The notes under the pieces are model-generated. The model worked only from the letters and a program-made list of their open reading frames with translations. It was not told the origin of the DNA and made no database searches. This document shows, piece after piece, positions 1-64,000 of a stretch of DNA of 64,000 bases; the stretch's first letter is position 1, and each line of letters opens with the position of its first letter. The stretch comes from a virus: positions 96,400 to 160,399 of the IMG/VR virus record IMGVR_UViG_3300023223_001361; one strand, 5' to 3'. Both the position numbers and the translations under genes were made by a program.

Positions 1-2
1 TG

Positions 3-107
3 ACCGAAGAGCAAGAAGGCACTCTTGAAAGTGCTCTCATTATTTTAGCTGAACTGCAAAAATTTCTCATTACACAACTAAGTCTGCCTACTCCCAATAA
101 GCAGTAA
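3..107 (+). CDS. 3' end of an unidentified gene (cut by window edge)
   Basis: An open frame enters from the left edge and reads 34 codons to a TAA at 105-107. The last residues include AELQKFLITQL and PTPNKQ. It converges on the minus-strand gene next door and overlaps its 3' end by about 20 nt. Too little is present to name a function, and whether it is translated is inferred only from the open frame and position. Confidence 0.4.
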   Translation, partial: TEEQEGTLESALIILAELQKFLITQLSLPTPNKQ

Positions 108-504
108 CTTCCCTTTCATTGTAATTTCTAACCTTCATACTTTCTCTTATTCGATAATAAGCGGAATGTATTTTGTTTCCTAAACCTCTTTTTCCTACCA
201 TTGTTTGGAACGCGATTTGCCATGCTTGTTCTAGCTTGTACTCGCTGTAGGTTAATTTGTATAATGCATATCTCCTGTTGACAGATACTATGCCGTTTGG
301 GTAATGCTCATGGTCTTCGAATGAAAGGGAATCTGGATAGATTGTATGTCCTTCCGGCACCTCATTGGGATCCATCCAGCCTCCGAATTCCACTGTATCG
401 AAATAGTAGAGATGTGAGAGGTACTTGCAGACGCCACTGAGCGGGCCATCATAACAATTATCAAACCACAACATCGTTACTTCTTTGTTTGATAGTATTT
501 CCAT
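88..504 (-). CDS. hypothetical protein
   Basis: I do not recognise a family. The ATG at 504-502 gives about 138 residues beginning MEILSNKEVTMLWFDNCYDG. The frame stays open to a TTG at 540, so the start is uncertain. The protein is rich in Tyr and Trp, with a mixed acidic middle and a basic C-terminal third, and has no signal peptide or membrane segment. It is the only minus-strand gene in the first 44 kb and is divergent from the secreted protease gene at 560. TATATAATA lies just upstream of the ATG and could be a -10 element. Confidence 0.6.
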   Translation of the reverse strand: MEILSNKEVTMLWFDNCYDGPLSGVCKYLSHLYYFDTVEFGGWMDPNEVPEGHTIYPDSLSFEDHEHYPNGIVSVNRRYALYKLTYSEYKLEQAWQIAFQTMVGKRGLGNKIHSAYYRIRESMKVRNYNEREVTAYWE

Positions 505-559
505 GTTATTATATAGAGCCCCTAAATATTCTTTTAACAAGAAGTTTTGAGGTTTCTAG

Positions 560-1201
560 GTGAAACAATTTCTGAGCACAATTCTAATTCCTTTCTTATT
601 GACTTTCACCCTTTGTTCTGTCACTGTTTTTGATCGTTTCTATACAGAATCTCCATTACCTGAAACTGTACATTACACCCTTCGATTGGGACATGGCACC
701 TATACACCAATTCCAAAAAATTATGAAATGGTTCGAAAAGCTCTCTCGGATATTGAAGAAGAACTTAATGTGAAAATTAAAATTGTTGATTCCTTTGTTT
801 ATGAAGCTCCGAAGGAAACTTTAGGTTTGATGTGGACTGTACTTGAGTGCAAAGGTCAAGGGGACATCCATGCTCAGAACGAAAGTAAAATATTTGCCGA
901 TTTGACGATTTGCTTAGATGGGAATATGATTAGTAATGGCACAGGCGGAGTTGCTGTACCCGCTCTTGGTTCGATGGTTGCCCACACTTGGGAAAAAAAC
1001 CTTTTTGGGGAATTCTACAACAAAACACAATTAAAGACAATTAGCATAAATACTATCAAACATGAGATAGGTCATTTACTCGGTTGTGAGCATTCTCGAT
1101 CTGGAATAATGTTCTGGAGAGCGAAATTGACAGATTACGAAAGTATTGGCAAATTTTCAAACGAATCAATTCGAGAAGTGAAAGAATATCACAATGGTTA
1201 A
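560..1201 (+). CDS. secreted metzincin-like zinc metalloprotease
   Basis: The 213-aa protein starts at GTG 560, with a purine-rich GAGG upstream. An N-terminal hydrophobic segment (residues 4-20) looks like a Sec signal peptide; no lipobox is convincing. HEIGHLLGCEH at residues 168-178 matches the metzincin zinc site HExxHxxGxxH, with H168, H172 and H178 as ligands and E169 as general base. It is followed by GIM at 182-184, which suits the Met-turn. Known metzincins of this layout (matrixin/archaemetzincin types) cleave proteins outside the cell or in the periplasm. Host-envelope or competitor-protein cleavage is inference. The gene stands alone, with divergent and spaced neighbours. Confidence 0.8.
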   Translation: MKQFLSTILIPFLLTFTLCSVTVFDRFYTESPLPETVHYTLRLGHGTYTPIPKNYEMVRKALSDIEEELNVKIKIVDSFVYEAPKETLGLMWTVLECKGQGDIHAQNESKIFADLTICLDGNMISNGTGGVAVPALGSMVAHTWEKNLFGEFYNKTQLKTISINTIKHEIGHLLGCEHSRSGIMFWRAKLTDYESIGKFSNESIREVKEYHNG

Positions 1202-1330
1202 TCCAAGTAAACTATTAAAATTCCTAATTTAGTATAATTCCTACAGATTCCGACACGTTACAAAGGTATATAAACCCTTGTGATCATTCAAGAAAAAATC
1301 CTTAAATTACGCAAAGGGGAGACAGAAGAC

Positions 1331-1366
1331 TAAAGTTTTCTCTATTTTATGACGATACTTTATATA
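1331..1366 (+). promoter_or_regulatory. repeated early promoter module, copy 1
   Basis: TAAAGT (1331-1336), 24 nt, then TATATA (1361-1366), with GACGATA just upstream of the -10. The same spacing and words occur at 2239 and 3071, and a variant at 1823. The gene start follows at 1382 after GGGAGG. Confidence 0.7.
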
Positions 1367-1381
1367 GAGGGAGGAAATAAT

Positions 1382-1537
1382 ATGAAAACAAAACTCAAAT
1401 GTCAAGAATGTGGAAACAAGTTTTCAAAGACTATCAAAGCTGGTACGTATGAGATCAAGTGTCCCAAATGTAAGAGCTATGATGTGGATGTTGCTGATTA
1501 TTATCAAGTCAAATATGGAGAGGTTAAAAATGGGTAA
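1382..1537 (+). CDS. small zinc-ribbon protein
   Basis: This 51-aa protein has two CxxC pairs (CQEC near residue 7 and CPKC near residue 25), the pattern of a small zinc ribbon. I chose the ATG at 1382 because GGGAGG lies 7 nt upstream and the promoter's TATATA at 1361 rules out an earlier start. It overlaps the next gene by 8 nt. Such proteins in phages are usually DNA- or RNA-binding accessory factors; no specific role can be assigned. Confidence 0.75.
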   Translation: MKTKLKCQECGNKFSKTIKAGTYEIKCPKCKSYDVDVADYYQVKYGEVKNG

Positions 1538-1811
1538 AACAGTTCGAGTCACAAATGTAGTGGTATTAGTCGAAAAGACACCACATGGTACAACCAAAGA
1601 AACCATGTTAGCTTGGGAAGGTGCTGCTACTCAGAAGCGTCTGGAAGCTTATGTAATCAAATATATCGAATCTCTGAAACCTGGTGGTGTGAATGAGCAC
1701 ATTTCCGAGAGCTTGGGATATGTACCGATTCCTACAGAAGCAGTCATCAAGAATCAGAATAGCTGGAATACTAAAGCACACTGGAAAGCTCCTGCTTTTC
1801 TAGTATTTTAA
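1530..1811 (+). CDS. hypothetical protein, early cluster
   Basis: The 93-aa protein begins MGKTVRVTNVVVLVEK. The start at 1530 follows GGAGAGG inside the preceding zinc-ribbon gene, so the two are translationally coupled. It appears as an alpha/beta domain with a tryptophan-rich tail (SWNTKAHWKAPAF). No family recognised. It is the second gene under the promoter at 1331. Confidence 0.65.
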   Translation: MGKTVRVTNVVVLVEKTPHGTTKETMLAWEGAATQKRLEAYVIKYIESLKPGGVNEHISESLGYVPIPTEAVIKNQNSWNTKAHWKAPAFLVF

Positions 1812-1822
1812 AGACCAGGAAC

Positions 1823-1856
1823 TAAAGTAAATCGGGGATTGAGACGATATTATATA
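1823..1856 (+). promoter_or_regulatory. repeated early promoter module, copy 2 (variant)
   Basis: TAAAGT at 1823-1828 is followed by GAGACGATAT and TATATAT at about 1850-1856. It matches the other copies except for a shorter TTTATA region. The next gene starts at 1884 behind AAGGAG. Confidence 0.6.
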
Positions 1857-1883
1857 TGTAACGAGAAATTAAGGAGAAACATC

Positions 1884-2234
1884 ATGACAGTAAAATTTGA
1901 AAATACGGATGGTTGTGGAAATGCCAAATATACCGTAACTGTACAAGTCGGAAAATCAGTCAACATCAAAGGTCATAGAACTAAGTGGAATCCTGAGACA
2001 AGAACATATGTTGAAGATGTTCCTTTCGAAAATCACTTTAATGTTGGTGATGAGTGTGAGCAAGGTTCATACAATTTAGTCTACATCGGAACTATACAGA
2101 AGATAACAAAGAAATGTATATTTGTTCTGAAACATGGTGACGTGACCAGATTCAAACACGAACAATTTGCTCGGAGAAATTACGATTTCGATGCTGATAA
2201 AGCTAGGAAAAGAAACTCTGAATGGATGGACTAA
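1884..2234 (+). CDS. hypothetical protein, early cluster
   Basis: A 116-aa protein beginning MTVKFENTDGCGNAKY. AAGGAG nine nt upstream fixes the ATG at 1884. The middle (FENHFNVGDECEQGSYNL then YIGTIQKITKKCIFVL) looks like a small beta-barrel, and the C-terminus is charged. No family recognised. It has its own promoter copy at 1823 and is followed directly by another copy at 2239, so it may be a one-gene unit. Confidence 0.65.
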   Translation: MTVKFENTDGCGNAKYTVTVQVGKSVNIKGHRTKWNPETRTYVEDVPFENHFNVGDECEQGSYNLVYIGTIQKITKKCIFVLKHGDVTRFKHEQFARRNYDFDADKARKRNSEWMD

Positions 2235-2238
2235 AAGC

Positions 2239-2274
2239 TAAAGTAAATCCAATATTGAGACGATACTTTATATA
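2239..2274 (+). promoter_or_regulatory. repeated early promoter module, copy 3
   Basis: TAAAGT (2239-2244), exactly 24 nt, TATATA (2269-2274), with TTGAGACGATACTT before the -10. The following gene starts at 2290. Confidence 0.7.
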
Positions 2275-2289
2275 GAGGGATGAAATACT

Positions 2290-2505
2290 ATGAAAACAAT
2301 CTTTGGATACGAATTAGAGGAAACAGGAAATGAAAGAATCCCTTATCATGCAATCGGCAAACGTGGTGCGATTTATAGTCTTGTCAGAAGGGTCGGTAAT
2401 GAAAGCAGCTTGTTTGTTATCAATCGTAATGGTAACATTTGCTCTCTCAAAGGGAACTATAATTTCACAGACAAGAATGGTGAAGTCGAAGTAGTCAACT
2501 TTTAG
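2290..2505 (+). CDS. small hypothetical protein
   Basis: The 71-aa product starts MKTIFGYELEETGNERIPY and ends NGEVEVVNF. Its pattern of short beta strands suggests a compact beta fold. AGGGATG lies upstream of the ATG. No family recognised; it heads a run of three tiny genes under the promoter at 2239. Confidence 0.6.
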   Translation: MKTIFGYELEETGNERIPYHAIGKRGAIYSLVRRVGNESSLFVINRNGNICSLKGNYNFTDKNGEVEVVNF

Positions 2506-2515
2506 GATAAACACC

Positions 2516-2692
2516 GTGAAAAATATTGACCATACTAACTACCCCAAAACACTAAAGAAAAAATCTACCTATGCAATCTGTGTCACAGATTGTGAGAAGA
2601 CTCTTGCGGTCTGGAGAGATCATCCAAATGGTGGATATTACCTTGATGAAATTCACTACTGTTTAGCTGAGTTGAAAAGGAGAAGCAAATAA
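2516..2692 (+). CDS. small hypothetical protein, GTG start
   Basis: A 58-aa protein read from GTG 2516 (MKNIDHTNYPKTLKKK) to a TAA that overlaps the next ATG as TAATG. Two cysteines (CVTDC) and an acidic/basic C-terminal helix are visible. It fills what would otherwise be a gap in a tightly packed cluster. The start codon is weakly supported and the function unknown. Confidence 0.55.
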   Translation: MKNIDHTNYPKTLKKKSTYAICVTDCEKTLAVWRDHPNGGYYLDEIHYCLAELKRRSK

Positions 2693-2874
2693 TGTACAAC
2701 TATAAAGTTGAATATAACCGAAGGTTTATAAGAGGTAATCTAAAGGGATTAACTGTTCCAATGATTACCAGATTTGCAACACTACCATTTGCTGAGTATT
2801 TTGCTAATGTTATAGCGAGCAAAAAACCCAGTAAAGGTTACTTTGATTATGACGTTAGAGTTTCCCAGAACTAG
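2692..2874 (+). CDS. small hypothetical protein
   Basis: The 60-aa product begins MYNYKVEYNRRFIRG. The start overlaps the previous stop (TAATG) and lies 8 nt after AAAAGGAG. It is basic, with residues GLTVPMITRFATLPFAEYFANV in the centre. No family recognised. Confidence 0.55.
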   Translation: MYNYKVEYNRRFIRGNLKGLTVPMITRFATLPFAEYFANVIASKKPSKGYFDYDVRVSQN

Positions 2875-2882
2875 GTGATGAA

Positions 2883-3068
2883 ATGAAATATATTTTAAAC
2901 AGTTATTATGACGATTATCGGAAAGAGCAAAGATGGGTATTACTTGACGCGAGAACCCGAAATAGATTGAATGATTGCGCTACCTTAGAGGAACTAATGG
3001 AAGACCTGAGAGTAGCTGATAATCGTAATAATATTCCGATAGAATTTGTTGTAGATTTGAGATCCTAA
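2883..3068 (+). CDS. small hypothetical protein
   Basis: A 61-aa charged protein (MKYILNSYYDDYRKEQRW) with a predicted helix rich in Leu and Asp near the C-terminus. It sits 8 nt after the preceding gene and ends 2 nt before the next promoter copy. No family recognised. Confidence 0.55.
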   Translation: MKYILNSYYDDYRKEQRWVLLDARTRNRLNDCATLEELMEDLRVADNRNNIPIEFVVDLRS

Positions 3069-3070
3069 TC

Positions 3071-3106
3071 TAAAGTTTTCTCTATTTTATGACGATATAT
3101 TATATA
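3071..3106 (+). promoter_or_regulatory. repeated early promoter module, copy 4
   Basis: TAAAGT (3071-3076), 24 nt, TATATA (3101-3106). The 25 nt from TAAAGT through GACGATA are nearly identical to copy 1 at 1331. The gene start follows at 3122 behind AAGGAG. Confidence 0.7.
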
Positions 3107-3121
3107 GAAGGAGAAAAAATT

Positions 3122-3418
3122 ATGAATGCAGAAATCACAATACAACAACTTGGTGGATTTGGAAAACTTCAAGCAATGGTTGGAGCTAACAATTTTGTGC
3201 AATCCAAAGAAGAAGCTTGGGTCAGTTTCAAGTTCAAAGGTTCTAAGGTAGCGAATTACATCAAGATTCACCTAAACGGTAACGATCTGTATGATATAGA
3301 ATTTGGGAAAATTTGGGGTCACAAATACAAGGTTGTTGAAAAACTTGATGATGTGTATTTTGATTCTCTGGTTGAGCTGTTTGAGAAAACCACTGGATTA
3401 TATTTGAGGTTATTCTAA
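3122..3418 (+). CDS. hypothetical protein, early cluster
   Basis: The 98-aa protein begins MNAEITIQQLGGFGKLQAM. AAGGAG upstream selects the ATG at 3122. The sequence resembles phage early proteins that pair a GG-containing N-terminal helix with a beta sheet ending in a helix (LVELFEKTTGLYL). Resemblance to a named family is not certain. It is followed after 1 nt by the next gene. Confidence 0.65.
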   Translation: MNAEITIQQLGGFGKLQAMVGANNFVQSKEEAWVSFKFKGSKVANYIKIHLNGNDLYDIEFGKIWGHKYKVVEKLDDVYFDSLVELFEKTTGLYLRLF

Positions 3419-3419
3419 A

Positions 3420-3827
3420 ATGACATATTTTGAAGAAATTGCAAGCAAGATGGAAGTCGGGAAGAAGTATACAATTGCTTTCATGAACGATTTCGGGTAT
3501 TGCTCATGTGTTCAGGTCAAGTTGACTGGTGTCGAAGCTAGGAGCTATGCTCAGTATAATGATGCTCTCCACCTGAAATTTCGGAAACCACGACAGAAGA
3601 AGGATCGTGGGGTGATCCTTTACAGTCGGAAAAGCTTTGTAATCTATGATGGTTGGGTTGACGTTGATCAAAATATGTGGGGTGAATCTCAGGTTTCCGA
3701 AAGTAGTCAATCTGTGGTCACTAGAGCGAAGTATATGTCTTGTGATATCAGGAACTTAACTGATATCATAGATTCTTCGGATGTTGAACCTTTAGCAAAA
3801 CATTTAGGGGTGAGTAATAAAGGTTAA
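3420..3827 (+). CDS. hypothetical protein
   Basis: A 135-aa protein (MTYFEEIASKMEVGKKYTI) starting 1 nt after the previous stop. A basic strip KFRKPRQKKDRG at about residues 55-66 could contact nucleic acid, which is inference. The C-terminal third is acidic. No family recognised. Confidence 0.6.
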   Translation: MTYFEEIASKMEVGKKYTIAFMNDFGYCSCVQVKLTGVEARSYAQYNDALHLKFRKPRQKKDRGVILYSRKSFVIYDGWVDVDQNMWGESQVSESSQSVVTRAKYMSCDIRNLTDIIDSSDVEPLAKHLGVSNKG

Positions 3828-3899
3828 AACGACTCTAACAATTATTTCAACTTTTACCTAACATATTGATATATTTGACATTTTTTGGAATTCTTGCTC

Positions 3900-3928
3900 T
3901 TGACAGATATTCTAATACATGAGATAAT
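3900..3928 (+). promoter_or_regulatory. sigma70-type promoter
   Basis: TTGACA (3900-3905), 17-nt spacer, GATAAT (3923-3928). The first gene of the next operon starts at 3961 after AAAAGGAG. The 3828-3899 stretch upstream is AT-rich and holds nothing else I can support. Confidence 0.75.
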
Positions 3929-3960
3929 GAACATATAGTAGGGAAACGACAAAAGGAGAA

Positions 3961-4422
3961 ATGACAATGAGAGGTTTAGAATTAAAGTCAATTAAACACT
4001 CAGCTTTAGCTTCACAAGAAACTTATTGTTATCAAGCTAATCTTTATCTTGATAAGAAAAAGATTGCTGAAGTTGGGAATAGTGGTTGTGGTGGTTGTGA
4101 TTTCCAATATACAGTTAAGGATAATGAAAAAGACTTCAATCGAGTTTTAAAACATTTTGGGGATCGGAGTGAACTGGAATATTGGTGTTCTAAACAAGTT
4201 ACAGATTTCTTAATTTCAAAAGATCTGAAAAGACTTTTGAAAACGAGAATTCTTTTTATCAAAAATAAAAATCAATTGTATGAAGTAAAGCTCCCAAGAA
4301 AATCACAAAATCCGCTTTCTTTTTTTATTGCTTTGGTAGAACAGAGAAATCCTGAAGCAAAAATCCTGAATAGTCTTCCTTTCTCTAAAGCTTTAGAAGC
4401 TTATAAAGGAATTACATTATAA
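3961..4422 (+). CDS. hypothetical protein, first gene of operon 3961-12 kb
   Basis: The 153-aa protein begins MTMRGLELKSIKHSA. A Gly/Cys-rich segment GNSGCGGCDFQY sits at about residues 40-51 and could be a metal or redox site. Similar GGCDF-containing small proteins occur in T4-type phages, but I cannot name the family. AAAAGGAG lies just before the ATG, and ATGs at codons 1 and 3 are both possible. Its stop overlaps the next ATG (TAATG). Confidence 0.7.
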   Translation: MTMRGLELKSIKHSALASQETYCYQANLYLDKKKIAEVGNSGCGGCDFQYTVKDNEKDFNRVLKHFGDRSELEYWCSKQVTDFLISKDLKRLLKTRILFIKNKNQLYEVKLPRKSQNPLSFFIALVEQRNPEAKILNSLPFSKALEAYKGITL

Positions 4423-4607
4423 TGAGAAATCCAATTTGGAGCTTTCCTTGGAAGTTACAATTCCGTAATAGATACGGTCAATGGTTAACTCAGGAACACT
4501 ATCAGGAAAAACCACAAATCAAATGTAAACAATCTTTGCTCTTACTGAATGGTTGGGAGTTTTTTCTTGATGGGGAATATAAAGATTATAGATTGGTGAG
4601 ATTATAA
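4422..4607 (+). CDS. small hypothetical protein
   Basis: A 61-aa Trp- and basic-rich protein (MRNPIWSFPWKLQFRNRYGQW). Both ends overlap neighbours by 1 nt (TAATG), typical of translational coupling. No signal peptide, no family recognised. Confidence 0.6.
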   Translation: MRNPIWSFPWKLQFRNRYGQWLTQEHYQEKPQIKCKQSLLLLNGWEFFLDGEYKDYRLVRL

Positions 4608-4873
4608 TGGGTTGTGGTAGATGTATAGGAAGTCAATTGTTCCACAATGATGAAGGTCGATATCTCGTAGAAATCTTAGAACAGATTCTTGAACTACAAG
4701 AATTAGTGAGTAAATCCATTTATCAGAAACAAGAAGAAAAAGGTGTTAATGTTGGAGTTTTGTTCGATGCTTTTGATACGACTGAATGTATTAGATTGGA
4801 TTTAAAAGGATTTTTGAAAGATAAAGGTATGGTTAGTAATTGCGATTATGCTAAGAAATTATATAGAGGATAG
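4607..4873 (+). CDS. small hypothetical protein with N-terminal cysteines
   Basis: The 88-aa protein starts MGCGRCIGSQLFHNDEG, so Cys3 and Cys6 form a CxxC. The remainder is helical and acidic (YLVEILEQILELQELV). Coupled to the preceding gene by TAATG. Function unknown. Confidence 0.6.
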   Translation: MGCGRCIGSQLFHNDEGRYLVEILEQILELQELVSKSIYQKQEEKGVNVGVLFDAFDTTECIRLDLKGFLKDKGMVSNCDYAKKLYRG

Positions 4874-4881
4874 AAAAGATA

Positions 4882-5118
4882 ATGGCAAGTTCAAAAGCAC
4901 ACGAAAACCGTCGAAAAACAAGACAATCACTTATAGAATTTCAGCAAGTTCGAGAAATTATAAATCGAATTTCTGATGTGAAAGACTTTATTGCAATATG
5001 TGAAGGTCATATCCCTAATGTCAATACTCAATCTGAAGCTGATGATTTGGAAAATGATATTCGAAATATGGAACAAGAGGTTGATTCTTTACTTAATAAA
5101 CTATCAGTAAGGTATTAG
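4882..5118 (+). CDS. small coiled-coil protein
   Basis: A 78-aa, almost entirely helical and charged protein (MASSKAHENRRKTRQSLIEFQQVREIINRI) with heptad-like spacing of Ile/Leu. It probably forms a coiled coil; no family recognised. Eight nt separate it from the preceding gene, with AAAAGA before the ATG. Confidence 0.6.
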   Translation: MASSKAHENRRKTRQSLIEFQQVREIINRISDVKDFIAICEGHIPNVNTQSEADDLENDIRNMEQEVDSLLNKLSVRY

Positions 5119-5187
5119 ATATGAGAGTAATTGAAGAAAAAATTCTCTTCAAAAAATTTTGAAAAAACTTTTTGAGGGGAATTTGAG

Positions 5188-5394
5188 ATGAATAAAAATC
5201 AATTAATAGGTCGTTTAGTTATAGCATCAAATAAAATTCGTAATCTTGGTTCTCTATTAAAATCTCAAGAAGATGCTATCCAACATGAGTATAAAGATGA
5301 GGCACAAGCAATGAATAGAGAATGTAAAAGATTGGTAAATGTTTTGCTGTCTTTAGTTTCTCAACTTCAAACGGATATTAGGAGATTGAATTGA
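5188..5394 (+). CDS. small coiled-coil protein
   Basis: The 68-aa helical protein (MNKNQLIGRLVIASNKIRNLG) starts behind GAGGGG. The 69 nt upstream contain an AT-rich inverted repeat (TTCAAAA at 5147 paired with TTTTGAA) that could be a weak hairpin. No family recognised. Confidence 0.6.
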   Translation: MNKNQLIGRLVIASNKIRNLGSLLKSQEDAIQHEYKDEAQAMNRECKRLVNVLLSLVSQLQTDIRRLN

Positions 5395-5395
5395 G

Positions 5396-5554
5396 ATGTT
5401 AGGTGAAGGAGATAAAATTATTCGTCTGGTGCATGAACATCCAAAAGCTGAAGCTAAAGCATTATTGAAAGCTTGGTGGGTTTGGTTGGGTTGGTTTATT
5501 GGTTTTGTGACTGGGATGATTGTTGTATTTTTATTTATTGGAGTTTTGATATGA
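5396..5554 (+). CDS. small single-pass membrane protein
   Basis: This 52-aa gene starts 1 nt after the previous stop. Residues 1-25 are charged and helical. Residues 26-51 (AWWVWLGWFIGFVTGMIVV and onward) form one hydrophobic membrane segment. A short soluble tail with one transmembrane helix would suit a lysis or membrane-anchoring accessory protein, which is inference. Confidence 0.6.
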   Translation: MLGEGDKIIRLVHEHPKAEAKALLKAWWVWLGWFIGFVTGMIVVFLFIGVLI

Positions 5555-5573
5555 AAATTTTCGGGGATAAATA

Positions 5574-5792
5574 GTGGATGCTACTATAGAAATTCCAGAT
5601 CCTCAGAATGATAAAAGAAAGATTATCTTTTTCATGAATGATAGAGGCATTCTCATCACTGTTCAGGAACTTATTAATGGGGTATCTTGGTTCACAGTTG
5701 GAGAGCATATAGAACTTACATCTAATCAACTATCAAAGTTATTAAGTGGGGAACTATATATTACATTGGAGAAAAAATGTTTAGATTTCTAA
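5574..5792 (+). CDS. small hypothetical protein, GTG start
   Basis: A 72-aa protein read from GTG 5574 (MDATIEIPDPQNDKRKIIFFMNDRG). The beta-strand-rich N-terminus is followed by a helix. It overlaps the next gene by 16 nt. The GTG lacks a clear ribosome binding site, so an internal ATG (codon 21) is possible. No family recognised. Confidence 0.5.
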   Translation: MDATIEIPDPQNDKRKIIFFMNDRGILITVQELINGVSWFTVGEHIELTSNQLSKLLSGELYITLEKKCLDF

Positions 5793-6046
5793 AGAAAAAT
5801 AAGACACCAGAAGAAGAAAATTTCGAAGATACTTTATCCGATGAAGAATTGGGAAATCTGAAAAATGAAGAAGCAAAACATTTGGCTCGTCTTTTCGAAA
5901 GCTTGGGTTCTATTGCTACTGTTATTGATGTTGATTCTACTGATGAACAAATAAGAGATACACTAAAGGAACATGCACAAAAGGTTGCAGAACGGGAACG
6001 AGAAAATCAAAAATTGGATGGAATTAAAAAGGAAGATTTAAACTAA
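5777..6046 (+). CDS. small acidic coiled-coil protein
   Basis: The 89-aa protein (MFRFLKKNKTPEEENFEDTL) has a short basic N-terminus, then long acidic helices (LSDEELGNLKNEEAKHLARLFE) and a hydrophilic C-terminus. GGAG precedes the ATG. It is coupled by TAATG to the spanin-like gene that follows. Function unknown. Confidence 0.6.
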   Translation: MFRFLKKNKTPEEENFEDTLSDEELGNLKNEEAKHLARLFESLGSIATVIDVDSTDEQIRDTLKEHAQKVAERERENQKLDGIKKEDLN

Positions 6047-6492
6047 TGGTACCACCTTTTGTATTATCAGCATTAACTAATAAATGGGTTATTGGTGCTT
6101 TACTGATTGCAGCGATTTATGGTTATATCCAATATCAATCTTGGGAAATCAAATCTCTTCAGGAAGATGTTCAAATTTCTGAAGCAAATAATAAAAAACT
6201 TCGTGGTATTGTGGAAGACCAAACAGATCTTGTCGACTCTATTATGGAAGACTATGATAAAAAACAAGTATTATATGAGGAAAGAGAAAAACTTGTTCTG
6301 GATTTAAAAGATGATAATCGAGAATTGAGAAAAAAACTCTATCGGGAACAGCAAGGTAAGAAATCTCTTGAAGAACTGGCAATCACAAAACCTGGTCTAG
6401 TCGAAAAAGCAGTTAATAGAGGCACACAAAAAGTTTTAGAATGTTTTGAAAAAATCAGCAAAGGTAAAGAAGAAGAATGTTTAAAAAATTAG
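6046..6492 (+). CDS. N-anchored coiled-coil protein, i-spanin-like
   Basis: The 148-aa protein has a short N-terminal lead and a transmembrane helix at about residues 12-28 (WVIGALLIAAIYGYIQY). A long coiled coil follows at about 33-112, then a C-terminal globular tail with cysteine (KVLECFEKI). This is the topology of Rz-type inner-membrane spanins, which bridge to an outer-membrane lipoprotein to disrupt the envelope. A lipoprotein gene follows two genes downstream at 6718, which fits. The assignment is topological only; a chemosensor-like or other structural protein is possible. Confidence 0.6.
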   Translation: MVPPFVLSALTNKWVIGALLIAAIYGYIQYQSWEIKSLQEDVQISEANNKKLRGIVEDQTDLVDSIMEDYDKKQVLYEEREKLVLDLKDDNRELRKKLYREQQGKKSLEELAITKPGLVEKAVNRGTQKVLECFEKISKGKEEECLKN

Positions 6493-6752
6493 GTTATTAT
6501 TTCTTAGCATGTGTGATTGGAATATTTTCTTTGCCAGTTCTTTTGTTAGTAACTTCTTTAAAGTTTCTTCTTTCTCCTTTTAAAGAACAAGGTGATGAAG
6601 TAATTTGGTTTCTTATTTCCCAAATGAAGGAGAAAAAGAAAAAAAGAATTATAAAGAAAGCTAATGCAAAACTTGCAAAAGCTGCTAAATCTGGAAAATC
6701 GAGTGCGAAAGAAAACAATGAAAAGAATCCTCCCATTAATACTACTGATTAG
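6477..6752 (+). CDS. small membrane protein with basic C-terminus
   Basis: The 91-aa protein starts inside the end of the spanin-like gene. Residues 2-30 form a hydrophobic segment (FLACVIGIFSLPVLLLVTS). The rest is strongly basic (KEKKKKRIIKKANAKLAKAAK). Its end overlaps the lipoprotein gene by 35 nt. Three overlapping envelope genes in a row suggest a lysis or envelope module. Function unproven. Confidence 0.55.
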   Translation: MFKKLGYYFLACVIGIFSLPVLLLVTSLKFLLSPFKEQGDEVIWFLISQMKEKKKKRIIKKANAKLAKAAKSGKSSAKENNEKNPPINTTD

Positions 6753-7065
6753 TTTATTATTTCTCGGTTCATGTTCAGCGGTGAAACCTTTAAATGTTAT
6801 TTCTAAACCTGTAGATCGAGTACCACTTACAGTATATGATCCACAAAAAGTTGAACTTGAGAAAGTTGTATGGGTAGTTATCACTAAAGATAATTTTCAA
6901 GAAGTTTTAAATGAGTTAGAAGAGCGTGGTTTATATCCTGTTGTATTTGCTCTATCGGGAAAAGATTATAAAGCTCTAGCTGTTAACATGCAAGAAATTA
7001 AAAGGTTTATGTTATTACAGAAGCAAATTATTGATGCATATAGAAGTTACTATGAGAGAGAATAA
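6718..7065 (+). CDS. lipoprotein, o-spanin-like candidate
   Basis: The 115-aa protein begins MKRILPLILLISLLFLGSCS, a signal peptide ending in the lipobox LGSC (Cys about residue 19). The mature part is PVDRVPLTVYDPQKVELEKV then beta strands and a C-terminal helix. The ATG at 6718 is chosen because it immediately precedes the signal peptide. Being an outer-membrane lipoprotein next to the coiled-coil protein at 6046 makes it a candidate spanin partner. I have seen this lipoprotein type in marine phages without a proven role. Confidence 0.65.
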   Translation: MKRILPLILLISLLFLGSCSAVKPLNVISKPVDRVPLTVYDPQKVELEKVVWVVITKDNFQEVLNELEERGLYPVVFALSGKDYKALAVNMQEIKRFMLLQKQIIDAYRSYYERE

Positions 7066-7475
7066 TGACTGATTTCATTTGGATATTTCGTGGTTTTGTT
7101 AAGCGTGTGATCGATGGTGATACTATTGTTGTTGATTTAGATCTCGGTTTAGATATTATTCTCAAAGATCAGTATATTCGTTTAGCTGGTTTGAATACTC
7201 CAGAAACAAGAGGAAGAGAAAAGGTACTGGGTAAAATAGCAAAGAATTTTGTCATTGATAAACTTCCAATAGGAAGAGAAATAGCTGTGCTCAGCGAAAA
7301 ATACGATCCTCGTGGCAAGTATGGGAGAATAGTCGGAACTGTTGGTTATTTGCAAGGAGGAATCTCCATAAACTCACAACTGATTAATGAAGGTTATGCT
7401 TTACCTTATGATGGAAAAGGACCAATTCCTAGATTTGATGTTAATGCAGAATACCCATTAAAGAAAAATGAGTAA
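7065..7475 (+). CDS. staphylococcal-type (SNase/thermonuclease) nuclease
   Basis: The 136-aa protein matches the SNase fold. KRVIDGDTIVVDLDLG (residues 13-28) holds the calcium-site Asp, YIRLAGLNTPETRG (about 37-50) the catalytic Arg and Glu, and YDPRGKYGRIVG (about 85-96) the second Arg region. No signal peptide, so it acts inside the cell. Phage SNases may degrade host DNA or RNA (family knowledge). It starts on the overlapping TAATG of the lipoprotein gene. A 21-nt segment at 7353-7373 is repeated exactly in the gene at 11222. Confidence 0.85.
   Translation: MTDFIWIFRGFVKRVIDGDTIVVDLDLGLDIILKDQYIRLAGLNTPETRGREKVLGKIAKNFVIDKLPIGREIAVLSEKYDPRGKYGRIVGTVGYLQGGISINSQLINEGYALPYDGKGPIPRFDVNAEYPLKKNE
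7353..7373 (+). repeat. 21-nt exact repeat, copy 1 (within SNase gene)
   Basis: These 21 nt, encoding QGGISIN in frame, recur exactly at 12101-12121, again encoding QGGISIN, in an otherwise unrelated gene. The core GGAG-GAAT-CTCC is self-complementary. Confidence 0.85.
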
Positions 7476-7644
7476 GAATAAAGAATTAAATGCTGAAGTT
7501 TATCATAAGGTCAAAAAGTTGATTAAACTTACTCAAGAAGACGATAGGAAAATTATCCAGCTCAAAAAACGAATAGGAGAATTAGAAGAAAGATGTCATT
7601 ACTTAAGTAACATCCTTTATGAAAAAACTGGTGAGTTACATTAA
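7468..7644 (+). CDS. small coiled-coil protein
   Basis: A 58-aa charged helical protein (MSKNKELNAEVYHKVKKLIKL; later KRIGELEERCHYLSN) starting within the last codons of the SNase gene and ending on TAATG of the next. Likely coiled coil; no family recognised. Confidence 0.6.
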   Translation: MSKNKELNAEVYHKVKKLIKLTQEDDRKIIQLKKRIGELEERCHYLSNILYEKTGELH

Positions 7645-7946
7645 TGAATATTGACGAATTAATAAAAAATTTAAATGGTGATTCTGAGAAAACTACAGAT
7701 AAAAGAAATGCATTAATTGATTCAGTTGCAAAATATCTTTATGAAGTTTGTGATAATCCAATAAACTCTTCGCAACAAGTTATAGAGTATATTCGAAATC
7801 AAATCATAAATGGTCATCATTATCAGGATCATGTAATGTTTGAAAAAGCTATTCGAGAATATCATCAGTCAAGAACGGATTTAGAAGCTAGTGCCGAAAA
7901 GTTGATTGATATAGTTGATGATTATGATAAATGGAGGATAGAGTGA
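7644..7946 (+). CDS. hypothetical protein
   Basis: The 100-aa helical acidic protein (MNIDELIKNLNGDSEKTTDKR) is coupled at its start (TAATG) and overlaps the next gene at its end. No motif or family recognised. Confidence 0.6.
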   Translation: MNIDELIKNLNGDSEKTTDKRNALIDSVAKYLYEVCDNPINSSQQVIEYIRNQIINGHHYQDHVMFEKAIREYHQSRTDLEASAEKLIDIVDDYDKWRIE

Positions 7947-8173
7947 AATTCTTTCAAGATGTAAATTTGACAATTAGCGAAGCTATGAAAATAAAGGCTA
8001 GTTTTATGTTTTACATAGTTGATCGTCATATCAATGAAGGTGGAATTTCTTGGGAAGAAAAAGATGATAGGATTAAAAGAGATTTAAAAGTATATGCACA
8101 TATCGAATTAGATGACAGCGAATTTGATGAATTGAAAGAACTATATTCGGAAAATGGGAATTATAAATTATGA
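7943..8173 (+). CDS. small acidic protein, GTG start
   Basis: GTG at 7943 is preferred over ATG 7931, because GGAGG (7935-7939 region) lies 5 nt upstream of it and the GTGA overlap with the previous stop is typical. The resulting 76-aa protein (MKFFQDVNLTISEAMKIKASF) is helical and acidic. The stop overlaps the next start as ATGA. Function unknown. Confidence 0.55.
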   Translation: MKFFQDVNLTISEAMKIKASFMFYIVDRHINEGGISWEEKDDRIKRDLKVYAHIELDDSEFDELKELYSENGNYKL

Positions 8174-8445
8174 GAAAATTACTACTTATAAGTATTGTGA
8201 CATTCTTCCTTAGTGGTTGTGCTGCTCAAGGATATGGAACTGGCGCCGCTGGAAGTGATTGGATTATCACAAATACTGCTGATGAAATTATTCGACAAGC
8301 TGGACAAGCAATTGGTGGATATGGAACTGGTGAATTTGAATGGTCAAGAGTTCAACAGAGAGGAGCTTGGGAAGCCCAACATGCAATTGGACGTATTCTC
8401 CAGTCTGAACGTAGACGGAGAGAAGTTGCAAGACGCCAACCGTAA
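8170..8445 (+). CDS. small lipoprotein
   Basis: The 91-aa protein begins MRKLLLISIVTFFLSGCAAQ, a signal peptide with lipobox LSGC (Cys17). The mature part contains repeated GYGTG segments and a basic C-terminal helix (ERRRREVARRQP). The start overlaps the previous stop (ATGA). It is the second lipoprotein of the cluster and may be an o-spanin or superinfection-exclusion protein, which is inference. The same frame continues beyond the TAA as a short cysteine-rich stretch to 8508. Confidence 0.65.
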   Translation: MRKLLLISIVTFFLSGCAAQGYGTGAAGSDWIITNTADEIIRQAGQAIGGYGTGEFEWSRVQQRGAWEAQHAIGRILQSERRRREVARRQP

Positions 8446-8508
8446 TGTAATCGCTGCGGACATCGTATTTGTGAAACAGATGACTTTATGCGTCCACTGC
8501 ATTAAATT

Positions 8509-8955
8509 ATGAATGATATATTTGACATTTTATTAGAAAAAGCTAGGAGCAAAGGTTATCTACCTGAACTTGAAAAAGAATCAGTTTCTTCAATTGCATC
8601 AGAATCAATATCATCAGTAGAAAAAATAGATGGTTTTACAATCACAATGAACTGTGTATCTGATTTTGGTGGTCTAAAAATCCTTAAAAATACGCCTTTA
8701 CTTGATGTTCAACTACCAGTATTAGGAGATGATTTTAGTTATTCAAACTTTAGTTTTTCTGTTTCTGGATTCATCATGATTCATGATGGAATTGATTGGG
8801 ATATTCTAAAAAAAAACAAAAGTTTGAATATTTGTCTTGAACATCCACAAGAAAAAGGTTTTGATATGAAAGGATATCTTGTTGGTATTTATAAAGATCT
8901 CCATACTAATAGAACCCATTTTAAACTTGAAATAACATCATGCATTATCATATAG
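8509..8955 (+). CDS. hypothetical protein upstream of primase
   Basis: The 148-aa protein (MNDIFDILLEKARSKGYLPEL) has a helical, Ser-rich first third. A beta-rich remainder (GFTITMNCVSDFGGLKIL, FSFSVSGFIMIHDGIDW) follows. It overlaps the primase start by 16 nt, so the two are co-translated. No family recognised. Confidence 0.65.
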   Translation: MNDIFDILLEKARSKGYLPELEKESVSSIASESISSVEKIDGFTITMNCVSDFGGLKILKNTPLLDVQLPVLGDDFSYSNFSFSVSGFIMIHDGIDWDILKKNKSLNICLEHPQEKGFDMKGYLVGIYKDLHTNRTHFKLEITSCIII

Positions 8956-9980
8956 ATGTAAAATATTTGAGTTTGATATCATCTCAACTTGATAAATTTA
9001 AAAAAACAAAAGATGATACGTGGAATTGTAGATGTCCTTTATGTGGAGATTCGAAAAAAAATCCTCATAAATGTAGAGGCTACTTTATAAAGTATAGAGA
9101 ACAACTTTTTTTTAAATGCCATAACTGTAGTCAGAGTTATCAATTTGGGAATCTTTTAAAAATTCTAAATCCAAGACTTTACGATGAATATGTTTATGAA
9201 CGTTATAAAAATGGTGCATCTGGTCGTGATTCTCATAAAATACCAAAGGAAGAAAAACTAAAATTAAAGACAATAAAAAGGCTTCAAACAATTAACTTAC
9301 CATCTATCAAAAGTTTATCAAATGATCATTTTGTAAAACAATATGTTCAGAAGAGACAAATCCCGGAAAAATATTGGGACCGTTTATTCTTCACTGATGA
9401 TTTTTCCGAATGGGTCAATAAAGTTGTTGGTGGTGATCAATACAAAGATTTGAAAAAAGATGACACTCGATTAGTATTTCCTTTTTTCGATATTGAAGGT
9501 AGACTGATAGGGGGTCAAGGTCGTTCAATGTCAAGTAATGATCGAGATATTCGCTACGTTACATTTAAATGCGATAATGTAGAGAAATTAGTATACGGCA
9601 TGGAAAGATGGAATAAAAATCAAAAGACATTCATTATGGAAGGTCCTATCGATTCTCTATTCCTTCCTAATTCTCTTGCTGCTGCTAATCCAGATCTTAA
9701 ATCCTTACTAGACTATATAAACTCTATAATAACAACAAAAGATGTTACATTAGTTTTTGATAACGAACCCAGAAATAAAGAAATTTTACACCTGATTGAA
9801 AAATCTATAAAAAGTGGAATGAATGTAGTTATATGGCCTCAAAGTATAAAACAAAAAGACTTAAATGATATGATTCTTATTGGGAAAATGAATCAAGAGG
9901 AATTACTTCAAATAATAAATACTAATACGTTTTCTGGATTAGAAGCTCATGTTAAATTCAACAGTTGGAAAAAACGATAA
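8940..9980 (+). CDS. gp61: DNA primase, T4 gp61-like
   Basis: The 346-aa protein matches T4 primase in length and layout. A zinc ribbon is formed by CPLC (residues 32-35) and CHNC (60-63). A TOPRIM segment follows, with FIMEGPIDSLF at about 230 carrying the conserved Glu and a later DNE motif (VFDNEPRNK). It makes RNA primers for lagging-strand synthesis with the gp41 helicase (family knowledge). The helicase is outside the window, while its loader gp59 lies at 42484. It sits between two small genes with overlapping ends. Confidence 0.9.
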   Translation: MHYHIDVKYLSLISSQLDKFKKTKDDTWNCRCPLCGDSKKNPHKCRGYFIKYREQLFFKCHNCSQSYQFGNLLKILNPRLYDEYVYERYKNGASGRDSHKIPKEEKLKLKTIKRLQTINLPSIKSLSNDHFVKQYVQKRQIPEKYWDRLFFTDDFSEWVNKVVGGDQYKDLKKDDTRLVFPFFDIEGRLIGGQGRSMSSNDRDIRYVTFKCDNVEKLVYGMERWNKNQKTFIMEGPIDSLFLPNSLAAANPDLKSLLDYINSIITTKDVTLVFDNEPRNKEILHLIEKSIKSGMNVVIWPQSIKQKDLNDMILIGKMNQEELLQIINTNTFSGLEAHVKFNSWKKR

Positions 9981-10290
9981 AGAATTGATAGTCAGAGAAA
10001 GTCTCAATCCTATGAGTTGTCAAAGCCAATGGGAAGGAGAAACTACAGATAGTAAAAGTGTCTTTATTGAGATATATTGTGGAAGTTTAAGAATTGGGTT
10101 TTCTGAAGTTGGAGAAAATGTTTTCATAGCAAGAGAAAATTCGAAATCAAATGAATTTGATCATGAAATTGTTTTACTACCAGAAAATAACACCCGTTTA
10201 TCTTTAAACCAGTTGATGAAGATATTAGATAATGCTTCATTATTGACAGAATCTAAAGAAACAGATGAAGATGATACTACAGTGGATTAA
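9949..10290 (+). CDS. hypothetical protein
   Basis: The 113-aa product begins inside the primase 3' end. An internal ATG (10012) would give a shorter form without overlap. The middle is beta-rich (KSVFIEIYCGSLRIGFSEVG) and the tail very acidic (KETDEDDTTVD). No family recognised. Confidence 0.6.
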   Translation: MLNSTVGKNDKELIVRESLNPMSCQSQWEGETTDSKSVFIEIYCGSLRIGFSEVGENVFIARENSKSNEFDHEIVLLPENNTRLSLNQLMKILDNASLLTESKETDEDDTTVD

Positions 10291-10298
10291 TTATAATT

Positions 10299-11225
10299 AT
10301 GTCAAAGGATATCGATATTAGATTGGAAGAAGGGAAAACAAAAGAAGTTTTAAACGAGTTCGTAGAAGAGAATAAAATAGAACTCTGGAATGATGGTTTT
10401 GTTGAACTACTTGAAGTCTCCGGTTCGGATCAAATTATAGATAATGATGCTACAATTTCTACTGGAAAAGCATACAATAAGGAATTACAAGATCAAAGAA
10501 CGGACAATCAAAGACGTAACCTACTCAGATATTTGTCTCGACATGAACATACTTCTCCCATCGAAATGGGAACGGTTAAGTTTTATGCTCGCATTCCTAT
10601 TTTTGTTATGCGTCAATTTGTTCGTCATAGGACTGCTTCTTTAAATGAATATTCTGGTCGTTACTCAAAAATGATTGAATCGTTTTATGTTCCTACTCCA
10701 GAACGTGTTAAGAAACAATGTGGTTTGAATAAACAAGGCAGTGGTGAATCCTTTACAGAATATGAGCAAAAACAAATTTCTCTCCGTGTAGAAGCCATGA
10801 ACAATTACGCATGGAGTGTATATCAGGAACTTCTTGAACAGGGTGTTTCTAATGAATTAGCAAGAATTGTTTTGCCGGTAACTGTATATACAGAGGTCGT
10901 TTGGAAAATTAATCTCCATAATTTCTTTCATTTTGCAAAATTACGAACAGATTCACATGCCCAAGAGGAAATCCAAGATCTTTCAAATGCAATGGTTGAT
11001 TTAACTAGATATTATTTTCCTCATTTATTCGAAGCTTGGGATGACTATTCTCGCTGTGCATATACACTTTCCCGAATGGAACAAAGAGCATTAGCTGACT
11101 TTATTCGTGATGGAATGTTATCAAAAGACCATAAAGTTTACGAAATGAGTAAAAGAGAATACAATGATTTCAAAAACTTCTTGGCAATGATTAGAGGTTT
11201 AGGAGAAAAGAGATGTATACGATGA
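10299..11225 (+). CDS. thyX: flavin-dependent thymidylate synthase ThyX
   Basis: The 308-aa protein carries the ThyX signature RHRTASLNEYSGRY at residues 109-122 (consensus RHRxxSxNExSxRY) and the upstream RHEHTSPIE at 81-89. ThyX converts dUMP to dTMP using methylenetetrahydrofolate, NADPH and FAD, unlike the T4 enzyme, which is the unrelated Td/ThyA type. It acts with the ribonucleotide reductase at 13009 and dNMP kinase at 38045 to supply dTTP. Its stop overlaps the lipoprotein gene start (ATGA). Confidence 0.95.
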   Translation: MSKDIDIRLEEGKTKEVLNEFVEENKIELWNDGFVELLEVSGSDQIIDNDATISTGKAYNKELQDQRTDNQRRNLLRYLSRHEHTSPIEMGTVKFYARIPIFVMRQFVRHRTASLNEYSGRYSKMIESFYVPTPERVKKQCGLNKQGSGESFTEYEQKQISLRVEAMNNYAWSVYQELLEQGVSNELARIVLPVTVYTEVVWKINLHNFFHFAKLRTDSHAQEEIQDLSNAMVDLTRYYFPHLFEAWDDYSRCAYTLSRMEQRALADFIRDGMLSKDHKVYEMSKREYNDFKNFLAMIRGLGEKRCIR

Positions 11226-12208
11226 AGAAAAAGTTTCTTCTCTTTACGGCAATCACATTTGCCATAATTACTATTGCTATTTCTTGTGGTGGAGGCGGCG
11301 AAGGAACTGATGGTTTTGATATGGGTTTATCACCAGAACCACCTAATCCAGAAGTAGAAACAATTGAACCGGCAGCAATTCATCCAAAGGTGGGATTTTC
11401 TGCCTTTGCTATTCAAAGTGCAACTTGGGATTGTGAAGGTTTTCTTGCTGCAATCGATAGAATCGAGGAATGGCACATAGCTATGCTTTGGAGAACTTTC
11501 GGAACAAATAACTCTTGTCTCGATCAAGTTCTTGCATCACCTAAACTCAAATCCATAGAAATTCATCTAGTTAACGAAGCTTGTCACCGTAGACCACCTG
11601 GAACACCTGGAGCTTGTAACTCACATGAGTTCCTTGGTAATATTTCGCCTGGTGATTGGGAGTGGAGATTGAAGCAAAACGATCCCAATATAATCAATGA
11701 GTTTCAAGATTATGCTTTTGAAGTAGCCGGTTATCTTGACGAACATTTAAGAAATGGAGCTGAGTGTTTTATCAGCCCTGGGTTAGAAAGTAATCTTGAT
11801 GATTCAACTGCTATTCGAAATCTAATTGAAGCAACTCGTATGGTATTTCCCAATTGTAAGATTGTTTGGAATGCTTTAGGGAGTATAGATATAGAAAATG
11901 CAGACTATAGGGAATCTCATGGAGAAGCCGGACCAATTCCTTCACCATGTATTAAAAATCTTGACGGTCAAGATATAGATTTTATTGAACGACCATCTTT
12001 AAATCAAAATAGTATAAGTGATATTAATGGTTATTTCGAAAGAACAAGAAATTGCGAATTTTCATTACTTTGGACTGTAGAAAGTAATTGTCAACCACCT
12101 CAAGGAGGAATCTCCATAAACCCGAAAGATAGAGATTGTTCGGATAAACGAATGATTTATGACTTGCAAGCTGATTATATTGTCGATTGGCAGCATGCTA
12201 ACCGATAA
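11222..12208 (+). CDS. large secreted lipoprotein of unknown function
   Basis: Read from ATG 11222 (ATGA overlap with thyX), the 328-aa protein begins MKKKFLLFTAITFAIITIAI and continues to SCGGGGE. This is a lipoprotein signal with Cys near residue 22 and a Gly-rich linker. The mature domain is rich in Trp, Asn and paired Cys, with an alternating strand/helix order such as WHIAMLWRTF and ECFISPGLESNL. That order resembles a TIM-barrel glycosidase, but no catalytic signature is certain. A cell-surface enzyme or exclusion factor is inference. It carries the second copy of the 21-nt repeat at 12101-12121. Confidence 0.7.
   Translation: MKKKFLLFTAITFAIITIAISCGGGGEGTDGFDMGLSPEPPNPEVETIEPAAIHPKVGFSAFAIQSATWDCEGFLAAIDRIEEWHIAMLWRTFGTNNSCLDQVLASPKLKSIEIHLVNEACHRRPPGTPGACNSHEFLGNISPGDWEWRLKQNDPNIINEFQDYAFEVAGYLDEHLRNGAECFISPGLESNLDDSTAIRNLIEATRMVFPNCKIVWNALGSIDIENADYRESHGEAGPIPSPCIKNLDGQDIDFIERPSLNQNSISDINGYFERTRNCEFSLLWTVESNCQPPQGGISINPKDRDCSDKRMIYDLQADYIVDWQHANR
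12101..12121 (+). repeat. 21-nt exact repeat, copy 2 (within lipoprotein gene)
   Basis: Exact copy of 7353-7373, in the same reading phase (QGGISIN). Confidence 0.85.
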
Positions 12209-12216
12209 ATATATGC

Positions 12217-12891
12217 ATGAAAAAGTTCCAAGAATTCATTTCCTTAGATGAAGGTGTTAATGATCCAGGTATATTCAAAGCAATATTTCTTGCTGGTGGA
12301 CCTGGATCTGGTAAATCCTTTGTAACATCTAAGGCGTTGCCAAATGCTGCTTTAGGTTTGAGAATCATTAACTCTGACCAAGCTTTAGAATTCCTTTTAA
12401 AGAAAACCGGCTTATCTAGCGATATGCTCAAGATGACGCCTAATGAATTAGAAAAATTTTCAGAAACAAGAAGAAAAGCAAAGATATTAGTTGCGAAACA
12501 AAGATCAAATCTTATTCGAGGGAGAATTGGTTTAATCCTTGATGGTACTGGTAGAGATTTTAAAAGAATCCAGGCTGAAAGAGATGACTTAAAAGGTTGG
12601 GGATATGATACGTTTATGGTTTTCGTAAACACTTCTCTTGATGTGGCTTTAGAAAGAAACAGACAAAGAGCAAGAAAGGTTGATGAAAAGGTTGTGAGGA
12701 AATCTTGGCAAGATGTTCAGAAAAATCTTGGTCAGTTTCAAAATTTGTTTGGTCAAAGAAATTTCATTATTGTTGATAATAACAATGTAGATGAGGATGT
12801 CTTAAATAAGACATTTAAACAAGCTCGTAAATTTGTAAAACGCCCGGTAGATAATCCATTTGCAAAAAAGTGGATTGCATCACAAAAATAA
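12217..12891 (+). CDS. zeta-toxin-like P-loop kinase
   Basis: The 224-aa protein has a Walker A AGGPGSGKS at residues 26-34. IINSDQALEFLLKK follows (a zeta-type Asp after the first strand), then LILDGTGRD (Walker B-like) and the Arg-rich lid ALERNRQRARK. This layout is that of zeta toxin/AAA-type small-molecule kinases found in many T4-type phages. No antitoxin gene is visible beside it, so a nucleotide or RNA kinase role is at least as likely. It follows the lipoprotein gene by 8 nt. Confidence 0.75.
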   Translation: MKKFQEFISLDEGVNDPGIFKAIFLAGGPGSGKSFVTSKALPNAALGLRIINSDQALEFLLKKTGLSSDMLKMTPNELEKFSETRRKAKILVAKQRSNLIRGRIGLILDGTGRDFKRIQAERDDLKGWGYDTFMVFVNTSLDVALERNRQRARKVDEKVVRKSWQDVQKNLGQFQNLFGQRNFIIVDNNNVDEDVLNKTFKQARKFVKRPVDNPFAKKWIASQK

Positions 12892-12913
12892 TTTCGGACT
12901 ACTACATTTTTTC

Positions 12914-12940
12914 TTGACTTTAGACTTAAAAAATTATAAA
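12914..12940 (+). promoter_or_regulatory. probable sigma70-type promoter
   Basis: TTGACT (12914-12919) is followed by the AT-rich TATAAATTATAGT (12935-12947). TATAAA at 12935 gives a 15-nt spacer and TAAATT at 12937 a 17-nt spacer. It sits 70-95 nt before the reductase start at 13009. Confidence 0.55.
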
Positions 12941-13008
12941 TTATAGTAGGGAACAATTTCTTTGTTTCTTTTTCTTTTGAATAGTATGTTTACAGGAGCC
13001 CATTATCG

Positions 13009-14928
13009 ATGTGTGAATTTCTTCCAAGTCAATATCAGCAATTTATCCATCTTAGCAGATATTCACGTTGGCTAAATGATAAAAAAAGGAGAGAAACTTG
13101 GAAAGAAACCGTGAAAAGATACTTTGATTTCTTCGAAAAACATCTATTAGAAGAAACTGATTATATTCTCAAACCAAGAGAAAGAGAAGAATTAGAAAGA
13201 GCAATTCTTCAATTAGATGTGATGCCTTCAATGAGAGCTTTAATGACTGCTGGTGAAGCTCTGAAAAAAGAAAATATTTCTGGTTATAATTGTGCATATA
13301 TCGCCATTGATTCCCAAAGAGCATTTGATGAGATTCTTTACATTTTGATGAATGGAACGGGTGTTGGCTTTTCTGTAGAGAGACAGTATGTTTCAAACCT
13401 TCCTATGGTTGCTGATGAAATGTATGATACCGAAACCACAATAGTTATCGCAGATAGTAAACTTGGTTGGGCAAAAGCATTTAAGGAACTTATCAGTTTA
13501 TTGTACACAGGTCAAATACCTCAATTCGATTTTAGCAAAGTTAGACCTGCTGGGACACCATTAAAAACTTTTGGGGGAAGAGCGAGTGGACCAGAACCCC
13601 TTAAAGAACTTTTTGAATTTTGTATTTCAACTTTCCGTTCGTCCTCTGGAAGAAAACTACAATCTATTGAATGTCACGATATTGTATGTAAGGTAGCTGA
13701 AATTGTCGTTGTTGGCGGTGTTCGACGATCAGCGCTTCTTTCTTTATCAAATGTATCTGATGATAGAATGCGTTCCGCTAAAACTGGACAATTTGGTGTA
13801 ACTGATCCCCAAAGATATCTTGCTAATAACTCTGCTTGCTATACAGAAAGACCGGACGTTGGGGTGTTTATGGATGAATGGAAATCTCTCTATGATTCTA
13901 AATCGGGGGAACGAGGATTTTTCAGTAGAATAGCTGCTATGACAAAAGCAGAAGAGATAGGAAGAAGAGAACCTTCGGACTTTGGGACTAATCCTTGCTC
14001 GGAGATTATTTTACGCTCAAGACAATTTTGTAATCTCACCGAAAGTATTATTCGTTCTGATGATACTATAGAAATCCTCAAAGAAAAAGTTAGAATCGCG
14101 ACTATACTAGGAACTTTTCAATCCACATTAACCAATTTCAAATATCTTACAAAGAAGTGGAGAGAGAACTGTGACGAAGAAAGACTTCTTGGTGTTTCCT
14201 TGAGTGGTATCATGGACAATAAAATCATGAGTATTAATAACCAAACCCTAAAAGAAGTTTTAAAAGAACTGAGAATTGTTGCAATAGAAACAAATAAGGT
14301 TTGGTCTAAGAAACTAAAAATTAATCCTTCTGTTTCTATTACTTGTGTGAAACCATCGGGAACGGTTTCTCAATTAGTAGATTGTGCATCTGGAATTCAT
14401 GATCGTTTTGCCCATTACTATTTGAGAACAGTTCGAGCCGATATAAAAGATCCACTTTGTCAAATGATGATGGATATGGGATTTCCTTATGAACCTGATG
14501 TTACTAAACCAGAAACAACTATGGTATTTTCTTTTCCTATTAAAGCGCCCAAAAAATCAGTATTCAGAAATGAAAGAAGTGCTATCGAACAATTAGAACT
14601 TTGGAAAATATATCAGGATTACTGGTGCGAACATAAACCAAGTATAACAGTTTATATTAAAGAAGATGAATGGCTTGAAGTTGCTGCCTGGGTTTGGAAA
14701 AATTTTAATTCAGTATCAGGTGTTTCGTTTCTCCCACATAGTGATCACATATATAAGCAAGCCCCATACCAAGATCTAACAAGAGAAGAATATGAGAAAT
14801 GGATCAAAAAAATGCCCAAAGAAGTTGACTGGTCCGTATTGAAAGATTATGAAGAAAAAGATCACACAGTTGGCGCACAAACTTATTCTTGTACGGGTAC
14901 CAATTGTGAAATAGTAGACCTAGTATAA
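13009..14928 (+). CDS. nrdJ: adenosylcobalamin-dependent ribonucleoside-triphosphate reductase (class II)
   Basis: The 639-aa protein resembles the monomeric B12-dependent reductase of Lactobacillus type. Cys95 (GYNCAYI) and Cys341 (QFCNL) form the redox pair. Cys330 in NPCSEI is the thiyl-radical cysteine with Glu332 two residues on. Cys628 and Cys633 (CTGTNCE) are the C-terminal shuttle pair, and the 11- and 5-residue spacings equal those in the Lactobacillus enzyme. It converts NTPs to dNTPs without oxygen but needs cobalamin from the host. It has its own promoter at 12914 and AGGAG upstream of the ATG. Confidence 0.92.
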   Translation: MCEFLPSQYQQFIHLSRYSRWLNDKKRRETWKETVKRYFDFFEKHLLEETDYILKPREREELERAILQLDVMPSMRALMTAGEALKKENISGYNCAYIAIDSQRAFDEILYILMNGTGVGFSVERQYVSNLPMVADEMYDTETTIVIADSKLGWAKAFKELISLLYTGQIPQFDFSKVRPAGTPLKTFGGRASGPEPLKELFEFCISTFRSSSGRKLQSIECHDIVCKVAEIVVVGGVRRSALLSLSNVSDDRMRSAKTGQFGVTDPQRYLANNSACYTERPDVGVFMDEWKSLYDSKSGERGFFSRIAAMTKAEEIGRREPSDFGTNPCSEIILRSRQFCNLTESIIRSDDTIEILKEKVRIATILGTFQSTLTNFKYLTKKWRENCDEERLLGVSLSGIMDNKIMSINNQTLKEVLKELRIVAIETNKVWSKKLKINPSVSITCVKPSGTVSQLVDCASGIHDRFAHYYLRTVRADIKDPLCQMMMDMGFPYEPDVTKPETTMVFSFPIKAPKKSVFRNERSAIEQLELWKIYQDYWCEHKPSITVYIKEDEWLEVAAWVWKNFNSVSGVSFLPHSDHIYKQAPYQDLTREEYEKWIKKMPKEVDWSVLKDYEEKDHTVGAQTYSCTGTNCEIVDLV

Positions 14929-14931
14929 CAT

Positions 14932-15102
14932 ATGAATGATCCGAAAAAATTACAATGTGATGCATGCACCAACGAATGTAATATAGAGAACCTAAGTAAA
15001 GAAGCAATATCTTTTTGTCCGTTTTGCGGAGAAGAAACTTTTATTCTTGAAGAAGTTCCTCTATTAACTACATTTGATGATTATGATAAAGAAAACAACT
15101 AG
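14932..15102 (+). CDS. small zinc-ribbon protein
   Basis: A 56-aa protein starting 3 nt after nrdJ. CDAC at residues 9-12 (plus a nearby Cys16) and CPFC at about 29-32 make a two-knuckle zinc ribbon; the tail is acidic. It overlaps the resolvase start. Specific role unknown. Confidence 0.65.
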   Translation: MNDPKKLQCDACTNECNIENLSKEAISFCPFCGEETFILEEVPLLTTFDDYDKENN

Positions 15103-15655
15103 ACCATTTTATGTTGGCATCGATTACTCGATGACTTCTCCTGCCATTTGTGTTTGTTACTCAGAAATATTTAATTTTGATCAATGTAAATTCTTTTTCT
15201 TAACAAAAGAAAAATCCAAATTAAAGAATGAAGTACAGTTTTTTTCTCCTGATTTGTTGAATGATGATTTTTCTTCTAATGAAGAAAGATTCCTTAGAAT
15301 AGCATGTTGGGCTACGACCTGTATTGTACCTCCATCAATACCTAAAGTGTTTATTGAGGGATATGCTTATGCTGCTAAAGGTCGAGTATTCAATATTGGA
15401 GAGAATACGGGAGTTCTAAAAAGTAGATTATATCAAGCGAATCTTAGATATGAGGTATTAGCTCCGGGTTCAGTAAAGAAATTTGCTACAGATAAAGGAA
15501 ATGCTAAGAAACCAGAAATGCTTGAAGCTTTCCTTAAAGACACAGGATTTGATTTAGAGCAATATTTCGATGTTGCGAAGAGAAAGAATAAATCCCCTGC
15601 TTCTGACATTGCCGATTCTTACTTCATTTGCAAGCTTGGAGCATCACAGAGCTAA
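15077..15655 (+). CDS. RuvC-like Holliday-junction resolvase
   Basis: The protein of about 192 aa shows the RNase H-fold resolvase pattern: YVGIDYSMTSPAI (first Asp), VFIEGYAYA (Glu) and the C-terminal SPASDIADSYFI (Asp pair). GRVFNIGENTGVLKSRL and the Lys-rich PGSVKKFATDKGNAKK match RuvC-type DNA contacts. It would resolve branched recombination intermediates before packaging, the job done in T4 by the unrelated endonuclease VII. ATGs at 15077 and 15083 are both possible. It is the last gene before the virion operon. Confidence 0.8.
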   Translation: MIMIKKTTRPFYVGIDYSMTSPAICVCYSEIFNFDQCKFFFLTKEKSKLKNEVQFFSPDLLNDDFSSNEERFLRIACWATTCIVPPSIPKVFIEGYAYAAKGRVFNIGENTGVLKSRLYQANLRYEVLAPGSVKKFATDKGNAKKPEMLEAFLKDTGFDLEQYFDVAKRKNKSPASDIADSYFICKLGASQS

Positions 15656-15825
15656 AATTCCATTTTTATTTCCTAGTTTTTTCAACCACTTATAACCCAC
15701 TAATTTAACGAAAATAGCTATTTCTGACTTTATGTGTATCAGTCTATATGATACTATATGTTTCATTAAATTGAGTAGTTAAGAGGATAGGATCATTAGG
15801 CATTTCATAAATCTGAAAATAGTTC
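15656..15825. other. intergenic region with inverted repeat
   Basis: No gene seen. The stretch is AT-rich, with a perfect inverted repeat GTATCA-7 nt-TGATAC at 15736-15754 that could be an operator or weak hairpin about 70 nt upstream of the promoter at 15826. Confidence 0.5.
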
Positions 15826-15854
15826 TTGACATATCTTTTAAAAATCATTATAAT
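15826..15854 (+). promoter_or_regulatory. consensus sigma70 promoter of the virion operon
   Basis: TTGACA (15826-15831), 17-nt spacer, TATAAT (15849-15854), a perfect match to the bacterial housekeeping consensus. It points into the leader and the structural operon from 16022. Confidence 0.9.
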
Positions 15855-15860
15855 AAGGGT

Positions 15861-16021
15861 GTCCCGTTTTAAGGTTTTATTAGATTATAGGCTGTTAAAA
15901 GTTTTCATATTCTTTGGATCCCTTGGCTAACTCTTTGTATTCTTTCCTTTTTACCTTTCCATTCATATCCTAAATATAAACGTAAATAATCGTTTTATTC
16001 CAACTGAAGGATCAAGAATTC
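15861..16021 (+). promoter_or_regulatory. about 160-nt untranslated leader
   Basis: The transcript from the consensus promoter would carry about 160 nt before the first gene. It is pyrimidine-rich in the middle (15930-15960) with no open frame. GAAGGA lies 10 nt before the GTG at 16022. I see no strong hairpin; a regulatory role is speculative. Confidence 0.4.
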
Positions 16022-16369
16022 GTGACCGTATTACGAGGCACAGTACCAGTTAATGTACCAAATGAAGTATTGGTGACAAGTGTTCTTAACAGTTTAGGGT
16101 TTGATACAGTAGGTACTATTGCTACTTTTACAAACTCTTCTGGTGGCAAAAAAAGAATTCATAACATCATTGCTTCGGGAACTGGGTATGCTCTTTATAC
16201 TGTAGTTTTAAATACAGTTATTATAGCAAGCCTACGAACAGGACCATCTAGAAATGTTGACTTTTTCCTAAATATTGATATTAATGATGGGGATATTATT
16301 GATATCAAAGCCCATCATTTTACAGATGGCGATACGCAAAATTATGAAGCGACGATTTTTGGATTTTAA
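16022..16369 (+). CDS. small beta-rich virion-type protein
   Basis: The 115-aa protein (MTVLRGTVPVNVPNEVLVTS) starts at GTG 16022. Its core (KRIHNIIASGTGYALYTVVLNT through INDGDIIDIKAHHF) is a series of beta strands ending in YEATIFGF. It resembles the domain in the genes at 16682, 17596 and 19145, suggesting a duplicated beta-sandwich used in tail or decoration proteins. No named family. Confidence 0.65.
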   Translation: MTVLRGTVPVNVPNEVLVTSVLNSLGFDTVGTIATFTNSSGGKKRIHNIIASGTGYALYTVVLNTVIIASLRTGPSRNVDFFLNIDINDGDIIDIKAHHFTDGDTQNYEATIFGF

Positions 16370-16382
16370 ATAAAGGAAACAT

Positions 16383-16625
16383 ATGGCAGATCTACCAGCA
16401 CATAGAGGATGGGAAGGCATGGATATGCCTGAAGATGTCTCTAAGATGTATATCGATGTTAAGATCCAGGAAATAAGAAGTAGAATTTCTCGAATCTCCC
16501 AAGATATTGAAGATCTTGAAAGGGGAAAGATCACAGAACTCAAAGCTAATAAACGTATGCTTGAAATTTCATTAGATGAATGGGAAGGAAAAAGAGATGC
16601 TATTGTAGTAGAATCTAAGAAATAG
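16383..16625 (+). CDS. small coiled-coil protein in virion operon
   Basis: The 80-aa protein begins MADLPAHRGWEGMDMPEDV and continues as a long heptad-patterned helix (IRSRISRISQDIEDLERGKI, ELKANKRMLEISLDEW). AAAGGA precedes the ATG. A trimeric coiled-coil connector or scaffold is plausible but unproven. Confidence 0.65.
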   Translation: MADLPAHRGWEGMDMPEDVSKMYIDVKIQEIRSRISRISQDIEDLERGKITELKANKRMLEISLDEWEGKRDAIVVESKK

Positions 16626-16636
16626 GTTTCAAGTTT

Positions 16637-16644
16637 TATAAATA
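16637..16644 (+). promoter_or_regulatory. T4-type late promoter
   Basis: TATAAATA exactly, 38 nt before the gene at 16682. T4 late promoters consist of this -10 only and need gp55, gp33 and gp45 (family knowledge); gp33 is encoded at 42045. Confidence 0.7.
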
Positions 16645-16681
16645 TAATTGATAATTCATCATTTTTAAGGAGAGTTAATAC

Positions 16682-17260
16682 ATGGCAGATGGACATTTTC
16701 CTACTTTAATTTCTAAGGATATAAGTGCTAACTTAATAGGAAATCCAATTTTTGTTCAGATTTCCGATGGAGTTGAGATTGCTCAAATTGATCCTGCCGG
16801 CAATCTAGCAATTGATATTTCAGTTCAAACTCTCGAAGCTGTTGCTGTCAGTAAAAATCAACTTACCAATACTGAGCTTAATCCAATTTTCGTTGAGATT
16901 GTTGAATCTTCTCTTTCAACAATTGAAGTTCATGATTACGATACTGCCGTTTCTGTTGTTGGCGATGGTTCTAGTGATCATGATTATACAGTAGTGGGTA
17001 CAACCTTTTTGCTACAAAAAATTGTTATGTCTTCATCTGGAGCTGCTAAGTTTGAAGTTCAAACTGGACCTATTGCATCATTAGTAACTGTAGCTGTTGT
17101 TTTTATTCCAAAGCGTGGTGGTACAGAATGTTTAGATATTACAAAGGTGCCTCGTGAAGTTCCCGATACTTTAACTGGAACAGTTCGTGTTATAAGAACA
17201 AATCGTGAAGGTTCTTCTCAAGATATTTATACTACGATTATTGGGAATGATATTCCATAA
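16682..17260 (+). CDS. beta-rich virion-type protein with internal repeat
   Basis: The 192-aa protein has two copies of NPIFVxI (at about residues 21 and 61). A C-terminal beta domain (LLQKIVMSSSGAAKFEVQTG, GTVRVIRTNREGSSQDIYTT) follows, related to the operon's other sandwich domains. AAGGAGAG lies upstream. Likely structural; exact location in the virion unknown. Confidence 0.65.
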   Translation: MADGHFPTLISKDISANLIGNPIFVQISDGVEIAQIDPAGNLAIDISVQTLEAVAVSKNQLTNTELNPIFVEIVESSLSTIEVHDYDTAVSVVGDGSSDHDYTVVGTTFLLQKIVMSSSGAAKFEVQTGPIASLVTVAVVFIPKRGGTECLDITKVPREVPDTLTGTVRVIRTNREGSSQDIYTTIIGNDIP

Positions 17261-17292
17261 TATTAAGTAACTAAATAATAATGATGATTTTC

Positions 17293-17309
17293 GGGGTCGG
17301 ATCGACCCC
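17293..17309. repeat. perfect 7-bp hairpin
   Basis: GGGGTCG, loop GAT, CGACCCC lies in the 81-nt gap between two structural genes. No T-run follows on either strand, so it is not a classical terminator; an mRNA processing or stability element is possible. Confidence 0.6.
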
Positions 17310-17341
17310 AATATGAATTTTGAAATGATTGGAGTAATACT

Positions 17342-17590
17342 ATGTCTGACCTTAAAACACCTGAACGCCGAGCCACTGAAAAAAAAGTCCATCAACCAGA
17401 GCCGGTTGCAGAAAAATCCAAAACACCATCTCAAGAAGTTCAACCACCGCCTGGTCATTTAACACTTGAACAAGGTAATATTGATATAATAACTGCGAAA
17501 CTTCTTGAATCTATGAATAGGAAATTAATGACTCTCTTGGAAATGCTTGATTCTAGATTACCCAAAAAGGAAGAATCTAAAAAAGAGTAA
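17342..17590 (+). CDS. small hypothetical virion-operon protein
   Basis: The 82-aa protein has a Pro/Lys/Glu-rich flexible first half (residues 1-40, HQPEPVAEKSKTPSQEVQPP). A helix follows (IITAKLLESMNRKLMTLLEMLD) that may oligomerise. No family recognised. Five nt separate it from the next gene. Confidence 0.6.
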   Translation: MSDLKTPERRATEKKVHQPEPVAEKSKTPSQEVQPPPGHLTLEQGNIDIITAKLLESMNRKLMTLLEMLDSRLPKKEESKKE

Positions 17591-17595
17591 TTAGT

Positions 17596-17949
17596 ATGGC
17601 AGATCTTGGTGTTGAAGAAACTTTATATAGGCAAGAATTTACTGATAGTCTTGATGCTTCGGATTTAACTTTTATAACTTCTTTTGGTCGTGAGGTTAAA
17701 ATAAGTTTTCTTGCGGTTCATGTTGATACCACTTATTCAGTTAAAAGAGATTTGAAAGTTTTTTTTGATTCTATTACTGGACCAAATTATGATTTTCTTT
17801 TAATATTAGAAGATATGAAAAATGCAAGTGATTTTCTTTGGTATCCAGATCAAGAGTTATTTTTGAAAGCCGGTGATGAACTTAGAGTTGTTGTTCCCCA
17901 ATTAACTGGTGCAACTGCATATATAACATCAATAGCGAGGCAAGCATAA
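17596..17949 (+). CDS. beta-sandwich virion-type protein (paralogue of 19145 C-terminus)
   Basis: The 117-aa protein aligns by eye with the C-terminal half of the 19145 gene. Both read F-T-S-F then V-K-I-S/N, a DLKVFFDS/DVEVSFGS strand, NYDFLLILED/NFDTLLRFVN, and LKAGDELRVVV/LEEGDEIIVTC. The shared domain suggests a repeated building block of a fibre, collar or baseplate appendage. The stop overlaps the next ATG (TAATG). Confidence 0.65.
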   Translation: MADLGVEETLYRQEFTDSLDASDLTFITSFGREVKISFLAVHVDTTYSVKRDLKVFFDSITGPNYDFLLILEDMKNASDFLWYPDQELFLKAGDELRVVVPQLTGATAYITSIARQA

Positions 17950-19145
17950 TGACAACTAGAATAAATGGAAAAGAAGTTATTTCATTTAAGACAGATGATG
18001 TTTTAACAATTGCAACAATTTTCGAACATAAACAAATTTATGATAATAATTTATTATATTGGGATAATCAAGAATTAAGTGGATCAGGAACTAATTCTGT
18101 TTATAATCAAAATGAATCATCAACGATACTTTCTGTATCAGGTAGTGTTGCAGGAACAAGAGTAAGACAAACATTTAGAAGGATGAATTATCAATCTGGT
18201 TCAAGAAAATTATCATCACAAATTTCTGCTGTATTGGGTAATGGGCAAGCAGGAATTACTAGAAGTTTAGGATTATTTGAAGATAATGATGGTTTATTTT
18301 TTAGTCAACAGGATTTAAATATATCAGTAGTAATTAGAAGTTCTGTAACTGGTACTCCTGTTGACACAATAATTAATCAAATCGATTGGAATATTGATAC
18401 ATTTGATGGAAATGGACCTTCTGGATTGAATTTAGATTTTAGTAAAATTCAGGATTTTTTTATAGAGTTTCGTTGGCTTGGCGCTGGAATAGCTCGTTTT
18501 GGATTTATTATTGATGGTCAGAAATTTCTTTGTCACGAAGAGCAATTTGCAAATTTAGATAATAGAGTTTTTATAAGAACACCAAATTTACCAATTCGTT
18601 TCGAAATAGAAAATGATGGCACAGGTGTCGCTAGTGAAATAGAATGCGGAGCTGTCTCTGTATCAAATGAAGGGGTGCCATTAAGTTTTGGTATACAGAG
18701 AACTATTTCAACCGAAGGTGTACATTTAAATGCTAATTCAGCAAATACCATATATACATTATTTGTTATTCGTACACAATTAGCAGCTCCACTAGCAGAG
18801 ATATTAGTTTCTGGCGGTTCTTTTATAGCAGAAACAAATGACAATTTTGAAGTGATGTTAATACTGAATCCAACTATTAATGGAATTCTTACTTACAATC
18901 CTATTCCAGGTAGTGGGTTTGAGTTTGCTCTGGGTGATACGACTAATACAATTGTACCAAGTACAGGTATTGTTGAAGCCAGAGGATTTTTTCAATCGGC
19001 TGGTTCTGGTCAGATTAATTTAACAACTCAAATTAATCCAGGCATTGCCCTTGATGGAACTAGAGATATTTTAGGACTTGCGATACGTCCTCTTTCATCA
19101 AATGCTGATTTCCAAGGAACTCTTACTTTTAAGGAACTTTTATAA
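17949..19145 (+). CDS. structural protein, fibre-type
   Basis: The 398-aa protein (MTTRINGKEVISFKTDDVLT) is beta-rich throughout. Receptor-like loops rich in Gly, Ser and Asn alternate with strands (GSVAGTRVRQTFRRMNYQSG, AGIARFGFIIDGQKFL). The last third (ILVSGGSFIAETNDNFEVML) resembles phage proteins found beside tail fibres. Coupled by 1-nt overlaps on both sides. No catalytic motif. Confidence 0.65.
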   Translation: MTTRINGKEVISFKTDDVLTIATIFEHKQIYDNNLLYWDNQELSGSGTNSVYNQNESSTILSVSGSVAGTRVRQTFRRMNYQSGSRKLSSQISAVLGNGQAGITRSLGLFEDNDGLFFSQQDLNISVVIRSSVTGTPVDTIINQIDWNIDTFDGNGPSGLNLDFSKIQDFFIEFRWLGAGIARFGFIIDGQKFLCHEEQFANLDNRVFIRTPNLPIRFEIENDGTGVASEIECGAVSVSNEGVPLSFGIQRTISTEGVHLNANSANTIYTLFVIRTQLAAPLAEILVSGGSFIAETNDNFEVMLILNPTINGILTYNPIPGSGFEFALGDTTNTIVPSTGIVEARGFFQSAGSGQINLTTQINPGIALDGTRDILGLAIRPLSSNADFQGTLTFKELL

Positions 19146-19702
19146 TGGAATTTTCAATATCATGGGATGAATTAAAACAATTAATTTCTGATAAGAATTT
19201 GCCAATTCAATTTGTCGACAAAGGAAATTTATATACTATTTTTACTCAAGAAGGTTCTGCATTTTATACAACTAGAATCAGAAAAGAAACTCCGAAATCA
19301 GTAGATCAACAGGATTTTGAAGATAACCATCAATCATCTGCAAATGAAAGAATTTTAATTGATCGATCAAAAATATTAAGACAAACAACCTCACAGGATT
19401 TGAGTATCGGACCCTTAAATTTCACAACATCTTTTATTGAGAATGTCAAAATCAATTCAGTTTTGATGCATTTTTCCGCAGATCCAAAAAATAATGATGT
19501 AGAAGTTAGTTTTGGTTCTAAAGATGGATCAAACTTTGATACTCTTTTACGTTTTGTTAATGTTAATGGTAAATCAGATGTCTTTTTAGATTTTTTTGGA
19601 AATTTTCTTTTAGAAGAAGGGGATGAAATAATAGTTACTTGTAGTAATACAACTCTTCCAAGTTCAACTGTTTTTGTGACCGTTATAGGAGAAAAAGGAT
19701 AA
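19145..19702 (+). CDS. two-domain beta-rich structural protein
   Basis: The 185-aa protein has an N-terminal 60-residue domain (MEFSISWDELKQLISDKNLP). A Gln/Asn-rich linker and a C-terminal sandwich paralogous to the 17596 protein follow. Both ends overlap neighbours by 1 nt. Probable virion appendage component. Confidence 0.6.
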   Translation: MEFSISWDELKQLISDKNLPIQFVDKGNLYTIFTQEGSAFYTTRIRKETPKSVDQQDFEDNHQSSANERILIDRSKILRQTTSQDLSIGPLNFTTSFIENVKINSVLMHFSADPKNNDVEVSFGSKDGSNFDTLLRFVNVNGKSDVFLDFFGNFLLEEGDEIIVTCSNTTLPSSTVFVTVIGEKG

Positions 19703-20511
19703 TGGCTGATCTTTATTTAGATGGCACACTTATTTTCGGAGCTGGTCTTTCTGCCGAAGTTATAGCAGCAGCCGCTTTAAATGATCTTCCAACAGGTTTT
19801 ATTTCTGGTTTTCAATTAACATGGATAGATGCTGATACTATTGAAATATCATCGGGTCTTGCTAGAGATTTTTTGGATGTTGCTAATATAATTGATGAAT
19901 TATCTACTGCACAAGTTCAATTATCTGTAGATTTGGACACAGGAAGTGAGGCTGCTGATACTTGGTATGCTATTCATGTGATTGGTGATAGTGATGGAGT
20001 TAATCCTGTAGATTTTCTTTTTTCTTTGAGTGAAGATAATCCAACTTTGCCTGTTGGATATGATTCGTTCCGAAGAATTGGTTGGGTTAGGAATGATCCT
20101 AGTTCAGATATTCTTTCCTTTGAAGAAATTGGCACTGATAAGGATCGAACAGTTTGGTGGAACCAAGAAAATACACTTACTAGAATTTTAACAAATGGTT
20201 CTGATTTGACATTTACCGAGATCGATGCGAGTAATTATGCTCCTCCAACATCAAATGAAATTATAGGTCTTTGTTCCTTTTTAACCGGCTCTGGTGGTGG
20301 CTCTCAAATGGATAATAAATTACATATTAGAGGAAAATTATCTACTATTACAGATTCATTAACTCTTCTGAACGTTGGGTCTAAAATAACAGATTTTATG
20401 AATGATCATTTGGTAATTCGTATTAATGGAAATCAATTATTTGAATATAGAGTTGATTCTGCTCAAAACCAAGCTACGATTGCCGTTGCTGCTTATTTGG
20501 ATGATTTATAA
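19702..20511 (+). CDS. tail-fibre-like structural protein
   Basis: The 269-aa protein contains TWYAIHVIGDSDGVNPVDFL, then LPVGYDSFRRIGWVRND. This pattern is common in phage tail-fibre head or baseplate-proximal proteins, followed by a beta-rich tip domain. The N-terminus is MADLYLDGTLIFGAGL. The 1-nt overlaps bind it to its neighbours. Host-binding role is inference. Confidence 0.65.
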   Translation: MADLYLDGTLIFGAGLSAEVIAAAALNDLPTGFISGFQLTWIDADTIEISSGLARDFLDVANIIDELSTAQVQLSVDLDTGSEAADTWYAIHVIGDSDGVNPVDFLFSLSEDNPTLPVGYDSFRRIGWVRNDPSSDILSFEEIGTDKDRTVWWNQENTLTRILTNGSDLTFTEIDASNYAPPTSNEIIGLCSFLTGSGGGSQMDNKLHIRGKLSTITDSLTLLNVGSKITDFMNDHLVIRINGNQLFEYRVDSAQNQATIAVAAYLDDL

Positions 20512-21110
20512 TGGCAACTCATAACGGTATAATTGAAGATGCAACTGGAGATTTATTACGAGCTGGTTATGTAAGTTTTGTTCCTGGAGTTGGAGAAAGT
20601 TTACGTACAGATGTCCCAATTCCAGCAAAACTAAAAGACAATCTTGATTTTGATAAATTTCATCGTTGGAATGGATCTTCTTGGATTGAGATAGATAATA
20701 ACCCAGAAATTGTTTTGGATCCAGGAAGTGAGGGTAGAGGAATTGTCATGGCTTTAACTGGAAATGTTGCTGGTGGACAATCCCAACCTTATATTCAAGT
20801 GAAATCTAATGACTATGTAGTAGCTTCAAGATTTATATTTGCAGGAACAGATTTAGTAGGTAAACCTGCAAAATTAACAATTTTATACTTGGTGGAAGAT
20901 TCTCTACAAACTGGAAGTATTAGATTATATGATTTAACTAATGGAAATATTATAGCTGAAAAAACAGGTATAGATGATGAAGATTTTACAATTTTAGATA
21001 TGGGATTACTTTCAAGTTTACCACAAGGAAATTCAGTATTGGAAATTCAAGCTAAGACAATTAGTAATGGTCATTATATAAGAGTATCCAGTTTAACAAT
21101 GGAATTTTAA
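20511..21110 (+). CDS. beta-rich virion-type protein
   Basis: The 199-aa protein (MATHNGIIEDATGDLLRAGY) has an N-terminal segment seen in several phage fibre-associated proteins (a DGxxLRAGYV-like hairpin). A carbohydrate-binding-like sandwich follows (KSNDYVVASRFIFAGTDLVG, SIRLYDLTNGNIIAEKTG). No enzyme motif. Confidence 0.6.
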   Translation: MATHNGIIEDATGDLLRAGYVSFVPGVGESLRTDVPIPAKLKDNLDFDKFHRWNGSSWIEIDNNPEIVLDPGSEGRGIVMALTGNVAGGQSQPYIQVKSNDYVVASRFIFAGTDLVGKPAKLTILYLVEDSLQTGSIRLYDLTNGNIIAEKTGIDDEDFTILDMGLLSSLPQGNSVLEIQAKTISNGHYIRVSSLTMEF

Positions 21111-21112
21111 AA

Positions 21113-21874
21113 ATGTCACTAACAGTAAAAAAATATAGATATAAATGCACAACAGAATCTAAGAATATTCATGAATGGCGTGATGAGTCTGAAGGTGCGC
21201 CGAACCAATGTAAAAATGATCCTGCTCATAGTATCGATACTTCTAGTATAAGTGTTATCGAAACTAAAGAAGACAATGTTGTTATTATTCAAGAGGAAGA
21301 GATTAAAACTGGTGGTCATTTCCAAACTCGACAATTACATATGAGTTGTGCAGCAAATAGTTGGACAGAACTAGATGTTACTTGGGAATATCCAGTATCT
21401 ATTCTTGATGCTGAATTTAAATCAGTTTCAAATATGAAAGAAGATAAATTAGAAGTTGTTATTTCTCCAGATGCTATAGTTGGTGCAATTACTTCTGATG
21501 TTTCTGATATGGATACAGTAATTAATGTTGATCAATCTGTTATTGATAATATTGCTATTGGTTATAAAATTCAATTAGATGATTTAACAAATAAAGATAT
21601 GATTGGTTATATAACTGCTGTAGATTATACTAATAATCAAATTGTAGTAACAGGAGGTGCTAGTCAAGCTTTTACTGCTACTCCAACCTACGTTAGGATG
21701 TCTATTATGATGGCTAGAAAATTTATAATAGGTCATTCTGGAAGAAATACAATAGGCGGAAATAAAATTGGGGGTAGTCATATTCCTGCTGGAACAATAG
21801 TTCGTATTAGATATAAGAATAAACATCTAACAGATGTTAAAGATTTCTTTGCAAAACTTGATATTCTTTATTAA
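21113..21874 (+). CDS. structural protein with N-terminal Cys motif
   Basis: The 253-aa protein starts with a zinc-ribbon-like segment (YRYKCTTESKNIHEW and NQCKNDPAH). Beta domains follow (QLHMSCAANSWTELDVTWEY and the Ile/Val-rich DTVINVDQSVIDNIAIGYKI). Two nt separate it from the previous gene. Probably virion; function unknown. Confidence 0.6.
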   Translation: MSLTVKKYRYKCTTESKNIHEWRDESEGAPNQCKNDPAHSIDTSSISVIETKEDNVVIIQEEEIKTGGHFQTRQLHMSCAANSWTELDVTWEYPVSILDAEFKSVSNMKEDKLEVVISPDAIVGAITSDVSDMDTVINVDQSVIDNIAIGYKIQLDDLTNKDMIGYITAVDYTNNQIVVTGGASQAFTATPTYVRMSIMMARKFIIGHSGRNTIGGNKIGGSHIPAGTIVRIRYKNKHLTDVKDFFAKLDILY

Positions 21875-21885
21875 TAAATAGGAAT

Positions 21886-22356
21886 ATGTCTGCAAGTAAT
21901 ATTATTCGTAATGGAGGTTGTGATCGCATAACACTTTTAGCTCTTGATGTTCGGAAAGATCCAGTCATTGGGGCTACAGTTACTCTAGCTTTAAGAGATA
22001 TTAAAACTGGAGAGTTCTGGGATGGCGTTGACTTTGTTCCTGGCTTTGCAAGTGTTACAATGGTAGAAACAAATGTAACCAATTGCCCTGGAGAATATCA
22101 TTATGATTTGGTAACTTCAGATAGAGAGATTTTATATAAAGCTGATGGAGTTGGAATAGCAAATGCCCCATTTCGAGGTTCTGCACAATTTGTCGATTGG
22201 ATTGGAGACATCATAATTACTAGAAAATACTCTCGGAACAGAGTTGTTTGCGATGGAGGAAGATATACTGTATTTGATGATGATGGAAATATTTTAGAAA
22301 CTGGTGATGCAACCATAATGGAAAGAAAACCAGATGGATTTCCAGATATTCCTTAA
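21886..22356 (+). CDS. hypothetical virion-operon protein
   Basis: The 156-aa protein (MSASNIIRNGGCDRITLLAL) looks Ig-like in its N-terminal half (VIGATVTLALRDIKTGEFWD, NVTNCPGEYHYDLVTSD). It ends with a DDDGNILETG turn typical of phage structural repeats. No named family. Confidence 0.6.
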   Translation: MSASNIIRNGGCDRITLLALDVRKDPVIGATVTLALRDIKTGEFWDGVDFVPGFASVTMVETNVTNCPGEYHYDLVTSDREILYKADGVGIANAPFRGSAQFVDWIGDIIITRKYSRNRVVCDGGRYTVFDDDGNILETGDATIMERKPDGFPDIP

Positions 22357-22368
22357 AGAGGATTAGTA

Positions 22369-22632
22369 ATGCAAAATAAACATAAGATTTTTTTTGAAAA
22401 ACTTGCTGCTTTATGTGCTGAGTTTGAAGTTTCTCATCTAGGTTCTGAGAGCAGTGGAACAACTTTTGATATGCGTTTTCGAGATTATGATGAATATTAT
22501 AATATTGACTATGTAGATAATTGGGTTGGGAACGAAGAAGGTTTAACAGTATCTTGTTGGAATCGAGAGCAAGAAGATTTTGGCATGAAAAAGGTTGTTA
22601 GAAAGAAAAAAATCAAAACCTCCAAGGAGTAA
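22369..22632 (+). CDS. small hypothetical protein in virion operon
   Basis: The 87-aa protein (MQNKHKIFFEKLAALCAEFE) is followed by an acidic Tyr-rich stretch (MRFRDYDEYYNIDYVDNWVG) and a very basic tail (KKVVRKKKIKTSKE). AGAGGA precedes the ATG. No family recognised. Confidence 0.55.
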   Translation: MQNKHKIFFEKLAALCAEFEVSHLGSESSGTTFDMRFRDYDEYYNIDYVDNWVGNEEGLTVSCWNREQEDFGMKKVVRKKKIKTSKE

Positions 22633-22635
22633 TAA

Positions 22636-23109
22636 ATGTCTTGTTCGTGGTTTTTGCTTAAACCTAGACATGAAATAGTTAAAGAGATTCAAGTTGTTGG
22701 GAATATTATTGTAGAAATTGAGCAAGAAGATTTTGTAGCTAGTGGCACCCAAACTGAAGAAATTGATGTAACTGTTGAGTCAGAAGAGTTTACAGCCACA
22801 GTAGATACAGATAAAAAAGATGTTATATTAGACACAGAGGAATTTTTTGTAACCATAGATGGTAGGGTAATATTTAAGGTGGCACAACCTGCAAGTTTTA
22901 TTTTTCGAGAAATCCCTTCTGGTATTATTAATGATGTTAATACTGTATTTACTTTAGCAAATATTCCTCAAACAAATACCGAAATTATAGTTTTGAATGG
23001 ATTAGTGATGAAAGATGTCAATGACTATACAATTTTCAACGATACAATAACTTTTGTCGTTCCTCCAAGTTCAGGAGACAGCTTATTCGTAAATTATATA
23101 AAGGCATAA
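22636..23109 (+). CDS. structural protein with phage tail C-terminal domain
   Basis: In this 157-aa protein the N-terminal half has four similar acidic strands (IIVEIEQEDFVASG, IDVTVESEEFTATV, DVILDTEEFFVTI). The C-terminal half (REIPSGIINDVNTVFTLANI, LNGLVMKDVNDYTI, TFVVPPSSGDSLFVNYI) is a domain recurrent in phage tail and fibre proteins. CAAGGAG precedes the ATG. Confidence 0.65.
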   Translation: MSCSWFLLKPRHEIVKEIQVVGNIIVEIEQEDFVASGTQTEEIDVTVESEEFTATVDTDKKDVILDTEEFFVTIDGRVIFKVAQPASFIFREIPSGIINDVNTVFTLANIPQTNTEIIVLNGLVMKDVNDYTIFNDTITFVVPPSSGDSLFVNYIKA

Positions 23110-23110
23110 A

Positions 23111-23482
23111 ATGGCTCGAAAGAAAATTGACTTAAAAATTTATCGTGGTGATGATCAATGTTTTACTTTTCGTATGAAAAATGATATTGGTGCCCCATTA
23201 GATTTATCTCAATATACAGCTTTTGCTGCTCATATCAAAAAAGACAAAAACCAAACGGTTGTTATTGCTGAGTTCACATTTGATGCAGCGAATTCAGATC
23301 TAGACAATGGGATTATAATCCTCACAATGGATGCTGACGATACTTTGTTACTTCCTAGAGTTTCCTGGTATGATTTTCAATTTCAAAATGCAGATGGCAA
23401 AATAACAACTCCTTTCTTTGGGAATGTTCTAGTGGAACGTGATGTATCCCAACCTCCCCCATTTGCACCTGGAACACCCTAA
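23111..23482 (+). CDS. BppU-N-like baseplate/tail protein
   Basis: The 123-aa protein reads DLKIYRGDDQCFTFRMKNDI, then PLDLSQYTAFAAHIKKDK and WYDFQFQNADGKITTPFFGN. This matches the layout of the N-terminal domain of upper baseplate protein BppU and relatives (family knowledge, matched by eye). It is the last gene of the structural operon. Confidence 0.65.
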   Translation: MARKKIDLKIYRGDDQCFTFRMKNDIGAPLDLSQYTAFAAHIKKDKNQTVVIAEFTFDAANSDLDNGIIILTMDADDTLLLPRVSWYDFQFQNADGKITTPFFGNVLVERDVSQPPPFAPGTP

Positions 23483-23513
23483 TATCACTAATAAATATAG
23501 TCATTTAGATAAC

Positions 23514-23542
23514 TTGACATAATGTATTGTTTATGGTATGAT
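23514..23542 (+). promoter_or_regulatory. sigma70-type promoter
   Basis: TTGACA (23514-23519), 17-nt spacer, TATGAT (23537-23542). It lies 110 nt before the gene at 23652 and directly before a self-complementary leader. Confidence 0.8.
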
Positions 23543-23549
23543 AATAATC

Positions 23550-23630
23550 ATGGACTAGATTGTGGCCGTGGTGTGGAACCGCATTAAAATATCAAGACAC
23601 AGCACCACATTGATTGTCTAGCCTTTCTTT
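23550..23630 (+). ncRNA. candidate structured leader or small RNA
   Basis: Downstream of the promoter, GG(A)CTAGA (23552-23559) can pair with TCTAGCC (23617-23623). Inside, GTGGTG (23568-23573) can pair with CACCAC (23603-23608), or TGTGG (23561-23565) with CCACA (23605-23609). CTTTCTTTATT follows, so this could be a short RNA with a weak terminator or the structured 5' leader of the next gene. Pairing is read by eye; function unknown. Confidence 0.4.
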
Positions 23631-23651
23631 ATTCGAATTATTGGGAATATT

Positions 23652-24770
23652 ATGAAAAGAAAACGTAGGAAACGTTTTTCATTTGAATCTATTGAACCCG
23701 CCTGGGACTCTTCTGTTGATGAAGAGAAAAAACAAATTCAATTAACTAATATTTTAAATTGGTATAATACAAATTATGATAGAAAGAAAAGTATGAAGTG
23801 GTTTCTGGATTGTATGGAAAAGAGAGCCATTCCCAAAGAAACAATTAAACATGTTAGATGTGTTCCTGATACCTATATTCCCGGCACTTTAGGTGCTGTT
23901 TCTCGTCTTATATTAAATGAATCTGAAAATTTACCCAAAGCTTGTGAAGTTTATCTTGATAAGACGATAAAAAAACTTGCTGAAAAAGGCAAAGTTGTTT
24001 ATCTCGAAAAGAAACAGAAAGCGAAGATTCCTAAAAAATCTGTTCAAGATATGATGCAGGAGAAGCTTATTAAATATCTTGGGCATGTTGATGAGAATAT
24101 TGATAAGTTTGTAGAAAATGAGTGCCGTTCGAATTTCTCTTTAGATGAATGGTTAAAGAGTCATGATATTAAACCAATTCATGCAAAAAAGATCGGAGAA
24201 TACTTTAAACCTTTACAAGAAGAATTGGAACTTGCTTTATCTGGCAAAGATGAACAGTTGACAGAAGGATATTCTCATTTCAAAAAAGTTGAATTAAAAA
24301 GATTGAAAGCTTTTATGGATAATATCGTAAAAGTTAGTTCTGAATATCATCAAGATAAGTTATCTAAAAAGCGCCGAGTTCGAGTTCATAAAACTAAAAT
24401 TCCTTCACAGCTTATTACAAAACTTCAGTATTTGGATAGGAGTGAGGAAGTTGGTGGTTTGACTAGTGAGAGTCCTCGGAAGATTATTGGTGCCAACCAG
24501 ATGTGGGTTTACAATACAAAATATAAAATTTTGGGTGTCTATTATTCAGCCGATGAAGATGGATTTTCTGTAAAGGGGACAACACTTCAGAATTTCGATG
24601 AAGAAAAGTCTAAAGGAAAAAGACTTCGAAAACCGAATGATATTGTTCCCCAGATTAAAAATATGGGGAAGGTTTCTTTACGAAATATTTTATCGCAATT
24701 ACAAACGAAAGAAATTAATTTGACAGGAAGGATCAATAAAGATATAATTCTTTTAAGAATATTAAAGTAA
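23652..24770 (+). CDS. hypothetical protein, basic
   Basis: The 372-aa protein begins MKRKRRKRFSFESIEPAWDS and is strongly Lys-rich over much of its length. It has a helical middle (residues 90-230) and a beta-rich C-terminal third (NQMWVYNTKYKILGVYYSAD). Its charge suggests nucleic-acid or ribosome contact, which is inference. The family is not recognised, though long proteins of this type recur near the DEDD exonuclease in T4-type marine phages. First gene after the promoter at 23514. Confidence 0.7.
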   Translation: MKRKRRKRFSFESIEPAWDSSVDEEKKQIQLTNILNWYNTNYDRKKSMKWFLDCMEKRAIPKETIKHVRCVPDTYIPGTLGAVSRLILNESENLPKACEVYLDKTIKKLAEKGKVVYLEKKQKAKIPKKSVQDMMQEKLIKYLGHVDENIDKFVENECRSNFSLDEWLKSHDIKPIHAKKIGEYFKPLQEELELALSGKDEQLTEGYSHFKKVELKRLKAFMDNIVKVSSEYHQDKLSKKRRVRVHKTKIPSQLITKLQYLDRSEEVGGLTSESPRKIIGANQMWVYNTKYKILGVYYSADEDGFSVKGTTLQNFDEEKSKGKRLRKPNDIVPQIKNMGKVSLRNILSQLQTKEINLTGRINKDIILLRILK

Positions 24771-24786
24771 ATAATGGGAAAATGTG

Positions 24787-25392
24787 ATGAAATATGAACT
24801 TTTGTCAAATGATACAATCCGAGAGTCTGGTAAAACTTTATATAGGATTCGCTGCATAAAAAGTTTTTATTATGTTCTGGGTGGAATAAGTCTATTGAGG
24901 CGTTCTGGAGATTTAGGAGGCTACATAGAAAAAGAATACAATCTATCTCAACTTGGAAATTGTTGGATTTTTCAAAATGCTAAGGTTTTTGATGATGCTG
25001 GGGTTCGGGGTAATGCTCTGATTTGCCACTGTGCTAAGGTTTTTAATGATGCTTGGGTTCGGGATAATGCTATAGTAGAACGTAATGCTCAGATTTGTGG
25101 TAGTGCTTTGATATGTCTAGATTGTCGAATATCCAACTCTATGAAAATAGATTCAGGATGTTGGGATGGTACATCCGAATCAACACCTAAAGAAGACTCT
25201 ATCACAGAAACTAATCACCTAATAGATATTAAACCTGCTTTAAAAGTATTGAATAATCCAGATTTAGAACTAATGATTTTCGAGGAGTATAATAAAACTG
25301 CTCCCGAAGATTTATCTCCGTGGATAAAAGGATTAATTAGCCCGGAATCAGCAAAGAAAGTTTTACAATTTATAAAGATTTATCATTTATGA
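24787..25392 (+). CDS. left-handed beta-helix-like repeat protein
   Basis: The protein of about 201 aa contains hexapeptide-like repeats (NCWIFQNAKVFDDAGVRGNA, ICHCAKVFNDAWVRDNAIVE, then NAQICGSALICLDC). This is the pattern of a left-handed parallel beta-helix without an obvious acyltransferase active site. Similar repeat proteins occur in many phages with no proven function. The C-terminal part is helical. ATG 24787 preferred over the GTG 3 nt upstream. Confidence 0.65.
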   Translation: MKYELLSNDTIRESGKTLYRIRCIKSFYYVLGGISLLRRSGDLGGYIEKEYNLSQLGNCWIFQNAKVFDDAGVRGNALICHCAKVFNDAWVRDNAIVERNAQICGSALICLDCRISNSMKIDSGCWDGTSESTPKEDSITETNHLIDIKPALKVLNNPDLELMIFEEYNKTAPEDLSPWIKGLISPESAKKVLQFIKIYHL

Positions 25393-25410
25393 AGTTATAG
25401 GAAATTAATT

Positions 25411-25707
25411 ATGCCTTATATTAAACAAGAAACAAGATATTTATTTGATGAAATGGTTGATGGTTTAGCTAAGGTTATATTTACTGAATCTGATAGAGAG
25501 CTAGGCTCACCTGCTGGCAATTTAAATTATATAATTACAACTTTACTTGATAAAACTTATTCCCAGTGGAACGATAATTATACATACTTTAATGAGAAGG
25601 TTGGTATTTTGGAATGTGCGAAACTTGAGCTTTATCGTCGTCGCATTGCTCCTTATGAAGATGAAAAAATTGAATTGAATGGTGATGTCTTTCCAGAGAA
25701 GAAATAA
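25411..25707 (+). CDS. conserved-type phage hypothetical protein
   Basis: The 98-aa protein (MPYIKQETRYLFDEMVDGLA) has the segment GSPAGNLNYIITTLLDKTYS and a C-terminal ECAKLELYRRRIAPYEDEKI, a pattern I associate with a small protein family widespread in phages. Function unknown. The stop overlaps the exonuclease start (TAATG). Confidence 0.65.
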   Translation: MPYIKQETRYLFDEMVDGLAKVIFTESDRELGSPAGNLNYIITTLLDKTYSQWNDNYTYFNEKVGILECAKLELYRRRIAPYEDEKIELNGDVFPEKK

Positions 25708-27197
25708 TGAAATCTATATTCTTTGATCTTGAAACTACTGATCTCAATCCTTGTGGTCAGATTATAAACTTTTCCTTTATGACTGTTGATGAAAACTGGA
25801 ATGTTGAGAGTGAACATAATGGTTCAATTCATATTTCACGTTTGCAGTTACCTAATCCTTATGCTATCTTAGCAAATCGAGTTAATGTTGTTGAGCACCA
25901 AAGAGCTGGCTATTCCTCAGAAGCGGAAGCTATGCCTGGAATTCGTAAGTATATTCAAAGTGTGATTGATACTTCCAGAGAATCTGTGAATTTAATTGGA
26001 TTTAACTCAAATCGTTTTGATGTTCCTTTTCTTAGAACGAGCATGATACGAAATGGTGTCAATCCTTATTTTGGTCGATCTCTTATCTATAAAGATGTTC
26101 TTCATGTTGCACAAAAACTTGCTCTCATTGATTCTAATTTTCTGGATATGGTTGCTACTGGAGAAGTTACTACTGAAGGTAATCGTGAATTTAGTTTACG
26201 ACTTTTTCATCTTAGTAAAATTTTCTTTGGCGAAACTCAAATTCATGAATCTTCTGATGATGTTCGTTTGACGATTATGCTTGCTCAACTTTTCGCAGAA
26301 GAGTATGATCTCGATATAAGAATTTGGGATTCATATGAAGCATCAAATTTTAATTCTGCGTTAATTAAAGAGTTTCCGGCATTTGATGCTAAACATCATA
26401 GAGATAGTACTGATAAATTTGCTAGAGAAACATTGATACATTATCAAAGTGATAAGAAGTATTCTTTATGGATTAGTTTAGAAAGATTAAAAGAATTGAA
26501 GAATAGACAGGATGAACTTAAAGAAGAGCTCGGGGAAAAACTTTTTTTGGATTCTATTGATACTATTACTAGGGATGATGTGAAAAATTGTGTCTTATGG
26601 TTTAACAAAAATTCAAGTTCTTTTTATGTAAGTTCGGATATTCCGCTTCAGTATATCAGTGAAGAGGATGAAAATTTAGTAAAAAATGCCAAAAGTATCG
26701 TTGATGATTGGGATATAACAGTTAAGAATTATTGGCCCAATAGGAATTGTGATATAGAATGTTTTATTTATAATCTTTCTTTTAATGGTATGGATGCATT
26801 AGCTGAAGCTATACATGATAATGATTTAGGATATCTTGAAAGATTAGATGAAGATTATGCTAATATTCTTTATAAAAGACATGTTATGAATAGTTTTTCA
26901 AATCCAAATCATGATTCAGTCAAAAAGGCATTGAATGGATATGCATTATATCGTTATGGTGGAAGGATGAAAACTTCTAAGATTGATACTGAGAGTGTAT
27001 TTGATGAAGGTATATATAATCCAAGTTTTCATGCAACATATAATGAATTGGTTGATATTATAGATGGGAAACTTTCTACTCCTGGTGTTACCATTGAAGA
27101 TGCTCTTTTATTGGAATCTCTCAAGAAATTTTATGATGAAAGTCCAATGTCTGCCGGTGGAGTTGATAAAGTTCATCAAATTAAAAAGGATGTCTGA
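25707..27197 (+). CDS. DEDD-family exonuclease, ExoI-like
   Basis: The 496-aa protein starts with FFDLETTDLNPCG (residues 5-17, Exo I motif with Asp and Glu). Exo II-like NLIGFNSNRFDVPFLRTSMI lies at about 95-114, and a later HESSDDVRLTIML supplies the last Asp. The size and motif spacing resemble exodeoxyribonuclease I (SbcB) more than a polymerase proofreading subunit. It probably trims single-stranded DNA in repair or recombination. T4 uses other exonucleases here, so this is a substitution. Coupled at both ends. Confidence 0.8.
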   Translation: MKSIFFDLETTDLNPCGQIINFSFMTVDENWNVESEHNGSIHISRLQLPNPYAILANRVNVVEHQRAGYSSEAEAMPGIRKYIQSVIDTSRESVNLIGFNSNRFDVPFLRTSMIRNGVNPYFGRSLIYKDVLHVAQKLALIDSNFLDMVATGEVTTEGNREFSLRLFHLSKIFFGETQIHESSDDVRLTIMLAQLFAEEYDLDIRIWDSYEASNFNSALIKEFPAFDAKHHRDSTDKFARETLIHYQSDKKYSLWISLERLKELKNRQDELKEELGEKLFLDSIDTITRDDVKNCVLWFNKNSSSFYVSSDIPLQYISEEDENLVKNAKSIVDDWDITVKNYWPNRNCDIECFIYNLSFNGMDALAEAIHDNDLGYLERLDEDYANILYKRHVMNSFSNPNHDSVKKALNGYALYRYGGRMKTSKIDTESVFDEGIYNPSFHATYNELVDIIDGKLSTPGVTIEDALLLESLKKFYDESPMSAGGVDKVHQIKKDV

Positions 27198-27304
27198 TGA
27201 TAAAGGCTGAATTACATACTCCAGAAATTTTAGAAAAGTTTGGAAGATTAGAAGATAAAAAGTATCTTGTTATCTTGGATTTGTTTAATAGAATATCGAA
27301 ATGA
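27197..27304 (+). CDS. very small hypothetical protein
   Basis: A 35-aa frame starts on the exonuclease stop (TGATGA) and ends overlapping the next ATG (AAATGA). The product is MIKAELHTPEILEKFGRLED and on to NRISK. The perfect overlap on both sides is the main evidence that it is real. Confidence 0.45.
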   Translation: MIKAELHTPEILEKFGRLEDKKYLVILDLFNRISK

Positions 27305-27909
27305 ACATTTGGTTTACAGGGGATACACACTTCTCACATGGGAACGTGATAAAGTATTGTGGTAGACCATTCGATGATGCTCATCATATGAATAAGGTTA
27401 TGATTGAAAATTGGAACGCAGTTGTTAGACCTGAAGATCACATTTATCATTTGGGAGATGTTGGTTTTTGCGGACCAGAGAAACTTAATACAATTCTTGA
27501 TAGGTTGAATGGTAAAAAGTTTTTGATTATTGGAAACCATGATAATCGTTCTTTGAAGTCTGAACAATTTAGAAACCATTTTGAATGGATAAAAGAAGTT
27601 GCTCATATAACTTTACAGGATAAGGTCGATACTTTTAGAATGACTTTGTGCCATTATGCTATGAGAACTTGGTATAGGTCCTGTCGAGGAAGTTGGATGC
27701 TTTATGGTCATTCGCATAATAAGTTACCAGATGATCCAAATCTTTTATCAATAGATGTTGGAGTAGATTGCCATAATTTCACTCCTATCTCTATTCAGAA
27801 AGTGAAGAAAATTATGGAAAAGAAAAAAGGTTGTGGGGAAACCGAAGACTGCCGCGCTCGTAGACTACGAGAGGGAAGAGTTTTTCCTTTGAGAGAGAAA
27901 AGAAATTGA
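27301..27909 (+). CDS. calcineurin-like metallophosphoesterase
   Basis: The 202-aa protein has the metallophosphatase motifs in order: TGDTHFSHGN (D-x-H), HLGDVGFCG (GD), IIGNHD (GNHD), LCHYAM (H) and LYGHSHN (GHxH). Such phage enzymes act on nucleotides or nucleic-acid ends (family knowledge); the substrate here is unknown. It sits between two nucleases, which favours a nucleic-acid processing role. The C-terminal 25 residues are basic and appear unstructured. Confidence 0.85.
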   Translation: MNIWFTGDTHFSHGNVIKYCGRPFDDAHHMNKVMIENWNAVVRPEDHIYHLGDVGFCGPEKLNTILDRLNGKKFLIIGNHDNRSLKSEQFRNHFEWIKEVAHITLQDKVDTFRMTLCHYAMRTWYRSCRGSWMLYGHSHNKLPDDPNLLSIDVGVDCHNFTPISIQKVKKIMEKKKGCGETEDCRARRLREGRVFPLREKRN

Positions 27910-28787
27910 TATTTGTAGATTATAATCAGGTACTCATTAGTAGTATTATGAGTCAGATAAATTCAAATCCCAATGCTGAATTGAACGAGGATTTGATTCG
28001 CCATATGGTTTTGTCTAGTATATTATTTTATAAAAAACGTTTCGGTAAATTATATGGTGAAATGATATTTTGTGCTGATAGTAAAAAGTATTGGCGAAAA
28101 GATGTTTTTAAATACTATAAAGCTTCTCGTAAAAAGAATCGAGAAAGATCTGGTTTTGATTGGGTGACTATATTTGATACTTTAGATAAGATGAAGTTAG
28201 AGTTGAGAAAAAACTTTCCTTATAAGATGATTGAGGTTGAAGGTGCTGAAGCAGATGACATCATAGGAGTTTTGGTGAAAGCTTCTCAGTCAGAAATACC
28301 AAGAACTAAAGTTTTAATACTTTCTTCTGATAGAGATTTTATGCAATTGCAAAGATTTGATAATGTTTTTCAGTATTCTCCAATTGCTAAAAAAATGCTT
28401 CACACTAGCGACCCAATTGGGTATTGTTACAGTCATATAATGAGCGGGGATGCAGGAGATGGAGTACCAAATATTCTTTCTCCTGATGATGTCTTTATTG
28501 TGGATGGTGAAAGACAAAAACAATGTGGACCTAAGAAGGTCGAAAAGTGGATGAAAATTATTAATGAAGATGGAGTTGAAGATTTTTTGAAAACGCAAAG
28601 TGAAGCGTTTCGAAAAAACTGGTTTCGTAATAAACAGCTTGTTGATTTGAAACATACTCCAGAACATATAGAAATTTCTATTCTTGAAGAATATGATAAG
28701 GAACCAGAAGGCGCAAGACGTAAATTGTTAAACTACTTCATCAAGAACAAGTTACGAAATTTGATGGAGTCTATGAGCGAGTTCTAA
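27906..28787 (+). CDS. rnh: T4 RNase H-like 5'-3' exonuclease (FEN family), TTG start
   Basis: The 293-aa protein resembles T4 RNase H. IFVDYNQ at the N-terminus supplies the first Asp, VEGAEADDIIG (about 114-124) the central acidic cluster, and SSDRDFMQL (about 138-146) the next. GDAGDGVPNIL is the helix-hairpin motif region. It removes RNA primers and flaps. The start must be TTG at 27906, because no in-frame ATG precedes the conserved IFVDYNQ and the TTGA overlaps the previous stop. GAGAGAG lies upstream. Confidence 0.85.
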   Translation: MIFVDYNQVLISSIMSQINSNPNAELNEDLIRHMVLSSILFYKKRFGKLYGEMIFCADSKKYWRKDVFKYYKASRKKNRERSGFDWVTIFDTLDKMKLELRKNFPYKMIEVEGAEADDIIGVLVKASQSEIPRTKVLILSSDRDFMQLQRFDNVFQYSPIAKKMLHTSDPIGYCYSHIMSGDAGDGVPNILSPDDVFIVDGERQKQCGPKKVEKWMKIINEDGVEDFLKTQSEAFRKNWFRNKQLVDLKHTPEHIEISILEEYDKEPEGARRKLLNYFIKNKLRNLMESMSEF

Positions 28788-29114
28788 ATGTCTATAGATT
28801 ACGAGAAGATTATTTTTGAATATGAAAAACAAACAGATGATTTTGGTTTCACGGAAGTTTCAGAGGATACTTTTGAAGAAGCTGTTGATGAAGCTGTTGA
28901 TGAAGCTGTGATGCAAACACAACAAGTATCTTTGGAACATGCACAAGAGCAACTTGTTGCTGTTGAAAAATTGATTTTACCTTTCTTAATAAAGCTTATG
29001 AACGCAAAAGAAGTTTATATCAAATGGCCCCACGAAGTTCGGGAGCCTGTTATCCGAGCACAGATAGAAAAGATATTAGCTATAACTAGGCACGGGCATG
29101 GTACTAATGAATAA
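28788..29114 (+). CDS. conserved-type phage protein with EAVD repeats
   Basis: In this 108-aa protein residues 31-41 are EAVDEAVDEAV, encoded by near-perfect 12-nt repeats from about 28879. The C-terminal LVAVEKLILPFLIKLMNAKE and IEKILAITR match a small helical protein common in T4-type phages (recognised by pattern only). Function unknown. It overlaps the next gene start. Confidence 0.65.
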   Translation: MSIDYEKIIFEYEKQTDDFGFTEVSEDTFEEAVDEAVDEAVMQTQQVSLEHAQEQLVAVEKLILPFLIKLMNAKEVYIKWPHEVREPVIRAQIEKILAITRHGHGTNE

Positions 29115-30186
29115 GATAGTTGGGAAGGGTTATACTTTTGATGATTTGACACTTGTGCCTTGCCTTACTAATGTGGGTAGTAGACTTGAAACAGATTTTT
29201 CAACTCAGTTAACGAAAGATACTGTTTTGAGTATCCCTATTATCAACTCTCCAATGGATAGTGTTATCTCTTTTGAATTAGCTGATATTCTTGATGGATA
29301 TGGAACATACCCAATTTTCAGTCGAGGGTTGGATATAGAACATTACAAGAAGATTAGGGACAATACTTCTCATTATCGTGGAGTTGTTGTTTCTCTTGGC
29401 ATCAATAATATGGATTTTGTTAAAGAGGTAGTTGATTTAGGATTTGATCGGATTTTATTTGATGTTGCAAATGGTCATACTAAAATGATGGAAAAAGCAA
29501 TTGCCAAAACTAAAAAATACAATGATAAAGTTGAAATCATTGCTGGAAATGTATGTACTGGTCTAGGTTATTATGATTTAGCTAACTGGGGTGCTGATTG
29601 TGTCCGCGTCGGCATTGGTCCTGGAGCAGCTTGTACTACTCGAATGGTTACTGGAGTTGGCGTGCCTCAAATGAGTGCAATTCTTGATATTGCAGAAGAA
29701 AAATCAAAGATGCATAGTAGAAAAGTTCCTTTCATTGCAGATGGCGGAATTTCTTCTTCGCGTGAATTGTGTTTAGCTTTAGCTGCTGGCGCTGATTGTA
29801 TCATGATAGGAAAACTCTTTGCTCTTACAGAAGAAAGTGCCGCAATGAAACGTGGTGGATCTAAAGAAGAGTGGATAGTAGAAGGAAGTAGAGTAACAAT
29901 ACACCCAGATACAGGAATAAGACAAGCTAAATATCGAGGGCAAGCCTCAGAAGATTATCAAAAGGATTATTACGGTGGCTTAAAAAAAGGCACTGTCCCA
30001 GAAGGTGTAGATTTTTGGGCTCCTGTAACTGGTTCAGCTCATGATGTTATTGATAGTTTGTTAGGTGGCCTACGAAGTTCTATGTCATTCCTTGATGCCA
30101 AGACTTTAAATGAATTTCAAAGTAAAGCAAGATTTATTGAAGTGTCGAATACATATATGAAAGAAAGTAAACCAAGGGAGAATTAA
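29107..30186 (+). CDS. GMP reductase / IMP dehydrogenase family enzyme, GuaC-like
   Basis: The protein of about 359 aa has [10 protein letters not shown] near the N-terminus and the catalytic-loop motif [31 protein letters not shown] and C-terminal [11 protein letters not shown] follow. No CBS domains. The stretch [17 protein letters not shown] aligns better with the GMP reductase segment SSE-KKYAGG (retaining its Glu) than with the longer IMPDH flap carrying an Arg-Tyr pair. The best reading is GMP to IMP salvage, recycling host nucleotides; IMPDH activity is not excluded. ATG 29098 is an alternative start. Confidence 0.8.
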
Positions 30187-30188
30187 TT

Positions 30189-30635
30189 ATGGTAGTTAAT
30201 CCGAGAAGAAAAACAATTGGTGAAATTTTAACTGAAACTCAAAATGCGAAAACATTTAAAGCTAAAGTTGAAGTTCTACAAAAAAATGAATCAAAACCAC
30301 TTCGGCAAATTCTTAAATTAGCTTTTGATCATGAATCTTATAAATGGACTCTTGATCCAAGTAAGGCACCCTATGTCGAAAATCTTTGTCCCATTGGTGA
30401 AGGTCATCGAACGATTCAAGGTGAAACGAAAAGATTGTATATGTTCTTGGATGTTGAAGGCTCTAAGAATATTCCATTATTGAAAAAGGAAGCAAAGTAT
30501 GTTAATATGTTACAATCGTTCGATGCTCAAGAAGCTTCCCTTATGGAACAAATTCGTCTTGGAAAAATTGAAAAGATTAGTCAAAAGGTTGTTGATGAAG
30601 CCTTTCCTGATCTATTAGAGAAGAAAGCTGTTTGA
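30189..30635 (+). CDS. conserved-type T4-like phage protein
   Basis: The 148-aa protein (MVVNPRRKTIGEILTETQNA) has a central LKLAFDHESYKWTLDPSKAP and GEGHRTIQGETKRLYMFL. This is a family I recognise from T4-type phages but without a known function. It follows the GuaC-like gene by 2 nt and ends the transcription unit. Confidence 0.65.
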   Translation: MVVNPRRKTIGEILTETQNAKTFKAKVEVLQKNESKPLRQILKLAFDHESYKWTLDPSKAPYVENLCPIGEGHRTIQGETKRLYMFLDVEGSKNIPLLKKEAKYVNMLQSFDAQEASLMEQIRLGKIEKISQKVVDEAFPDLLEKKAV

Positions 30636-30664
30636 ATCTAGTGGAATTAGTCATTATTGATAAC

Positions 30665-30693
30665 TTGACACATGTTTAATTATATGAAATAAT
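30665..30693 (+). promoter_or_regulatory. probable sigma70-type promoter
   Basis: TTGACA (30665-30670), 17-nt spacer, AATAAT (30688-30693). The first gene starts at 30735 after AACAGGAGAAG. Confidence 0.6.
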
Positions 30694-30734
30694 AGACTAT
30701 ACCAAGAGAATGGAAGATTGAACAGGAGAAGATT

Positions 30735-30896
30735 ATGTTTGATTCAATTGAACAAGCTGAAAATACCATAACTAAATTAGAAAAAATTGTTAAACATTTA
30801 CAAGGTGAAAAATATAGAGGTGCTACTTCATCAAAAATTAAACATATGGATGTTTTGAATATTGCAAAAAATGAATTAGAAAGGATGAAGAAATGA
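30735..30896 (+). CDS. small coiled-coil protein
   Basis: A 53-aa helical, Lys/Glu-rich protein (MFDSIEQAENTITKLEKIVK) with AGGAG 6 nt upstream. Its stop overlaps the next start (ATGA). No family recognised. Confidence 0.6.
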   Translation: MFDSIEQAENTITKLEKIVKHLQGEKYRGATSSKIKHMDVLNIAKNELERMKK

Positions 30897-31078
30897 GTGT
30901 TTTTTATTGTCATGAATGTTGTAATTATATTGATAGTGATTATATTGAATGTTTTGAATATCCTGAAAAACTGAAGACTAAACAAAATAAGTTTGATTTG
31001 GTTTGCATTGGTTGTATGGAAAATTTAGTTCAACCTGATGAAGAATTAAAAAAGAAATTTGAAAATATGGAATTATAA
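30893..31078 (+). CDS. small Cys-rich zinc-binding-type protein
   Basis: The 61-aa protein begins MSVFYCHECCNYIDSDYIEC and later has VCIGCMENL. Two CxxC-type pairs suggest a zinc finger. Overlaps of 4 and 1 nt tie it to its neighbours. Function unknown. Confidence 0.6.
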   Translation: MSVFYCHECCNYIDSDYIECFEYPEKLKTKQNKFDLVCIGCMENLVQPDEELKKKFENMEL

Positions 31079-31605
31079 TGTGCCTTTATATTGAAACAAC
31101 TCTTAATGATAGGAATAATATTTTCAAAAAATATCAAGATGTTGTTTTAACATCTATTCAGAATATTTGTTTGCCTATTGATAATGAATCTGCTTCTCTT
31201 CAAAAAGAAGGAGAAAAATATCTTGATACAAAGAATGTTAATGAGCAATTTAGAAACTTAATACCGGAAAGAGAATGGAAACAAGAAATTTATTTTGGAT
31301 TAGAAAGATTTGATTTTTTTAATTTTAAGGAAGGTATTCGATTAGAAATTCAATTTGGTGCTGATGTTTCAGCTTTTACTAATGTTCATCATTCTGATTT
31401 ATATTATCAAAACCCACATAGATATAATATTAGTACTTTATTGAAGACTATTGTTATAAATGGGTTAATATTGATAGTTAGATGTAAGAAAATCCCATGT
31501 GATTCCAGGGTAGTTTCCTATGAATGGTTAAAAGGAATGATCGGAGAACATATAGAAGGCAGAAAGCTTTCTATTCCCATTTGGTTAATTGGTTTATATG
31601 GATAG
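31078..31605 (+). CDS. hypothetical protein, possibly restriction-endonuclease fold
   Basis: In this 175-aa protein the order strand-helix with KEGIRLEIQFGADVSAFTNV, then a late Cys-rich strand LILIVRCKKIPCDSR, is reminiscent of BglII-like endonuclease domains (E-x-Q-F-G region). No catalytic set can be confirmed by eye. It lies directly upstream of RNA ligase, overlapping its start by 8 nt. Confidence 0.5.
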   Translation: MCLYIETTLNDRNNIFKKYQDVVLTSIQNICLPIDNESASLQKEGEKYLDTKNVNEQFRNLIPEREWKQEIYFGLERFDFFNFKEGIRLEIQFGADVSAFTNVHHSDLYYQNPHRYNISTLLKTIVINGLILIVRCKKIPCDSRVVSYEWLKGMIGEHIEGRKLSIPIWLIGLYG

Positions 31606-32575
31606 TTGGCGTTCCTATCCAAAGATTTGGAACTTTGGACATGCAGCAATTGTAGACATCTTTAAGGAAGATGTTCTAGTAGAAGAAAAAATTGATGGAA
31701 GTCAATTTTCTTTTGGTCGTTTTGATGGAGTTCTGAAAGCTAAGTCAAAACGTGTTGAACTTGATGCTGAAGCTTGGATTGCTCATGAATGTGATAATGA
31801 AATGTTTTATAAAGCGGTCAAGTCCGCTTCTGAATTAGATTTACATGATGGTTGGACTTATCGTGCTGAATATTTAATGAAACCTAAGCACAATTCTCTT
31901 GCATATGATCGTATACCAGAGAAAAATTTAATTCTTTTTGATGTTAATACAGGAACAGAACATTATCTTTCTCGGGAAGAAAAGGAGAAAGAAGCTGCTC
32001 GCTTGGGACTTGAAATTGTACCAGTTTTATATACAGGTAAAATTACTAAACCAGATGATTTATTAGATTTAGTAAAAGGTAATTCAATTTTAGGCAATGT
32101 GAAACCTGAAGGTCTTGTTGTTAAGAATTATACTCGTTTTGGTGTAGATGGAAAAGCCTTAATGGCAAAATATGTCTCAGAGGAATTTAAAGAAGTTCAT
32201 AAACGTGAATGGAAAGAAACGAATAAAACATCTAAAGATATTTTAACTCAAATTGGAGAAGAGCATAGATCTATTGCACGTTGGCAAAAAGCTTTTCAAC
32301 GTTTACGTGATGAGGGTAAAATTGAAAATTCACCAAAGGATATTGGTGCTCTGATTAAAGAAGTACCGCAAGATATCTTAAATGAGTGTAAAGAACAAAT
32401 TTCTGCTAGATTATTTTCTTGGGCATGGCCTCAAATCAAGAGAAAGGCTCTTGCTGGTCTTCCTCAGTGGTATAAAGATAAGCTATTGAAGGATCAATTT
32501 GATGGAGGTCCCGAATTAATATCGGAAAAGATTGCTGCTGGAGTTGAATACGAAGAAGATGGAAAAGAAACTTAA
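31598..32575 (+). CDS. RNA ligase
   Basis: Read from ATG 31598, the 325-aa protein has nucleotidyltransferase motif I EEKIDGSQF, with the AMP-accepting Lys31. YRAEYL (motif III), PEGLVVKN (motif IV) and ALMAKYV (motif V) follow. Domain order fits the Rnl2/DRB0094-type ATP-dependent RNA ligases that reseal nicked tRNA or mRNA. The next gene is an RlaP-like nucleotidyltransferase overlapping by 17 nt, which supports an RNA-repair pair. GTG/TTG starts upstream were rejected because the conserved core begins later. Confidence 0.88.
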   Translation: MDSWRSYPKIWNFGHAAIVDIFKEDVLVEEKIDGSQFSFGRFDGVLKAKSKRVELDAEAWIAHECDNEMFYKAVKSASELDLHDGWTYRAEYLMKPKHNSLAYDRIPEKNLILFDVNTGTEHYLSREEKEKEAARLGLEIVPVLYTGKITKPDDLLDLVKGNSILGNVKPEGLVVKNYTRFGVDGKALMAKYVSEEFKEVHKREWKETNKTSKDILTQIGEEHRSIARWQKAFQRLRDEGKIENSPKDIGALIKEVPQDILNECKEQISARLFSWAWPQIKRKALAGLPQWYKDKLLKDQFDGGPELISEKIAAGVEYEEDGKET

Positions 32576-33521
32576 CATTTTAGTGAAGTCTCATTTCGGT
32601 TCCAAACTGTATGGTACAGATACGCCTTCTTCTGATACAGATTACAAAGGTGTATTCTTGCCGAGCTTTGAAGATGTAGTTTTGCAAAGAGCTAAGAAAT
32701 CAATCAATTATAAAACTAATCCAGGTAAAGAACGTAATACCTTTGAAGATATTGATGAGCAATATTTTTCATTGCAGTATTTTTTTGAGCTTTGTGGTAA
32801 AGGTGATATGGTAGCAATTGATTTGCTTCATGCTCCATCACAGTTTTTTATTGACAATGTTTCTCCAATATGGGAAGAAATTCATTCTTTGCGACACAAG
32901 TTCATTACTAAGAATCTAGCTGGTTACATTGGTTACATTGGTAAGCAAGTTAACAAGTATGGTGCTAAAGGTGGTCGTGTGAAGCTGATAGAGGATACTC
33001 TTTCTATTTTGGATGGTTTGAATCCAGAAGATAGGTTTGCCGCTGCCTGGGATGCTGTGAAGGATGTTGAAGGTGTCCATGAAGTTTCTGTTGATAAAGG
33101 TGAGAAGAGTTATACTTACCTTTCTATTGCTGGCAAGATGTTTGATAGAAATGCTCCTATTAGAATGGTCCGACCACCAATTCAAGCCGAATGGGATAAC
33201 GTCGGTCAAAGAGCTTTAGATGCTCGTAATAATAAAAACGTCGATTGGAAAGCAGTATCACATGCTGTGAGAGCTTGTTATCAAGTTGAGGAATTGCTAA
33301 CCGATGGTGATATAACTTTCCCATTGAAGAAAGCTGATTTCATCAAGCAGATCAAATTAGGTAAATTTGATTTCATTGATATTTCTAGAATTCTTGATGA
33401 TAAGAATGAGCTTGTTTTTTCTCTATTAAAGAAAGCAGATATACCAGATAAAGTTGATATGAAGCCATTTAATAATATTCTATTTCGGTTGTATGAAAAA
33501 AAAGCTTATGAAAGATCTTAA
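32559..33521 (+). CDS. RlaP-like polymerase-beta-fold nucleotidyltransferase
   Basis: In this 320-aa protein from ATG 32559, SHFGSKLYGTDTPSSDTDYKG carries the GS-x9-DxD signature (GS then SDTDYKG). Downstream come FEDIDEQYFSLQYFFEL and helical regions. The family is the large nucleotidyltransferase group linked with RNA repair and RNA ligases (RlaP). It probably adds nucleotides to damaged RNA ends before ligation. The gene overlap with the ligase is direct context. Confidence 0.82.
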   Translation: MEKKLNILVKSHFGSKLYGTDTPSSDTDYKGVFLPSFEDVVLQRAKKSINYKTNPGKERNTFEDIDEQYFSLQYFFELCGKGDMVAIDLLHAPSQFFIDNVSPIWEEIHSLRHKFITKNLAGYIGYIGKQVNKYGAKGGRVKLIEDTLSILDGLNPEDRFAAAWDAVKDVEGVHEVSVDKGEKSYTYLSIAGKMFDRNAPIRMVRPPIQAEWDNVGQRALDARNNKNVDWKAVSHAVRACYQVEELLTDGDITFPLKKADFIKQIKLGKFDFIDISRILDDKNELVFSLLKKADIPDKVDMKPFNNILFRLYEKKAYERS

Positions 33522-33708
33522 AAAACTAAAAAATAAATTAACTTTGAATAATCTTTCAGTATCTTTTATTGGTTTTTTTCTTGCTGCGTTAATTTTTGAA
33601 TGGTTATGGAATAGTTCACTTGTACCTGCTATCCAATTATTAAATAATATTGGTTATTTTCAAGCTTGTGGGATTCTATTAATTGCTAGATGCATTTTTA
33701 GAAAATGA
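33493..33708 (+). CDS. small membrane protein
   Basis: The 71-aa protein has a basic N-terminus (MKKKLMKDLKKLKNK). Two hydrophobic segments follow, at about 23-38 (SVSFIGFFLAALIFEW) and 50-66 (YFQACGILLIARCIF). It overlaps the preceding gene by 29 nt. The two-helix form with a basic end resembles phage membrane accessory proteins. Function unknown. Confidence 0.6.
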   Translation: MKKKLMKDLKKLKNKLTLNNLSVSFIGFFLAALIFEWLWNSSLVPAIQLLNNIGYFQACGILLIARCIFRK

Positions 33709-33789
33709 TATATCTTGTTGAATTTGGGAGAAACAACAATTAACATTACTTCCATTTGAAGATGGGTATAATAGAATTAGCAAAACATT

Positions 33790-34263
33790 ATGAGAGATGA
33801 AGAAAAATCAGAGTGGCGAAGTTATCATTTAATGGATCACACTAGATTGAAGGGCGACTTTCCAAATCTGTATAAGATTATGTTGATAGGTAGAAGCAAA
33901 GATTCTCCTTCTTGGTGGATTCAGTATGGTGGTATTGAGTGTGGTCTCGGTTGGGAACAAATCATTGCTGACCTTTCCGAAAAGATAGAAAATCTAATCC
34001 TTGAATTGCCAGAAGACGAACGAGACGATTATTATGTTCAGCAAATTAAGTCTAAGTTTGGCGGTCTAAGATTTTATATGAGTAGAGAAACACAACAAAT
34101 GTCAAAAGCTATTTTTGAAGCTGAAGGACAATCTTTTGAGACTTGCGAAAACTGTAGTAAGCCGGCGGTTTGTCAACCACATTGCGGCTGGGTTGTTACT
34201 CTTTGTGATGAACATTTAGGTATTAGAGCTGAAAGACTTAAAGAGAGGAATGATGCAGGATAA
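33790..34263 (+). CDS. conserved-type protein with C-terminal zinc site
   Basis: The 157-aa protein contains QIKSKFGGLRFYMSRE, then CENCSKPAVCQPHCGWVVTL and CDEHLG. The KFGGLRFY core plus a Cys/His cluster is a pattern found in phages and bacteria with no assigned role. An isolated TATAAT lies upstream at 33767-33772 with a poor -35. It overlaps the next gene by 14 nt. Confidence 0.65.
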   Translation: MRDEEKSEWRSYHLMDHTRLKGDFPNLYKIMLIGRSKDSPSWWIQYGGIECGLGWEQIIADLSEKIENLILELPEDERDDYYVQQIKSKFGGLRFYMSRETQQMSKAIFEAEGQSFETCENCSKPAVCQPHCGWVVTLCDEHLGIRAERLKERNDAG

Positions 34264-34792
34264 AGGTTTAGTTAAAAAGAAAACCAATACCGAAACTCTA
34301 TTAGATCAAGCTGTACAAGCGAAAGCTATTCGTATGGAGCATAAGGAGAGGATTGATCAAATTGATGGTGTCTTTGGTAAGCTGCTTAGAAAACAGTTTG
34401 ATGGCGAGACTACTGAATCTCAAGATTTGTTTCTTGGTATGATGTTAGATAATTATCGATATTCTGAAGATGTGAAGATTGCTAAGAAAGAGGTATTTAA
34501 AAAGATTCCTAAACCACCAAAACCACAATACAACTATCCAGGTGGTGTACCCCCTCTTGAAGTCCGTAAAGGTTTGAAAGATGGAAGTGCTTCGGATGAG
34601 GAGAAGAAAAAAGCGCAAGAAGATTACGATGTTTTTATGACATATGCCAGAGGTATGGTAAGATATAAGAAAGGTATCATTGTCCAACGTAGGATGAAGA
34701 TTAATCATGAAGATTTAAAACTTAGAACAAAAAAAAGACGTAAGAAGAATAAGACTGCTCGCAAGGCTCGACGAGTTAACCGAAAAGGATAA
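34250..34792 (+). CDS. basic hypothetical protein
   Basis: In this 180-aa protein the middle is Pro/Tyr-rich (KPPKPQYNYPGGVPPLEVRK). The C-terminal 30 residues are almost all Lys/Arg (TKKRRKKNKTARKARRVNRK), suggesting nucleic-acid binding (inference). AGAGAGG lies just upstream of the overlapping start. No family recognised. Confidence 0.65.
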   Translation: MMQDKGLVKKKTNTETLLDQAVQAKAIRMEHKERIDQIDGVFGKLLRKQFDGETTESQDLFLGMMLDNYRYSEDVKIAKKEVFKKIPKPPKPQYNYPGGVPPLEVRKGLKDGSASDEEKKKAQEDYDVFMTYARGMVRYKKGIIVQRRMKINHEDLKLRTKKRRKKNKTARKARRVNRKG

Positions 34793-34800
34793 ATAATTCA

Positions 34801-34932
34801 ATGAAACGTATTTTTTGGTTCTTCTTTCCCAAGAAGAACAAACTCCAAGAAGAAGTTAAGGCTTTGAAACGAATGGCGAAAAGGTCAAATAGAAACCACA
34901 ATTCTTGGTATTCGAGTCCAAATCGACAATAA
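34801..34932 (+). CDS. very small basic protein
   Basis: A 43-aa frame (MKRIFWFFFPKKNKLQEEVK) with a hydrophobic start and charged tail, starting 8 nt after the previous gene. The only evidence is an open frame, codon use like its neighbours and fit to the gap. Confidence 0.45.
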   Translation: MKRIFWFFFPKKNKLQEEVKALKRMAKRSNRNHNSWYSSPNRQ

Positions 34933-34951
34933 TTTCAGCAATTTAAAATCC

Positions 34952-34980
34952 TTGACAAATACCTAATAAAAATGTATAAT
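34952..34980 (+). promoter_or_regulatory. consensus sigma70 promoter
   Basis: TTGACA (34952-34957), 17-nt spacer, TATAAT (34975-34980). The expected start site near 34987 decides the downstream start at 35000. Confidence 0.88.
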
Positions 34981-34999
34981 GCAACTAGAGATATATGTA

Positions 35000-35182
35000 A
35001 TGAATAAAGAATATCGAGTTGCTAAGAAAACTGTAGCATTGGTACAAATTTATGAGAATTTAACTATTAAAGCAAAAAATATTGAAGAAGCTCAGGATTT
35101 GGCAAAAGAAAAAGATATTAATCTGAAAAAGTCCAAAATCCAAATAGCCAGCGTTCAAGATATTAATATTTTTGTTTATTAG
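35000..35182 (+). CDS. small hypothetical protein
   Basis: The 60-aa protein (MNKEYRVAKKTVALVQIYEN) has a beta-alpha-beta pattern (ALVQIYENLTIKAKNIEEAQ). An in-frame ATG at 34979 lies inside the -10 box and is rejected. It is the first gene of a new unit; AGAGG follows for the next gene. Function unknown. Confidence 0.6.
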   Translation: MNKEYRVAKKTVALVQIYENLTIKAKNIEEAQDLAKEKDINLKKSKIQIASVQDINIFVY

Positions 35183-35192
35183 AGGAAATATT

Positions 35193-35690
35193 ATGAGTGA
35201 AGAACCTAAATTCGTTGAAGAGTTATTAGTGAAGGAAGAACCGATAAAAAGTATGCTATATTATATGGCTTCTCCTTATACAGCTAAAGATGCTCAAGGG
35301 AATTCTCCCACAGAAAAATTGCTTGAAGATAGAGCTGAGAGAGCTACTAAAGCTGCTATCGAACTATTGAAACAAGGTGTTTATGTTTTTGCTCCAATAG
35401 CTTATAATGCTCCTTGGGAAAGACATGAAAATAATCTTCCTAAAGAGTGGTGGTTTTGGCAAAAATATGATGAAGCATTTGTTGAAAGAATGGATGCACT
35501 TATCGTATTACAGTTAGAAGGATGGCAACATTCAACTGGGGTTAAAGCAGAAATCGAGTTTGCTACTAAAATTGCTCGGCCTGTTATTTTTTTATCTGAG
35601 GAACAGATTTATTCTCGAAATCTCCCGGATACTCTTGTTAAAACAGGAAAGGATATTTCAGACGGTTATCCCACTGCTCCAACAGAATAG
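35193..35690 (+). CDS. DUF1937/nucleoside deoxyribosyltransferase-like protein
   Basis: The 165-aa protein contains YYMASPYTAKDA, AAIELLKQGVYVFAPIAY and WQKYDEAFVERMDALIVLQL. It ends with the GWQHSTGVKAEIEFATKIAR segment typical of the DUF1937/DUF4406 nucleoside 2-deoxyribosyltransferase-like fold. The Glu in VKAEIEF is a good candidate catalytic residue. Likely nucleotide salvage or hydrolysis. AGAGG at 35181 selects ATG 35193. Confidence 0.75.
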   Translation: MSEEPKFVEELLVKEEPIKSMLYYMASPYTAKDAQGNSPTEKLLEDRAERATKAAIELLKQGVYVFAPIAYNAPWERHENNLPKEWWFWQKYDEAFVERMDALIVLQLEGWQHSTGVKAEIEFATKIARPVIFLSEEQIYSRNLPDTLVKTGKDISDGYPTAPTE

Positions 35691-35705
35691 TAATTTTATA
35701 ATTCT

Positions 35706-35713
35706 TATAAATA
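35706..35713 (+). promoter_or_regulatory. T4-type late promoter
   Basis: TATAAATA exactly, 23 nt before the gene at 35736. Confidence 0.6.
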
Positions 35714-35735
35714 TTACTGAGGATTAGGAATAACT

Positions 35736-35996
35736 ATGCCGGTCTATGAATATCAATGTAAATTATGTAACCACTTTTTTCAAGTCCTTCTTAAAATTGG
35801 AGATCGAAAAACTCCTATAAAAAATCCCTGTTCTCAATGTGGTGAGATTGGAATCCAGCAATTGATTTCAAAATCTGCAATTATCGATCCTTTTACTTTG
35901 GGGAGAATCAAACCACAAAGGGAATTTCAAGAAAAAGCCAAAAGTCTTAATAGATATTACCGAAGGGATATCATAAAAGATATAGATAAAAAATAA
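35736..35996 (+). CDS. FmdB-type zinc-ribbon protein
   Basis: The 86-aa protein opens MPVYEYQCKLCNHFFQVLLK and has a second pair CSQCGEIG, matching the FmdB putative regulatory zinc ribbon (MPxYEYxCxxC). The C-terminus is helical and basic. The family's role is unknown; transcription or translation regulation is often guessed. A late promoter lies just upstream. Confidence 0.8.
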   Translation: MPVYEYQCKLCNHFFQVLLKIGDRKTPIKNPCSQCGEIGIQQLISKSAIIDPFTLGRIKPQREFQEKAKSLNRYYRRDIIKDIDKK

Positions 35997-35999
35997 AGG

Positions 36000-36374
36000 A
36001 TGAGGAATTTTGCATTAAAGATTCGATATATTTTACTATTCATTTTGCAAATTTTGGATGGATTATTTACATATTTGGGAGTGCAAAAATTTAGAACAAT
36101 AAATGTGGAAGGGAATCCAATTGTTCATTATGTTATGTCTCAACTTGGTCCAGCAGAAGGTTTAATAACTATCAAATTAATTGCTTGTTTATTTTTGGTT
36201 ATTTTATTTTATCAGACTATGAAAGATACTATTCGTATCAAATTATTTCCCCGATGTTTAGATTTTTTTATATTATTATATTCTGTTGTAGTTTGGACTT
36301 GGTTTGAATTGCTTTTCATGGAAACTCAACCTATTGGTAATTTCATTTCACATGTTATCCACTCAATTTTATAG
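36000..36374 (+). CDS. three-helix membrane protein (DUF5658-like)
   Basis: The 124-aa protein has hydrophobic segments at about 9-29, 60-80 and 90-112. NVEGNPIVHYVM in the first loop matches the E-x-NP motif of DUF5658-like small membrane proteins. It would lie in the inner membrane. Function unknown. Confidence 0.65.
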   Translation: MRNFALKIRYILLFILQILDGLFTYLGVQKFRTINVEGNPIVHYVMSQLGPAEGLITIKLIACLFLVILFYQTMKDTIRIKLFPRCLDFFILLYSVVVWTWFELLFMETQPIGNFISHVIHSIL

Positions 36375-36390
36375 CAGGAGCTAATATTTA

Positions 36391-37083
36391 ATGGCAAAAG
36401 GCCGTAATGTGAATCAATCGGAAAGAGTAATAACTTTTGAACCAATTACACAAAATCAAAAAAATGCTGTTGATGCTTTTTATCATGGAAAGAATTTATT
36501 ATTACACGGAATTGCTGGAACAGGAAAAACATATTGTGCTTTAGCATTAGCTTTGAAAGAAATATATCGTACAAGGAAATATCAAAAGATAGTTATAATT
36601 AGGAGTATTGTTCCTACTAGAGATATGGGATTTTTACCGGGAACTCTACAAGAAAAAACTCAGATTTATGAATTACCTTATAAAGCATTATTTTCTGAGA
36701 TATGTGAAAAGGTTAATGCATATCAAAGTTTAAAGAAGCAAGATATTGTGGAGTTTATTTCGACTTCTTATGTAAGAGGAATTACATTAAGTAATTGTAT
36801 TGTTATTGTGGATGAAATTAATAATATGAATTTCCATGAACTTGATTCAATTATTACTAGAATAGGTGAAAATTGCCGAATAATTTTTTGCGGTGATTAT
36901 CGCCAGAGTGATTTAACTAAGGAGTGTGAAAAAGATGGAATTCATGAGTTTATGGATATTGTTGAATGTATGAATTCTTTTGCATTTGTGGAATTTGGTA
37001 TAGATGATATAGTAAGAAGTTCCTTAGTGAAAGAATATATTATTGAAAAGGATCGAATTGATAATGAGCGAAAAAATAACTAG
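36391..37083 (+). CDS. phoH: PhoH-like ATPase
   Basis: The 230-aa protein has Walker A GIAGTGKT (residues 40-47), Walker B IVIVDEINN (about 138-146) and VPTRDMGFLPGTLQEKTQIY. The last is the classic PhoH segment following the first strand, and FCGDYRQSDL matches motif III. PhoH-like ATPases are very common in marine phages and are thought to act on RNA. AGGAG lies upstream. It overlaps the DNA ligase gene. Confidence 0.9.
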   Translation: MAKGRNVNQSERVITFEPITQNQKNAVDAFYHGKNLLLHGIAGTGKTYCALALALKEIYRTRKYQKIVIIRSIVPTRDMGFLPGTLQEKTQIYELPYKALFSEICEKVNAYQSLKKQDIVEFISTSYVRGITLSNCIVIVDEINNMNFHELDSIITRIGENCRIIFCGDYRQSDLTKECEKDGIHEFMDIVECMNSFAFVEFGIDDIVRSSLVKEYIIEKDRIDNERKNN

Positions 37084-37975
37084 ACCCTTATTGGCTGGTA
37101 AAGCTGAAGATCTATCAAAAATTATTTATCCAGTATATGCTACCCCAAAGCTAGATGGTATTCGTTGTCTGAAAGTTGATGGTAAAGTAGTTACCAGAAA
37201 TTTCAAAGATCTTCCAAATAAATTTACAAGAGAAATATTAGAAAAGTGTTTACCTGATGGTGTTGACGGTGAAGTGATGCTTCAGTATGGAGAAAATTTT
37301 AATACTATTCAATCTGGTATTATGCGTCAATCTGGTGAACCATCTTTTACCTATCATATATTTGATTATGTTAAAGATGGTTTAGATAAATCGTATATAC
37401 GAAGAATAGCAGATTTGCGCCGATGGTGGTACAATGCTGGCAGTGACCTGCCACCTTGGAGAATCTATATTCTTCTCCCAACAAGATTAGATAATGAAAA
37501 ACAATTACTTTCTTATGAAAAGGGGTGTTTGAAAAAAGGATATGAAGGAGTAATGATCCGATCACCCTATGGTCGTTATAAATGCGGACGTTCTACAGCT
37601 AAAGAAGGTATTCTTTTAAAGATTAAAAAATTTTTTGATTCTGAAGCAACTGTTCTTGGTCTTGTTGAAAAGATGACTAATACCAATGCTAAAGAGAAAG
37701 ATGCTTTTGGGAACTCTAAGCGTTCGTCACATAAAGCAGGAAAGGTGCCTGCTGGAACTTTAGGTGCATTGGAAGTTGAACAAAATATTCCAGGTCTAGG
37801 ATTGGTCACTTTCAATATTGGTTCTGGATTTGATGATAAAATTAGAGAAAAAATTTGGAATAATTCTGATGAATATATCGGAAAATCGGTCAAATATAAG
37901 TATCAAGAATTGGGCAAAGAAGCTCCTAGATTTCCAGTATTCCTTGGTTTTCGTCATGAAGATGACATGTCATAA
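37064..37975 (+). CDS. ATP-dependent DNA ligase
   Basis: The 303-aa protein has motif I TPKLDGIRC with the adenylated Lys29, DGEVML (motif III), EGVMIRSP (motif IV) and LLKIKKF (motif V). A C-terminal OB-fold region (GALEVEQNIPGLGLVTFNIG) follows. It is shorter than T4 gp30 (487 aa) and resembles the compact phage ligases. It seals nicks after RNase H action. ATG 37064 with AAAGG upstream was chosen over TTG 37043. Confidence 0.88.
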   Translation: MSEKITRPLLAGKAEDLSKIIYPVYATPKLDGIRCLKVDGKVVTRNFKDLPNKFTREILEKCLPDGVDGEVMLQYGENFNTIQSGIMRQSGEPSFTYHIFDYVKDGLDKSYIRRIADLRRWWYNAGSDLPPWRIYILLPTRLDNEKQLLSYEKGCLKKGYEGVMIRSPYGRYKCGRSTAKEGILLKIKKFFDSEATVLGLVEKMTNTNAKEKDAFGNSKRSSHKAGKVPAGTLGALEVEQNIPGLGLVTFNIGSGFDDKIREKIWNNSDEYIGKSVKYKYQELGKEAPRFPVFLGFRHEDDMS

Positions 37976-37980
37976 TTTTC

Positions 37981-38009
37981 TTGACTTTCTCTTCAGAATT
38001 TTGTATAAT
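37981..38009 (+). promoter_or_regulatory. sigma70-type promoter
   Basis: TTGACT (37981-37986), 17-nt spacer, TATAAT (38004-38009), 36 nt before the kinase start at 38045. It would also transcribe the downstream tmRNA. Confidence 0.85.
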
Positions 38010-38044
38010 TAGAGTTGCTTAAATTATTTTATGGAGATTTCCTT

Positions 38045-38764
38045 ATGTCATTCAAAGCTATCGTTTTTTTGTTAGGTCATCAAGCTGGTGTGGGCAAAGA
38101 CACCCTCGGTAATCATCTTATTGGAAAAGAAGGTTTTATTAGATTTGCATTTGCTGATAAGTTGAAAGAATCTGTAGCGGATTTGTATGGTTTCACGAGA
38201 CAGCAAATGTATACTGATGAAGGAAAGAATATACCAGATGAAAGATATGAGAAATTTGGATGGTCGGAATGTGTACCTGGAGCTGAACAATTCCATGAGG
38301 CTAGATGGATTAAGAAAGGATATTATACGCCAAGAGAAATTCTTCAAGATTTTGGTCAAGAACAAAGAGCAAGATTTCCAGATATTTGGGCAGATTATGT
38401 TTTTCGACAAATCGAAGCTAGACTAGAATCTGATCTTTCAGATTTAGAAGATAGAGAGCCTGGAAGATTTGTTGTGACAGATTTTCGCTTTCCAAATGAA
38501 TTTACGGTAGCTAGGAAATATGCTGCTAAATTGAATATTAAGATTATACCTGTCAAAATTGTACGGCCTGGAAAGAGAGATGATTTTCCTGGAGTATTGA
38601 ATGTTAGTGAAACTGCTTTGAATGATTTCACACAATGGAAACATATTCTTCGGAATGATGGAAGTATTGATGATTTGTATACTAAATACAAATCTCTAGA
38701 TATAAATTATTTTGGGGGCGAAATGGGTTCGACGAGGGAAGTCAGAACTGAAGTAAGCGTGTAG
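38045..38764 (+). CDS. deoxynucleoside monophosphate kinase, 3' end inside tmRNA
   Basis: The 239-aa protein has a P-loop GHQAGVGKDT (residues 11-20), FAFADKLKE, DFGQEQRARFPDIWADYV and VTDFRFPNEF, as in phage dNMP kinases (T4 gp1 role). It phosphorylates dNMPs to dNDPs for replication. The last 16 or so codons (GGEMGSTREVRTEVSV) are the 5' part of the tmRNA read as protein, so the genes overlap by 51 nt. The natural C-terminus may have been lost or extended by tmRNA insertion. GGAG before ATG 38045 fixes the start. Confidence 0.85.
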   Translation: MSFKAIVFLLGHQAGVGKDTLGNHLIGKEGFIRFAFADKLKESVADLYGFTRQQMYTDEGKNIPDERYEKFGWSECVPGAEQFHEARWIKKGYYTPREILQDFGQEQRARFPDIWADYVFRQIEARLESDLSDLEDREPGRFVVTDFRFPNEFTVARKYAAKLNIKIIPVKIVRPGKRDDFPGVLNVSETALNDFTQWKHILRNDGSIDDLYTKYKSLDINYFGGEMGSTREVRTEVSV

Positions 38765-39090
38765 AGGATAGGTAGTAGGCCTCTTTAATCATCTGCCTAA
38801 AGCTTTAATCGCAGCTAATCAAGACGATTACGCAGTTTACGCCCTAGCGGCATAACCTGTTTCTCACTCCATAGAGAGTGAGCGATCGAAGAATGAGATG
38901 TCTATGGTAATTCTAAGATCGTCATCCACTATAGAATCGGAATTGTAAGTCTGGAGCAGTTCTTAAATAAACAGACAAAATTCTTGTTAGTTTGTTCGTT
39001 TGTAAACAAGAGTATCAAAACGAAATATACACGTAGAAATCTTTTGTAATGTTCTCTCGGACGCCGGTTCGATTCCGGCCGCTTCCACCA
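38714..39090 (+). ncRNA. ssrA: transfer-messenger RNA (tmRNA), one-piece
   Basis: The 377-nt RNA has the tmRNA hallmarks. GGGGGCG (38714-38720) pairs with CGCTTCC (39080-39086) before A-CCA. GGGTTCGACG lies near the 5' end. The T arm is GCCGG-TTCGATT-CCGGC. A pseudoknot after the tRNA part uses AGAGG/CCTCT and TAGGTAG/CTGCCTA. A resume frame at 38811 encodes AANQDDYAVYALAA then TAA (38853-38855), with the expected ALAA end. A 7-bp hairpin CTCACTC/GAGTGAG follows. It rescues stalled ribosomes and tags peptides for proteolysis with SmpB from the host. Confidence 0.93.
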
Positions 39091-39102
39091 AATTTTGTTT
39101 AT

Positions 39103-39177
39103 GGTCCTTTGGTGAACTGGCTATCACACTACCCTGTCACGGTGGAGTAATGGGATCGATACCCGTAGGGACCGCCA
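39103..39177 (+). tRNA. tRNA-Asp (GTC), CCA encoded
   Basis: Acceptor GGTCCTT/AGGGACC, anticodon stem CTACC/GGTGG with loop CTGTCAC (anticodon GTC), T stem ATGGG/CCCGT, then G-CCA. It begins 12 nt after the tmRNA and is probably on the same transcript. Confidence 0.92.
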
Positions 39178-39195
39178 TTTATAGTGGATAAGATA

Positions 39196-39564
39196 ATGAA
39201 ACATTATATTGTAGAAATTAGACAAAGTGAATTTGATGGGAGGAAAACTTTTTACTTCACTGATGCTAAGGAAGGCGAAATGTTTCCTTGTGATATAGTA
39301 TTATCTGACAAATTTGGCGATACTAGTATTTTTCCTTGTACTATAGCTTGTGCTAGATATGGTGGAACTTACGAAGGTGGGAAGTGGCTAGCATTTCCAA
39401 AAGATGCAAACAAGTTGCCTCAAGATTATAATAGTAGTGATATTTCTTGTGCTTGTTTTTGGGAAAATTATGATGAATTTGTTGGTAAAGGTGATTCACC
39501 GCAAGAAGCATATGATAATTTATTGAAACAATTGGATGAAAGAATAAAAATGGAGACTAAATAA
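39196..39564 (+). CDS. hypothetical protein
   Basis: The 122-aa protein (MKHYIVEIRQSEFDGRKTFY) has a compact beta-rich first half and an acidic helical end (GDSPQEAYDNLLKQLDERIK). It contains four cysteines in the middle (IFPCTIACARYGG, ISCACFW). The last segment resembles HicB-like domains but no partner is seen. Its stop overlaps the GroES start. Confidence 0.55.
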   Translation: MKHYIVEIRQSEFDGRKTFYFTDAKEGEMFPCDIVLSDKFGDTSIFPCTIACARYGGTYEGGKWLAFPKDANKLPQDYNSSDISCACFWENYDEFVGKGDSPQEAYDNLLKQLDERIKMETK

Positions 39565-39848
39565 TGGGACTTATACCTGTAGGGAAAAGAGTATTAGTGA
39601 GAGAAGCAGAAGCAAAAGAAACTACAGAAAGTGGACTTTTTCTTCCTGTGAATGCTCAACAGGAAATGATTACTCAAGGTGAGGTATTATGTGTGCCAGA
39701 AGTGGTCGAAAAAGATGTTGAAATACCTGTTGACAAAGGTGATAAGATATTGTATAATAGAAATGTAGCTGTTCCAGTTAAGGATTTAACAGGGGAACAA
39801 TTATTCACTGTAGACTTCGAGAGGATTCTAGTAAAGTTTAGAGACTGA
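39564..39848 (+). CDS. groES: GroES-like co-chaperonin
   Basis: The 94-aa protein matches Hsp10 length and layout: IPVGKRVLVREAEA at the N-terminus, TTESGLFLPVNAQQ as the mobile loop, GDKILYNRN and the C-terminal strand FERILVKF. It would cap host GroEL to fold large virion proteins, the role played in T4 by the unrelated gp31 (family knowledge). It lies between tRNA genes in the RNA island. Confidence 0.85.
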   Translation: MGLIPVGKRVLVREAEAKETTESGLFLPVNAQQEMITQGEVLCVPEVVEKDVEIPVDKGDKILYNRNVAVPVKDLTGEQLFTVDFERILVKFRD

Positions 39849-39888
39849 TATGAGATCGGAAATTCATCATATAAGCTTCACATCAAAT

Positions 39889-39963
39889 GGTGTGCGTAGC
39901 TTAATGGTAAAGCACCAGGCTGTGAACCTGGTGACACGAGTTCGATTCTCGTCGTACACCCCA
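39889..39963 (+). tRNA. tRNA-His (GTG), CCA encoded
   Basis: Acceptor GTGTGCG/CGTACAC with an extra 5' G opposite C73, the histidine identity pair. D stem GCTT/AAGC, anticodon stem CCAGG/CCTGG with loop CTGTGAA, T arm ACGAG-TTCGATT-CTCGT. All stems are complete. Confidence 0.95.
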
Positions 39964-39989
39964 CTTCCGCCCGTTAGGGTGTAATTTAA

Positions 39990-40079
39990 CGGGGTGTAGG
40001 TCCGTAATCTGGTAGCGGTCTCGCTTTGGAAGCGAGTGGCATAATGCCCTTGGAGGTTCAAATCCTCTTGCCCCGACCA
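39990..40079 (+). tRNA. tRNA-Pro (TGG), unusual variable arm
   Basis: Acceptor CGGGGTG/TGCCCCG, anticodon stem CTCGC/GCGAG with loop TTTGGAA (TGG), T stem GGAGG/CCTCT with loop TTCAAAT, A-CCA. The variable region is 15 nt and contains a perfect GGCA-TAA-TGCC hairpin, not expected in proline tRNA; total 90 nt with CCA. Confidence 0.85.
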
Positions 40080-40087
40080 TTTTTTAA

Positions 40088-40567
40088 ATGAGTAATTTAA
40101 GAAATCACATTAGAGTAAATTGTCAATTTTGCGATAAAAATATTTCATTTCCTAATATAACTAAGCATGAAAATGCGTGTTACTTAAATCCAAAAAATAT
40201 TAGGAAATGCCCAGTTTGTGATAAAATTATCAAGAATAAAGACAGTAATACTTGTTCATATTCTTGCTCTAATACATTTTATAGAAGCGGAAGAAATGCT
40301 TCTAATTGGAATGAAGAGACATATAGAACTACTTGTTTTGAATATCATGAAAAGAAGTGTGTTATTTGTTCTGAGGAATTAATAGTAGCTGTTCATCATT
40401 TAGATGGGAATAGAGAAAATAATAAACCAGAAAATTTAATTCCTTTATGTGCAACACATCATCAATATTGGCATAGCCGATATAGATATTTAATTGAAGA
40501 TAAGGTAACTCAATATATTTTCAAATGGAAGAAAAAGAACCAAGTAAATTTACAATTAACCAAATGA
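40088..40567 (+). CDS. HNH endonuclease, free-standing
   Basis: The 159-aa protein has N-terminal zinc-finger-like pairs (CQFC, CPVCDKII, CSYSC). A C-terminal HNH core follows: CVICSEELIVAVHHLDGNRE, NNKPENLIPLCATHH. HHLDGN and the final HH supply catalytic and metal residues. Such genes are mobile homing nucleases that often sit beside tRNA genes in T4-type phages. It starts 8 nt after tRNA-Pro. Confidence 0.88.
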   Translation: MSNLRNHIRVNCQFCDKNISFPNITKHENACYLNPKNIRKCPVCDKIIKNKDSNTCSYSCSNTFYRSGRNASNWNEETYRTTCFEYHEKKCVICSEELIVAVHHLDGNRENNKPENLIPLCATHHQYWHSRYRYLIEDKVTQYIFKWKKKNQVNLQLTK

Positions 40568-40692
40568 GATTAGAAGCTTTAAAATCTTGGCAGGGATCCA
40601 AAATATTTTCAACTACTGCATCTAGAGAAATGAGATTAGCTCTTAAGCAGGTAATCAGAGAATTGGAACCGTCTAAATCAAAAAAGAAATAG
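40525..40692 (+). CDS. small hypothetical protein
   Basis: A 55-aa frame (MEEKEPSKFTINQMRLEALK) starting inside the HNH gene and ending basic (ELEPSKSKKK). Helical; no family recognised. Support is the open frame and fit. Confidence 0.45.
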   Translation: MEEKEPSKFTINQMRLEALKSWQGSKIFSTTASREMRLALKQVIRELEPSKSKKK

Positions 40693-40695
40693 ATT

Positions 40696-40845
40696 ATGAT
40701 TGATCAAAGAATTTTGCTTAAGTTGAATAAAAGAGATAAGAAAAAACTTGCCATCATAAAAGTAAGAACAGAAAAAGGTCTTCGGTTCCAACTTTATAGA
40801 TATGGAGGTGAGTGGAAAGAAATAATATGCGGCATGGAGAAGTAG
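40696..40845 (+). CDS. small basic protein, 3' end overlapping tRNA-Met
   Basis: A 49-aa frame (MIDQRILLKLNKRDKKKLAI) whose last 18 nt are the 5' end of tRNA-Met. Like the kinase/tmRNA pair, the coding end runs into an RNA gene. It may be real or chance; no family recognised. Confidence 0.4.
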   Translation: MIDQRILLKLNKRDKKKLAIIKVRTEKGLRFQLYRYGGEWKEIICGMEK

Positions 40846-40902
40846 TAACTCACCGTGTTCATAACTCGGAGATCGCAAGTGCAAATCTTGTTGCCGCTAC
40901 CA
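40828..40902 (+). tRNA. tRNA-Met (CAT), initiator-like first pair
   Basis: T1 and T72 are unpaired, then GCGGCA/TGCCGC. D arm GAG-9 nt-CTC, anticodon stem CCGTG/CTCGG with loop TTCATAA (CAT), T stem GCAAG/CTTGT with unusual loop TGCAAAT, A-CCA. The mismatched 1-72 pair is an initiator feature, but the GGG/CCC initiator anticodon stem is absent. A CAT tRNA could also be an Ile tRNA modified to lysidine. Confidence 0.8.
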
Positions 40903-40921
40903 AGTTATAATGGAGAATATT

Positions 40922-41170
40922 ATGATACCTTTAGGTAAAAAAGCGAAAGATAAAATAACTGGATTTGTTGGCATCATTATAGGTCGAGCACAATACTTGA
41001 CAGGTTGTGATCAATATGCATTAGTTGCAGAAGTAGTAGAAGCTACTTAAGGACCTGGTAAGTCTGAATGGTTTGATGAGGGCAGAGTAGAAGTTGTTGG
41101 TGCTGGGATAGAACCCTCAGAATTACAAGGGTCGATTGCAGGTGGTCCACAAAGAGATGCACCTGAGTAA
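40922..41170 (+). pseudogene. conserved-type phage gene interrupted by one TAA
   Basis: The frame encodes LGKKAKDKITGFVGIIIGRA, YLTGCDQYALVAEVVEAT, then TAA at 41048-41050. The same frame continues with GKSEWFDEGRVEVVGAGIEP and GGPQRDAPE to TAA 41170. The whole resembles a phage protein with KVxDxITGFxGI, YLTGCxQY, WxDExRLEV and GGPQRDAP blocks in one chain. No start codon follows the internal stop. It is either a nonsense-mutated gene, readthrough, or a 42-aa truncated product. Confidence 0.7.
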
Positions 41171-41187
41171 AGTTTGGAGAAAGAATT

Positions 41188-41385
41188 ATGAAAACACATA
41201 AATTAAAAACAGAACATGATTATAGTAATTTTGAAGTTTCTAATGCTATTCATGAGGTTTATGAATTACTTCAACATCTTAGAAAAAGTAATTCTTTATT
41301 CTTACAGATGTATTGTAAATCAGAAAGAATATTAGGTGATTTAGATAGAAGTAATGCTGAATATTCTTTCAAATCTAAGAAATAA
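41188..41385 (+). CDS. small hypothetical protein
   Basis: A 65-aa helical protein (MKTHKLKTEHDYSNFEVSNA) with GGAGAAAG upstream of the ATG. It contains a Tyr/Ser-rich C-terminal helix. No family recognised. Confidence 0.5.
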   Translation: MKTHKLKTEHDYSNFEVSNAIHEVYELLQHLRKSNSLFLQMYCKSERILGDLDRSNAEYSFKSKK

Positions 41386-41431
41386 TTTTATAATGAATAA
41401 AGAAACAGAAGTGTTTAATAAAGTTGTTAAC

Positions 41432-41459
41432 GAAGGTCCGATCCCTTCTCTCCCAGCCA
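41432..41459 (+). other. tRNA 3' half (fragment)
   Basis: A T arm GAAGG-TCCGATC-CCTTC followed by TCTCCCA-G-CCA is exactly a tRNA 3' end. No matching 5' acceptor strand (TGGGAGA) or anticodon arm precedes it. It is a remnant of a deleted tRNA or, less likely, half of a split one. Confidence 0.6.
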
Positions 41460-41461
41460 AC

Positions 41462-41556
41462 GGAAGTGTAAGCCGAAAGATTCTGGGTAGCGGTGGTCGC
41501 CTTGAAAGCGAAGTGTCTTAACCGACGTGTGGGTTCGAATCCTACCACTTCCGCCA
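41462..41556 (+). tRNA. tRNA-Ser (TGA), CCA encoded
   Basis: Acceptor GGAAGTG/CACTTCC, anticodon stem TCGC/GCGA with loop CTTGAAA (TGA), long class II variable arm, T loop TTCGAAT, G-CCA. Confidence 0.9.
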
Positions 41557-41559
41557 TTT

Positions 41560-41647
41560 GGAAACTTGGCAGAGCGGTTTATTGCGCTGGTTTGCTAAAT
41601 CAGTAAGTGTAAAAGCTTCATAGGTTCGAATCCTATAGTTTCCGCCA
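41560..41647 (+). tRNA. tRNA-Ser (GCT), CCA encoded
   Basis: Acceptor GGAAACT/AGTTTCC, anticodon stem CTGGT/ATCAG with loop TTGCTAA (GCT), long variable arm, T stem ATAGG/CCTAT with loop TTCGAAT, G-CCA. Three nt after the other serine tRNA. Confidence 0.92.
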
Positions 41648-41649
41648 TA

Positions 41650-41755
41650 TGCGAGTTGGTGAATAATCCAGCGAAAGGCTTTAGATCGAGTAGTGAAATC
41701 ACGCTGGTAGTTCATAACCAGTATAGAGTATAACGGGAAAACTCGCTCGCGACCA
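41650..41755 (+). ncRNA. tRNA-like RNA with CCA, noncanonical body
   Basis: TGCGAGT (41650-41656) pairs with GCTCGCG (41745-41751) before A-CCA. CTGGT/ACCAG encloses a CAT-containing 8-nt loop. CCAGCG (41669-41674) can instead pair with CGCTGG (41702-41707) around a GTGA/TCAC hairpin. The expected T arm is replaced by GAGT-11 nt-ACTC. At 106 nt it is too long and too irregular for a normal tRNA: a decayed tRNA-Met or a distinct tRNA-like RNA. Confidence 0.55.
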
Positions 41756-41830
41756 GTTTTAAGTTAGAGATGGAAAAATGAAAAGTAAAGTTAGAAATTC
41801 AAATACAGAAAGTGAACGAGAACCCAATAA

Positions 41831-41906
41831 GGGTCCATCGTCTACGCTGGTTAGGATACTTGGCTTTCACCCAGGAGAAGTGGGATCGTCGCCGCTGGAC
41901 CTACCA
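41831..41906 (+). tRNA. tRNA-Glu (TTC), CCA encoded
   Basis: Acceptor GGGTCCA/TGGACCT, anticodon stem CTTGG/CCAGG with loop CTTTCAC (TTC), A-CCA. The T arm is weak (GTGG/CCGC around GATCGTCG), so function may be reduced. Confidence 0.8.
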
Positions 41907-41940
41907 TTTTTTCTTATTATCGATACGCTGTATAATATAC

Positions 41941-42026
41941 GGGGTATCGCCAGAGTGGGAGCTGTGAGCGGTCTGTAAAATCGCTGTCTTAGGACTAGGA
42001 AGGTTCGATTCCTTCATGCCCCACCA
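41941..42026 (+). tRNA. tRNA-Tyr (GTA), CCA encoded
   Basis: Acceptor GGGGTAT/ATGCCCC, anticodon stem GCGGT/ATCGC with loop CTGTAAA (GTA), long variable arm, T stem GAAGG/CCTTC with loop TTCGATT, A-CCA. TATAAT at 41929-41934 upstream could be a -10 element. Confidence 0.93.
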
Positions 42027-42044
42027 ATTAAGATTTACTTTTTT

Positions 42045-42281
42045 ATGTTGATGATTAAAGTTCAAAATAGTTCCGAATTTTCTAAAGCAGTTGAGAAGAT
42101 AGTAAACGATACTGATTATAATTATCTTGAAGCTATTTTACAGTATGCCCAATCTAGAGGTATAGAACTTGAAAGTGTTCCAAAACTTTTAACCCAAAAA
42201 CTTAAAGTTGAATTAGAAAAAGAATCCTATGACATGAATCGTCTAGGGAAAAAACCAAGCTCTTTGCCTGTGGATGATTAG
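42045..42281 (+). CDS. gp33: late transcription coactivator gp33-like
   Basis: The 78-aa protein has FSKAVEKIVNDTDYNYLEAI, then YAQSRGIELESVPKLLTQKL and VELEKESYDMNRL. This matches the short marine T4-type gp33 pattern (T4 gp33 is 112 aa). gp33 links host RNA polymerase to the sliding clamp and, with sigma gp55, activates TATAAATA promoters. Position before gp59 and gp32 is the T4 gene order, which strengthens the call. Confidence 0.82.
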   Translation: MLMIKVQNSSEFSKAVEKIVNDTDYNYLEAILQYAQSRGIELESVPKLLTQKLKVELEKESYDMNRLGKKPSSLPVDD

Positions 42282-42483
42282 TATATTTTTGAAATTGCTC
42301 ATTACTGTTTTTCATTTAATGTTTTCTATTTGTTTTATGGTATGTTTGATGAGGCCTGGAAAACAACCAGAAAATAAGTTTGAACGTTTTTGTGAAAACT
42401 TTACTTTTACTGTTCTTTGCGGTGCTGGTATTTTGTGTATGGGATTATTGACTATTGGTTGGTGGAGGTGGTTAATTTCTTAA
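42274..42483 (+). CDS. small two-helix membrane protein
   Basis: The 69-aa protein has hydrophobic segments at about residues 3-21 (SIFLKLLITVFHLMFSICF) and 45-64 (FTVLCGAGILCMGLLTIGWW), separated by a short charged loop. It overlaps the gp33 stop by 8 nt and abuts gp59. Function unknown. Confidence 0.6.
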   Translation: MISIFLKLLITVFHLMFSICFMVCLMRPGKQPENKFERFCENFTFTVLCGAGILCMGLLTIGWWRWLIS

Positions 42484-43098
42484 ATGAGTAAGATAACTCC
42501 TTTTGAATGTTACAAAATGTATATTGCATTGAAGACTCATTTCAATAACGAGAAATATGATTACCAAAAATTAAATGGCAGAGTAAGAGCAAATAAAGAT
42601 TCATTTGAAAAAAGAAATGATAAAGCTTTTTTTTATCGTTTAGTAAAAAAATACGATGACAAGAAATTTTTAGAACATTTTTTTGTAGCTAATTTCGTTG
42701 AAAATAATGGTATGTGGATAGGTGATGCTGTTGAAGAAGATGCAAATAATGTCTATCTGGAATGGAGAAAGAAAACTGATAGTATTGGATATATGTTTCG
42801 AGAAGATATGAAAATTCTTCTTGGGAAGATATCTGGTAAAAAGGTAGCTGCGATTTATGAAGTTCTAGATGGTCAACATCCTTTATTTTTGAAATCCGTT
42901 CTGGAGAAAGATATTTCATTTGAGACATTTACGATATTACTTACTATCGTATCTGATAAGTTTAAGAATGAAGCCCTTAGCGATAGGATAGAAGATGAGA
43001 TAATTTGGCCGGAATATCGGAAAAAAGCCGAGAAATATCAACCATTTTTGGATATCGAATCGGTCCGATTTAGACAGATAATATACGATTTAACTTGA
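42484..43098 (+). CDS. gp59: helicase loader gp59-like
   Basis: The 204-aa protein (T4 gp59 is 217) begins ITPFECYKMYIALKTHFNNE, then YDYQKLNGRVRANKDSFEKR, AFFYRLVKKY and FFVANFVENNGMWIGD, all in gp59 order. It loads the gp41 helicase on gp32-coated forks. It lies between gp33 and gp32 as in T4. Confidence 0.88.
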   Translation: MSKITPFECYKMYIALKTHFNNEKYDYQKLNGRVRANKDSFEKRNDKAFFYRLVKKYDDKKFLEHFFVANFVENNGMWIGDAVEEDANNVYLEWRKKTDSIGYMFREDMKILLGKISGKKVAAIYEVLDGQHPLFLKSVLEKDISFETFTILLTIVSDKFKNEALSDRIEDEIIWPEYRKKAEKYQPFLDIESVRFRQIIYDLT

Positions 43099-43122
43099 CA
43101 AAAATCATAAATATGGTATAAT
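43095..43122 (+). promoter_or_regulatory. sigma70-type promoter for gp32
   Basis: TTGACA (43095-43100), 16-nt spacer, TATAAT (43117-43122). The leader to the gp32 start at 43200 is about 70 nt and AT-rich; gp32 of T4 is autoregulated at its leader, so control here is plausible. Confidence 0.8.
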
Positions 43123-43199
43123 ATTTGCATAAATTAATTCGTCATTTGTTTTTGTGAAATAGTCGAATACTAAAAATACACTGAATAAGGAAAAATACT

Positions 43200-44123
43200 A
43201 TGTCCAAGTCATTTAGCCAACTACGTAAAAACCGTAATAGTCGTCTGCAAGAATTAAATAAAGCAGTCGACGAAGAAAAAACACCCTCATATAAACAAAA
43301 CGATGATCGTTTTTGGAAGTTAACCAGAGATGATGCAGGGAATGGTTCTGCTCTTATTCGTTTTTTGGATGCCCCAAAAGATGAAGATTGGGCATGGGTT
43401 CGTTATTTTGATCATGGATTCCAAGGTCCTGGTGGATGGTTTATTGAGAAGTCTTTGACGACAATCGGTAAATCAGATCCGGTCAGTGAACTTAATCGTT
43501 CTTTATTTCAAACTGGAATCAAAGCTAATGAGGAGCAAGCTCGTGAGCAGAAAAGACGTTTACATTATGTTTCTAATATTCTTGTTATAAAGGATCCTAA
43601 GAATTCGGATAATGATGGTAAGGTTTTTCTTTTCCGATATGGAAAGAAAATCTTTGAATTGCTTCAAGGTGTAATGTCACCTGAAACTGATGAGCTAGAT
43701 CCAGATAATACTCCAGATGAAATTAATCCATTTTGTATGTGGGAAGGTGCGAATCTTAAACTTCGGGTTCGAATGGCTGATAAGTATCCAGCTTATGATA
43801 AGTCTTCTTTTGAAGATTGTTCTGCAATTTTTCCGAAAGATGATGCTCAATATGAAAAGCTTTGGGAAAGTCAACATTCACTTCAAGATTTAATTTCTGA
43901 AGATAAGTTTAAAACTTATGAACAGTTGCAAGCAAGACTTAATAGAGTTTTGGGAACTGGTCTTCCTGATGTTTCCAGGAATGTAAAAGCCGAAACTTCA
44001 ACTATTACTTCAGCAACCGTTGAAGAAGTTGAGTTAGATGATGCTGAAGATTTGGGTGATAGTGGTGATGAAACCGAGGCTGAAGGTCTTGAGTTTCTAG
44101 AAAAGTTAGCTGCTGATAGTTAA
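43200..44123 (+). CDS. gp32: single-stranded DNA-binding protein gp32-like
   Basis: The 307-aa protein (T4 gp32 is 301) has the basic N-terminal FSQLRKNRNSRLQELNKAVD for cooperativity and the core FWKLTRDDAGNGSALIRFLD. GGWFIEKSLTTIGK, LHYVSNILVIKDPKNSDNDG and KVFLFRYGKKIFELL follow, with a very acidic C-terminus (ELDDAEDLGDSGDETEAEG) for partner binding. It coats ssDNA during replication and recombination. Confidence 0.93.
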   Translation: MSKSFSQLRKNRNSRLQELNKAVDEEKTPSYKQNDDRFWKLTRDDAGNGSALIRFLDAPKDEDWAWVRYFDHGFQGPGGWFIEKSLTTIGKSDPVSELNRSLFQTGIKANEEQAREQKRRLHYVSNILVIKDPKNSDNDGKVFLFRYGKKIFELLQGVMSPETDELDPDNTPDEINPFCMWEGANLKLRVRMADKYPAYDKSSFEDCSAIFPKDDAQYEKLWESQHSLQDLISEDKFKTYEQLQARLNRVLGTGLPDVSRNVKAETSTITSATVEEVELDDAEDLGDSGDETEAEGLEFLEKLAADS

Positions 44124-44131
44124 TAAATTTT

Positions 44132-44294
44132 ACCAGATGTGGTTAGTACAGAATTCGGATGTAAACTTGGTTTTACCCATGCCTGTTCTCTGGAAAATCG
44201 TTGGTCGGAATAATCCATATTAGATTAGTTAAAACCGGTAACAAGGTATGGATTAATGTAACTGAGTCAGTGGAAGCTCAGACATCTGGTTTTT
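44132..44294 (+). ncRNA. candidate structured RNA or complex terminator after gp32
   Basis: The 169-nt gap between convergent genes folds well on paper. Closing helix ACCAGATGT (44132-44140)/ACATCTGGT (44282-44290), 9 of 9. Hairpin GTAAA/TTTAC at 44161-44176. CCATGCC-TGTT (44177-44187) pairs with AACA-A-GGTATGG (44240-44251), 11 pairs with one bulge. Hairpin CTGAG/CTCAG at 44262-44281 abuts the closing helix. A T-run (44290-44294) follows. No open frame of note. Strand could be either; polarity fits plus. Confidence 0.6.
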
Positions 44295-46878
44295 ATCCTA
44301 CGTGTTGGGAATCTGTTAGGCGCTGAATAGTACCTTCTTGATGTCTTAGACCTTGTTGATTTACTGTAGTTCTACTAGTATTAATATTCTTATTGTTGCT
44401 AGTATTAATGAGGTTTCCTCCCCCTTGATTAGCCGCTTTAACGTTTTTTGCACTTTGTAATCCAAGATTTTGTTCAATAGTATCTAATAGCGCAAGTTTA
44501 CCCCTAACCAATCCTTCCGCATCGAAGCTGGCTATCTTTGAAGATAAGTCTCCACCGCCAAGTCCTTCTAAGCCTGCTGTTAATGAACTACCAGGTTGTC
44601 CAAAAATATTCCCAAGTGATCCAGATGGTAGAAAACTAGTTGTTGGACCTAATCCACTAATTCCACTGCCAGCTTTAGCTATTTGGATTGCTTCGGGAGC
44701 TCCACCGGTTGTTTGAGATAATCGACCTAATTTATAATATTCACTAATAGATGTTCCAAAGCCATCACGAAAAGCTTGTCCACTTCTTATCAAATTGGCT
44801 GCCTTTCTGACTCCTCCCAAATGAGCAGCAAATAATGCTCCAGCAATATCTTCTGCTGAAGAAGTGTTTGTGATTATTCCCATTTTTTTGAGTCTATTGA
44901 AGTTTATATCTGTGAATTTTTTAAAAGCTGTTTCTTGGATTTGGGGATCATTCAAAAAAGTTGTAAGTCCACCTTCTATGGTCCAGTTTCGTGGATCAGC
45001 TAATACTTTGGCAACTCTTCCTTTCTTCGAAGCACCTTTTTTTAGTAAACCAACATCTTCTAAAGCAGTATGACCAAATTGATATTTTCCAGCAAATCCA
45101 AATTTATTTTGAATGTTATATTTTCCACCACTTTCTCTTTGACCTAAAGTTTCCCTAAAAGCATCAAAATTAAATTCACTCGGAACAGATGTTGGAGGTT
45201 CTCTAGTTAGTTCATCTCTTTTTCCCCCAAATGTTTCTTGGGGTTCGGCTCTAGAAGCTATTTGTTTATCTTCTGTTTCAAATACTTCTCTTGCAGTAGC
45301 CATTGAGGCTGCTGGACCTATAGATTTCTTTTTAGAACTGAGAAGTTTTCTCTTTGTTTCTATTTCTATTTTTGCTTTTTTTACTGCAAATTCTCTGTCG
45401 TTAATGGCACCTTGTTCTAATAATCTTTGTAGAGCTTGTAACCTTCTTTCTTTACCTTCAATTATTTTAATGCCTTCTCCTTTCTTTGGCTTAACTGGAG
45501 TTGGTTTAGGCGGTGCTGGCGGTATCGAAACTGGATCTAGATTTCTTGTTGGTGTGGTTTGAACTGCTGAAATTAAACGAGAAGGTATGGCCCAGTCCGG
45601 AAGCCATTTTTGCATAAAACCAACAACTCTTTTTGGAATAGCTGTTAAAAAGTCGGCTATTTTACCAATACCATTTTTGATGGAATTGATAAGTGTATCT
45701 AATCTTTTTTTGCCAACAATTTCTTCTAGCTTCATTTGGGCTATATTTACAGCATTAGTTATGGTATCCCACACACTTCCAAAGAAATCTTTAATTAGAT
45801 TTAAACCAGTGAAAAAGTTATCCTTAACATCGATTGCGAAATCTTTAATAATACCTAGACCTGCTTTGAAATCATTCCAAATATCATTTATGAAATTAGA
45901 TATTCCTTGGATCCCATTCATAAATTGAGTCCATTTACCCACAATAAATTCTTCGGACGCAAGGAGTGCGTCAAATATTGTATTTCGGATAGTTATAATG
46001 AAATCTGAAATTGCAACAAAAATATCTTTGAAGAGTAGAAAAGCACCTTCCAATCGTTCCATAGAAAATTGCCAGAATAAATTAATTTCATCTAATATTG
46101 CAACTCCGTTGTCCCAAAATTCAATTACTTTATTTAAACTATTCTGAAACTTTTCTTGAAATTCTTTTAGGTTTTTGACAATATCATCCATACTGATATT
46201 TTTTAAATCATTAACCCATTTTTGGATTCTATCTGGTCGAATTAAAAAGAGAATACCAGCAAGTGCTGCAAGAAGCCCTCCAGCAATTGCAAATTTTTTA
46301 AGACCACGAATTATGCCGGATAAGAAACTTTCTTTTTCCTTTTCTTCCTTTTCTTCTGTTTTCGTACCTTCTTCAACTTTTCTTCTTGATTCTCTTTTAT
46401 CTTCGATACCCTGAAATAATTGTTCTCTTTGAGATTCGGCTGCTTCATTTTGAATATTAATCATTTCAAATAGTAGTTCATTACTGAAATCTACAGTACT
46501 TAAAATTTCCGCGAGAATACCATTATTATTTCCTTTTCCAAAGAGTTCCCTATCTTGATTTTGTTGCTCTTTAAGTTGTTCCCGAAGTTTCTCTAATTCA
46601 TTAGTAGTGTTTTTTTGCTCGTCAGTTTGCGCTTGCGCTGCATCTTCAGCAGCTTCTCTAGCAGCTTTTGTTTCTTTGACAGCATCACTAACAGTACCAA
46701 ATACTGTTTCGATAGAACTAGCTATTGTTGCCCCAATAGGACCACCACCAACTCTAAGGATATTAAGTGGATTAGCGGCTGCAACTACAGTTTTCGCAGC
46801 ACCTTTGACGGTTCCAACTGCCGACTCACCAATTTTCCCAACAATTCTTCGAGTCACACCCGGTACGTTATTTGCCAT
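44293..46878 (-). CDS. tail tape-measure/hub protein with peptidoglycan-hydrolase domain
   Basis: In this 861-aa protein residues 1-90 are Ala/Gly-rich helices and 90-185 a charged coiled coil. A transmembrane-like segment lies at 196-213. Long helical repeats follow to about 400 (WNDFKAGLGIIKDFAIDVKD). A Pro-rich linker leads to a second coiled coil. At about 566-715 is a lysozyme/SLT-like domain (RETLGQRESGGKYNIQNKFG, AGKYQFGHTALEDVGL). The Glu in QRESGG is the likely catalytic residue. A gp29-like length-determining role fits its position and helical content. Placed last in the minus-strand operon. Confidence 0.7.
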   Translation of the reverse strand: MANNVPGVTRRIVGKIGESAVGTVKGAAKTVVAAANPLNILRVGGGPIGATIASSIETVFGTVSDAVKETKAAREAAEDAAQAQTDEQKNTTNELEKLREQLKEQQNQDRELFGKGNNNGILAEILSTVDFSNELLFEMINIQNEAAESQREQLFQGIEDKRESRRKVEEGTKTEEKEEKEKESFLSGIIRGLKKFAIAGGLLAALAGILFLIRPDRIQKWVNDLKNISMDDIVKNLKEFQEKFQNSLNKVIEFWDNGVAILDEINLFWQFSMERLEGAFLLFKDIFVAISDFIITIRNTIFDALLASEEFIVGKWTQFMNGIQGISNFINDIWNDFKAGLGIIKDFAIDVKDNFFTGLNLIKDFFGSVWDTITNAVNIAQMKLEEIVGKKRLDTLINSIKNGIGKIADFLTAIPKRVVGFMQKWLPDWAIPSRLISAVQTTPTRNLDPVSIPPAPPKPTPVKPKKGEGIKIIEGKERRLQALQRLLEQGAINDREFAVKKAKIEIETKRKLLSSKKKSIGPAASMATAREVFETEDKQIASRAEPQETFGGKRDELTREPPTSVPSEFNFDAFRETLGQRESGGKYNIQNKFGFAGKYQFGHTALEDVGLLKKGASKKGRVAKVLADPRNWTIEGGLTTFLNDPQIQETAFKKFTDINFNRLKKMGIITNTSSAEDIAGALFAAHLGGVRKAANLIRSGQAFRDGFGTSISEYYKLGRLSQTTGGAPEAIQIAKAGSGISGLGPTTSFLPSGSLGNIFGQPGSSLTAGLEGLGGGDLSSKIASFDAEGLVRGKLALLDTIEQNLGLQSAKNVKAANQGGGNLINTSNNKNINTSRTTVNQQGLRHQEGTIQRLTDSQHVG

Positions 46879-47123
46879 TAGTTCTCTTCTTCTATTCCTG
46901 GAGCTTTCTTGATATCATCTAGTGTCGAAAAGCCCACATAAGCACCTATAATTGATGCCATTACTGTAAAAAACCATCCTATTAATTCGCTAAGCAAAGC
47001 TAATCTATCATTAGGGATTTTAAACATAGCAATAGCCATAACGATAAAAATCGCTATAAGACATAACCATGCCATTCTTCTCCGGTTTTTCCATCTTCCT
47101 TTAGATAGATTATTTGTTCCCAT
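46878..47123 (-). CDS. small two-helix membrane protein, holin-like
   Basis: In this 81-aa protein a basic N-terminus (KGRWKNRRRMAW) is followed by two hydrophobic helices (residues 18-34 and 44-66, LIGWFFTVMASIIGAYVGFS). The stop and start both overlap neighbours. Two-helix proteins of this look in tail operons are often called holins, but without a lysis neighbour this is only a possibility. Confidence 0.6.
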   Translation of the reverse strand: MGTNNLSKGRWKNRRRMAWLCLIAIFIVMAIAMFKIPNDRLALLSELIGWFFTVMASIIGAYVGFSTLDDIKKAPGIEEEN

Positions 47124-47281
47124 TATTTCATTTTATTCATTTCTTGTTGAATTCTTTTATTTTCATTGTCGATCCATTTCGCCAATAAATCTACATAGAT
47201 ATCTCTTTCCCAAGGCATCATATTATCCAGCTCTGTTAAACTATATTTATGTTGCTGCATCATGTGGAAGTTTGTGAGCAT
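47123..47281 (-). CDS. tail-assembly chaperone -1-frame extension (gp51-like candidate)
   Basis: The frame encodes 52 residues from ATG 47281 (MLTNFHMMQQHKYSLTELDN, then MMPWERDIYVDLLAKWI). It stays open upstream through LQHETIGSL into the end of the gene at 47311. The sequence MMPWERDIYV and helix order are those of the second member of phage tail-chaperone pairs, normally made by frameshift from the upstream gene. The start ATG lacks a good ribosome site, favouring fusion expression. Confidence 0.65.
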   Translation of the reverse strand: MLTNFHMMQQHKYSLTELDNMMPWERDIYVDLLAKWIDNENKRIQQEMNKMK

Positions 47282-47310
47282 CAAACTTCCAATAGTCTCA
47301 TGTTGCAGCC

Positions 47311-48039
47311 CTAGGCGAAAAAATTGTTTATACCCTCTAAAGTATAAAATTGTTCTTTACCGCATTTTTTACAGCTAAGATCAACTTTATGTCTTACTGC
47401 TGGCGAAGTCTCAAAAAAGTTTTGAATTTTTTCAAATTGTTTTTGTGTTAAACTTTCTAGAAATGCTAATTGTTCTTCTTGAGTAGTATCGATTATATCT
47501 GTTTGCTCTTTTCCGTCATAAACAGATTGGATACACTTAGTAATAATAAGAAACATCTTTTCAACATCTTTTTCATCTTTGATAAGTTGTATTTTTTCTA
47601 AGATATCAAATGTAGGATATTTCATTTGAACTTTGACTTTCTTTGTTAACTCAATTAGTGTTGTGTGGTTGGGATCTCTTTGAACTTGAACTTCTTTCAA
47701 ATCAATAGTAATCTTTTTAACTTTTTTACATTCTTCACAATCTGTATCATCAATTCCTTTGAATGTTATCTCAGCAGTTTCACCAACTGATTTCATCCTT
47801 AAATTTAGAAAAATGAATTCCAAATCAAACATAGGCATATTTTGCAAATCGATATCATCTAAAATGCAGCCATTGACAATTTGTTTGATTGCGTTAATTA
47901 TTTCCTTTTGTTCGCCACCTTCCAGTGCCATCAAAAGGAGCTTTTCTTCTTTGACAAGGAATGGTCGATATTTAACCATTGTTCCACTTGATGGAATAGT
48001 CAATTCATATTCAGGGGCCGTAAGTGTAGGTAAAGCCAT
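47311..48039 (-). CDS. gp26: T4 gp26-type baseplate/hub assembly protein
   Basis: The 242-aa protein (T4 gp26 is 208) has TLTAPEYELTIPSSGTMVKY, FLVKEEKLLLMALEGGEQKE, GCILDDIDLQNMPMFDLEFI and a C-terminal zinc-ribbon-like CKKCGKEQFYTLEGINNFFA. These are landmarks of the T4 baseplate-assembly family. GGAG precedes the ATG. Its last codons contain a -1 slippery site leading into the downstream frame, as in lambda G/GT-type chaperones. Confidence 0.78.
   Translation of the reverse strand: MALPTLTAPEYELTIPSSGTMVKYRPFLVKEEKLLLMALEGGEQKEIINAIKQIVNGCILDDIDLQNMPMFDLEFIFLNLRMKSVGETAEITFKGIDDTDCEECKKVKKITIDLKEVQVQRDPNHTTLIELTKKVKVQMKYPTFDILEKIQLIKDEKDVEKMFLIITKCIQSVYDGKEQTDIIDTTQEEQLAFLESLTQKQFEKIQNFFETSPAVRHKVDLSCKKCGKEQFYTLEGINNFFA
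47317..47323 (-). promoter_or_regulatory. -1 ribosomal frameshift heptamer
   Basis: On the minus strand the reading frame is AAT-TTT-TTC-GCC-TAG, so T-TTT-TTC is a canonical X-XXY-YYZ slippery site two codons before the stop. A -1 slip reads on as TTT-CGC-CTA-GGG-CTG into the gene ending at 47123. Confidence 0.65.
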
Positions 48040-48078
48040 AATAATATTCTCCTATAATAAAGTATCCAATTATATATA

Positions 48079-48822
48079 TTAGCTTAAAACAGTTCCGCCG
48101 CCTCCAGAACTTTGACCACCGCCACCAGAGTTTCTTCCGGGAACTGAGTTATCCATTCTTTCTGAAATTGTCGATGGACTATCGTTTGCTATACTAATAG
48201 GTTGCGAACTTGGATCACCAACTGGTGGTGGAGCACCATCAAAGATAGGTCCAAATCTATCATTGGTTCTATCGGCTACACCACTATCTGATCCAAATTG
48301 ACTAAATTGATCAATATTGAACCATTTATGATAAGCAAAAGTTATATTTAATTTTAAGAGACTATCATTATCACTATAGTTTAATGGTTGTGGTGCAATA
48401 GATATTGGATATGCCTCAAGCAATAACATACCATATGAAAATCCCCCATCTTCAGCAAAAGTTAAAATAGCTAGTGGCCCCACATAATTATTATAGTAAC
48501 TCATATAGTTGCTTCCAGGAGAAACAATTTTGGCTTGCCATAAATCAAAGAAACGTCTCTGTTCCATATATTTTGTGCAAATAATACTTATTGTAAAATC
48601 ATTATATATTGTTTGATATGGCATTTTACGGATAGGTCCGTGTGTTTGCCTTTCTGTAGTTGCAAATCCTTTTCCTGGAATTTCTGCTTCATCTATTAGT
48701 GCTTTAAATGTTCTTGTTATACCACCGCCAGTGAAAATATCAGGCACTAAAATTTCATATCTATTTGGTCGAGCAATACCTGTTGATATTGCGCCTCGAA
48801 ATTCATCTATATCAAAACCCAT
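48079..48822 (-). CDS. tail-tube-type baseplate protein, gp54-like candidate
   Basis: The 247-aa protein contains ARPNRYEILVPDIFTGGGIT, EAEIPGKGFATTERQTHGPI, KMPYQTIYNDFTISIICTKY and MEQRRFFDLWQAKIV. These belong to the tail-tube fold family, which includes gp19, gp48 and gp54 of T4. The C-terminus is a disordered Gly/Ser-rich tail (NSGGGGQSSGGGGTVLS). gp54 (baseplate-tube initiator) is favoured by neighbouring gp26/gp48 genes; the main tube protein gp19 is an alternative. Confidence 0.65.
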   Translation of the reverse strand: MGFDIDEFRGAISTGIARPNRYEILVPDIFTGGGITRTFKALIDEAEIPGKGFATTERQTHGPIRKMPYQTIYNDFTISIICTKYMEQRRFFDLWQAKIVSPGSNYMSYYNNYVGPLAILTFAEDGGFSYGMLLLEAYPISIAPQPLNYSDNDSLLKLNITFAYHKWFNIDQFSQFGSDSGVADRTNDRFGPIFDGAPPPVGDPSSQPISIANDSPSTISERMDNSVPGRNSGGGGQSSGGGGTVLS

Positions 48823-49437
48823 TTATCGTCTTCTTAATTGTTTGCGTGTGTCGTCCCAAACTTCTATTTTAGAAGCTTTGCGGAATCTTTCAACAGGAAG
48901 AAAGATTGCCACTTCCCATTCATTTGCTTCGATACGTAGAAATCTGCTTTTTACATGTTTATTTAGGTATTTTTTCAAGGCCGGACGAAAAGATCTGAAC
49001 TTTATCGCTGACTTGAGTATCTTATAAGTTACTATCATTCTAGTAGTTTCATCAAAATCATCATTATTCTGTAGTGTAAATAGAGCATCCATTAATTTTG
49101 CTCTTATATTCAAAGGAAGATAATGAAAGTTTAATCCTAAAAATCCACCAGAGAAAGTTTCTATTGGTAAAGTGAGTGGAAATGTATCATAGAAAGGAAG
49201 TGTCTTTTTTCCTTTTGGATCATATTTAAAGAAATATAATCTTCCAGTTTGGATTCGTCTTCTGAGTTGTTCTTTATCTCCAAGTATTTTGTTTGGAGTT
49301 GTTTTTCTTGAAAGTTTTTTAGTTTTTTCTTCGAGCCATTCTCTTGCTTCATCTCTTTCATCTTTTGTATCAGCTCTAAACAGTTGACCATTATCTATTG
49401 CATCTTGAAGAATTTTTTGAAATATAGTTGATGCCAT
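48823..49437 (-). CDS. T4-type virion protein, possible DNA-end protector gp2
   Basis: The 204-aa protein reads STIFQKILQDAIDNGQLF, LYFFKYDPKGKKTLPFYDTF, GGFLGLNFHYLPLNIRAKLM and HVKSRFLRIEANEWEVAIFL. I recognise this set from marine T4-type phages, where it is annotated as DNA end protector. That label is from memory; a tail or neck completion role is possible. It lies next to the gp4-like gene, as gene 2 does in T4. Confidence 0.55.
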   Translation of the reverse strand: MASTIFQKILQDAIDNGQLFRADTKDERDEAREWLEEKTKKLSRKTTPNKILGDKEQLRRRIQTGRLYFFKYDPKGKKTLPFYDTFPLTLPIETFSGGFLGLNFHYLPLNIRAKLMDALFTLQNNDDFDETTRMIVTYKILKSAIKFRSFRPALKKYLNKHVKSRFLRIEANEWEVAIFLPVERFRKASKIEVWDDTRKQLRRR

Positions 49438-49441
49438 CCAT

Positions 49442-49888
49442 CTATCCTAAAATTATAATTCCCATATTTTTTAATGTATGTTCTGTCCAAATTTCGAATT
49501 TATAATCATTTTTTTTGGCCCACCTCATAGCAGAATCCCATTTTGCGATATTTATTCCCCAAGTAAATACCTCTTTAATATATTTTTTGGTAGTTTTTTT
49601 CCTCTTCTTTGGCGGTTTTGTTTGTTTATATGGTTTAACCTCTACCAAATATTTATTACCATTTTTGAATTCTATTGTAAAATCAACAAAATATCTGTGA
49701 ATTTTTCTATCTAATGGAGATAAATAAGGCACAACTATAGTTTCACTACTCCAGAATTTGACATCTGAAGTAGTGTCACACCATGACATAACAGATAATT
49801 CCCAACCGCTGCGATATACTATTTGGGTTGGATCGCCATGATATTTTTTAAGATGTTTTGGCCTGAACTTGCCTTTATATATTGGCAT
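49442..49888 (-). CDS. gp4: head-completion protein gp4-like
   Basis: The 148-aa protein (T4 gp4 is 150) has YKGKFRPKHLKKYHGDPTQI, VYRSGWELSVMSWCDTTSDV, VVPYLSPLDRKIHRYFVDFT and KYLVEVKPYKQT. The WE, D-F and EVK residues give a TnsA/restriction-like nuclease core. It completes DNA-filled heads and may trim DNA ends. First gene of the minus-strand operon, behind a minus-strand late promoter. Confidence 0.85.
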   Translation of the reverse strand: MPIYKGKFRPKHLKKYHGDPTQIVYRSGWELSVMSWCDTTSDVKFWSSETIVVPYLSPLDRKIHRYFVDFTIEFKNGNKYLVEVKPYKQTKPPKKRKKTTKKYIKEVFTWGINIAKWDSAMRWAKKNDYKFEIWTEHTLKNMGIIILG

Positions 49889-49890
49889 GG

Positions 49891-49898
49891 TATAAATA
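49891..49898 (+). promoter_or_regulatory. T4-type late promoter for baseplate operon
   Basis: TATAAATA exactly on the plus strand, 28 nt before the gp48 gene at 49927. Confidence 0.75.
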
Positions 49899-49909
49899 TT
49901 CTGAACCCT

Positions 49910-49917
49910 TATTTATA
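49910..49917 (-). promoter_or_regulatory. T4-type late promoter for gp4 operon
   Basis: TATAAATA exactly on the minus strand (plus strand TATTTATA), 21 nt before the gp4 start at 49888. It faces the plus-strand copy 11 nt away, so the initiation regions overlap. Confidence 0.75.
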
Positions 49918-49926
49918 TAGGAACTC

Positions 49927-50703
49927 ATGATTCGACCTCAACCAAAACTCAAGAATAATCCATTCCAAGCTCCTTCTTTTCGCTTCCCTGAAGATTTAGG
50001 CGGAGTAGGTGAAGAGCCATTTGTAGTTTTTGATATTAGAGATTCTGTAGCGAAACCTGGAGCATCAAAAGGTGTTCTTGCTTTACCTATGCCTTCAAAT
50101 GGAATTGGGGTATCATATAATACAGACTATCAAGAAATTTCAATGGGTTTAGATCAGTTAAGAGATCTTCGAGATCTTGTTGGAGATAAAGATGGTGGAA
50201 TAGGAGAAACGGCTAAACAAAAAGGTTTAGAAATTCTTGCTGGCTTTGGTGATTCATTTACTCAATTAAATCTTTCTTCTGAATTAGAAAGATCAAGGGG
50301 TGCCATTGTTAATCCACATATGGCGGCTTTATTTAAAGGTGTTGGTTTTAGAACTTTTACATTTAATTTTCAAATGCTTGCTAAAAGTCGCGCGGAATCG
50401 GATGCAATCAGAAATATTATTTATCGTTTCAAATATCATATGCATCCATCTATTCCAAGAAGTGGTCCAAAAAGACGTTTTATGCTTTATCCTGAAAACT
50501 TTGTTATTGGTATTTTTAGCCCAGAAGATCTTTATCTTTTTAAGATTTCCACTTGTGCTCTTATTAATATGTCTGTTGACTATGCTGGTTCTGGAGTGCC
50601 TGCCTTTTTCCAGGATACTGGTGCTCCTGTAGATATTCGATTATCTTTACAATTTAAAGAACTGGAGATTATGTCAAAGGAAAAAATAGAATTAGGATTT
50701 TAA
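49927..50703 (+). CDS. gp48: baseplate tube-cap protein gp48-like
   Basis: The 258-aa protein (T4 gp48 is 364) has IVNPHMAALFKGVGFRTFTF, NFQMLAKSRAESDAIRNIIY and FKYHMHPSIPRSGPKRRFML, the best-conserved part of gp48. The protein caps the baseplate and starts tube assembly. It is the first gene of the plus-strand baseplate operon. Confidence 0.82.
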   Translation: MIRPQPKLKNNPFQAPSFRFPEDLGGVGEEPFVVFDIRDSVAKPGASKGVLALPMPSNGIGVSYNTDYQEISMGLDQLRDLRDLVGDKDGGIGETAKQKGLEILAGFGDSFTQLNLSSELERSRGAIVNPHMAALFKGVGFRTFTFNFQMLAKSRAESDAIRNIIYRFKYHMHPSIPRSGPKRRFMLYPENFVIGIFSPEDLYLFKISTCALINMSVDYAGSGVPAFFQDTGAPVDIRLSLQFKELEIMSKEKIELGF

Positions 50704-50706
50704 TTT

Positions 50707-51699
50707 ATGTCTGAATTTTTTGAACACTATCCTCAAATAGAATATTGTGATGAATTATCAACGAATTTGTTGGTTAGATCTCGTGTCCGTAGAATGATAC
50801 TCGAAAATTCTGTTTTGTTCCACCCATATATTTTAACAGAAGAGGATAGACCTGATATTGTTTCTCACAAATATTATGGTAATTCAAACTATGTGTGGTT
50901 GCTTTTTTATGCTAATGATATTTTTGATCCTCTTTTTGATTGGCCTTTAATTTTCTCAGATTTCAATAAATTTGTTAATAGGAAATATCCTCAGACGACT
51001 TTTGTTTTAAATAGCCCAGAAGTATTTTTTGTTTCTGCAACAAAAACAATTGAAAGTCAAGATCCTGATACTGCTGCTGCTTTAAATAATATTACTAAAA
51101 ATTTTCTCCAATTAAAAGTTTCTGGAACGGATAATAATGGAGAAAATGATAATTTTTATACTCTTCTAAGAAAAGAATATGATGCCGTAAATGGAAATAT
51201 TAAACTTCATGTTTTTGAAGATATAGTTGATCAATCAGCTAATCAAAATGGAATGTTGGTTACAATTAAATATACAGATCCTAGAATAAGTATTCATCAT
51301 TATGAAAATGCTTTAGGTTGTAATATAGATCAATTTGAATATGTTGGATTGGCTGAGGAAGTCGTTTTAAATTTGAGTGTTCCTGCTGGAACTTTTGAAA
51401 TTGGAGAAACTATTATAGGTCAAACAAGTGGAGCAAGTGCTGTTGTTGTAGGTCAAAATGAAGCAGGAACTATTGTCGAAGCAAATGGTTTAACTGGGGC
51501 TTTCCAAAATGGAGAAACCATAGAAGGTTTGGTTAGTTCAACAATTGTAAATATTACTTCTTCCACAACAGGTCGTGGAAGACAAGCAATAACAGTTTAT
51601 GATTATGAAGATTCTTTGAATGAAAATTTGAGAGAGATTGCTATAATAGATGCTATTCATTTACCTGATATATTGAATGAGCTTAGAGATATTTTTTAA
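50707..51699 (+). CDS. gp53: baseplate wedge gp53-like with C-terminal extension
   Basis: In this 330-aa protein residues 1-100 (FFEHYPQIEYCDELSTNLLV, YYGNSNYVWLLFYANDIFDP, WPLIFSDFNKFV) match the LysM-containing T4 gp53 wedge protein (196 aa). Beyond about 200 an added domain carries beta repeats (GETIIGQTSGASAVVVGQNE, NGETIEGLVSSTIVNIT). The extension is probably a surface beta domain. Position between gp48 and gp27 is consistent. Confidence 0.8.
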   Translation: MSEFFEHYPQIEYCDELSTNLLVRSRVRRMILENSVLFHPYILTEEDRPDIVSHKYYGNSNYVWLLFYANDIFDPLFDWPLIFSDFNKFVNRKYPQTTFVLNSPEVFFVSATKTIESQDPDTAAALNNITKNFLQLKVSGTDNNGENDNFYTLLRKEYDAVNGNIKLHVFEDIVDQSANQNGMLVTIKYTDPRISIHHYENALGCNIDQFEYVGLAEEVVLNLSVPAGTFEIGETIIGQTSGASAVVVGQNEAGTIVEANGLTGAFQNGETIEGLVSSTIVNITSSTTGRGRQAITVYDYEDSLNENLREIAIIDAIHLPDILNELRDIF

Positions 51700-51701
51700 T
51701 A

Positions 51702-53114
51702 ATGACTGAATTTAATCCTACTCCATTACCCGCGGCCGCAGCCGATCCACCTACAACTAAAATTCGACAAGAGGGTGATTTTTACCTTGAGGATATTAAA
51801 CTTATTGCTTTCAATGGTGAAATATATGAATTAAGACTCATTATGAAGGAACTGAATATTTATGAGGATATCTTTAATAATAGTATGTCAGGAACTATAG
51901 AACTTCGAGATGGGAATGATCTACCAAATTTAATTCCAATTATTGGTGAGGAGAAGTTAATTCTGAAATTCACCAGACCAGATGAAAATGATACTCCAGG
52001 CGGTGCTGGAAAATTATTGCCTTCTTTTAAAATGGAATTTCGAGTATATAAAATGACTTCTAGAAGTAGAGAAGAAGAAAGACTTCAATCTTATGTTCTT
52101 CATTTTTGTTCTCCAGAAACAATTGTGAATCATAAAGTTAAAGTGAGAAAAAATTTTTCAGAAAAACTTTATTCTGAAATGACTGGCATTATATATGATG
52201 AAAATATTAAAATTACAAAACCAATTAAAATAGAAGAGACAACTTTTGAACATGATTTTGCAATTAGAAATATGCAACCATTTAAATTTTTTAACCAAGT
52301 TGCAACACAATCTTTATCTCCTGGTGCTGGTGGAGCTAGTTATGTTTTTTATGAAGATGTAGAGAAATTTAGTTTTATTTCTTTAAATACTCTTATGGAT
52401 GAACCACCAAAAAGAGAATATCTCTATCAAATATCTAATGTATTAGAAGCTAGAAATATTAAGTCACAACAAAATCGACAGATTGAAAAAGATATTTATG
52501 CTGTAGAGAATTATGGTTTTAGTGGTTCTTTTGATATTTTAAAAAATCTAACTGGTGGAATGTATGCTTCACGTTTGTTTACTTATGATACAGTTCGCCA
52601 CAGATTTTTTGAAGATGAAAATGAATTAGATTATCCAACTGCTTTTGATAAAACAGCACATGTAAGTAAAGAGATGTTATGTACAGATGCTCAGGATGCT
52701 CTTGGTTCTCCTTTATCTTATCATAAGTTAATGGCAACAAATCAAGATCATGATAAAATTCCTTGGATTGTCGAAAAGGAACCTGGAATTTTGCCATGGC
52801 AAGTTGAGGAATTTGTATTACTTCGTGCTAATATAATGCAACAGATAGATAATCAAAAGATCCAAGTCTCTGTTTCTGGGGATCCAAGAAGAAAAGTTGG
52901 AGAAACAGTAGAATTCGATTTACCAAGAGCAACAGGTGATGCTGATTTACCTTTAGAACCAGATAGATATTTATCTGGTAAATACTTAGTAGTTTCTCTA
53001 AGACATAAGATTACAAATAACCGTTATGATATTGATATGGAAATTATTAAAGATTCTTATCTTAGAAAAATAATTCATGTTGATCCTACAAAGTTTTACG
53101 AAAGAACTTATTAA
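51702..53114 (+). CDS. gp27: baseplate hub protein gp27-like
   Basis: The 470-aa protein (T4 gp27 is 391) has IYEDIFNNSMSGTIELRDGN, DLPNLIPIIGEEKLILKFTR, RSREEERLQSYVLHFCSPET and a C-terminal beta domain RKVGETVEFDLPRATG. The order matches hub proteins that form the trimeric ring under the tube and carry gp5. The N-terminus is a short Pro/Ala-rich arm. It abuts the gp5-like gene. Confidence 0.8.
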   Translation: MTEFNPTPLPAAAADPPTTKIRQEGDFYLEDIKLIAFNGEIYELRLIMKELNIYEDIFNNSMSGTIELRDGNDLPNLIPIIGEEKLILKFTRPDENDTPGGAGKLLPSFKMEFRVYKMTSRSREEERLQSYVLHFCSPETIVNHKVKVRKNFSEKLYSEMTGIIYDENIKITKPIKIEETTFEHDFAIRNMQPFKFFNQVATQSLSPGAGGASYVFYEDVEKFSFISLNTLMDEPPKREYLYQISNVLEARNIKSQQNRQIEKDIYAVENYGFSGSFDILKNLTGGMYASRLFTYDTVRHRFFEDENELDYPTAFDKTAHVSKEMLCTDAQDALGSPLSYHKLMATNQDHDKIPWIVEKEPGILPWQVEEFVLLRANIMQQIDNQKIQVSVSGDPRRKVGETVEFDLPRATGDADLPLEPDRYLSGKYLVVSLRHKITNNRYDIDMEIIKDSYLRKIIHVDPTKFYERTY

Positions 53115-53117
53115 ATT

Positions 53118-55556
53118 ATGGCAACTCGAAAGAAAACAAATTTTCATGGTTTAGATGGCTTTGTTTGGTGGCATGGAGTCGTAGAGGATCGTTTTGATCC
53201 TTTGTTTCTAGGCCGTTGCAAAGTTCGTATGTTTGGTTTTGATCAAAGTAATAAAGCTGAACAACCAACTGCAGATCTTCCTTGGGCAATTCCTTCCGTG
53301 CCTTTAGATTCGGGTCGGAACGTTGTTGGACCAAAAGAAGGCGATTGGGTTTGGGGTTTTTTTCGAGATGGTGAAAATGCTCAACAACCTGTAATGCTCG
53401 GCGTCCTTTGGGGAATTTCAGAAGAAGTCGCGGATCCAAGTAGAGGATTTTTTGATCCAAGACCAGATTCTCTTTTATCAGGTCATCAAGTTCCTAGAGA
53501 ACCAGATGATTTACAGCAATTTGATGATGGTTCTGGTAATGATATTTTTGAGGAAGCTTTCAAATCTAGATGGCCTGAAGATGGTTGGTTGATGGAATCC
53601 CAAGCTCATAGATATCCTATTGGTTGGGATTGTGGTCATATTGACGAAACAGTAGTCCCAATTAAAATTGAAAATATTGATATCGGTCAAAGAGATGTTC
53701 CAACAGCAAATCATCCACCTGGAACTGGTTCAGACATAACCTCGGCCGGTGGAGATTGGACAGAAGCCGAAACTGCTTATAATTCAAAGTATCCATATAA
53801 TCATGTACACTTTCATGAAAGTGGTCATTTTGTTGAAATGGATGATACTCCAAACTTTGAGCGTATGCATTGGTATCATAGAGTAGGAACTTTTAAAGAG
53901 TGGAATCCTCTTGGGGGTCAGGTTGAGAAGATTGTAGATAATGAATGGCACATTGTATTAGAGAAAAGATTTACACACGTCGAAGCTGCTGAACTTTTAA
54001 CTGTAGATTGGGGAATGAAAATCTATGTTAATAAGGATAAGATTGGGGGTTTTAATTACGATCTAACAGTTGGTGATAATGGTCATATTAATCTTACAAC
54101 AGAAAAAGGTAAAGTAAATATCCACGTTCAAGGTGATGACATGAACGTGAAGGTTGAGGGTGAACATAATACTGAAACGGATGATGATTCAAATACAACG
54201 AATCATATTAATCGAAATCTTAGAGTTGATGGCGATTGGAATATTGAAATTCGCGGAGACACAAACTTAACTGTATTGGGTGATGTTAATGGTTTGGTTC
54301 TTGGAAATACTACATTGAAAAGTGAAGGGAGTACAAATATTGTTGCGGTAAATGGAGCTAGTTTAACTACTGAAAATGATTGTGTTGCAACAATTAATGG
54401 AAATTTAAATGCGAAAGTTACTAAAGATTTGACTGCTCATGTTGAACAAAGTGCTTTTCTTAATGTAGAGAAAAATTTGAGAGAAACAATTAAGGGTGAT
54501 CATTATAGAATAGTTGAAGGGGATTATAGAGAACAAGTTAAAGGTAAATACGAACTTATTGTAGATGATGATATGACTACTGTTTCTTTAGGAACAATGA
54601 TTCGTGATGCAAAGGGTCGACTGATCGATACTTCAGAAGTTGCTTGTGAGCGAGATGGAAATTTAGCAATTATTGATAAGGCTGATTTTATCTCCAGAGA
54701 AGCTGATTTTATAGTTGATGATGCGGAGACTCAATACACAGAAACCGCAGGATTAATTTCTATGAATGCAAGTATAATTGGAAATAATGCACCAATAGTA
54801 AATTGCGAAGGAGTCCTGAATGCGGATTTATCCGCATATGCTGAAGGTGGAAGTGGAGCGACAGCACCGCTTCCGGGACCACCTCCATTGTCAACACTTT
54901 CGATAACTCATCCACATGATGCAACATTTCATCATCCTATTATTGAAACGATTATTGTTACTTTTATTAATTCAGTGCCAGCACCAGTTGTTATTTGGGC
55001 AGTAAATGTAGTTCCTTTTGTAAAAGATATTGCAGCTTCTATTGTTGAGAATATTCTTGGATTTGGAGAAGCTGATTTCAATCCATCAAATAGCGGCACT
55101 GCCGGTGATGGTTCAAATGATCAATTGGCTGAAGCAACATTACCAGGAATAACTACCAATTCAGCCGAAGGTAGTCCTGCTGCTGGCGACGGCGGTGCAT
55201 CTTCCGGCTCCGGAGGCGGTGGTGGTGGAGGTGCAAAAGCACCTTCTGGACCTTCTATCGGTGCCCCCGATGGATTTTTGTGGAAACCTTTTAGTGAATC
55301 TGATGGTAATTTGGTCGTTCTTTTACCATCTGATATTAGAAATGGTTCTGTTGTAATTGTTGGTGCAGATGGAGCAAGAACAGAAGGAAGATTTACAGCC
55401 GTTGCAAATGGTGGAAGAGAACATTTTAGATTTGATCAACCTGGTAGTTCTTTTGATGGTTCTAGAGTAGAGACTTCTTCTGGGAATTTTAGTATTGATG
55501 ATGGTGGATTACGTTATGAAGGTGGGCAAGGACCAGCGGCATCTACTGAAGAATAA
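53118..55556 (+). CDS. gp5: cell-puncturing spike gp5-like, no lysozyme domain seen
   Basis: The 812-aa protein has an OB-fold N-terminus at about 8-100 (GFVWWHGVVEDRFDPLFLGR, CKVRMFGFDQ, VMLGVLWG). A linker, then a triple-stranded beta-helix from about 325 to 480 with VgrG-like repeats (KVNIHVQGDDMNVKVEGEHN, NLRVDGDWNIEIRGDTN) follows. A Gly-rich hinge near 700 and a C-terminal domain end it. T4 gp5 carries a lysozyme between OB fold and helix; I see no such domain. That activity may be supplied by the tape-measure protein at 44293. Confidence 0.82.
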   Translation: MATRKKTNFHGLDGFVWWHGVVEDRFDPLFLGRCKVRMFGFDQSNKAEQPTADLPWAIPSVPLDSGRNVVGPKEGDWVWGFFRDGENAQQPVMLGVLWGISEEVADPSRGFFDPRPDSLLSGHQVPREPDDLQQFDDGSGNDIFEEAFKSRWPEDGWLMESQAHRYPIGWDCGHIDETVVPIKIENIDIGQRDVPTANHPPGTGSDITSAGGDWTEAETAYNSKYPYNHVHFHESGHFVEMDDTPNFERMHWYHRVGTFKEWNPLGGQVEKIVDNEWHIVLEKRFTHVEAAELLTVDWGMKIYVNKDKIGGFNYDLTVGDNGHINLTTEKGKVNIHVQGDDMNVKVEGEHNTETDDDSNTTNHINRNLRVDGDWNIEIRGDTNLTVLGDVNGLVLGNTTLKSEGSTNIVAVNGASLTTENDCVATINGNLNAKVTKDLTAHVEQSAFLNVEKNLRETIKGDHYRIVEGDYREQVKGKYELIVDDDMTTVSLGTMIRDAKGRLIDTSEVACERDGNLAIIDKADFISREADFIVDDAETQYTETAGLISMNASIIGNNAPIVNCEGVLNADLSAYAEGGSGATAPLPGPPPLSTLSITHPHDATFHHPIIETIIVTFINSVPAPVVIWAVNVVPFVKDIAASIVENILGFGEADFNPSNSGTAGDGSNDQLAEATLPGITTNSAEGSPAAGDGGASSGSGGGGGGGAKAPSGPSIGAPDGFLWKPFSESDGNLVVLLPSDIRNGSVVIVGADGARTEGRFTAVANGGREHFRFDQPGSSFDGSRVETSSGNFSIDDGGLRYEGGQGPAASTEE

Positions 55557-55583
55557 ATTCGAAAAATACACTAAATAAGATAT

Positions 55584-55982
55584 ATGGCAGACGGAAGGAA
55601 TCGAGAATATAAAGATTTAAATTTGAATTTTGATGCTAATCCTATCACTGGTGGCATCCCTATATTAACTGAAGAAGATGCTGTTAAGAGAGCTATTAGA
55701 AATCTAGTCTTGACTGGTTATTATGAAAGGTTTTTTCGACCTGCTCTTGGATCTGGAGTTTCGCATTTTTTATTTGAGAATTTTATAGGTTCTCTTACAC
55801 AAGAAAGGATTAGAACTGCTGTTGAACAAGTTATTACTGCTTTTGAGCCGAGAGCAGAATTAGTAAATGTAGAAGTTATAGATGATAGTGATAATAATGG
55901 TTTTGCCGTTAACATCGTTTTTAATATAGTCAGTCTTATTGAGCCTATTACTATGTTTGTATTTTTAGAAAGAGTAAGATAA
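55584..55982 (+). CDS. gp25: baseplate wedge gp25-like
   Basis: The 132-aa protein has the same length as T4 gp25. TEEDAVKRAIRNLVLTGYYE, RFFRPALGSGVSHFLFENF and ERIRTAVEQVITAFEPRAEL are the gp25 core (an EPR motif included). It holds the sheath-wedge contact. It precedes gp6 with a 3-nt gap, as in T4-like order. Confidence 0.93.
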   Translation: MADGRNREYKDLNLNFDANPITGGIPILTEEDAVKRAIRNLVLTGYYERFFRPALGSGVSHFLFENFIGSLTQERIRTAVEQVITAFEPRAELVNVEVIDDSDNNGFAVNIVFNIVSLIEPITMFVFLERVR

Positions 55983-55985
55983 AAG

Positions 55986-57776
55986 ATGAGTAAGTTGCGG
56001 ATCACAGAGTTAGATTTCTTACAGATTAGAGATAATCTTAAAGATTTTTTACGAGGACAGGACGAATTTAAAGATTATGATTTTGAAGGTTCGGGTATGT
56101 CCGTACTTTTGGATATTTTGGCTTATAACACACATTACAATGCTTTTTATTTAAATCAAGTCGCTTCTGAGATGTTTTTAGATAGCGCAATTTTAAGAGA
56201 ATCTGTTGTTTCGAGAGCAAAGCATCTTACCTATACCCCACGATCTTCAAGAGCTCCAAATGCTAAACTCACCATTCAGTTTTTTCCGACTGCTTCGCCA
56301 CCTACTATTACTATTCCTTTTGATACAGAATTTAGTGCTATTGTTGATGGAGTAACTTATATTTTTAGAACAAATGATTCTGTTATTGTCGAACAAGATA
56401 CGAATGGTCTATACATTGCAGAAGATGTAGAAATTATAGAAGGTAAAAGGATTATCCAAACTTTTGTCGTTGATAAAAGCGAAGATCAAAGATTCCTATT
56501 AGATAATGATGGAATAGATACAACTACGATTAAAGTTAATGTTCAACCCTCACTAGCCAATACCACAAAAACGGCATATGTTTTAAATGAAGATATTAAT
56601 GTTCTTGATGGGGAATCAACTGTTTATTTTTTGCAAGAAGTAGAACTAGGTAAGTTTGAATTATTTTTCGGAGATGGTTTTATCGGTAGAGATCTTGTTG
56701 ATGGAGAAGTTATAACAGTTGAATATTTGGTAACAAATGGAACATTGGCAAATGCAGCAAGTGAATTTTCTGCAATTAGAAAGATTGCTGGTTTTAGTGG
56801 CACAACTTTGACCACAACTCAAAATGCCTTTGGTGGAGAAGATCCAGAAAGTATAGATTCTATTAAGCACTTAGCTCCTCTTAATTTTGAGGCTCAAGAT
56901 AGAGCTGTTACTAAAAATGATTATGAGACATTAATTAAAACTGATTTTCCAAATATTGAAGCTGTTCGAGTATTTGGTGGTGAAGATAATGATCCTCCAC
57001 AATTTGGTAGAGTATTTATCTCATTGAAACCGATTACCGGAGTTGTTCTTTCGACAAGAACTAAACAGATTATTACTAATAAAGTTGTTACAGATAGAAG
57101 TATTGTGGCTATTGAGCCTGTTTTAATAGATCCAGATTTTACTACAATTGCTATATCAAGTAAAGTAACTTATAGATCCGCAAACACAACAAAACCAGAA
57201 TCAGATCTTCGTAATGAAGTATTAACGAATATTTTAAATTTCGGTGATGAGAATTTAGATAAGTTTGATTCTCATTTTCGGTATACTGTTTTGACTGGAA
57301 TAATTGATGATACAGATATTTCTATTATTAATAATTTAACAACTATACAATTAAAGAAACAGTTTTCTCCAGTTATTAATGTCCCTACACAGTTCGTTTT
57401 ACAATATAATAATCAAATCGATAAAGGCGATTTCACAAATGCACTTCCCACACTTTCAAGTTCAGCTTTTACCATTCGTGGGTTTACGGCTTTCTTTACT
57501 GATGATGGTCAAGGTAATGTTAATGTCTTCCGCTTTGTTGGGACAGAAAGGAGAACTTTAATAGAAAATATTGGAACAATTGATTATGATACAGGCAAAG
57601 TTGTAATTAATAAGTTTGCTCCAGAAGATTTACCAGATGGAGTAACTACAGTTGAAGTTTTTGTTATTCCACAGGAAAATGATATTTTCCCTCTCCGTAA
57701 TCAGATTTTGATTCTTGAGGAGAAAGATGTTTCTGTTGAGATGATTGATGAAAGTAATCCAAGTTTAGACATATAA
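55986..57776 (+). CDS. gp6: baseplate wedge gp6-like
   Basis: The 596-aa protein (T4 gp6 is 660) starts LRITELDFLQIRDNLKDFLR, then FKDYDFEGSGMSVLLDILAY and NTHYNAFYLNQVASEMFLDS, the strongly conserved N-terminal part of gp6. The last third carries the beta domain (FVLQYNNQIDKGDFTNALPT). It forms the wedge ring that dimerises during contraction. Confidence 0.93.
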   Translation: MSKLRITELDFLQIRDNLKDFLRGQDEFKDYDFEGSGMSVLLDILAYNTHYNAFYLNQVASEMFLDSAILRESVVSRAKHLTYTPRSSRAPNAKLTIQFFPTASPPTITIPFDTEFSAIVDGVTYIFRTNDSVIVEQDTNGLYIAEDVEIIEGKRIIQTFVVDKSEDQRFLLDNDGIDTTTIKVNVQPSLANTTKTAYVLNEDINVLDGESTVYFLQEVELGKFELFFGDGFIGRDLVDGEVITVEYLVTNGTLANAASEFSAIRKIAGFSGTTLTTTQNAFGGEDPESIDSIKHLAPLNFEAQDRAVTKNDYETLIKTDFPNIEAVRVFGGEDNDPPQFGRVFISLKPITGVVLSTRTKQIITNKVVTDRSIVAIEPVLIDPDFTTIAISSKVTYRSANTTKPESDLRNEVLTNILNFGDENLDKFDSHFRYTVLTGIIDDTDISIINNLTTIQLKKQFSPVINVPTQFVLQYNNQIDKGDFTNALPTLSSSAFTIRGFTAFFTDDGQGNVNVFRFVGTERRTLIENIGTIDYDTGKVVINKFAPEDLPDGVTTVEVFVIPQENDIFPLRNQILILEEKDVSVEMIDESNPSLDI

Positions 57777-59873
57777 ATGGCTAATAGATTTTTAGATAGA
57801 CCGGGTGAGAAGTTATCCGAATTAATACAGAAGCAATTACCGAGTTTTGTTCGCCAAGACCATCCTAAGATAATTGCTTTTCTTGAAGCATATTATGAGT
57901 GGCTAGATCAACAGGCTCAACCAGTTGGCGGTGCAAAACGAATTCTATTAGAACAAGATATTGATTCTACTCTTGATGAATTTGTTGTCTTTTTCAAAAG
58001 AGAATTTCTTCCTCGGATCCCGGATCAAGCATTAGCCGATAAGCGAAAAATACTCAAAAATATTAAACAGTTTTATCGTGCTAGAGGAACCGAAAAATCA
58101 TTTAAGTTTTTATTTCGTATTCTTTTTGATTCTGATGTAGAGTTTCGTTTTCCCGGAAGAGATATGCTTCGTGCTTCAGATGGAAAGTGGATTAAAGATA
58201 CTTCTATCAAGGTTACTCCAGCAAATGGTGATACAGATCCCTATGATTTTGAAGGAAGGACCGTTCGTGGCCTAACATCTGGTGCCTTTGCTGTTGTTGA
58301 AGTTGTTCGAGCTAAAGAAATTACTGACGGCTTTTTTGTTCATGAGTTGTATTTAAATAGAGCAAGCTTGCGAGGAGTTTTTGAAGCTGGTGAAGAGATT
58401 GCAAATTTTGACTTAAATGTTCAAGGAGATCTTTTAGCTAATGTAGAATTTTTAGTTACTGATATCATACTAACCAATCCAGGTGATGGATATGCAATCG
58501 GGGATGTTATAACTATTGATTCTGTTGATAATCAGGGTGTTGAAGCTAGAGCTAGTGTTTTAGCTATTGATCCGACTGACTTGTCTGATCCATTAAATCC
58601 TACTGGAATCATAACAAAAATAGTTATTAATGATTTCGGTGCTGGTTATACTATTCCACCAATTGTAACTTTTCCGTCACCCATACCTCCCTTTGATGCT
58701 CTTCCTAGTAATACAGCTACAGGAATAGCGGTTATTGGAGGTATGACAGATTACCCAGGTTTCTTTTTGAATGCTGATGGTAAATTAAGTGATTTTAAAT
58801 TTTTACAAGATAGTTTTTTCTTTCAAAAGTTTTCTTATGTACTTATTGTTTCAGAATCTATTGACTTCTACAGAGATGTTGTAAAAGAATTACTTCATCC
58901 TGCTGGGTTAATCTTGTTTGGTCAATTTCAACACACCGATGAAATAGATGTTGGGGTTCAGGTTCCATTAAATGCTTCTGAAGTAACATTGAATATTATG
59001 ACAGAACTTGATGTTTCATTGCAGGGGATTATGACTTTCTTTGATTTGGATATTATATCTGATATACAAAGAGTTGGAAACTTTTTTAATATTGATAATA
59101 CAATAGAATTCCAAAACCCAAATATCATTTTTAGTTCAGATCCTGAGACTGCTAAATGTCTATCAAATTTTGCTAAACCTGGAATGGGAATACAGATATC
59201 AAATAATAGTGGTAATGATGGTTGTTATAATATCCTATCAACAGTTTATGATGTAGGAGCTGGTACAATTTCAATTATAGTTGATAGTTTTAGAGATTTT
59301 CTTCTTGATATTACAATGGCTGGTGGTGGAACAGGTGATTATGTTTACGGAGAAAGAGTATATCAAGGAACTAATAGATTGATTCCAGATGCTTTTGGAT
59401 ATGTAGATAACTGGGATCCAATTGCTGAAGTTTTGAAGATTAATACTTCTTTCGGCACATTTAATTTAGTAGATCCTATCATCGGCGATACTTTTGGAGC
59501 TTCTCATATTGCTGCTATCGTTGGAACTTCCACAACATTCAATCAAGGTCGTTTAGGATTTACTGAATTTCCTCATGCATTACCATTAGGTTTGAGTGTT
59601 CAAAGTTTAGAAAAGAATAAATTTGCTTATCTTCCCTCTGAACAAGATCCAAATCCACCTGTATCAACATTTGATAATCCACCTTTTGGTCCAGGTTCGC
59701 CTGTTCCTGGAGAAGATTCAACAGAGATGTTTGGAGTCAATTCTGGCTATTGGGATACCTTTGCTAATACGCAGATTGGTCATTTCGATAGTTTAATTAT
59801 TGGAGATGTTGAAGATAAGTCTTGGACACCTATAAATACTTCTGCGGCACCAGTTCTCAAAAGTACATTTTAA
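57777..59873 (+). CDS. baseplate wedge protein, gp7/P2 gpI-like candidate
   Basis: In this 698-aa protein the N-terminus reads QLPSFVRQDHPKIIAFLEAY, YEWLDQQ and KNIKQFYRARGTEKSFKFLF, then RILFDSDVEFRFPGRDMLRA. This is a segment found in large wedge proteins of marine T4-type phages and related to P2 gpI. Later parts are beta-rich. Its place directly after gp6 is that of gene 7. Product starts 0 nt after the gp6 stop. Confidence 0.75.
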   Translation: MANRFLDRPGEKLSELIQKQLPSFVRQDHPKIIAFLEAYYEWLDQQAQPVGGAKRILLEQDIDSTLDEFVVFFKREFLPRIPDQALADKRKILKNIKQFYRARGTEKSFKFLFRILFDSDVEFRFPGRDMLRASDGKWIKDTSIKVTPANGDTDPYDFEGRTVRGLTSGAFAVVEVVRAKEITDGFFVHELYLNRASLRGVFEAGEEIANFDLNVQGDLLANVEFLVTDIILTNPGDGYAIGDVITIDSVDNQGVEARASVLAIDPTDLSDPLNPTGIITKIVINDFGAGYTIPPIVTFPSPIPPFDALPSNTATGIAVIGGMTDYPGFFLNADGKLSDFKFLQDSFFFQKFSYVLIVSESIDFYRDVVKELLHPAGLILFGQFQHTDEIDVGVQVPLNASEVTLNIMTELDVSLQGIMTFFDLDIISDIQRVGNFFNIDNTIEFQNPNIIFSSDPETAKCLSNFAKPGMGIQISNNSGNDGCYNILSTVYDVGAGTISIIVDSFRDFLLDITMAGGGTGDYVYGERVYQGTNRLIPDAFGYVDNWDPIAEVLKINTSFGTFNLVDPIIGDTFGASHIAAIVGTSTTFNQGRLGFTEFPHALPLGLSVQSLEKNKFAYLPSEQDPNPPVSTFDNPPFGPGSPVPGEDSTEMFGVNSGYWDTFANTQIGHFDSLIIGDVEDKSWTPINTSAAPVLKSTF

Positions 59874-59880
59874 TAGGTCA

Positions 59881-59888
59881 TATAAATA
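59881..59888 (+). promoter_or_regulatory. T4-type late promoter for gp8
   Basis: TATAAATA exactly, 28 nt before the gp8-like gene at 59917. Confidence 0.7.
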
Positions 59889-59916
59889 ATACAAGGAAAC
59901 CAAAAGGGTATCAAGA

Positions 59917-61644
59917 ATGACTGCTATTGTTAAAAATAAATTTCGTTTATATAATGCGGATTGCTTTAAAAATAGAATTATTGATCCGCCTTTGACAGAA
60001 AATTTATATCTCTTCGTTGGTAAATCTTCCCCATGGCCTACTGTCGTTACTCCTCCATCTAGTGAAACAGCCCCACCACTTCCTCTTGATAGTGTTAAAG
60101 AAGAATATAGAGCGTGGCATGATATGCTTGCTCTCAAAAGAGTTAAATTGGCTGATGTTATTCATGTTATTCGGCGATATAATTGGGATGATACTGGAAA
60201 TACTCAATATATTCCATTTGATGATTGTGATGCTGAATTGTTTCTTCAGCCAACTACTCAAAGAGTAGCAGATGCATCTGCCGGTGGATATACTGCTGGT
60301 GCGTTTTATGTTGTTACTGATGAATTCAATGTATATAAGTGTCTTGGAAATGATACAGATCCAACTGGTAATCCAAATAGACTTTCTACAGATAAACCAA
60401 CTGGGACTGATGTTGATTCTTTCTTTGCTTCTGATGGCTATAAGTGGAAATATATGTATACTCTCCCACATGCAAATGTTTTAAAGTTTATGACTAATGA
60501 TTGGATGCCTGTTGAAACTTTTCTTATAGATCCTGCCCATGATCCAGAAAACTTTCAATTTGCTGTTCAGGGAAATGCAGTTGATGGCGGGGTAGAAGCA
60601 ATTGTAATTGAAAATGTCGGGGCAGGATATCCTGATACTTTTTCTGGAGTAGTTATTCAAGCAGTAACAGCAAGTACATTAACAATTGATCCTGCTACTC
60701 GACCTGGTGAAACTGATGTAGATAATTATTTTAATGACTCTACTATTTTGGTTAATTCTGGCGGCGGCTCTAATGGTGATCGGAAGATTGTAACTAACTA
60801 TGTTGGTGCAACTGGAGTTATGACTTTAGATAGTAGTTTTGCAGTTCTTCCTACTCCTTTTTCAGATACAATTGATAGTTTTCCAACAATTACAATTGTT
60901 GGCGACGGTACAGGATTAATTGGTACACCAGTTGTTATTCCTTCTTCAGGAGAAATTTCAAGTGTTGTTGTTCCAATTCCTCAACCTGGAGAAGAACCAT
61001 TCACACAAGCTACTGCTGCAATTAGTGGTTCTTATTCTGGTCTAGTTACTGTAAATGCCACTGCAAGAGTAATTATTTCACCAAAAGGTGGACACGGTTT
61101 TGATGCAATAAAAGAATTAGGTGGTCATAATATTATGGTAAATGTCCAATTAGAGTTCAATGAAGGTTCTGGTGATTTTCCAATTGCAAATGATTATCGT
61201 AAGATTGGTCTTGTGATCGATGTTGAGAATTTTGGTGGTGGTATTTCGGAAGAAGTTACTCTTACAGCTATGTCTGCTTTAAACTTAACTGGAGTAAATG
61301 GAACCTTTACGCCTGATGAAATTATTGATGTTAATGCTGGAGAAAAACAAGCAATAGTTGTTGAGTACGTTGAATTGACTTCAGGACCAGGTGGAACTGG
61401 AATTTTGAAGTTCTTTCAAGATTTAACAACTGGTTTTGTTGATTTTGCTGATACTGATATTGTTACTGGTTTAAGTAGTGGAGCTGCTGGTGTATCAACA
61501 GAAGTTCCTATCACTGCTCCAGGTGGTGTTATACCACCAGAAGTAGAGCATTTTGAAGGTGATATTCTTTATATTGAACAAAGACGGCCGATTATGAGAG
61601 CCATAGATCAGATAGAAGACATCAAAATCATTGCAGAATTTTAA
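59917..61644 (+). CDS. gp8: baseplate wedge gp8-like, enlarged
   Basis: The 575-aa protein (T4 gp8 is 334) has AIVKNKFRLYNADCFKNRII, ENLYLFVGKSSPWP, HVIRRYNWD and FYVVTDEFNVYKCLGND. GYKWKYMYTLPHANVLKF follows, which is the gp8 pattern. The middle and end hold extra beta domains (AIVIENVGAGYPDTFSGVVI, FTPDEIIDVNAGEKQA). AAGGAAACC lies upstream. It bridges wedge and peripheral proteins. Confidence 0.87.
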   Translation: MTAIVKNKFRLYNADCFKNRIIDPPLTENLYLFVGKSSPWPTVVTPPSSETAPPLPLDSVKEEYRAWHDMLALKRVKLADVIHVIRRYNWDDTGNTQYIPFDDCDAELFLQPTTQRVADASAGGYTAGAFYVVTDEFNVYKCLGNDTDPTGNPNRLSTDKPTGTDVDSFFASDGYKWKYMYTLPHANVLKFMTNDWMPVETFLIDPAHDPENFQFAVQGNAVDGGVEAIVIENVGAGYPDTFSGVVIQAVTASTLTIDPATRPGETDVDNYFNDSTILVNSGGGSNGDRKIVTNYVGATGVMTLDSSFAVLPTPFSDTIDSFPTITIVGDGTGLIGTPVVIPSSGEISSVVVPIPQPGEEPFTQATAAISGSYSGLVTVNATARVIISPKGGHGFDAIKELGGHNIMVNVQLEFNEGSGDFPIANDYRKIGLVIDVENFGGGISEEVTLTAMSALNLTGVNGTFTPDEIIDVNAGEKQAIVVEYVELTSGPGGTGILKFFQDLTTGFVDFADTDIVTGLSSGAAGVSTEVPITAPGGVIPPEVEHFEGDILYIEQRRPIMRAIDQIEDIKIIAEF

Positions 61645-61665
61645 TTAAAAGTAAAAGAGTTTAAT

Positions 61666-64000
61666 ATGCCAGCAATACCTACTGATATAGCACCTTATTT
61701 TGATGATTTTGATATCGATGATCTGTTTCATCGTATATTATTTCGTCCTAGTTTTCCGGTACAAGCTAGAGAACTAACACAAATTCAATCAATGCTTCAA
61801 GAACAATTCAAGAGAATTGGTACTCATTTGTTCAAAGATGGAGCGATGGTTATTCCAGGGTATATTACCTTTGATACTCGTTTTGCTTATGTAAAGGTAG
61901 ATTCAAATGTTGGAGGAATGGCTGAAGAGTCTTTTAGAGAAGAGTTTTTTGAAGGCAGACTTATTCGTAGTGCAACTTCTGGTTTGCTTGCTCAAGTAAT
62001 TACATCAACAGATCCAGATAATAATGGTCATGTAAAGTTATATATCAAATATATGAATCAGGGCTCTGCTGGTGAAATTGTATTTGCTGAAAATGAAACA
62101 TTAACTGCCAAAAATGAAGGTGATGTTGTTCCTACTTTTACAGGCGAAGATGCTCTAGTTATCCCAAATGATTCTCCCGGACCTGGTGATTTGCCAACTG
62201 GTATTGGAACTTCTGCTGTTGTTCGAGAAGGTATTTATTTTGCTAGGGGAATTTTTATTCTAGTAGAAGAACAACTTATTATCGTTTCGGAAGAATCCGA
62301 TACTCCTAGTGTTCGAATTGGACTTAATATTGTTGAGAGCGTGGTTATTCCAGAAGAAGATACTCAACTCAATGATAATGCTCAAGGCAGTCCAAATTTT
62401 GGCGCGCCTGGAGCTCATAGATTAAAAATAGAACTTACTTTAGTTTCAAAAGCTCTTGGAACAGAAGACGATGATGATTTTATTGAACTTCTTCGTTTAC
62501 AAAATGGTCTTGCTCAAAGAATTGTACAATTTACCGATTATAATATTCTTCTTGATACACTAGCTCGCCGAACTTCTGATGAATCGGGTGATTATTCAGT
62601 AAGACCTTGGAAGATTGATGTTCGAGAATACTTTAATGATGGAACAAATAATGGTGTTTTTACCGAAGAAGATTTAGAATTTGATGTTTCATCTGAAGCC
62701 GAACAGTTTTCTGTTGATGTTTTAGATGGTAATGCAGATTCCCATGCTTCTCCAGTGAATCCAGGAAAGTTTCGTCCGGGAACAGATCCCGTAGCATTTC
62801 CTGCTGATCCATTTAATCTTTTAAATTTGATGCAGGCTAAGTATGCTGTATTTTTAGAAGCTGGTAAGGGTTTCATAAGAGGTTTTGAAGTTCTTACTAT
62901 TGCTAAGACTTTATTAGTTGGTAGTAAAGCTAGAGATTTTGCATTTGAAAATAATGCATCAATTTCTGCTCCATTAGGAAATTATGTTCGTGTTAGAAAT
63001 ATTCACGGTATTCCAGATATTGAAAATTTTAAAACTTTAGATATGTATGATGCTCCTTTGGATGATACATCTTTAGCCACCAGAGCTAATACAAACGGAA
63101 ATAAGATTGGAACCTGTCGTGTTAGATCTATAGAATTTCATAGTGGTGATGACGCTGGTGTTCCTTTGAATTTTTCTAATCCAACTTCTGGAACTGGTGT
63201 ATATAGACTTTACCTCTATGACGTTCAAACAGATCCAGGAAAAGATTTTTCTCTTGTGAAATCTTTTCATCATCCTTCTGTAGCTGGATCTCCAGGCGGT
63301 CAAACATTTACTTGTGATGTTGATAATGTTATTATTCCACTTTTAGGTCAAATTACATTAAATGGGACAACTTCTGCTACTGGGGACGCTGGCACACGTT
63401 GGTTTAGCAGAGATAGTCAAAGATTAGCGGCTGATGATTGGCTGTTTGTTGTAACAACTCCTGCTACTGGTGCAGGAGAATTCGTAAAAGTTGCTTTTGA
63501 TCCAATTGCTGATAATGCATTAACTTTGGTTTCTGGTATCACTGGTCATCCAATTCCATCTGTTACTAATGCAAATTTTTCTTTAGCTGCTGCTTTATTA
63601 GAAGATATTGGAAACAATAATTTACTTTATCCACTTCCCCAATCCTTAATTAGAAAAATTAGAGATCAAAGTGATCTTATTGATACAAATTATCTTGTTA
63701 GAAGATTTGAAGCCAAGAAAACTGCTGATGCTGCCGCAGGAACAAGTGTAACCTTTACTTCCGCAGCCAATGAAACCTTTGATTCGTTTTCAAAATCTAG
63801 TTATATTTTATTCCATGAAGATGGCATTGTAATTCCGGTAACATCTAGTAACTTTGAAGTAACGGGACCAAATAGTATTCGATTTAGGGATCTATCTGGT
63901 CTTGGTGTTGGTGTTGGAGATGAAATTGCTGCTGTAATAACAATTAGAAAGAATGAAACTGCTGCTGAAGAAAAAGGAAAAGATTTAGAAACGAATCAAA
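61666..64000 (+). CDS. DUF4815-type virion protein (runs off the window)
   Basis: The frame is open from ATG 61666 to the last base, at least 778 codons with no stop. FHRILFRPSFPVQARELTQI, QSMLQEQFKRIGTHLFKDGA and VIPGYITFD match the DUF4815 N-terminal domain of large T4-type virion proteins in the baseplate/fibre region. Beta-rich domains follow, including repeats with GSA/EFVKVAF. AAAAGAG precedes the start. The C-terminus and any fibre tip are beyond the edge. Confidence 0.85.
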   Translation, partial: MPAIPTDIAPYFDDFDIDDLFHRILFRPSFPVQARELTQIQSMLQEQFKRIGTHLFKDGAMVIPGYITFDTRFAYVKVDSNVGGMAEESFREEFFEGRLIRSATSGLLAQVITSTDPDNNGHVKLYIKYMNQGSAGEIVFAENETLTAKNEGDVVPTFTGEDALVIPNDSPGPGDLPTGIGTSAVVREGIYFARGIFILVEEQLIIVSEESDTPSVRIGLNIVESVVIPEEDTQLNDNAQGSPNFGAPGAHRLKIELTLVSKALGTEDDDDFIELLRLQNGLAQRIVQFTDYNILLDTLARRTSDESGDYSVRPWKIDVREYFNDGTNNGVFTEEDLEFDVSSEAEQFSVDVLDGNADSHASPVNPGKFRPGTDPVAFPADPFNLLNLMQAKYAVFLEAGKGFIRGFEVLTIAKTLLVGSKARDFAFENNASISAPLGNYVRVRNIHGIPDIENFKTLDMYDAPLDDTSLATRANTNGNKIGTCRVRSIEFHSGDDAGVPLNFSNPTSGTGVYRLYLYDVQTDPGKDFSLVKSFHHPSVAGSPGGQTFTCDVDNVIIPLLGQITLNGTTSATGDAGTRWFSRDSQRLAADDWLFVVTTPATGAGEFVKVAFDPIADNALTLVSGITGHPIPSVTNANFSLAAALLEDIGNNNLLYPLPQSLIRKIRDQSDLIDTNYLVRRFEAKKTADAAAGTSVTFTSAANETFDSFSKSSYILFHEDGIVIPVTSSNFEVTGPNSIRFRDLSGLGVGVGDEIAAVITIRKNETAAEEKGKDLETNQ

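Follow-up and report, generated by a model that had tools for sequence, protein, structure and literature searches.

A phage-encoded one-piece tmRNA with its own tag peptide in a T4-superfamily virus record

Introduction

Genes for tmRNA are known from phages. The mycobacteriophages Bxz1 and Wildcat with their relatives and Bacillus phage G are listed as carriers (PMC4131195), and a survey recorded tmRNA in 402 of 18,146 phage genomes, a share stated as 2.3% (PMC9004378). Within the T4 superfamily, Methylophilales phage Melnitz carries a two-piece tmRNA under a predicted glutamine riboswitch (PMC9004378). Several properties of the molecule are well described: a G-U pair in the acceptor stem is a determinant for alanyl-tRNA synthetase, RNase P is the 5' processing enzyme, and the ALAA end of the tag is read by ClpX and ClpA (PMC3985003). 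The main determinant of frame choice is A86 (PMC2481249).

We analysed the final 64 kb (hereafter the window) of a virus record that is 160,399 bases long. It holds an unpermuted tmRNA gene whose 5' end lies inside a phage gene.

Identification of the tmRNA gene

ARAGORN reports a one-piece tmRNA on the plus strand, with the tag AANQDDYAVYALAA followed by a stop. Both the coordinates and the tag match exactly those proposed in an earlier sequence-only reading of the window.

38714..39090, plus strand: tmRNA (ssrA) gene, from the mature G1 to the encoded CCA (ARAGORN; RF00023).
38811..38855, plus strand: tag reading frame, from the GCA resume codon to the TAA stop, encoding AANQDDYAVYALAA (ARAGORN coding part 98-142).

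The Rfam model RF00023 matches 38714-39090 with 148.4 bits (E 2.5e-58) over the full model, 1-374, and its ends are those of ARAGORN. The curated cut-off of RF00023 is 47 bits, and the covariance-model check that had been suggested for this locus is therefore well past its threshold. End-to-end agreement between ARAGORN and RF00023 excludes chance as the source of the match. Both give the order 5'-TLD-tag-TLD-3', and the gene is therefore one-piece. A permuted two-piece form was rejected, as the permuted-tmRNA model RF04321 (cut-off 47 bits) scores only 36.2 and 19.9 bits in the tmRNA region; since ARAGORN, RF00023 and RF04321 all indicate an unpermuted gene, the alphaproteobacterial two-piece class is ruled out too. 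Together with the phage genes that surround the locus, these sequence comparisons confirm 38714-39090 as a real, complete, phage-encoded one-piece tmRNA (RF00023, ssrA/10Sa RNA), and on these three points the sequence-only reading was right.

Structural elements of the tmRNA

As read from the sequence, the tmRNA has all the elements known to be needed. In the acceptor stem, GGGGGCG is paired to CGCTTCC, G3.U70 being one of the pairs; A73 and the CCA that follows it are both encoded in the gene. The T arm is CGCCGGTTCGATTCCGGC, and the signature GGGTTCGACG is present. The resume codon GCA lies at 38811 and the tag stop TAA at 38853-38855. Upstream of the resume codon, the A at 38807 (-4 from GCA) is the equivalent of E. 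coli A86 and the T at 38806 (-5 from GCA) that of U85. Stem-pair sequences were located for four pseudoknots, of which the third and fourth were read by hand and are without covariation support.

38763..38799, plus strand: pseudoknot 1, AGAGG/CCUCU and UAGGUAG/CUGCCUA (complementary stretches).
38890..38935, plus strand: pseudoknot 2, AGAAU/AUUCU and UCUAUGGU/ACUAUAGA (automatic scan).
38940..38976, plus strand: pseudoknot 3, GAAUUG/CAGUUC and GUCUG/CAGAC (not selected by the automatic scan).
38981..39024, plus strand: pseudoknot 4, UUCUUGUU/AACAAGAG and UUCGUUU/AAACGAA (the automatic scan chose an overlapping alternative).

A total of pseudoknot base pairs 3' of the tag at least as large as that observed occurred in 1.7% of 300 shuffles. 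The folding energy of the tmRNA is ordinary (z -1.5), as expected from a predictor that does not handle pseudoknots. Compared with the standard one-piece bacterial tmRNA (RF00023), the molecule is alike in the order of its parts, the TLD with G3.U70 and A73, the resume-codon context, the four pseudoknots and the ALAA end; it differs in being encoded by a phage, in its tag AANQDDYAVYALAA and in the lack of smpB from the record.

Genomic context

The record contains T4-superfamily genes for tail sheath, portal, major head protein, baseplate wedge, gp59 and gp32, as well as a B-family DNA polymerase, a DnaB-like helicase and a clamp-loader ATPase. The baseplate wedge protein is matched best by those of Pelagibacter phage HTVC008M and Methylophilales phage Melnitz; the amino acid identity is about 40%, which places the phage far from all isolates compared. 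The tmRNA starts within the 3' end of a dNMP kinase gene, and a tRNA-Asp, a GroES gene, an HNH endonuclease and further tRNA genes are found on its 3' side.

37981..38009, plus strand: sigma70-like promoter TTGACT-17-TATAAT, 5' of the kinase gene (by consensus match only, 11/12).
38045..38764, plus strand: dNMP kinase gene, T4 gp1-like (phrog_139, E 2.4e-36; Pfam DNMK above cut-off).
38701..38708, plus strand: TATAAATT, 13 nt 5' of the tmRNA G1 and differing at one position from the T4 late promoter octamer.
39103..39177, plus strand: tRNA-Asp(GTC), 12 nt 3' of the tmRNA and first of the tRNA cluster (ARAGORN; Rfam).
39564-39848: GroES-type co-chaperonin gene, between the tmRNA and a tRNA-His gene (Cpn10, E 1.6e-15).

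The most likely start of the kinase gene is the ATG at 38045, which has a GGAG upstream, and the last 51 nt of the gene, including the TAG stop (38762-38764), are inside the tmRNA. This overlap and the phage genes on both sides (tRNAs, GroES, gp59, gp32) exclude a host fragment at a contig end; judged by this gene order, the tmRNA is not host contamination. The TTGACT-17-TATAAT promoter is likely to be the start of a kinase-tmRNA-tRNA transcript. A separate late start for the tmRNA at TATAAATT is possible, the octamer being a weak candidate, and octamers of this type are not enriched genome-wide. In the whole record the most enriched 7-mer 5-60 nt upstream of ORF starts is ATAAATA (9/152, about 6-fold), as expected of T4-type late promoters. 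A further sigma70-like promoter, matching the consensus at 12/12 positions, lies at 39730 inside the GroES-type gene.

The region downstream also contains tRNA-like genes missed by ARAGORN. By eye, those at about 39992-40078, 41459-41556 and 41831-41905 are Pro(TGG), Ser(TGA) and Glu(TTC); each ends in CCA, and their Rfam matches are sub-threshold. Another tRNA-like stretch, 41650-41757, has CAT in a loop, a degenerate T arm and the end CGCGACCA, and is perhaps a decaying tRNA.

The tag peptide and the host

Phage tmRNAs as a kind are known; what is new here is the tag AANQDDYAVYALAA, seen in no other sequence searched. A pattern scan of IMG/VR gave no match to its exact core. A scan of about 85,000 GTDB species genomes for DYAxYALAA followed by a stop gave four matches only, all of them alphaproteobacterial two-piece tmRNAs with AKSDYAEYALAA or AKRDYAEYALAA, and these four are the only bacterial matches to come from the nearest-tag search that the sequence-only reading had recommended. 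They bear on the claim, made from the one-piece form, that the gene is not of alphaproteobacterial origin. The claim stands in part: the one-piece form argues for it, as does the phage's tRNA-His (39889-39963), which has an encoded G-1 and C73 and is of the ordinary bacterial type, whereas the nearest bacterial tags (four of four) are alphaproteobacterial. G-1 has been lost from tRNA-His in one alphaproteobacterial group; the G-1/C73 tRNA-His of the phage, unlike that group, may serve as a weak clue to the host. Reading an alphaproteobacterial host from the tag was rejected because it conflicts with both the one-piece form and the G-1:C73 tRNA-His. Most likely, the likeness to alphaproteobacterial tags reflects convergence on a Clp degradation signal. 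The sequence-only reading had further suggested that the tmRNA may redirect stalled host translation. The DDYAVY core alone does not imply a redirected function, since the C-terminal ALAA read by ClpX and ClpA is intact.

Comparison with other phage tmRNAs

Neither the tmRNA nor the surrounding 24 kb has a DNA match among INPHARED phages at 1e-5. In IMG/VR, no close relatives of the kinase were found and a pattern scan for the exact tmRNA 5' end gave no match. None of 100 relatives' records picked via the baseplate wedge and major head protein, most of them fragments, contains a tmRNA above cut-off. A looser 5' pattern occurs in nine viral contigs, and ARAGORN calls a tmRNA in seven of these.

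Complete one-piece tmRNAs borne by phages, as here, are found in Streptomyces phage Patelgo (L206), where the tmRNA is annotated and is one-piece by ARAGORN, and in the viral contigs L192, L195 and L198, where it is confirmed by Rfam and the tags are unlike the one described here. Those of Patelgo, L192 and L195 also resemble the present tmRNA in lying near tRNA genes. The one-piece tmRNAs of other large phages differ from it in their tags (ANSNFALAA, ANDYYVPAQAAA, ADDYYTEVALAA and ANNNYYYEEVRLAA) and show little DNA similarity to it beyond both ends.

Permuted tmRNAs are present in Stenotrophomonas phage DLP6 (L200; tag ANDDSFAPMAIAA) and in Xanthomonas phages XacN1, X1 and Rb1. DLP6 and Melnitz parallel the present phage in two respects: both are T4-superfamily phages with a virus-encoded tmRNA, and both match the baseplate protein of this record. 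They differ from it in that their tmRNA genes are circularly permuted. The T4 superfamily thus gains a complete one-piece tmRNA, the two relatives checked (DLP6 and Melnitz) having the permuted form, and this difference suggests that phages of the superfamily gained tmRNAs more than once, by separate acquisitions. The sequence-only reading described phage tmRNAs as known but rare; the former is correct and the latter somewhat overstated, given the 402 of 18,146 genomes cited above and the several more found here.

Two neighbourhoods of permuted tmRNAs drew our attention. In XacN1, a GOLLD RNA (L201:3811-4224; 227 bits) is close to the permuted tmRNA and to tRNA genes. In Tunturiibacter phage Tunturi_4, a release factor gene with an RF-1 domain (L203:2119-2466) lies just before the permuted tmRNA, so that two possible ribosome-rescue functions adjoin.

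Proposed function and alternative explanations

SmpB, SspB and release-factor-type rescue proteins were not detected in the 160-kb record, which is linear and may be a fragment, and the control genomes were positive in each case. As the record has no SmpB, we infer that SmpB, EF-Tu and alanyl-tRNA synthetase of the host serve the phage tmRNA. The locus very probably encodes a working tmRNA that is charged by the host and acts with host SmpB to recycle stalled ribosomes. It would be transcribed with the kinase and tRNA genes; RNase P would generate its 5' end, and host alanyl-tRNA synthetase would charge it. Host SmpB and EF-Tu would then carry it to stalled ribosomes, where it would add Ala-AANQDDYAVYALAA and release the ribosome, and the tagged product would become a target of host ClpXP or ClpAP. 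The phage would gain from a larger pool of free ribosomes while it infects, a time of broken mRNAs and of attack on tRNAs. The tRNA genes, RNA ligase and polynucleotide kinase/phosphatase of the phage speak for this reading, as does the finding that host tmRNA and RNase P RNA persist in T4 infection (PMC9697503).

Because of the overlap with the kinase gene, one regulatory idea can be put to a direct test. In addition to its part in general rescue, the tmRNA might, on being matured by RNase P, strip the kinase mRNA of its stop codon, so that the kinase undergoes tagging and degradation, or is produced only at low tmRNA levels. The kinase frame is free of stops up to the TAG that lies 51 nt inside the tmRNA. 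The predicted RNase P cut before G1 falls on a kinase codon boundary and leaves exactly 223 codons, although a cut at a codon boundary is expected in one case out of three by chance. The conserved core motifs of the kinase extend to about residue 221 in the long frame, so the core is complete before the overlap; short gene overlaps, however, are usual in compact phage genomes. A good promoter lies upstream of the kinase gene and no terminator was found between it and the tmRNA, but the late-promoter-like octamer 13 nt before G1 could drive a separate tmRNA transcript. E. coli arfA provides a precedent in which cutting of the RNA removes the stop codon and the product becomes a tmRNA substrate (PMC3985003); there RNase III cuts the mRNA, whereas here the cut would be the RNase P maturation of the tmRNA itself. 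No clear equivalent of the overlap was apparent in the small set of further one-piece tmRNAs sampled on viral contigs. On balance, we regard this coupling as unlikely. A fuller version, a self-acting kinase-tmRNA switch through which the phage could lower an early enzyme, the kinase, as tmRNA accumulates, strikes us as quite unlikely. A step beyond it would be that the phage's own unusual Clp-type AAA+/M41 protease also degrades tagged proteins.

Alternatively, as the sequence-only reading had suggested, the phage tmRNA might replace a host tmRNA that has been cut, whether by anti-phage nucleases of the host or by the phage, in a defence-escape role such as has been proposed for phage tRNAs. 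The nearby phage tRNA genes, and the RNA ligase and polynucleotide kinase/phosphatase (PNKP phosphatase domain) also encoded in the record, suggest that RNA damage is met in infection. We know of no nuclease aimed at tmRNA in the setting of phage infection. In E. coli infected with T4, moreover, the tmRNA and the RNase P RNA of the host stay intact (PMC9697503). Replacement is, in our judgement, improbable.

A passenger origin, in which a host ssrA gene was acquired by chance and is kept without benefit or is decaying, appears very unlikely. Mobile elements often integrate at host ssrA genes (PMC11915505, PMC9004378), and the lack of a similar tmRNA in the relatives' records searched would allow a lineage-specific gain. 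Against this, the functional elements are all intact, yet the tag is unlike every bacterial tag matched; a search of the record for an integrase was negative; and the gene is embedded between phage genes, one of which it overlaps. Misassembly of host or prophage DNA into the phage contig is hardly credible: no close phage relative confirms the arrangement, but the tmRNA overlaps the phage dNMP kinase gene and T4-type genes lie on both sides in one continuous 160-kb record.

Other features of the record

Outside the window, at 40765-42741 of the record (L103:765-2741), a 658-aa protein has an M41 zinc peptidase (HEAGH) fused not to the usual FtsH ATPase but to an AAA+ part of Clp type (ClpB_D2-small; GMTGVGKT as its Walker A motif). 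INPHARED matched the M41 half only and IMG/VR gave no relatives, and the fusion is possibly a new protease architecture. It is directly followed by a gene for a DruA-domain protein at 42725-44008 (L103:2725-4008; PF14236, E 1.5e-22). At 57433-61793 of the record (L103:17433 to L104:1793) the B-family DNA polymerase gene is apparently split into a 493-aa N-terminal part and a 366-aa later part; the roughly 1.8 kb between them hold a calcineurin-like phosphoesterase gene and a tRNA-Asn.
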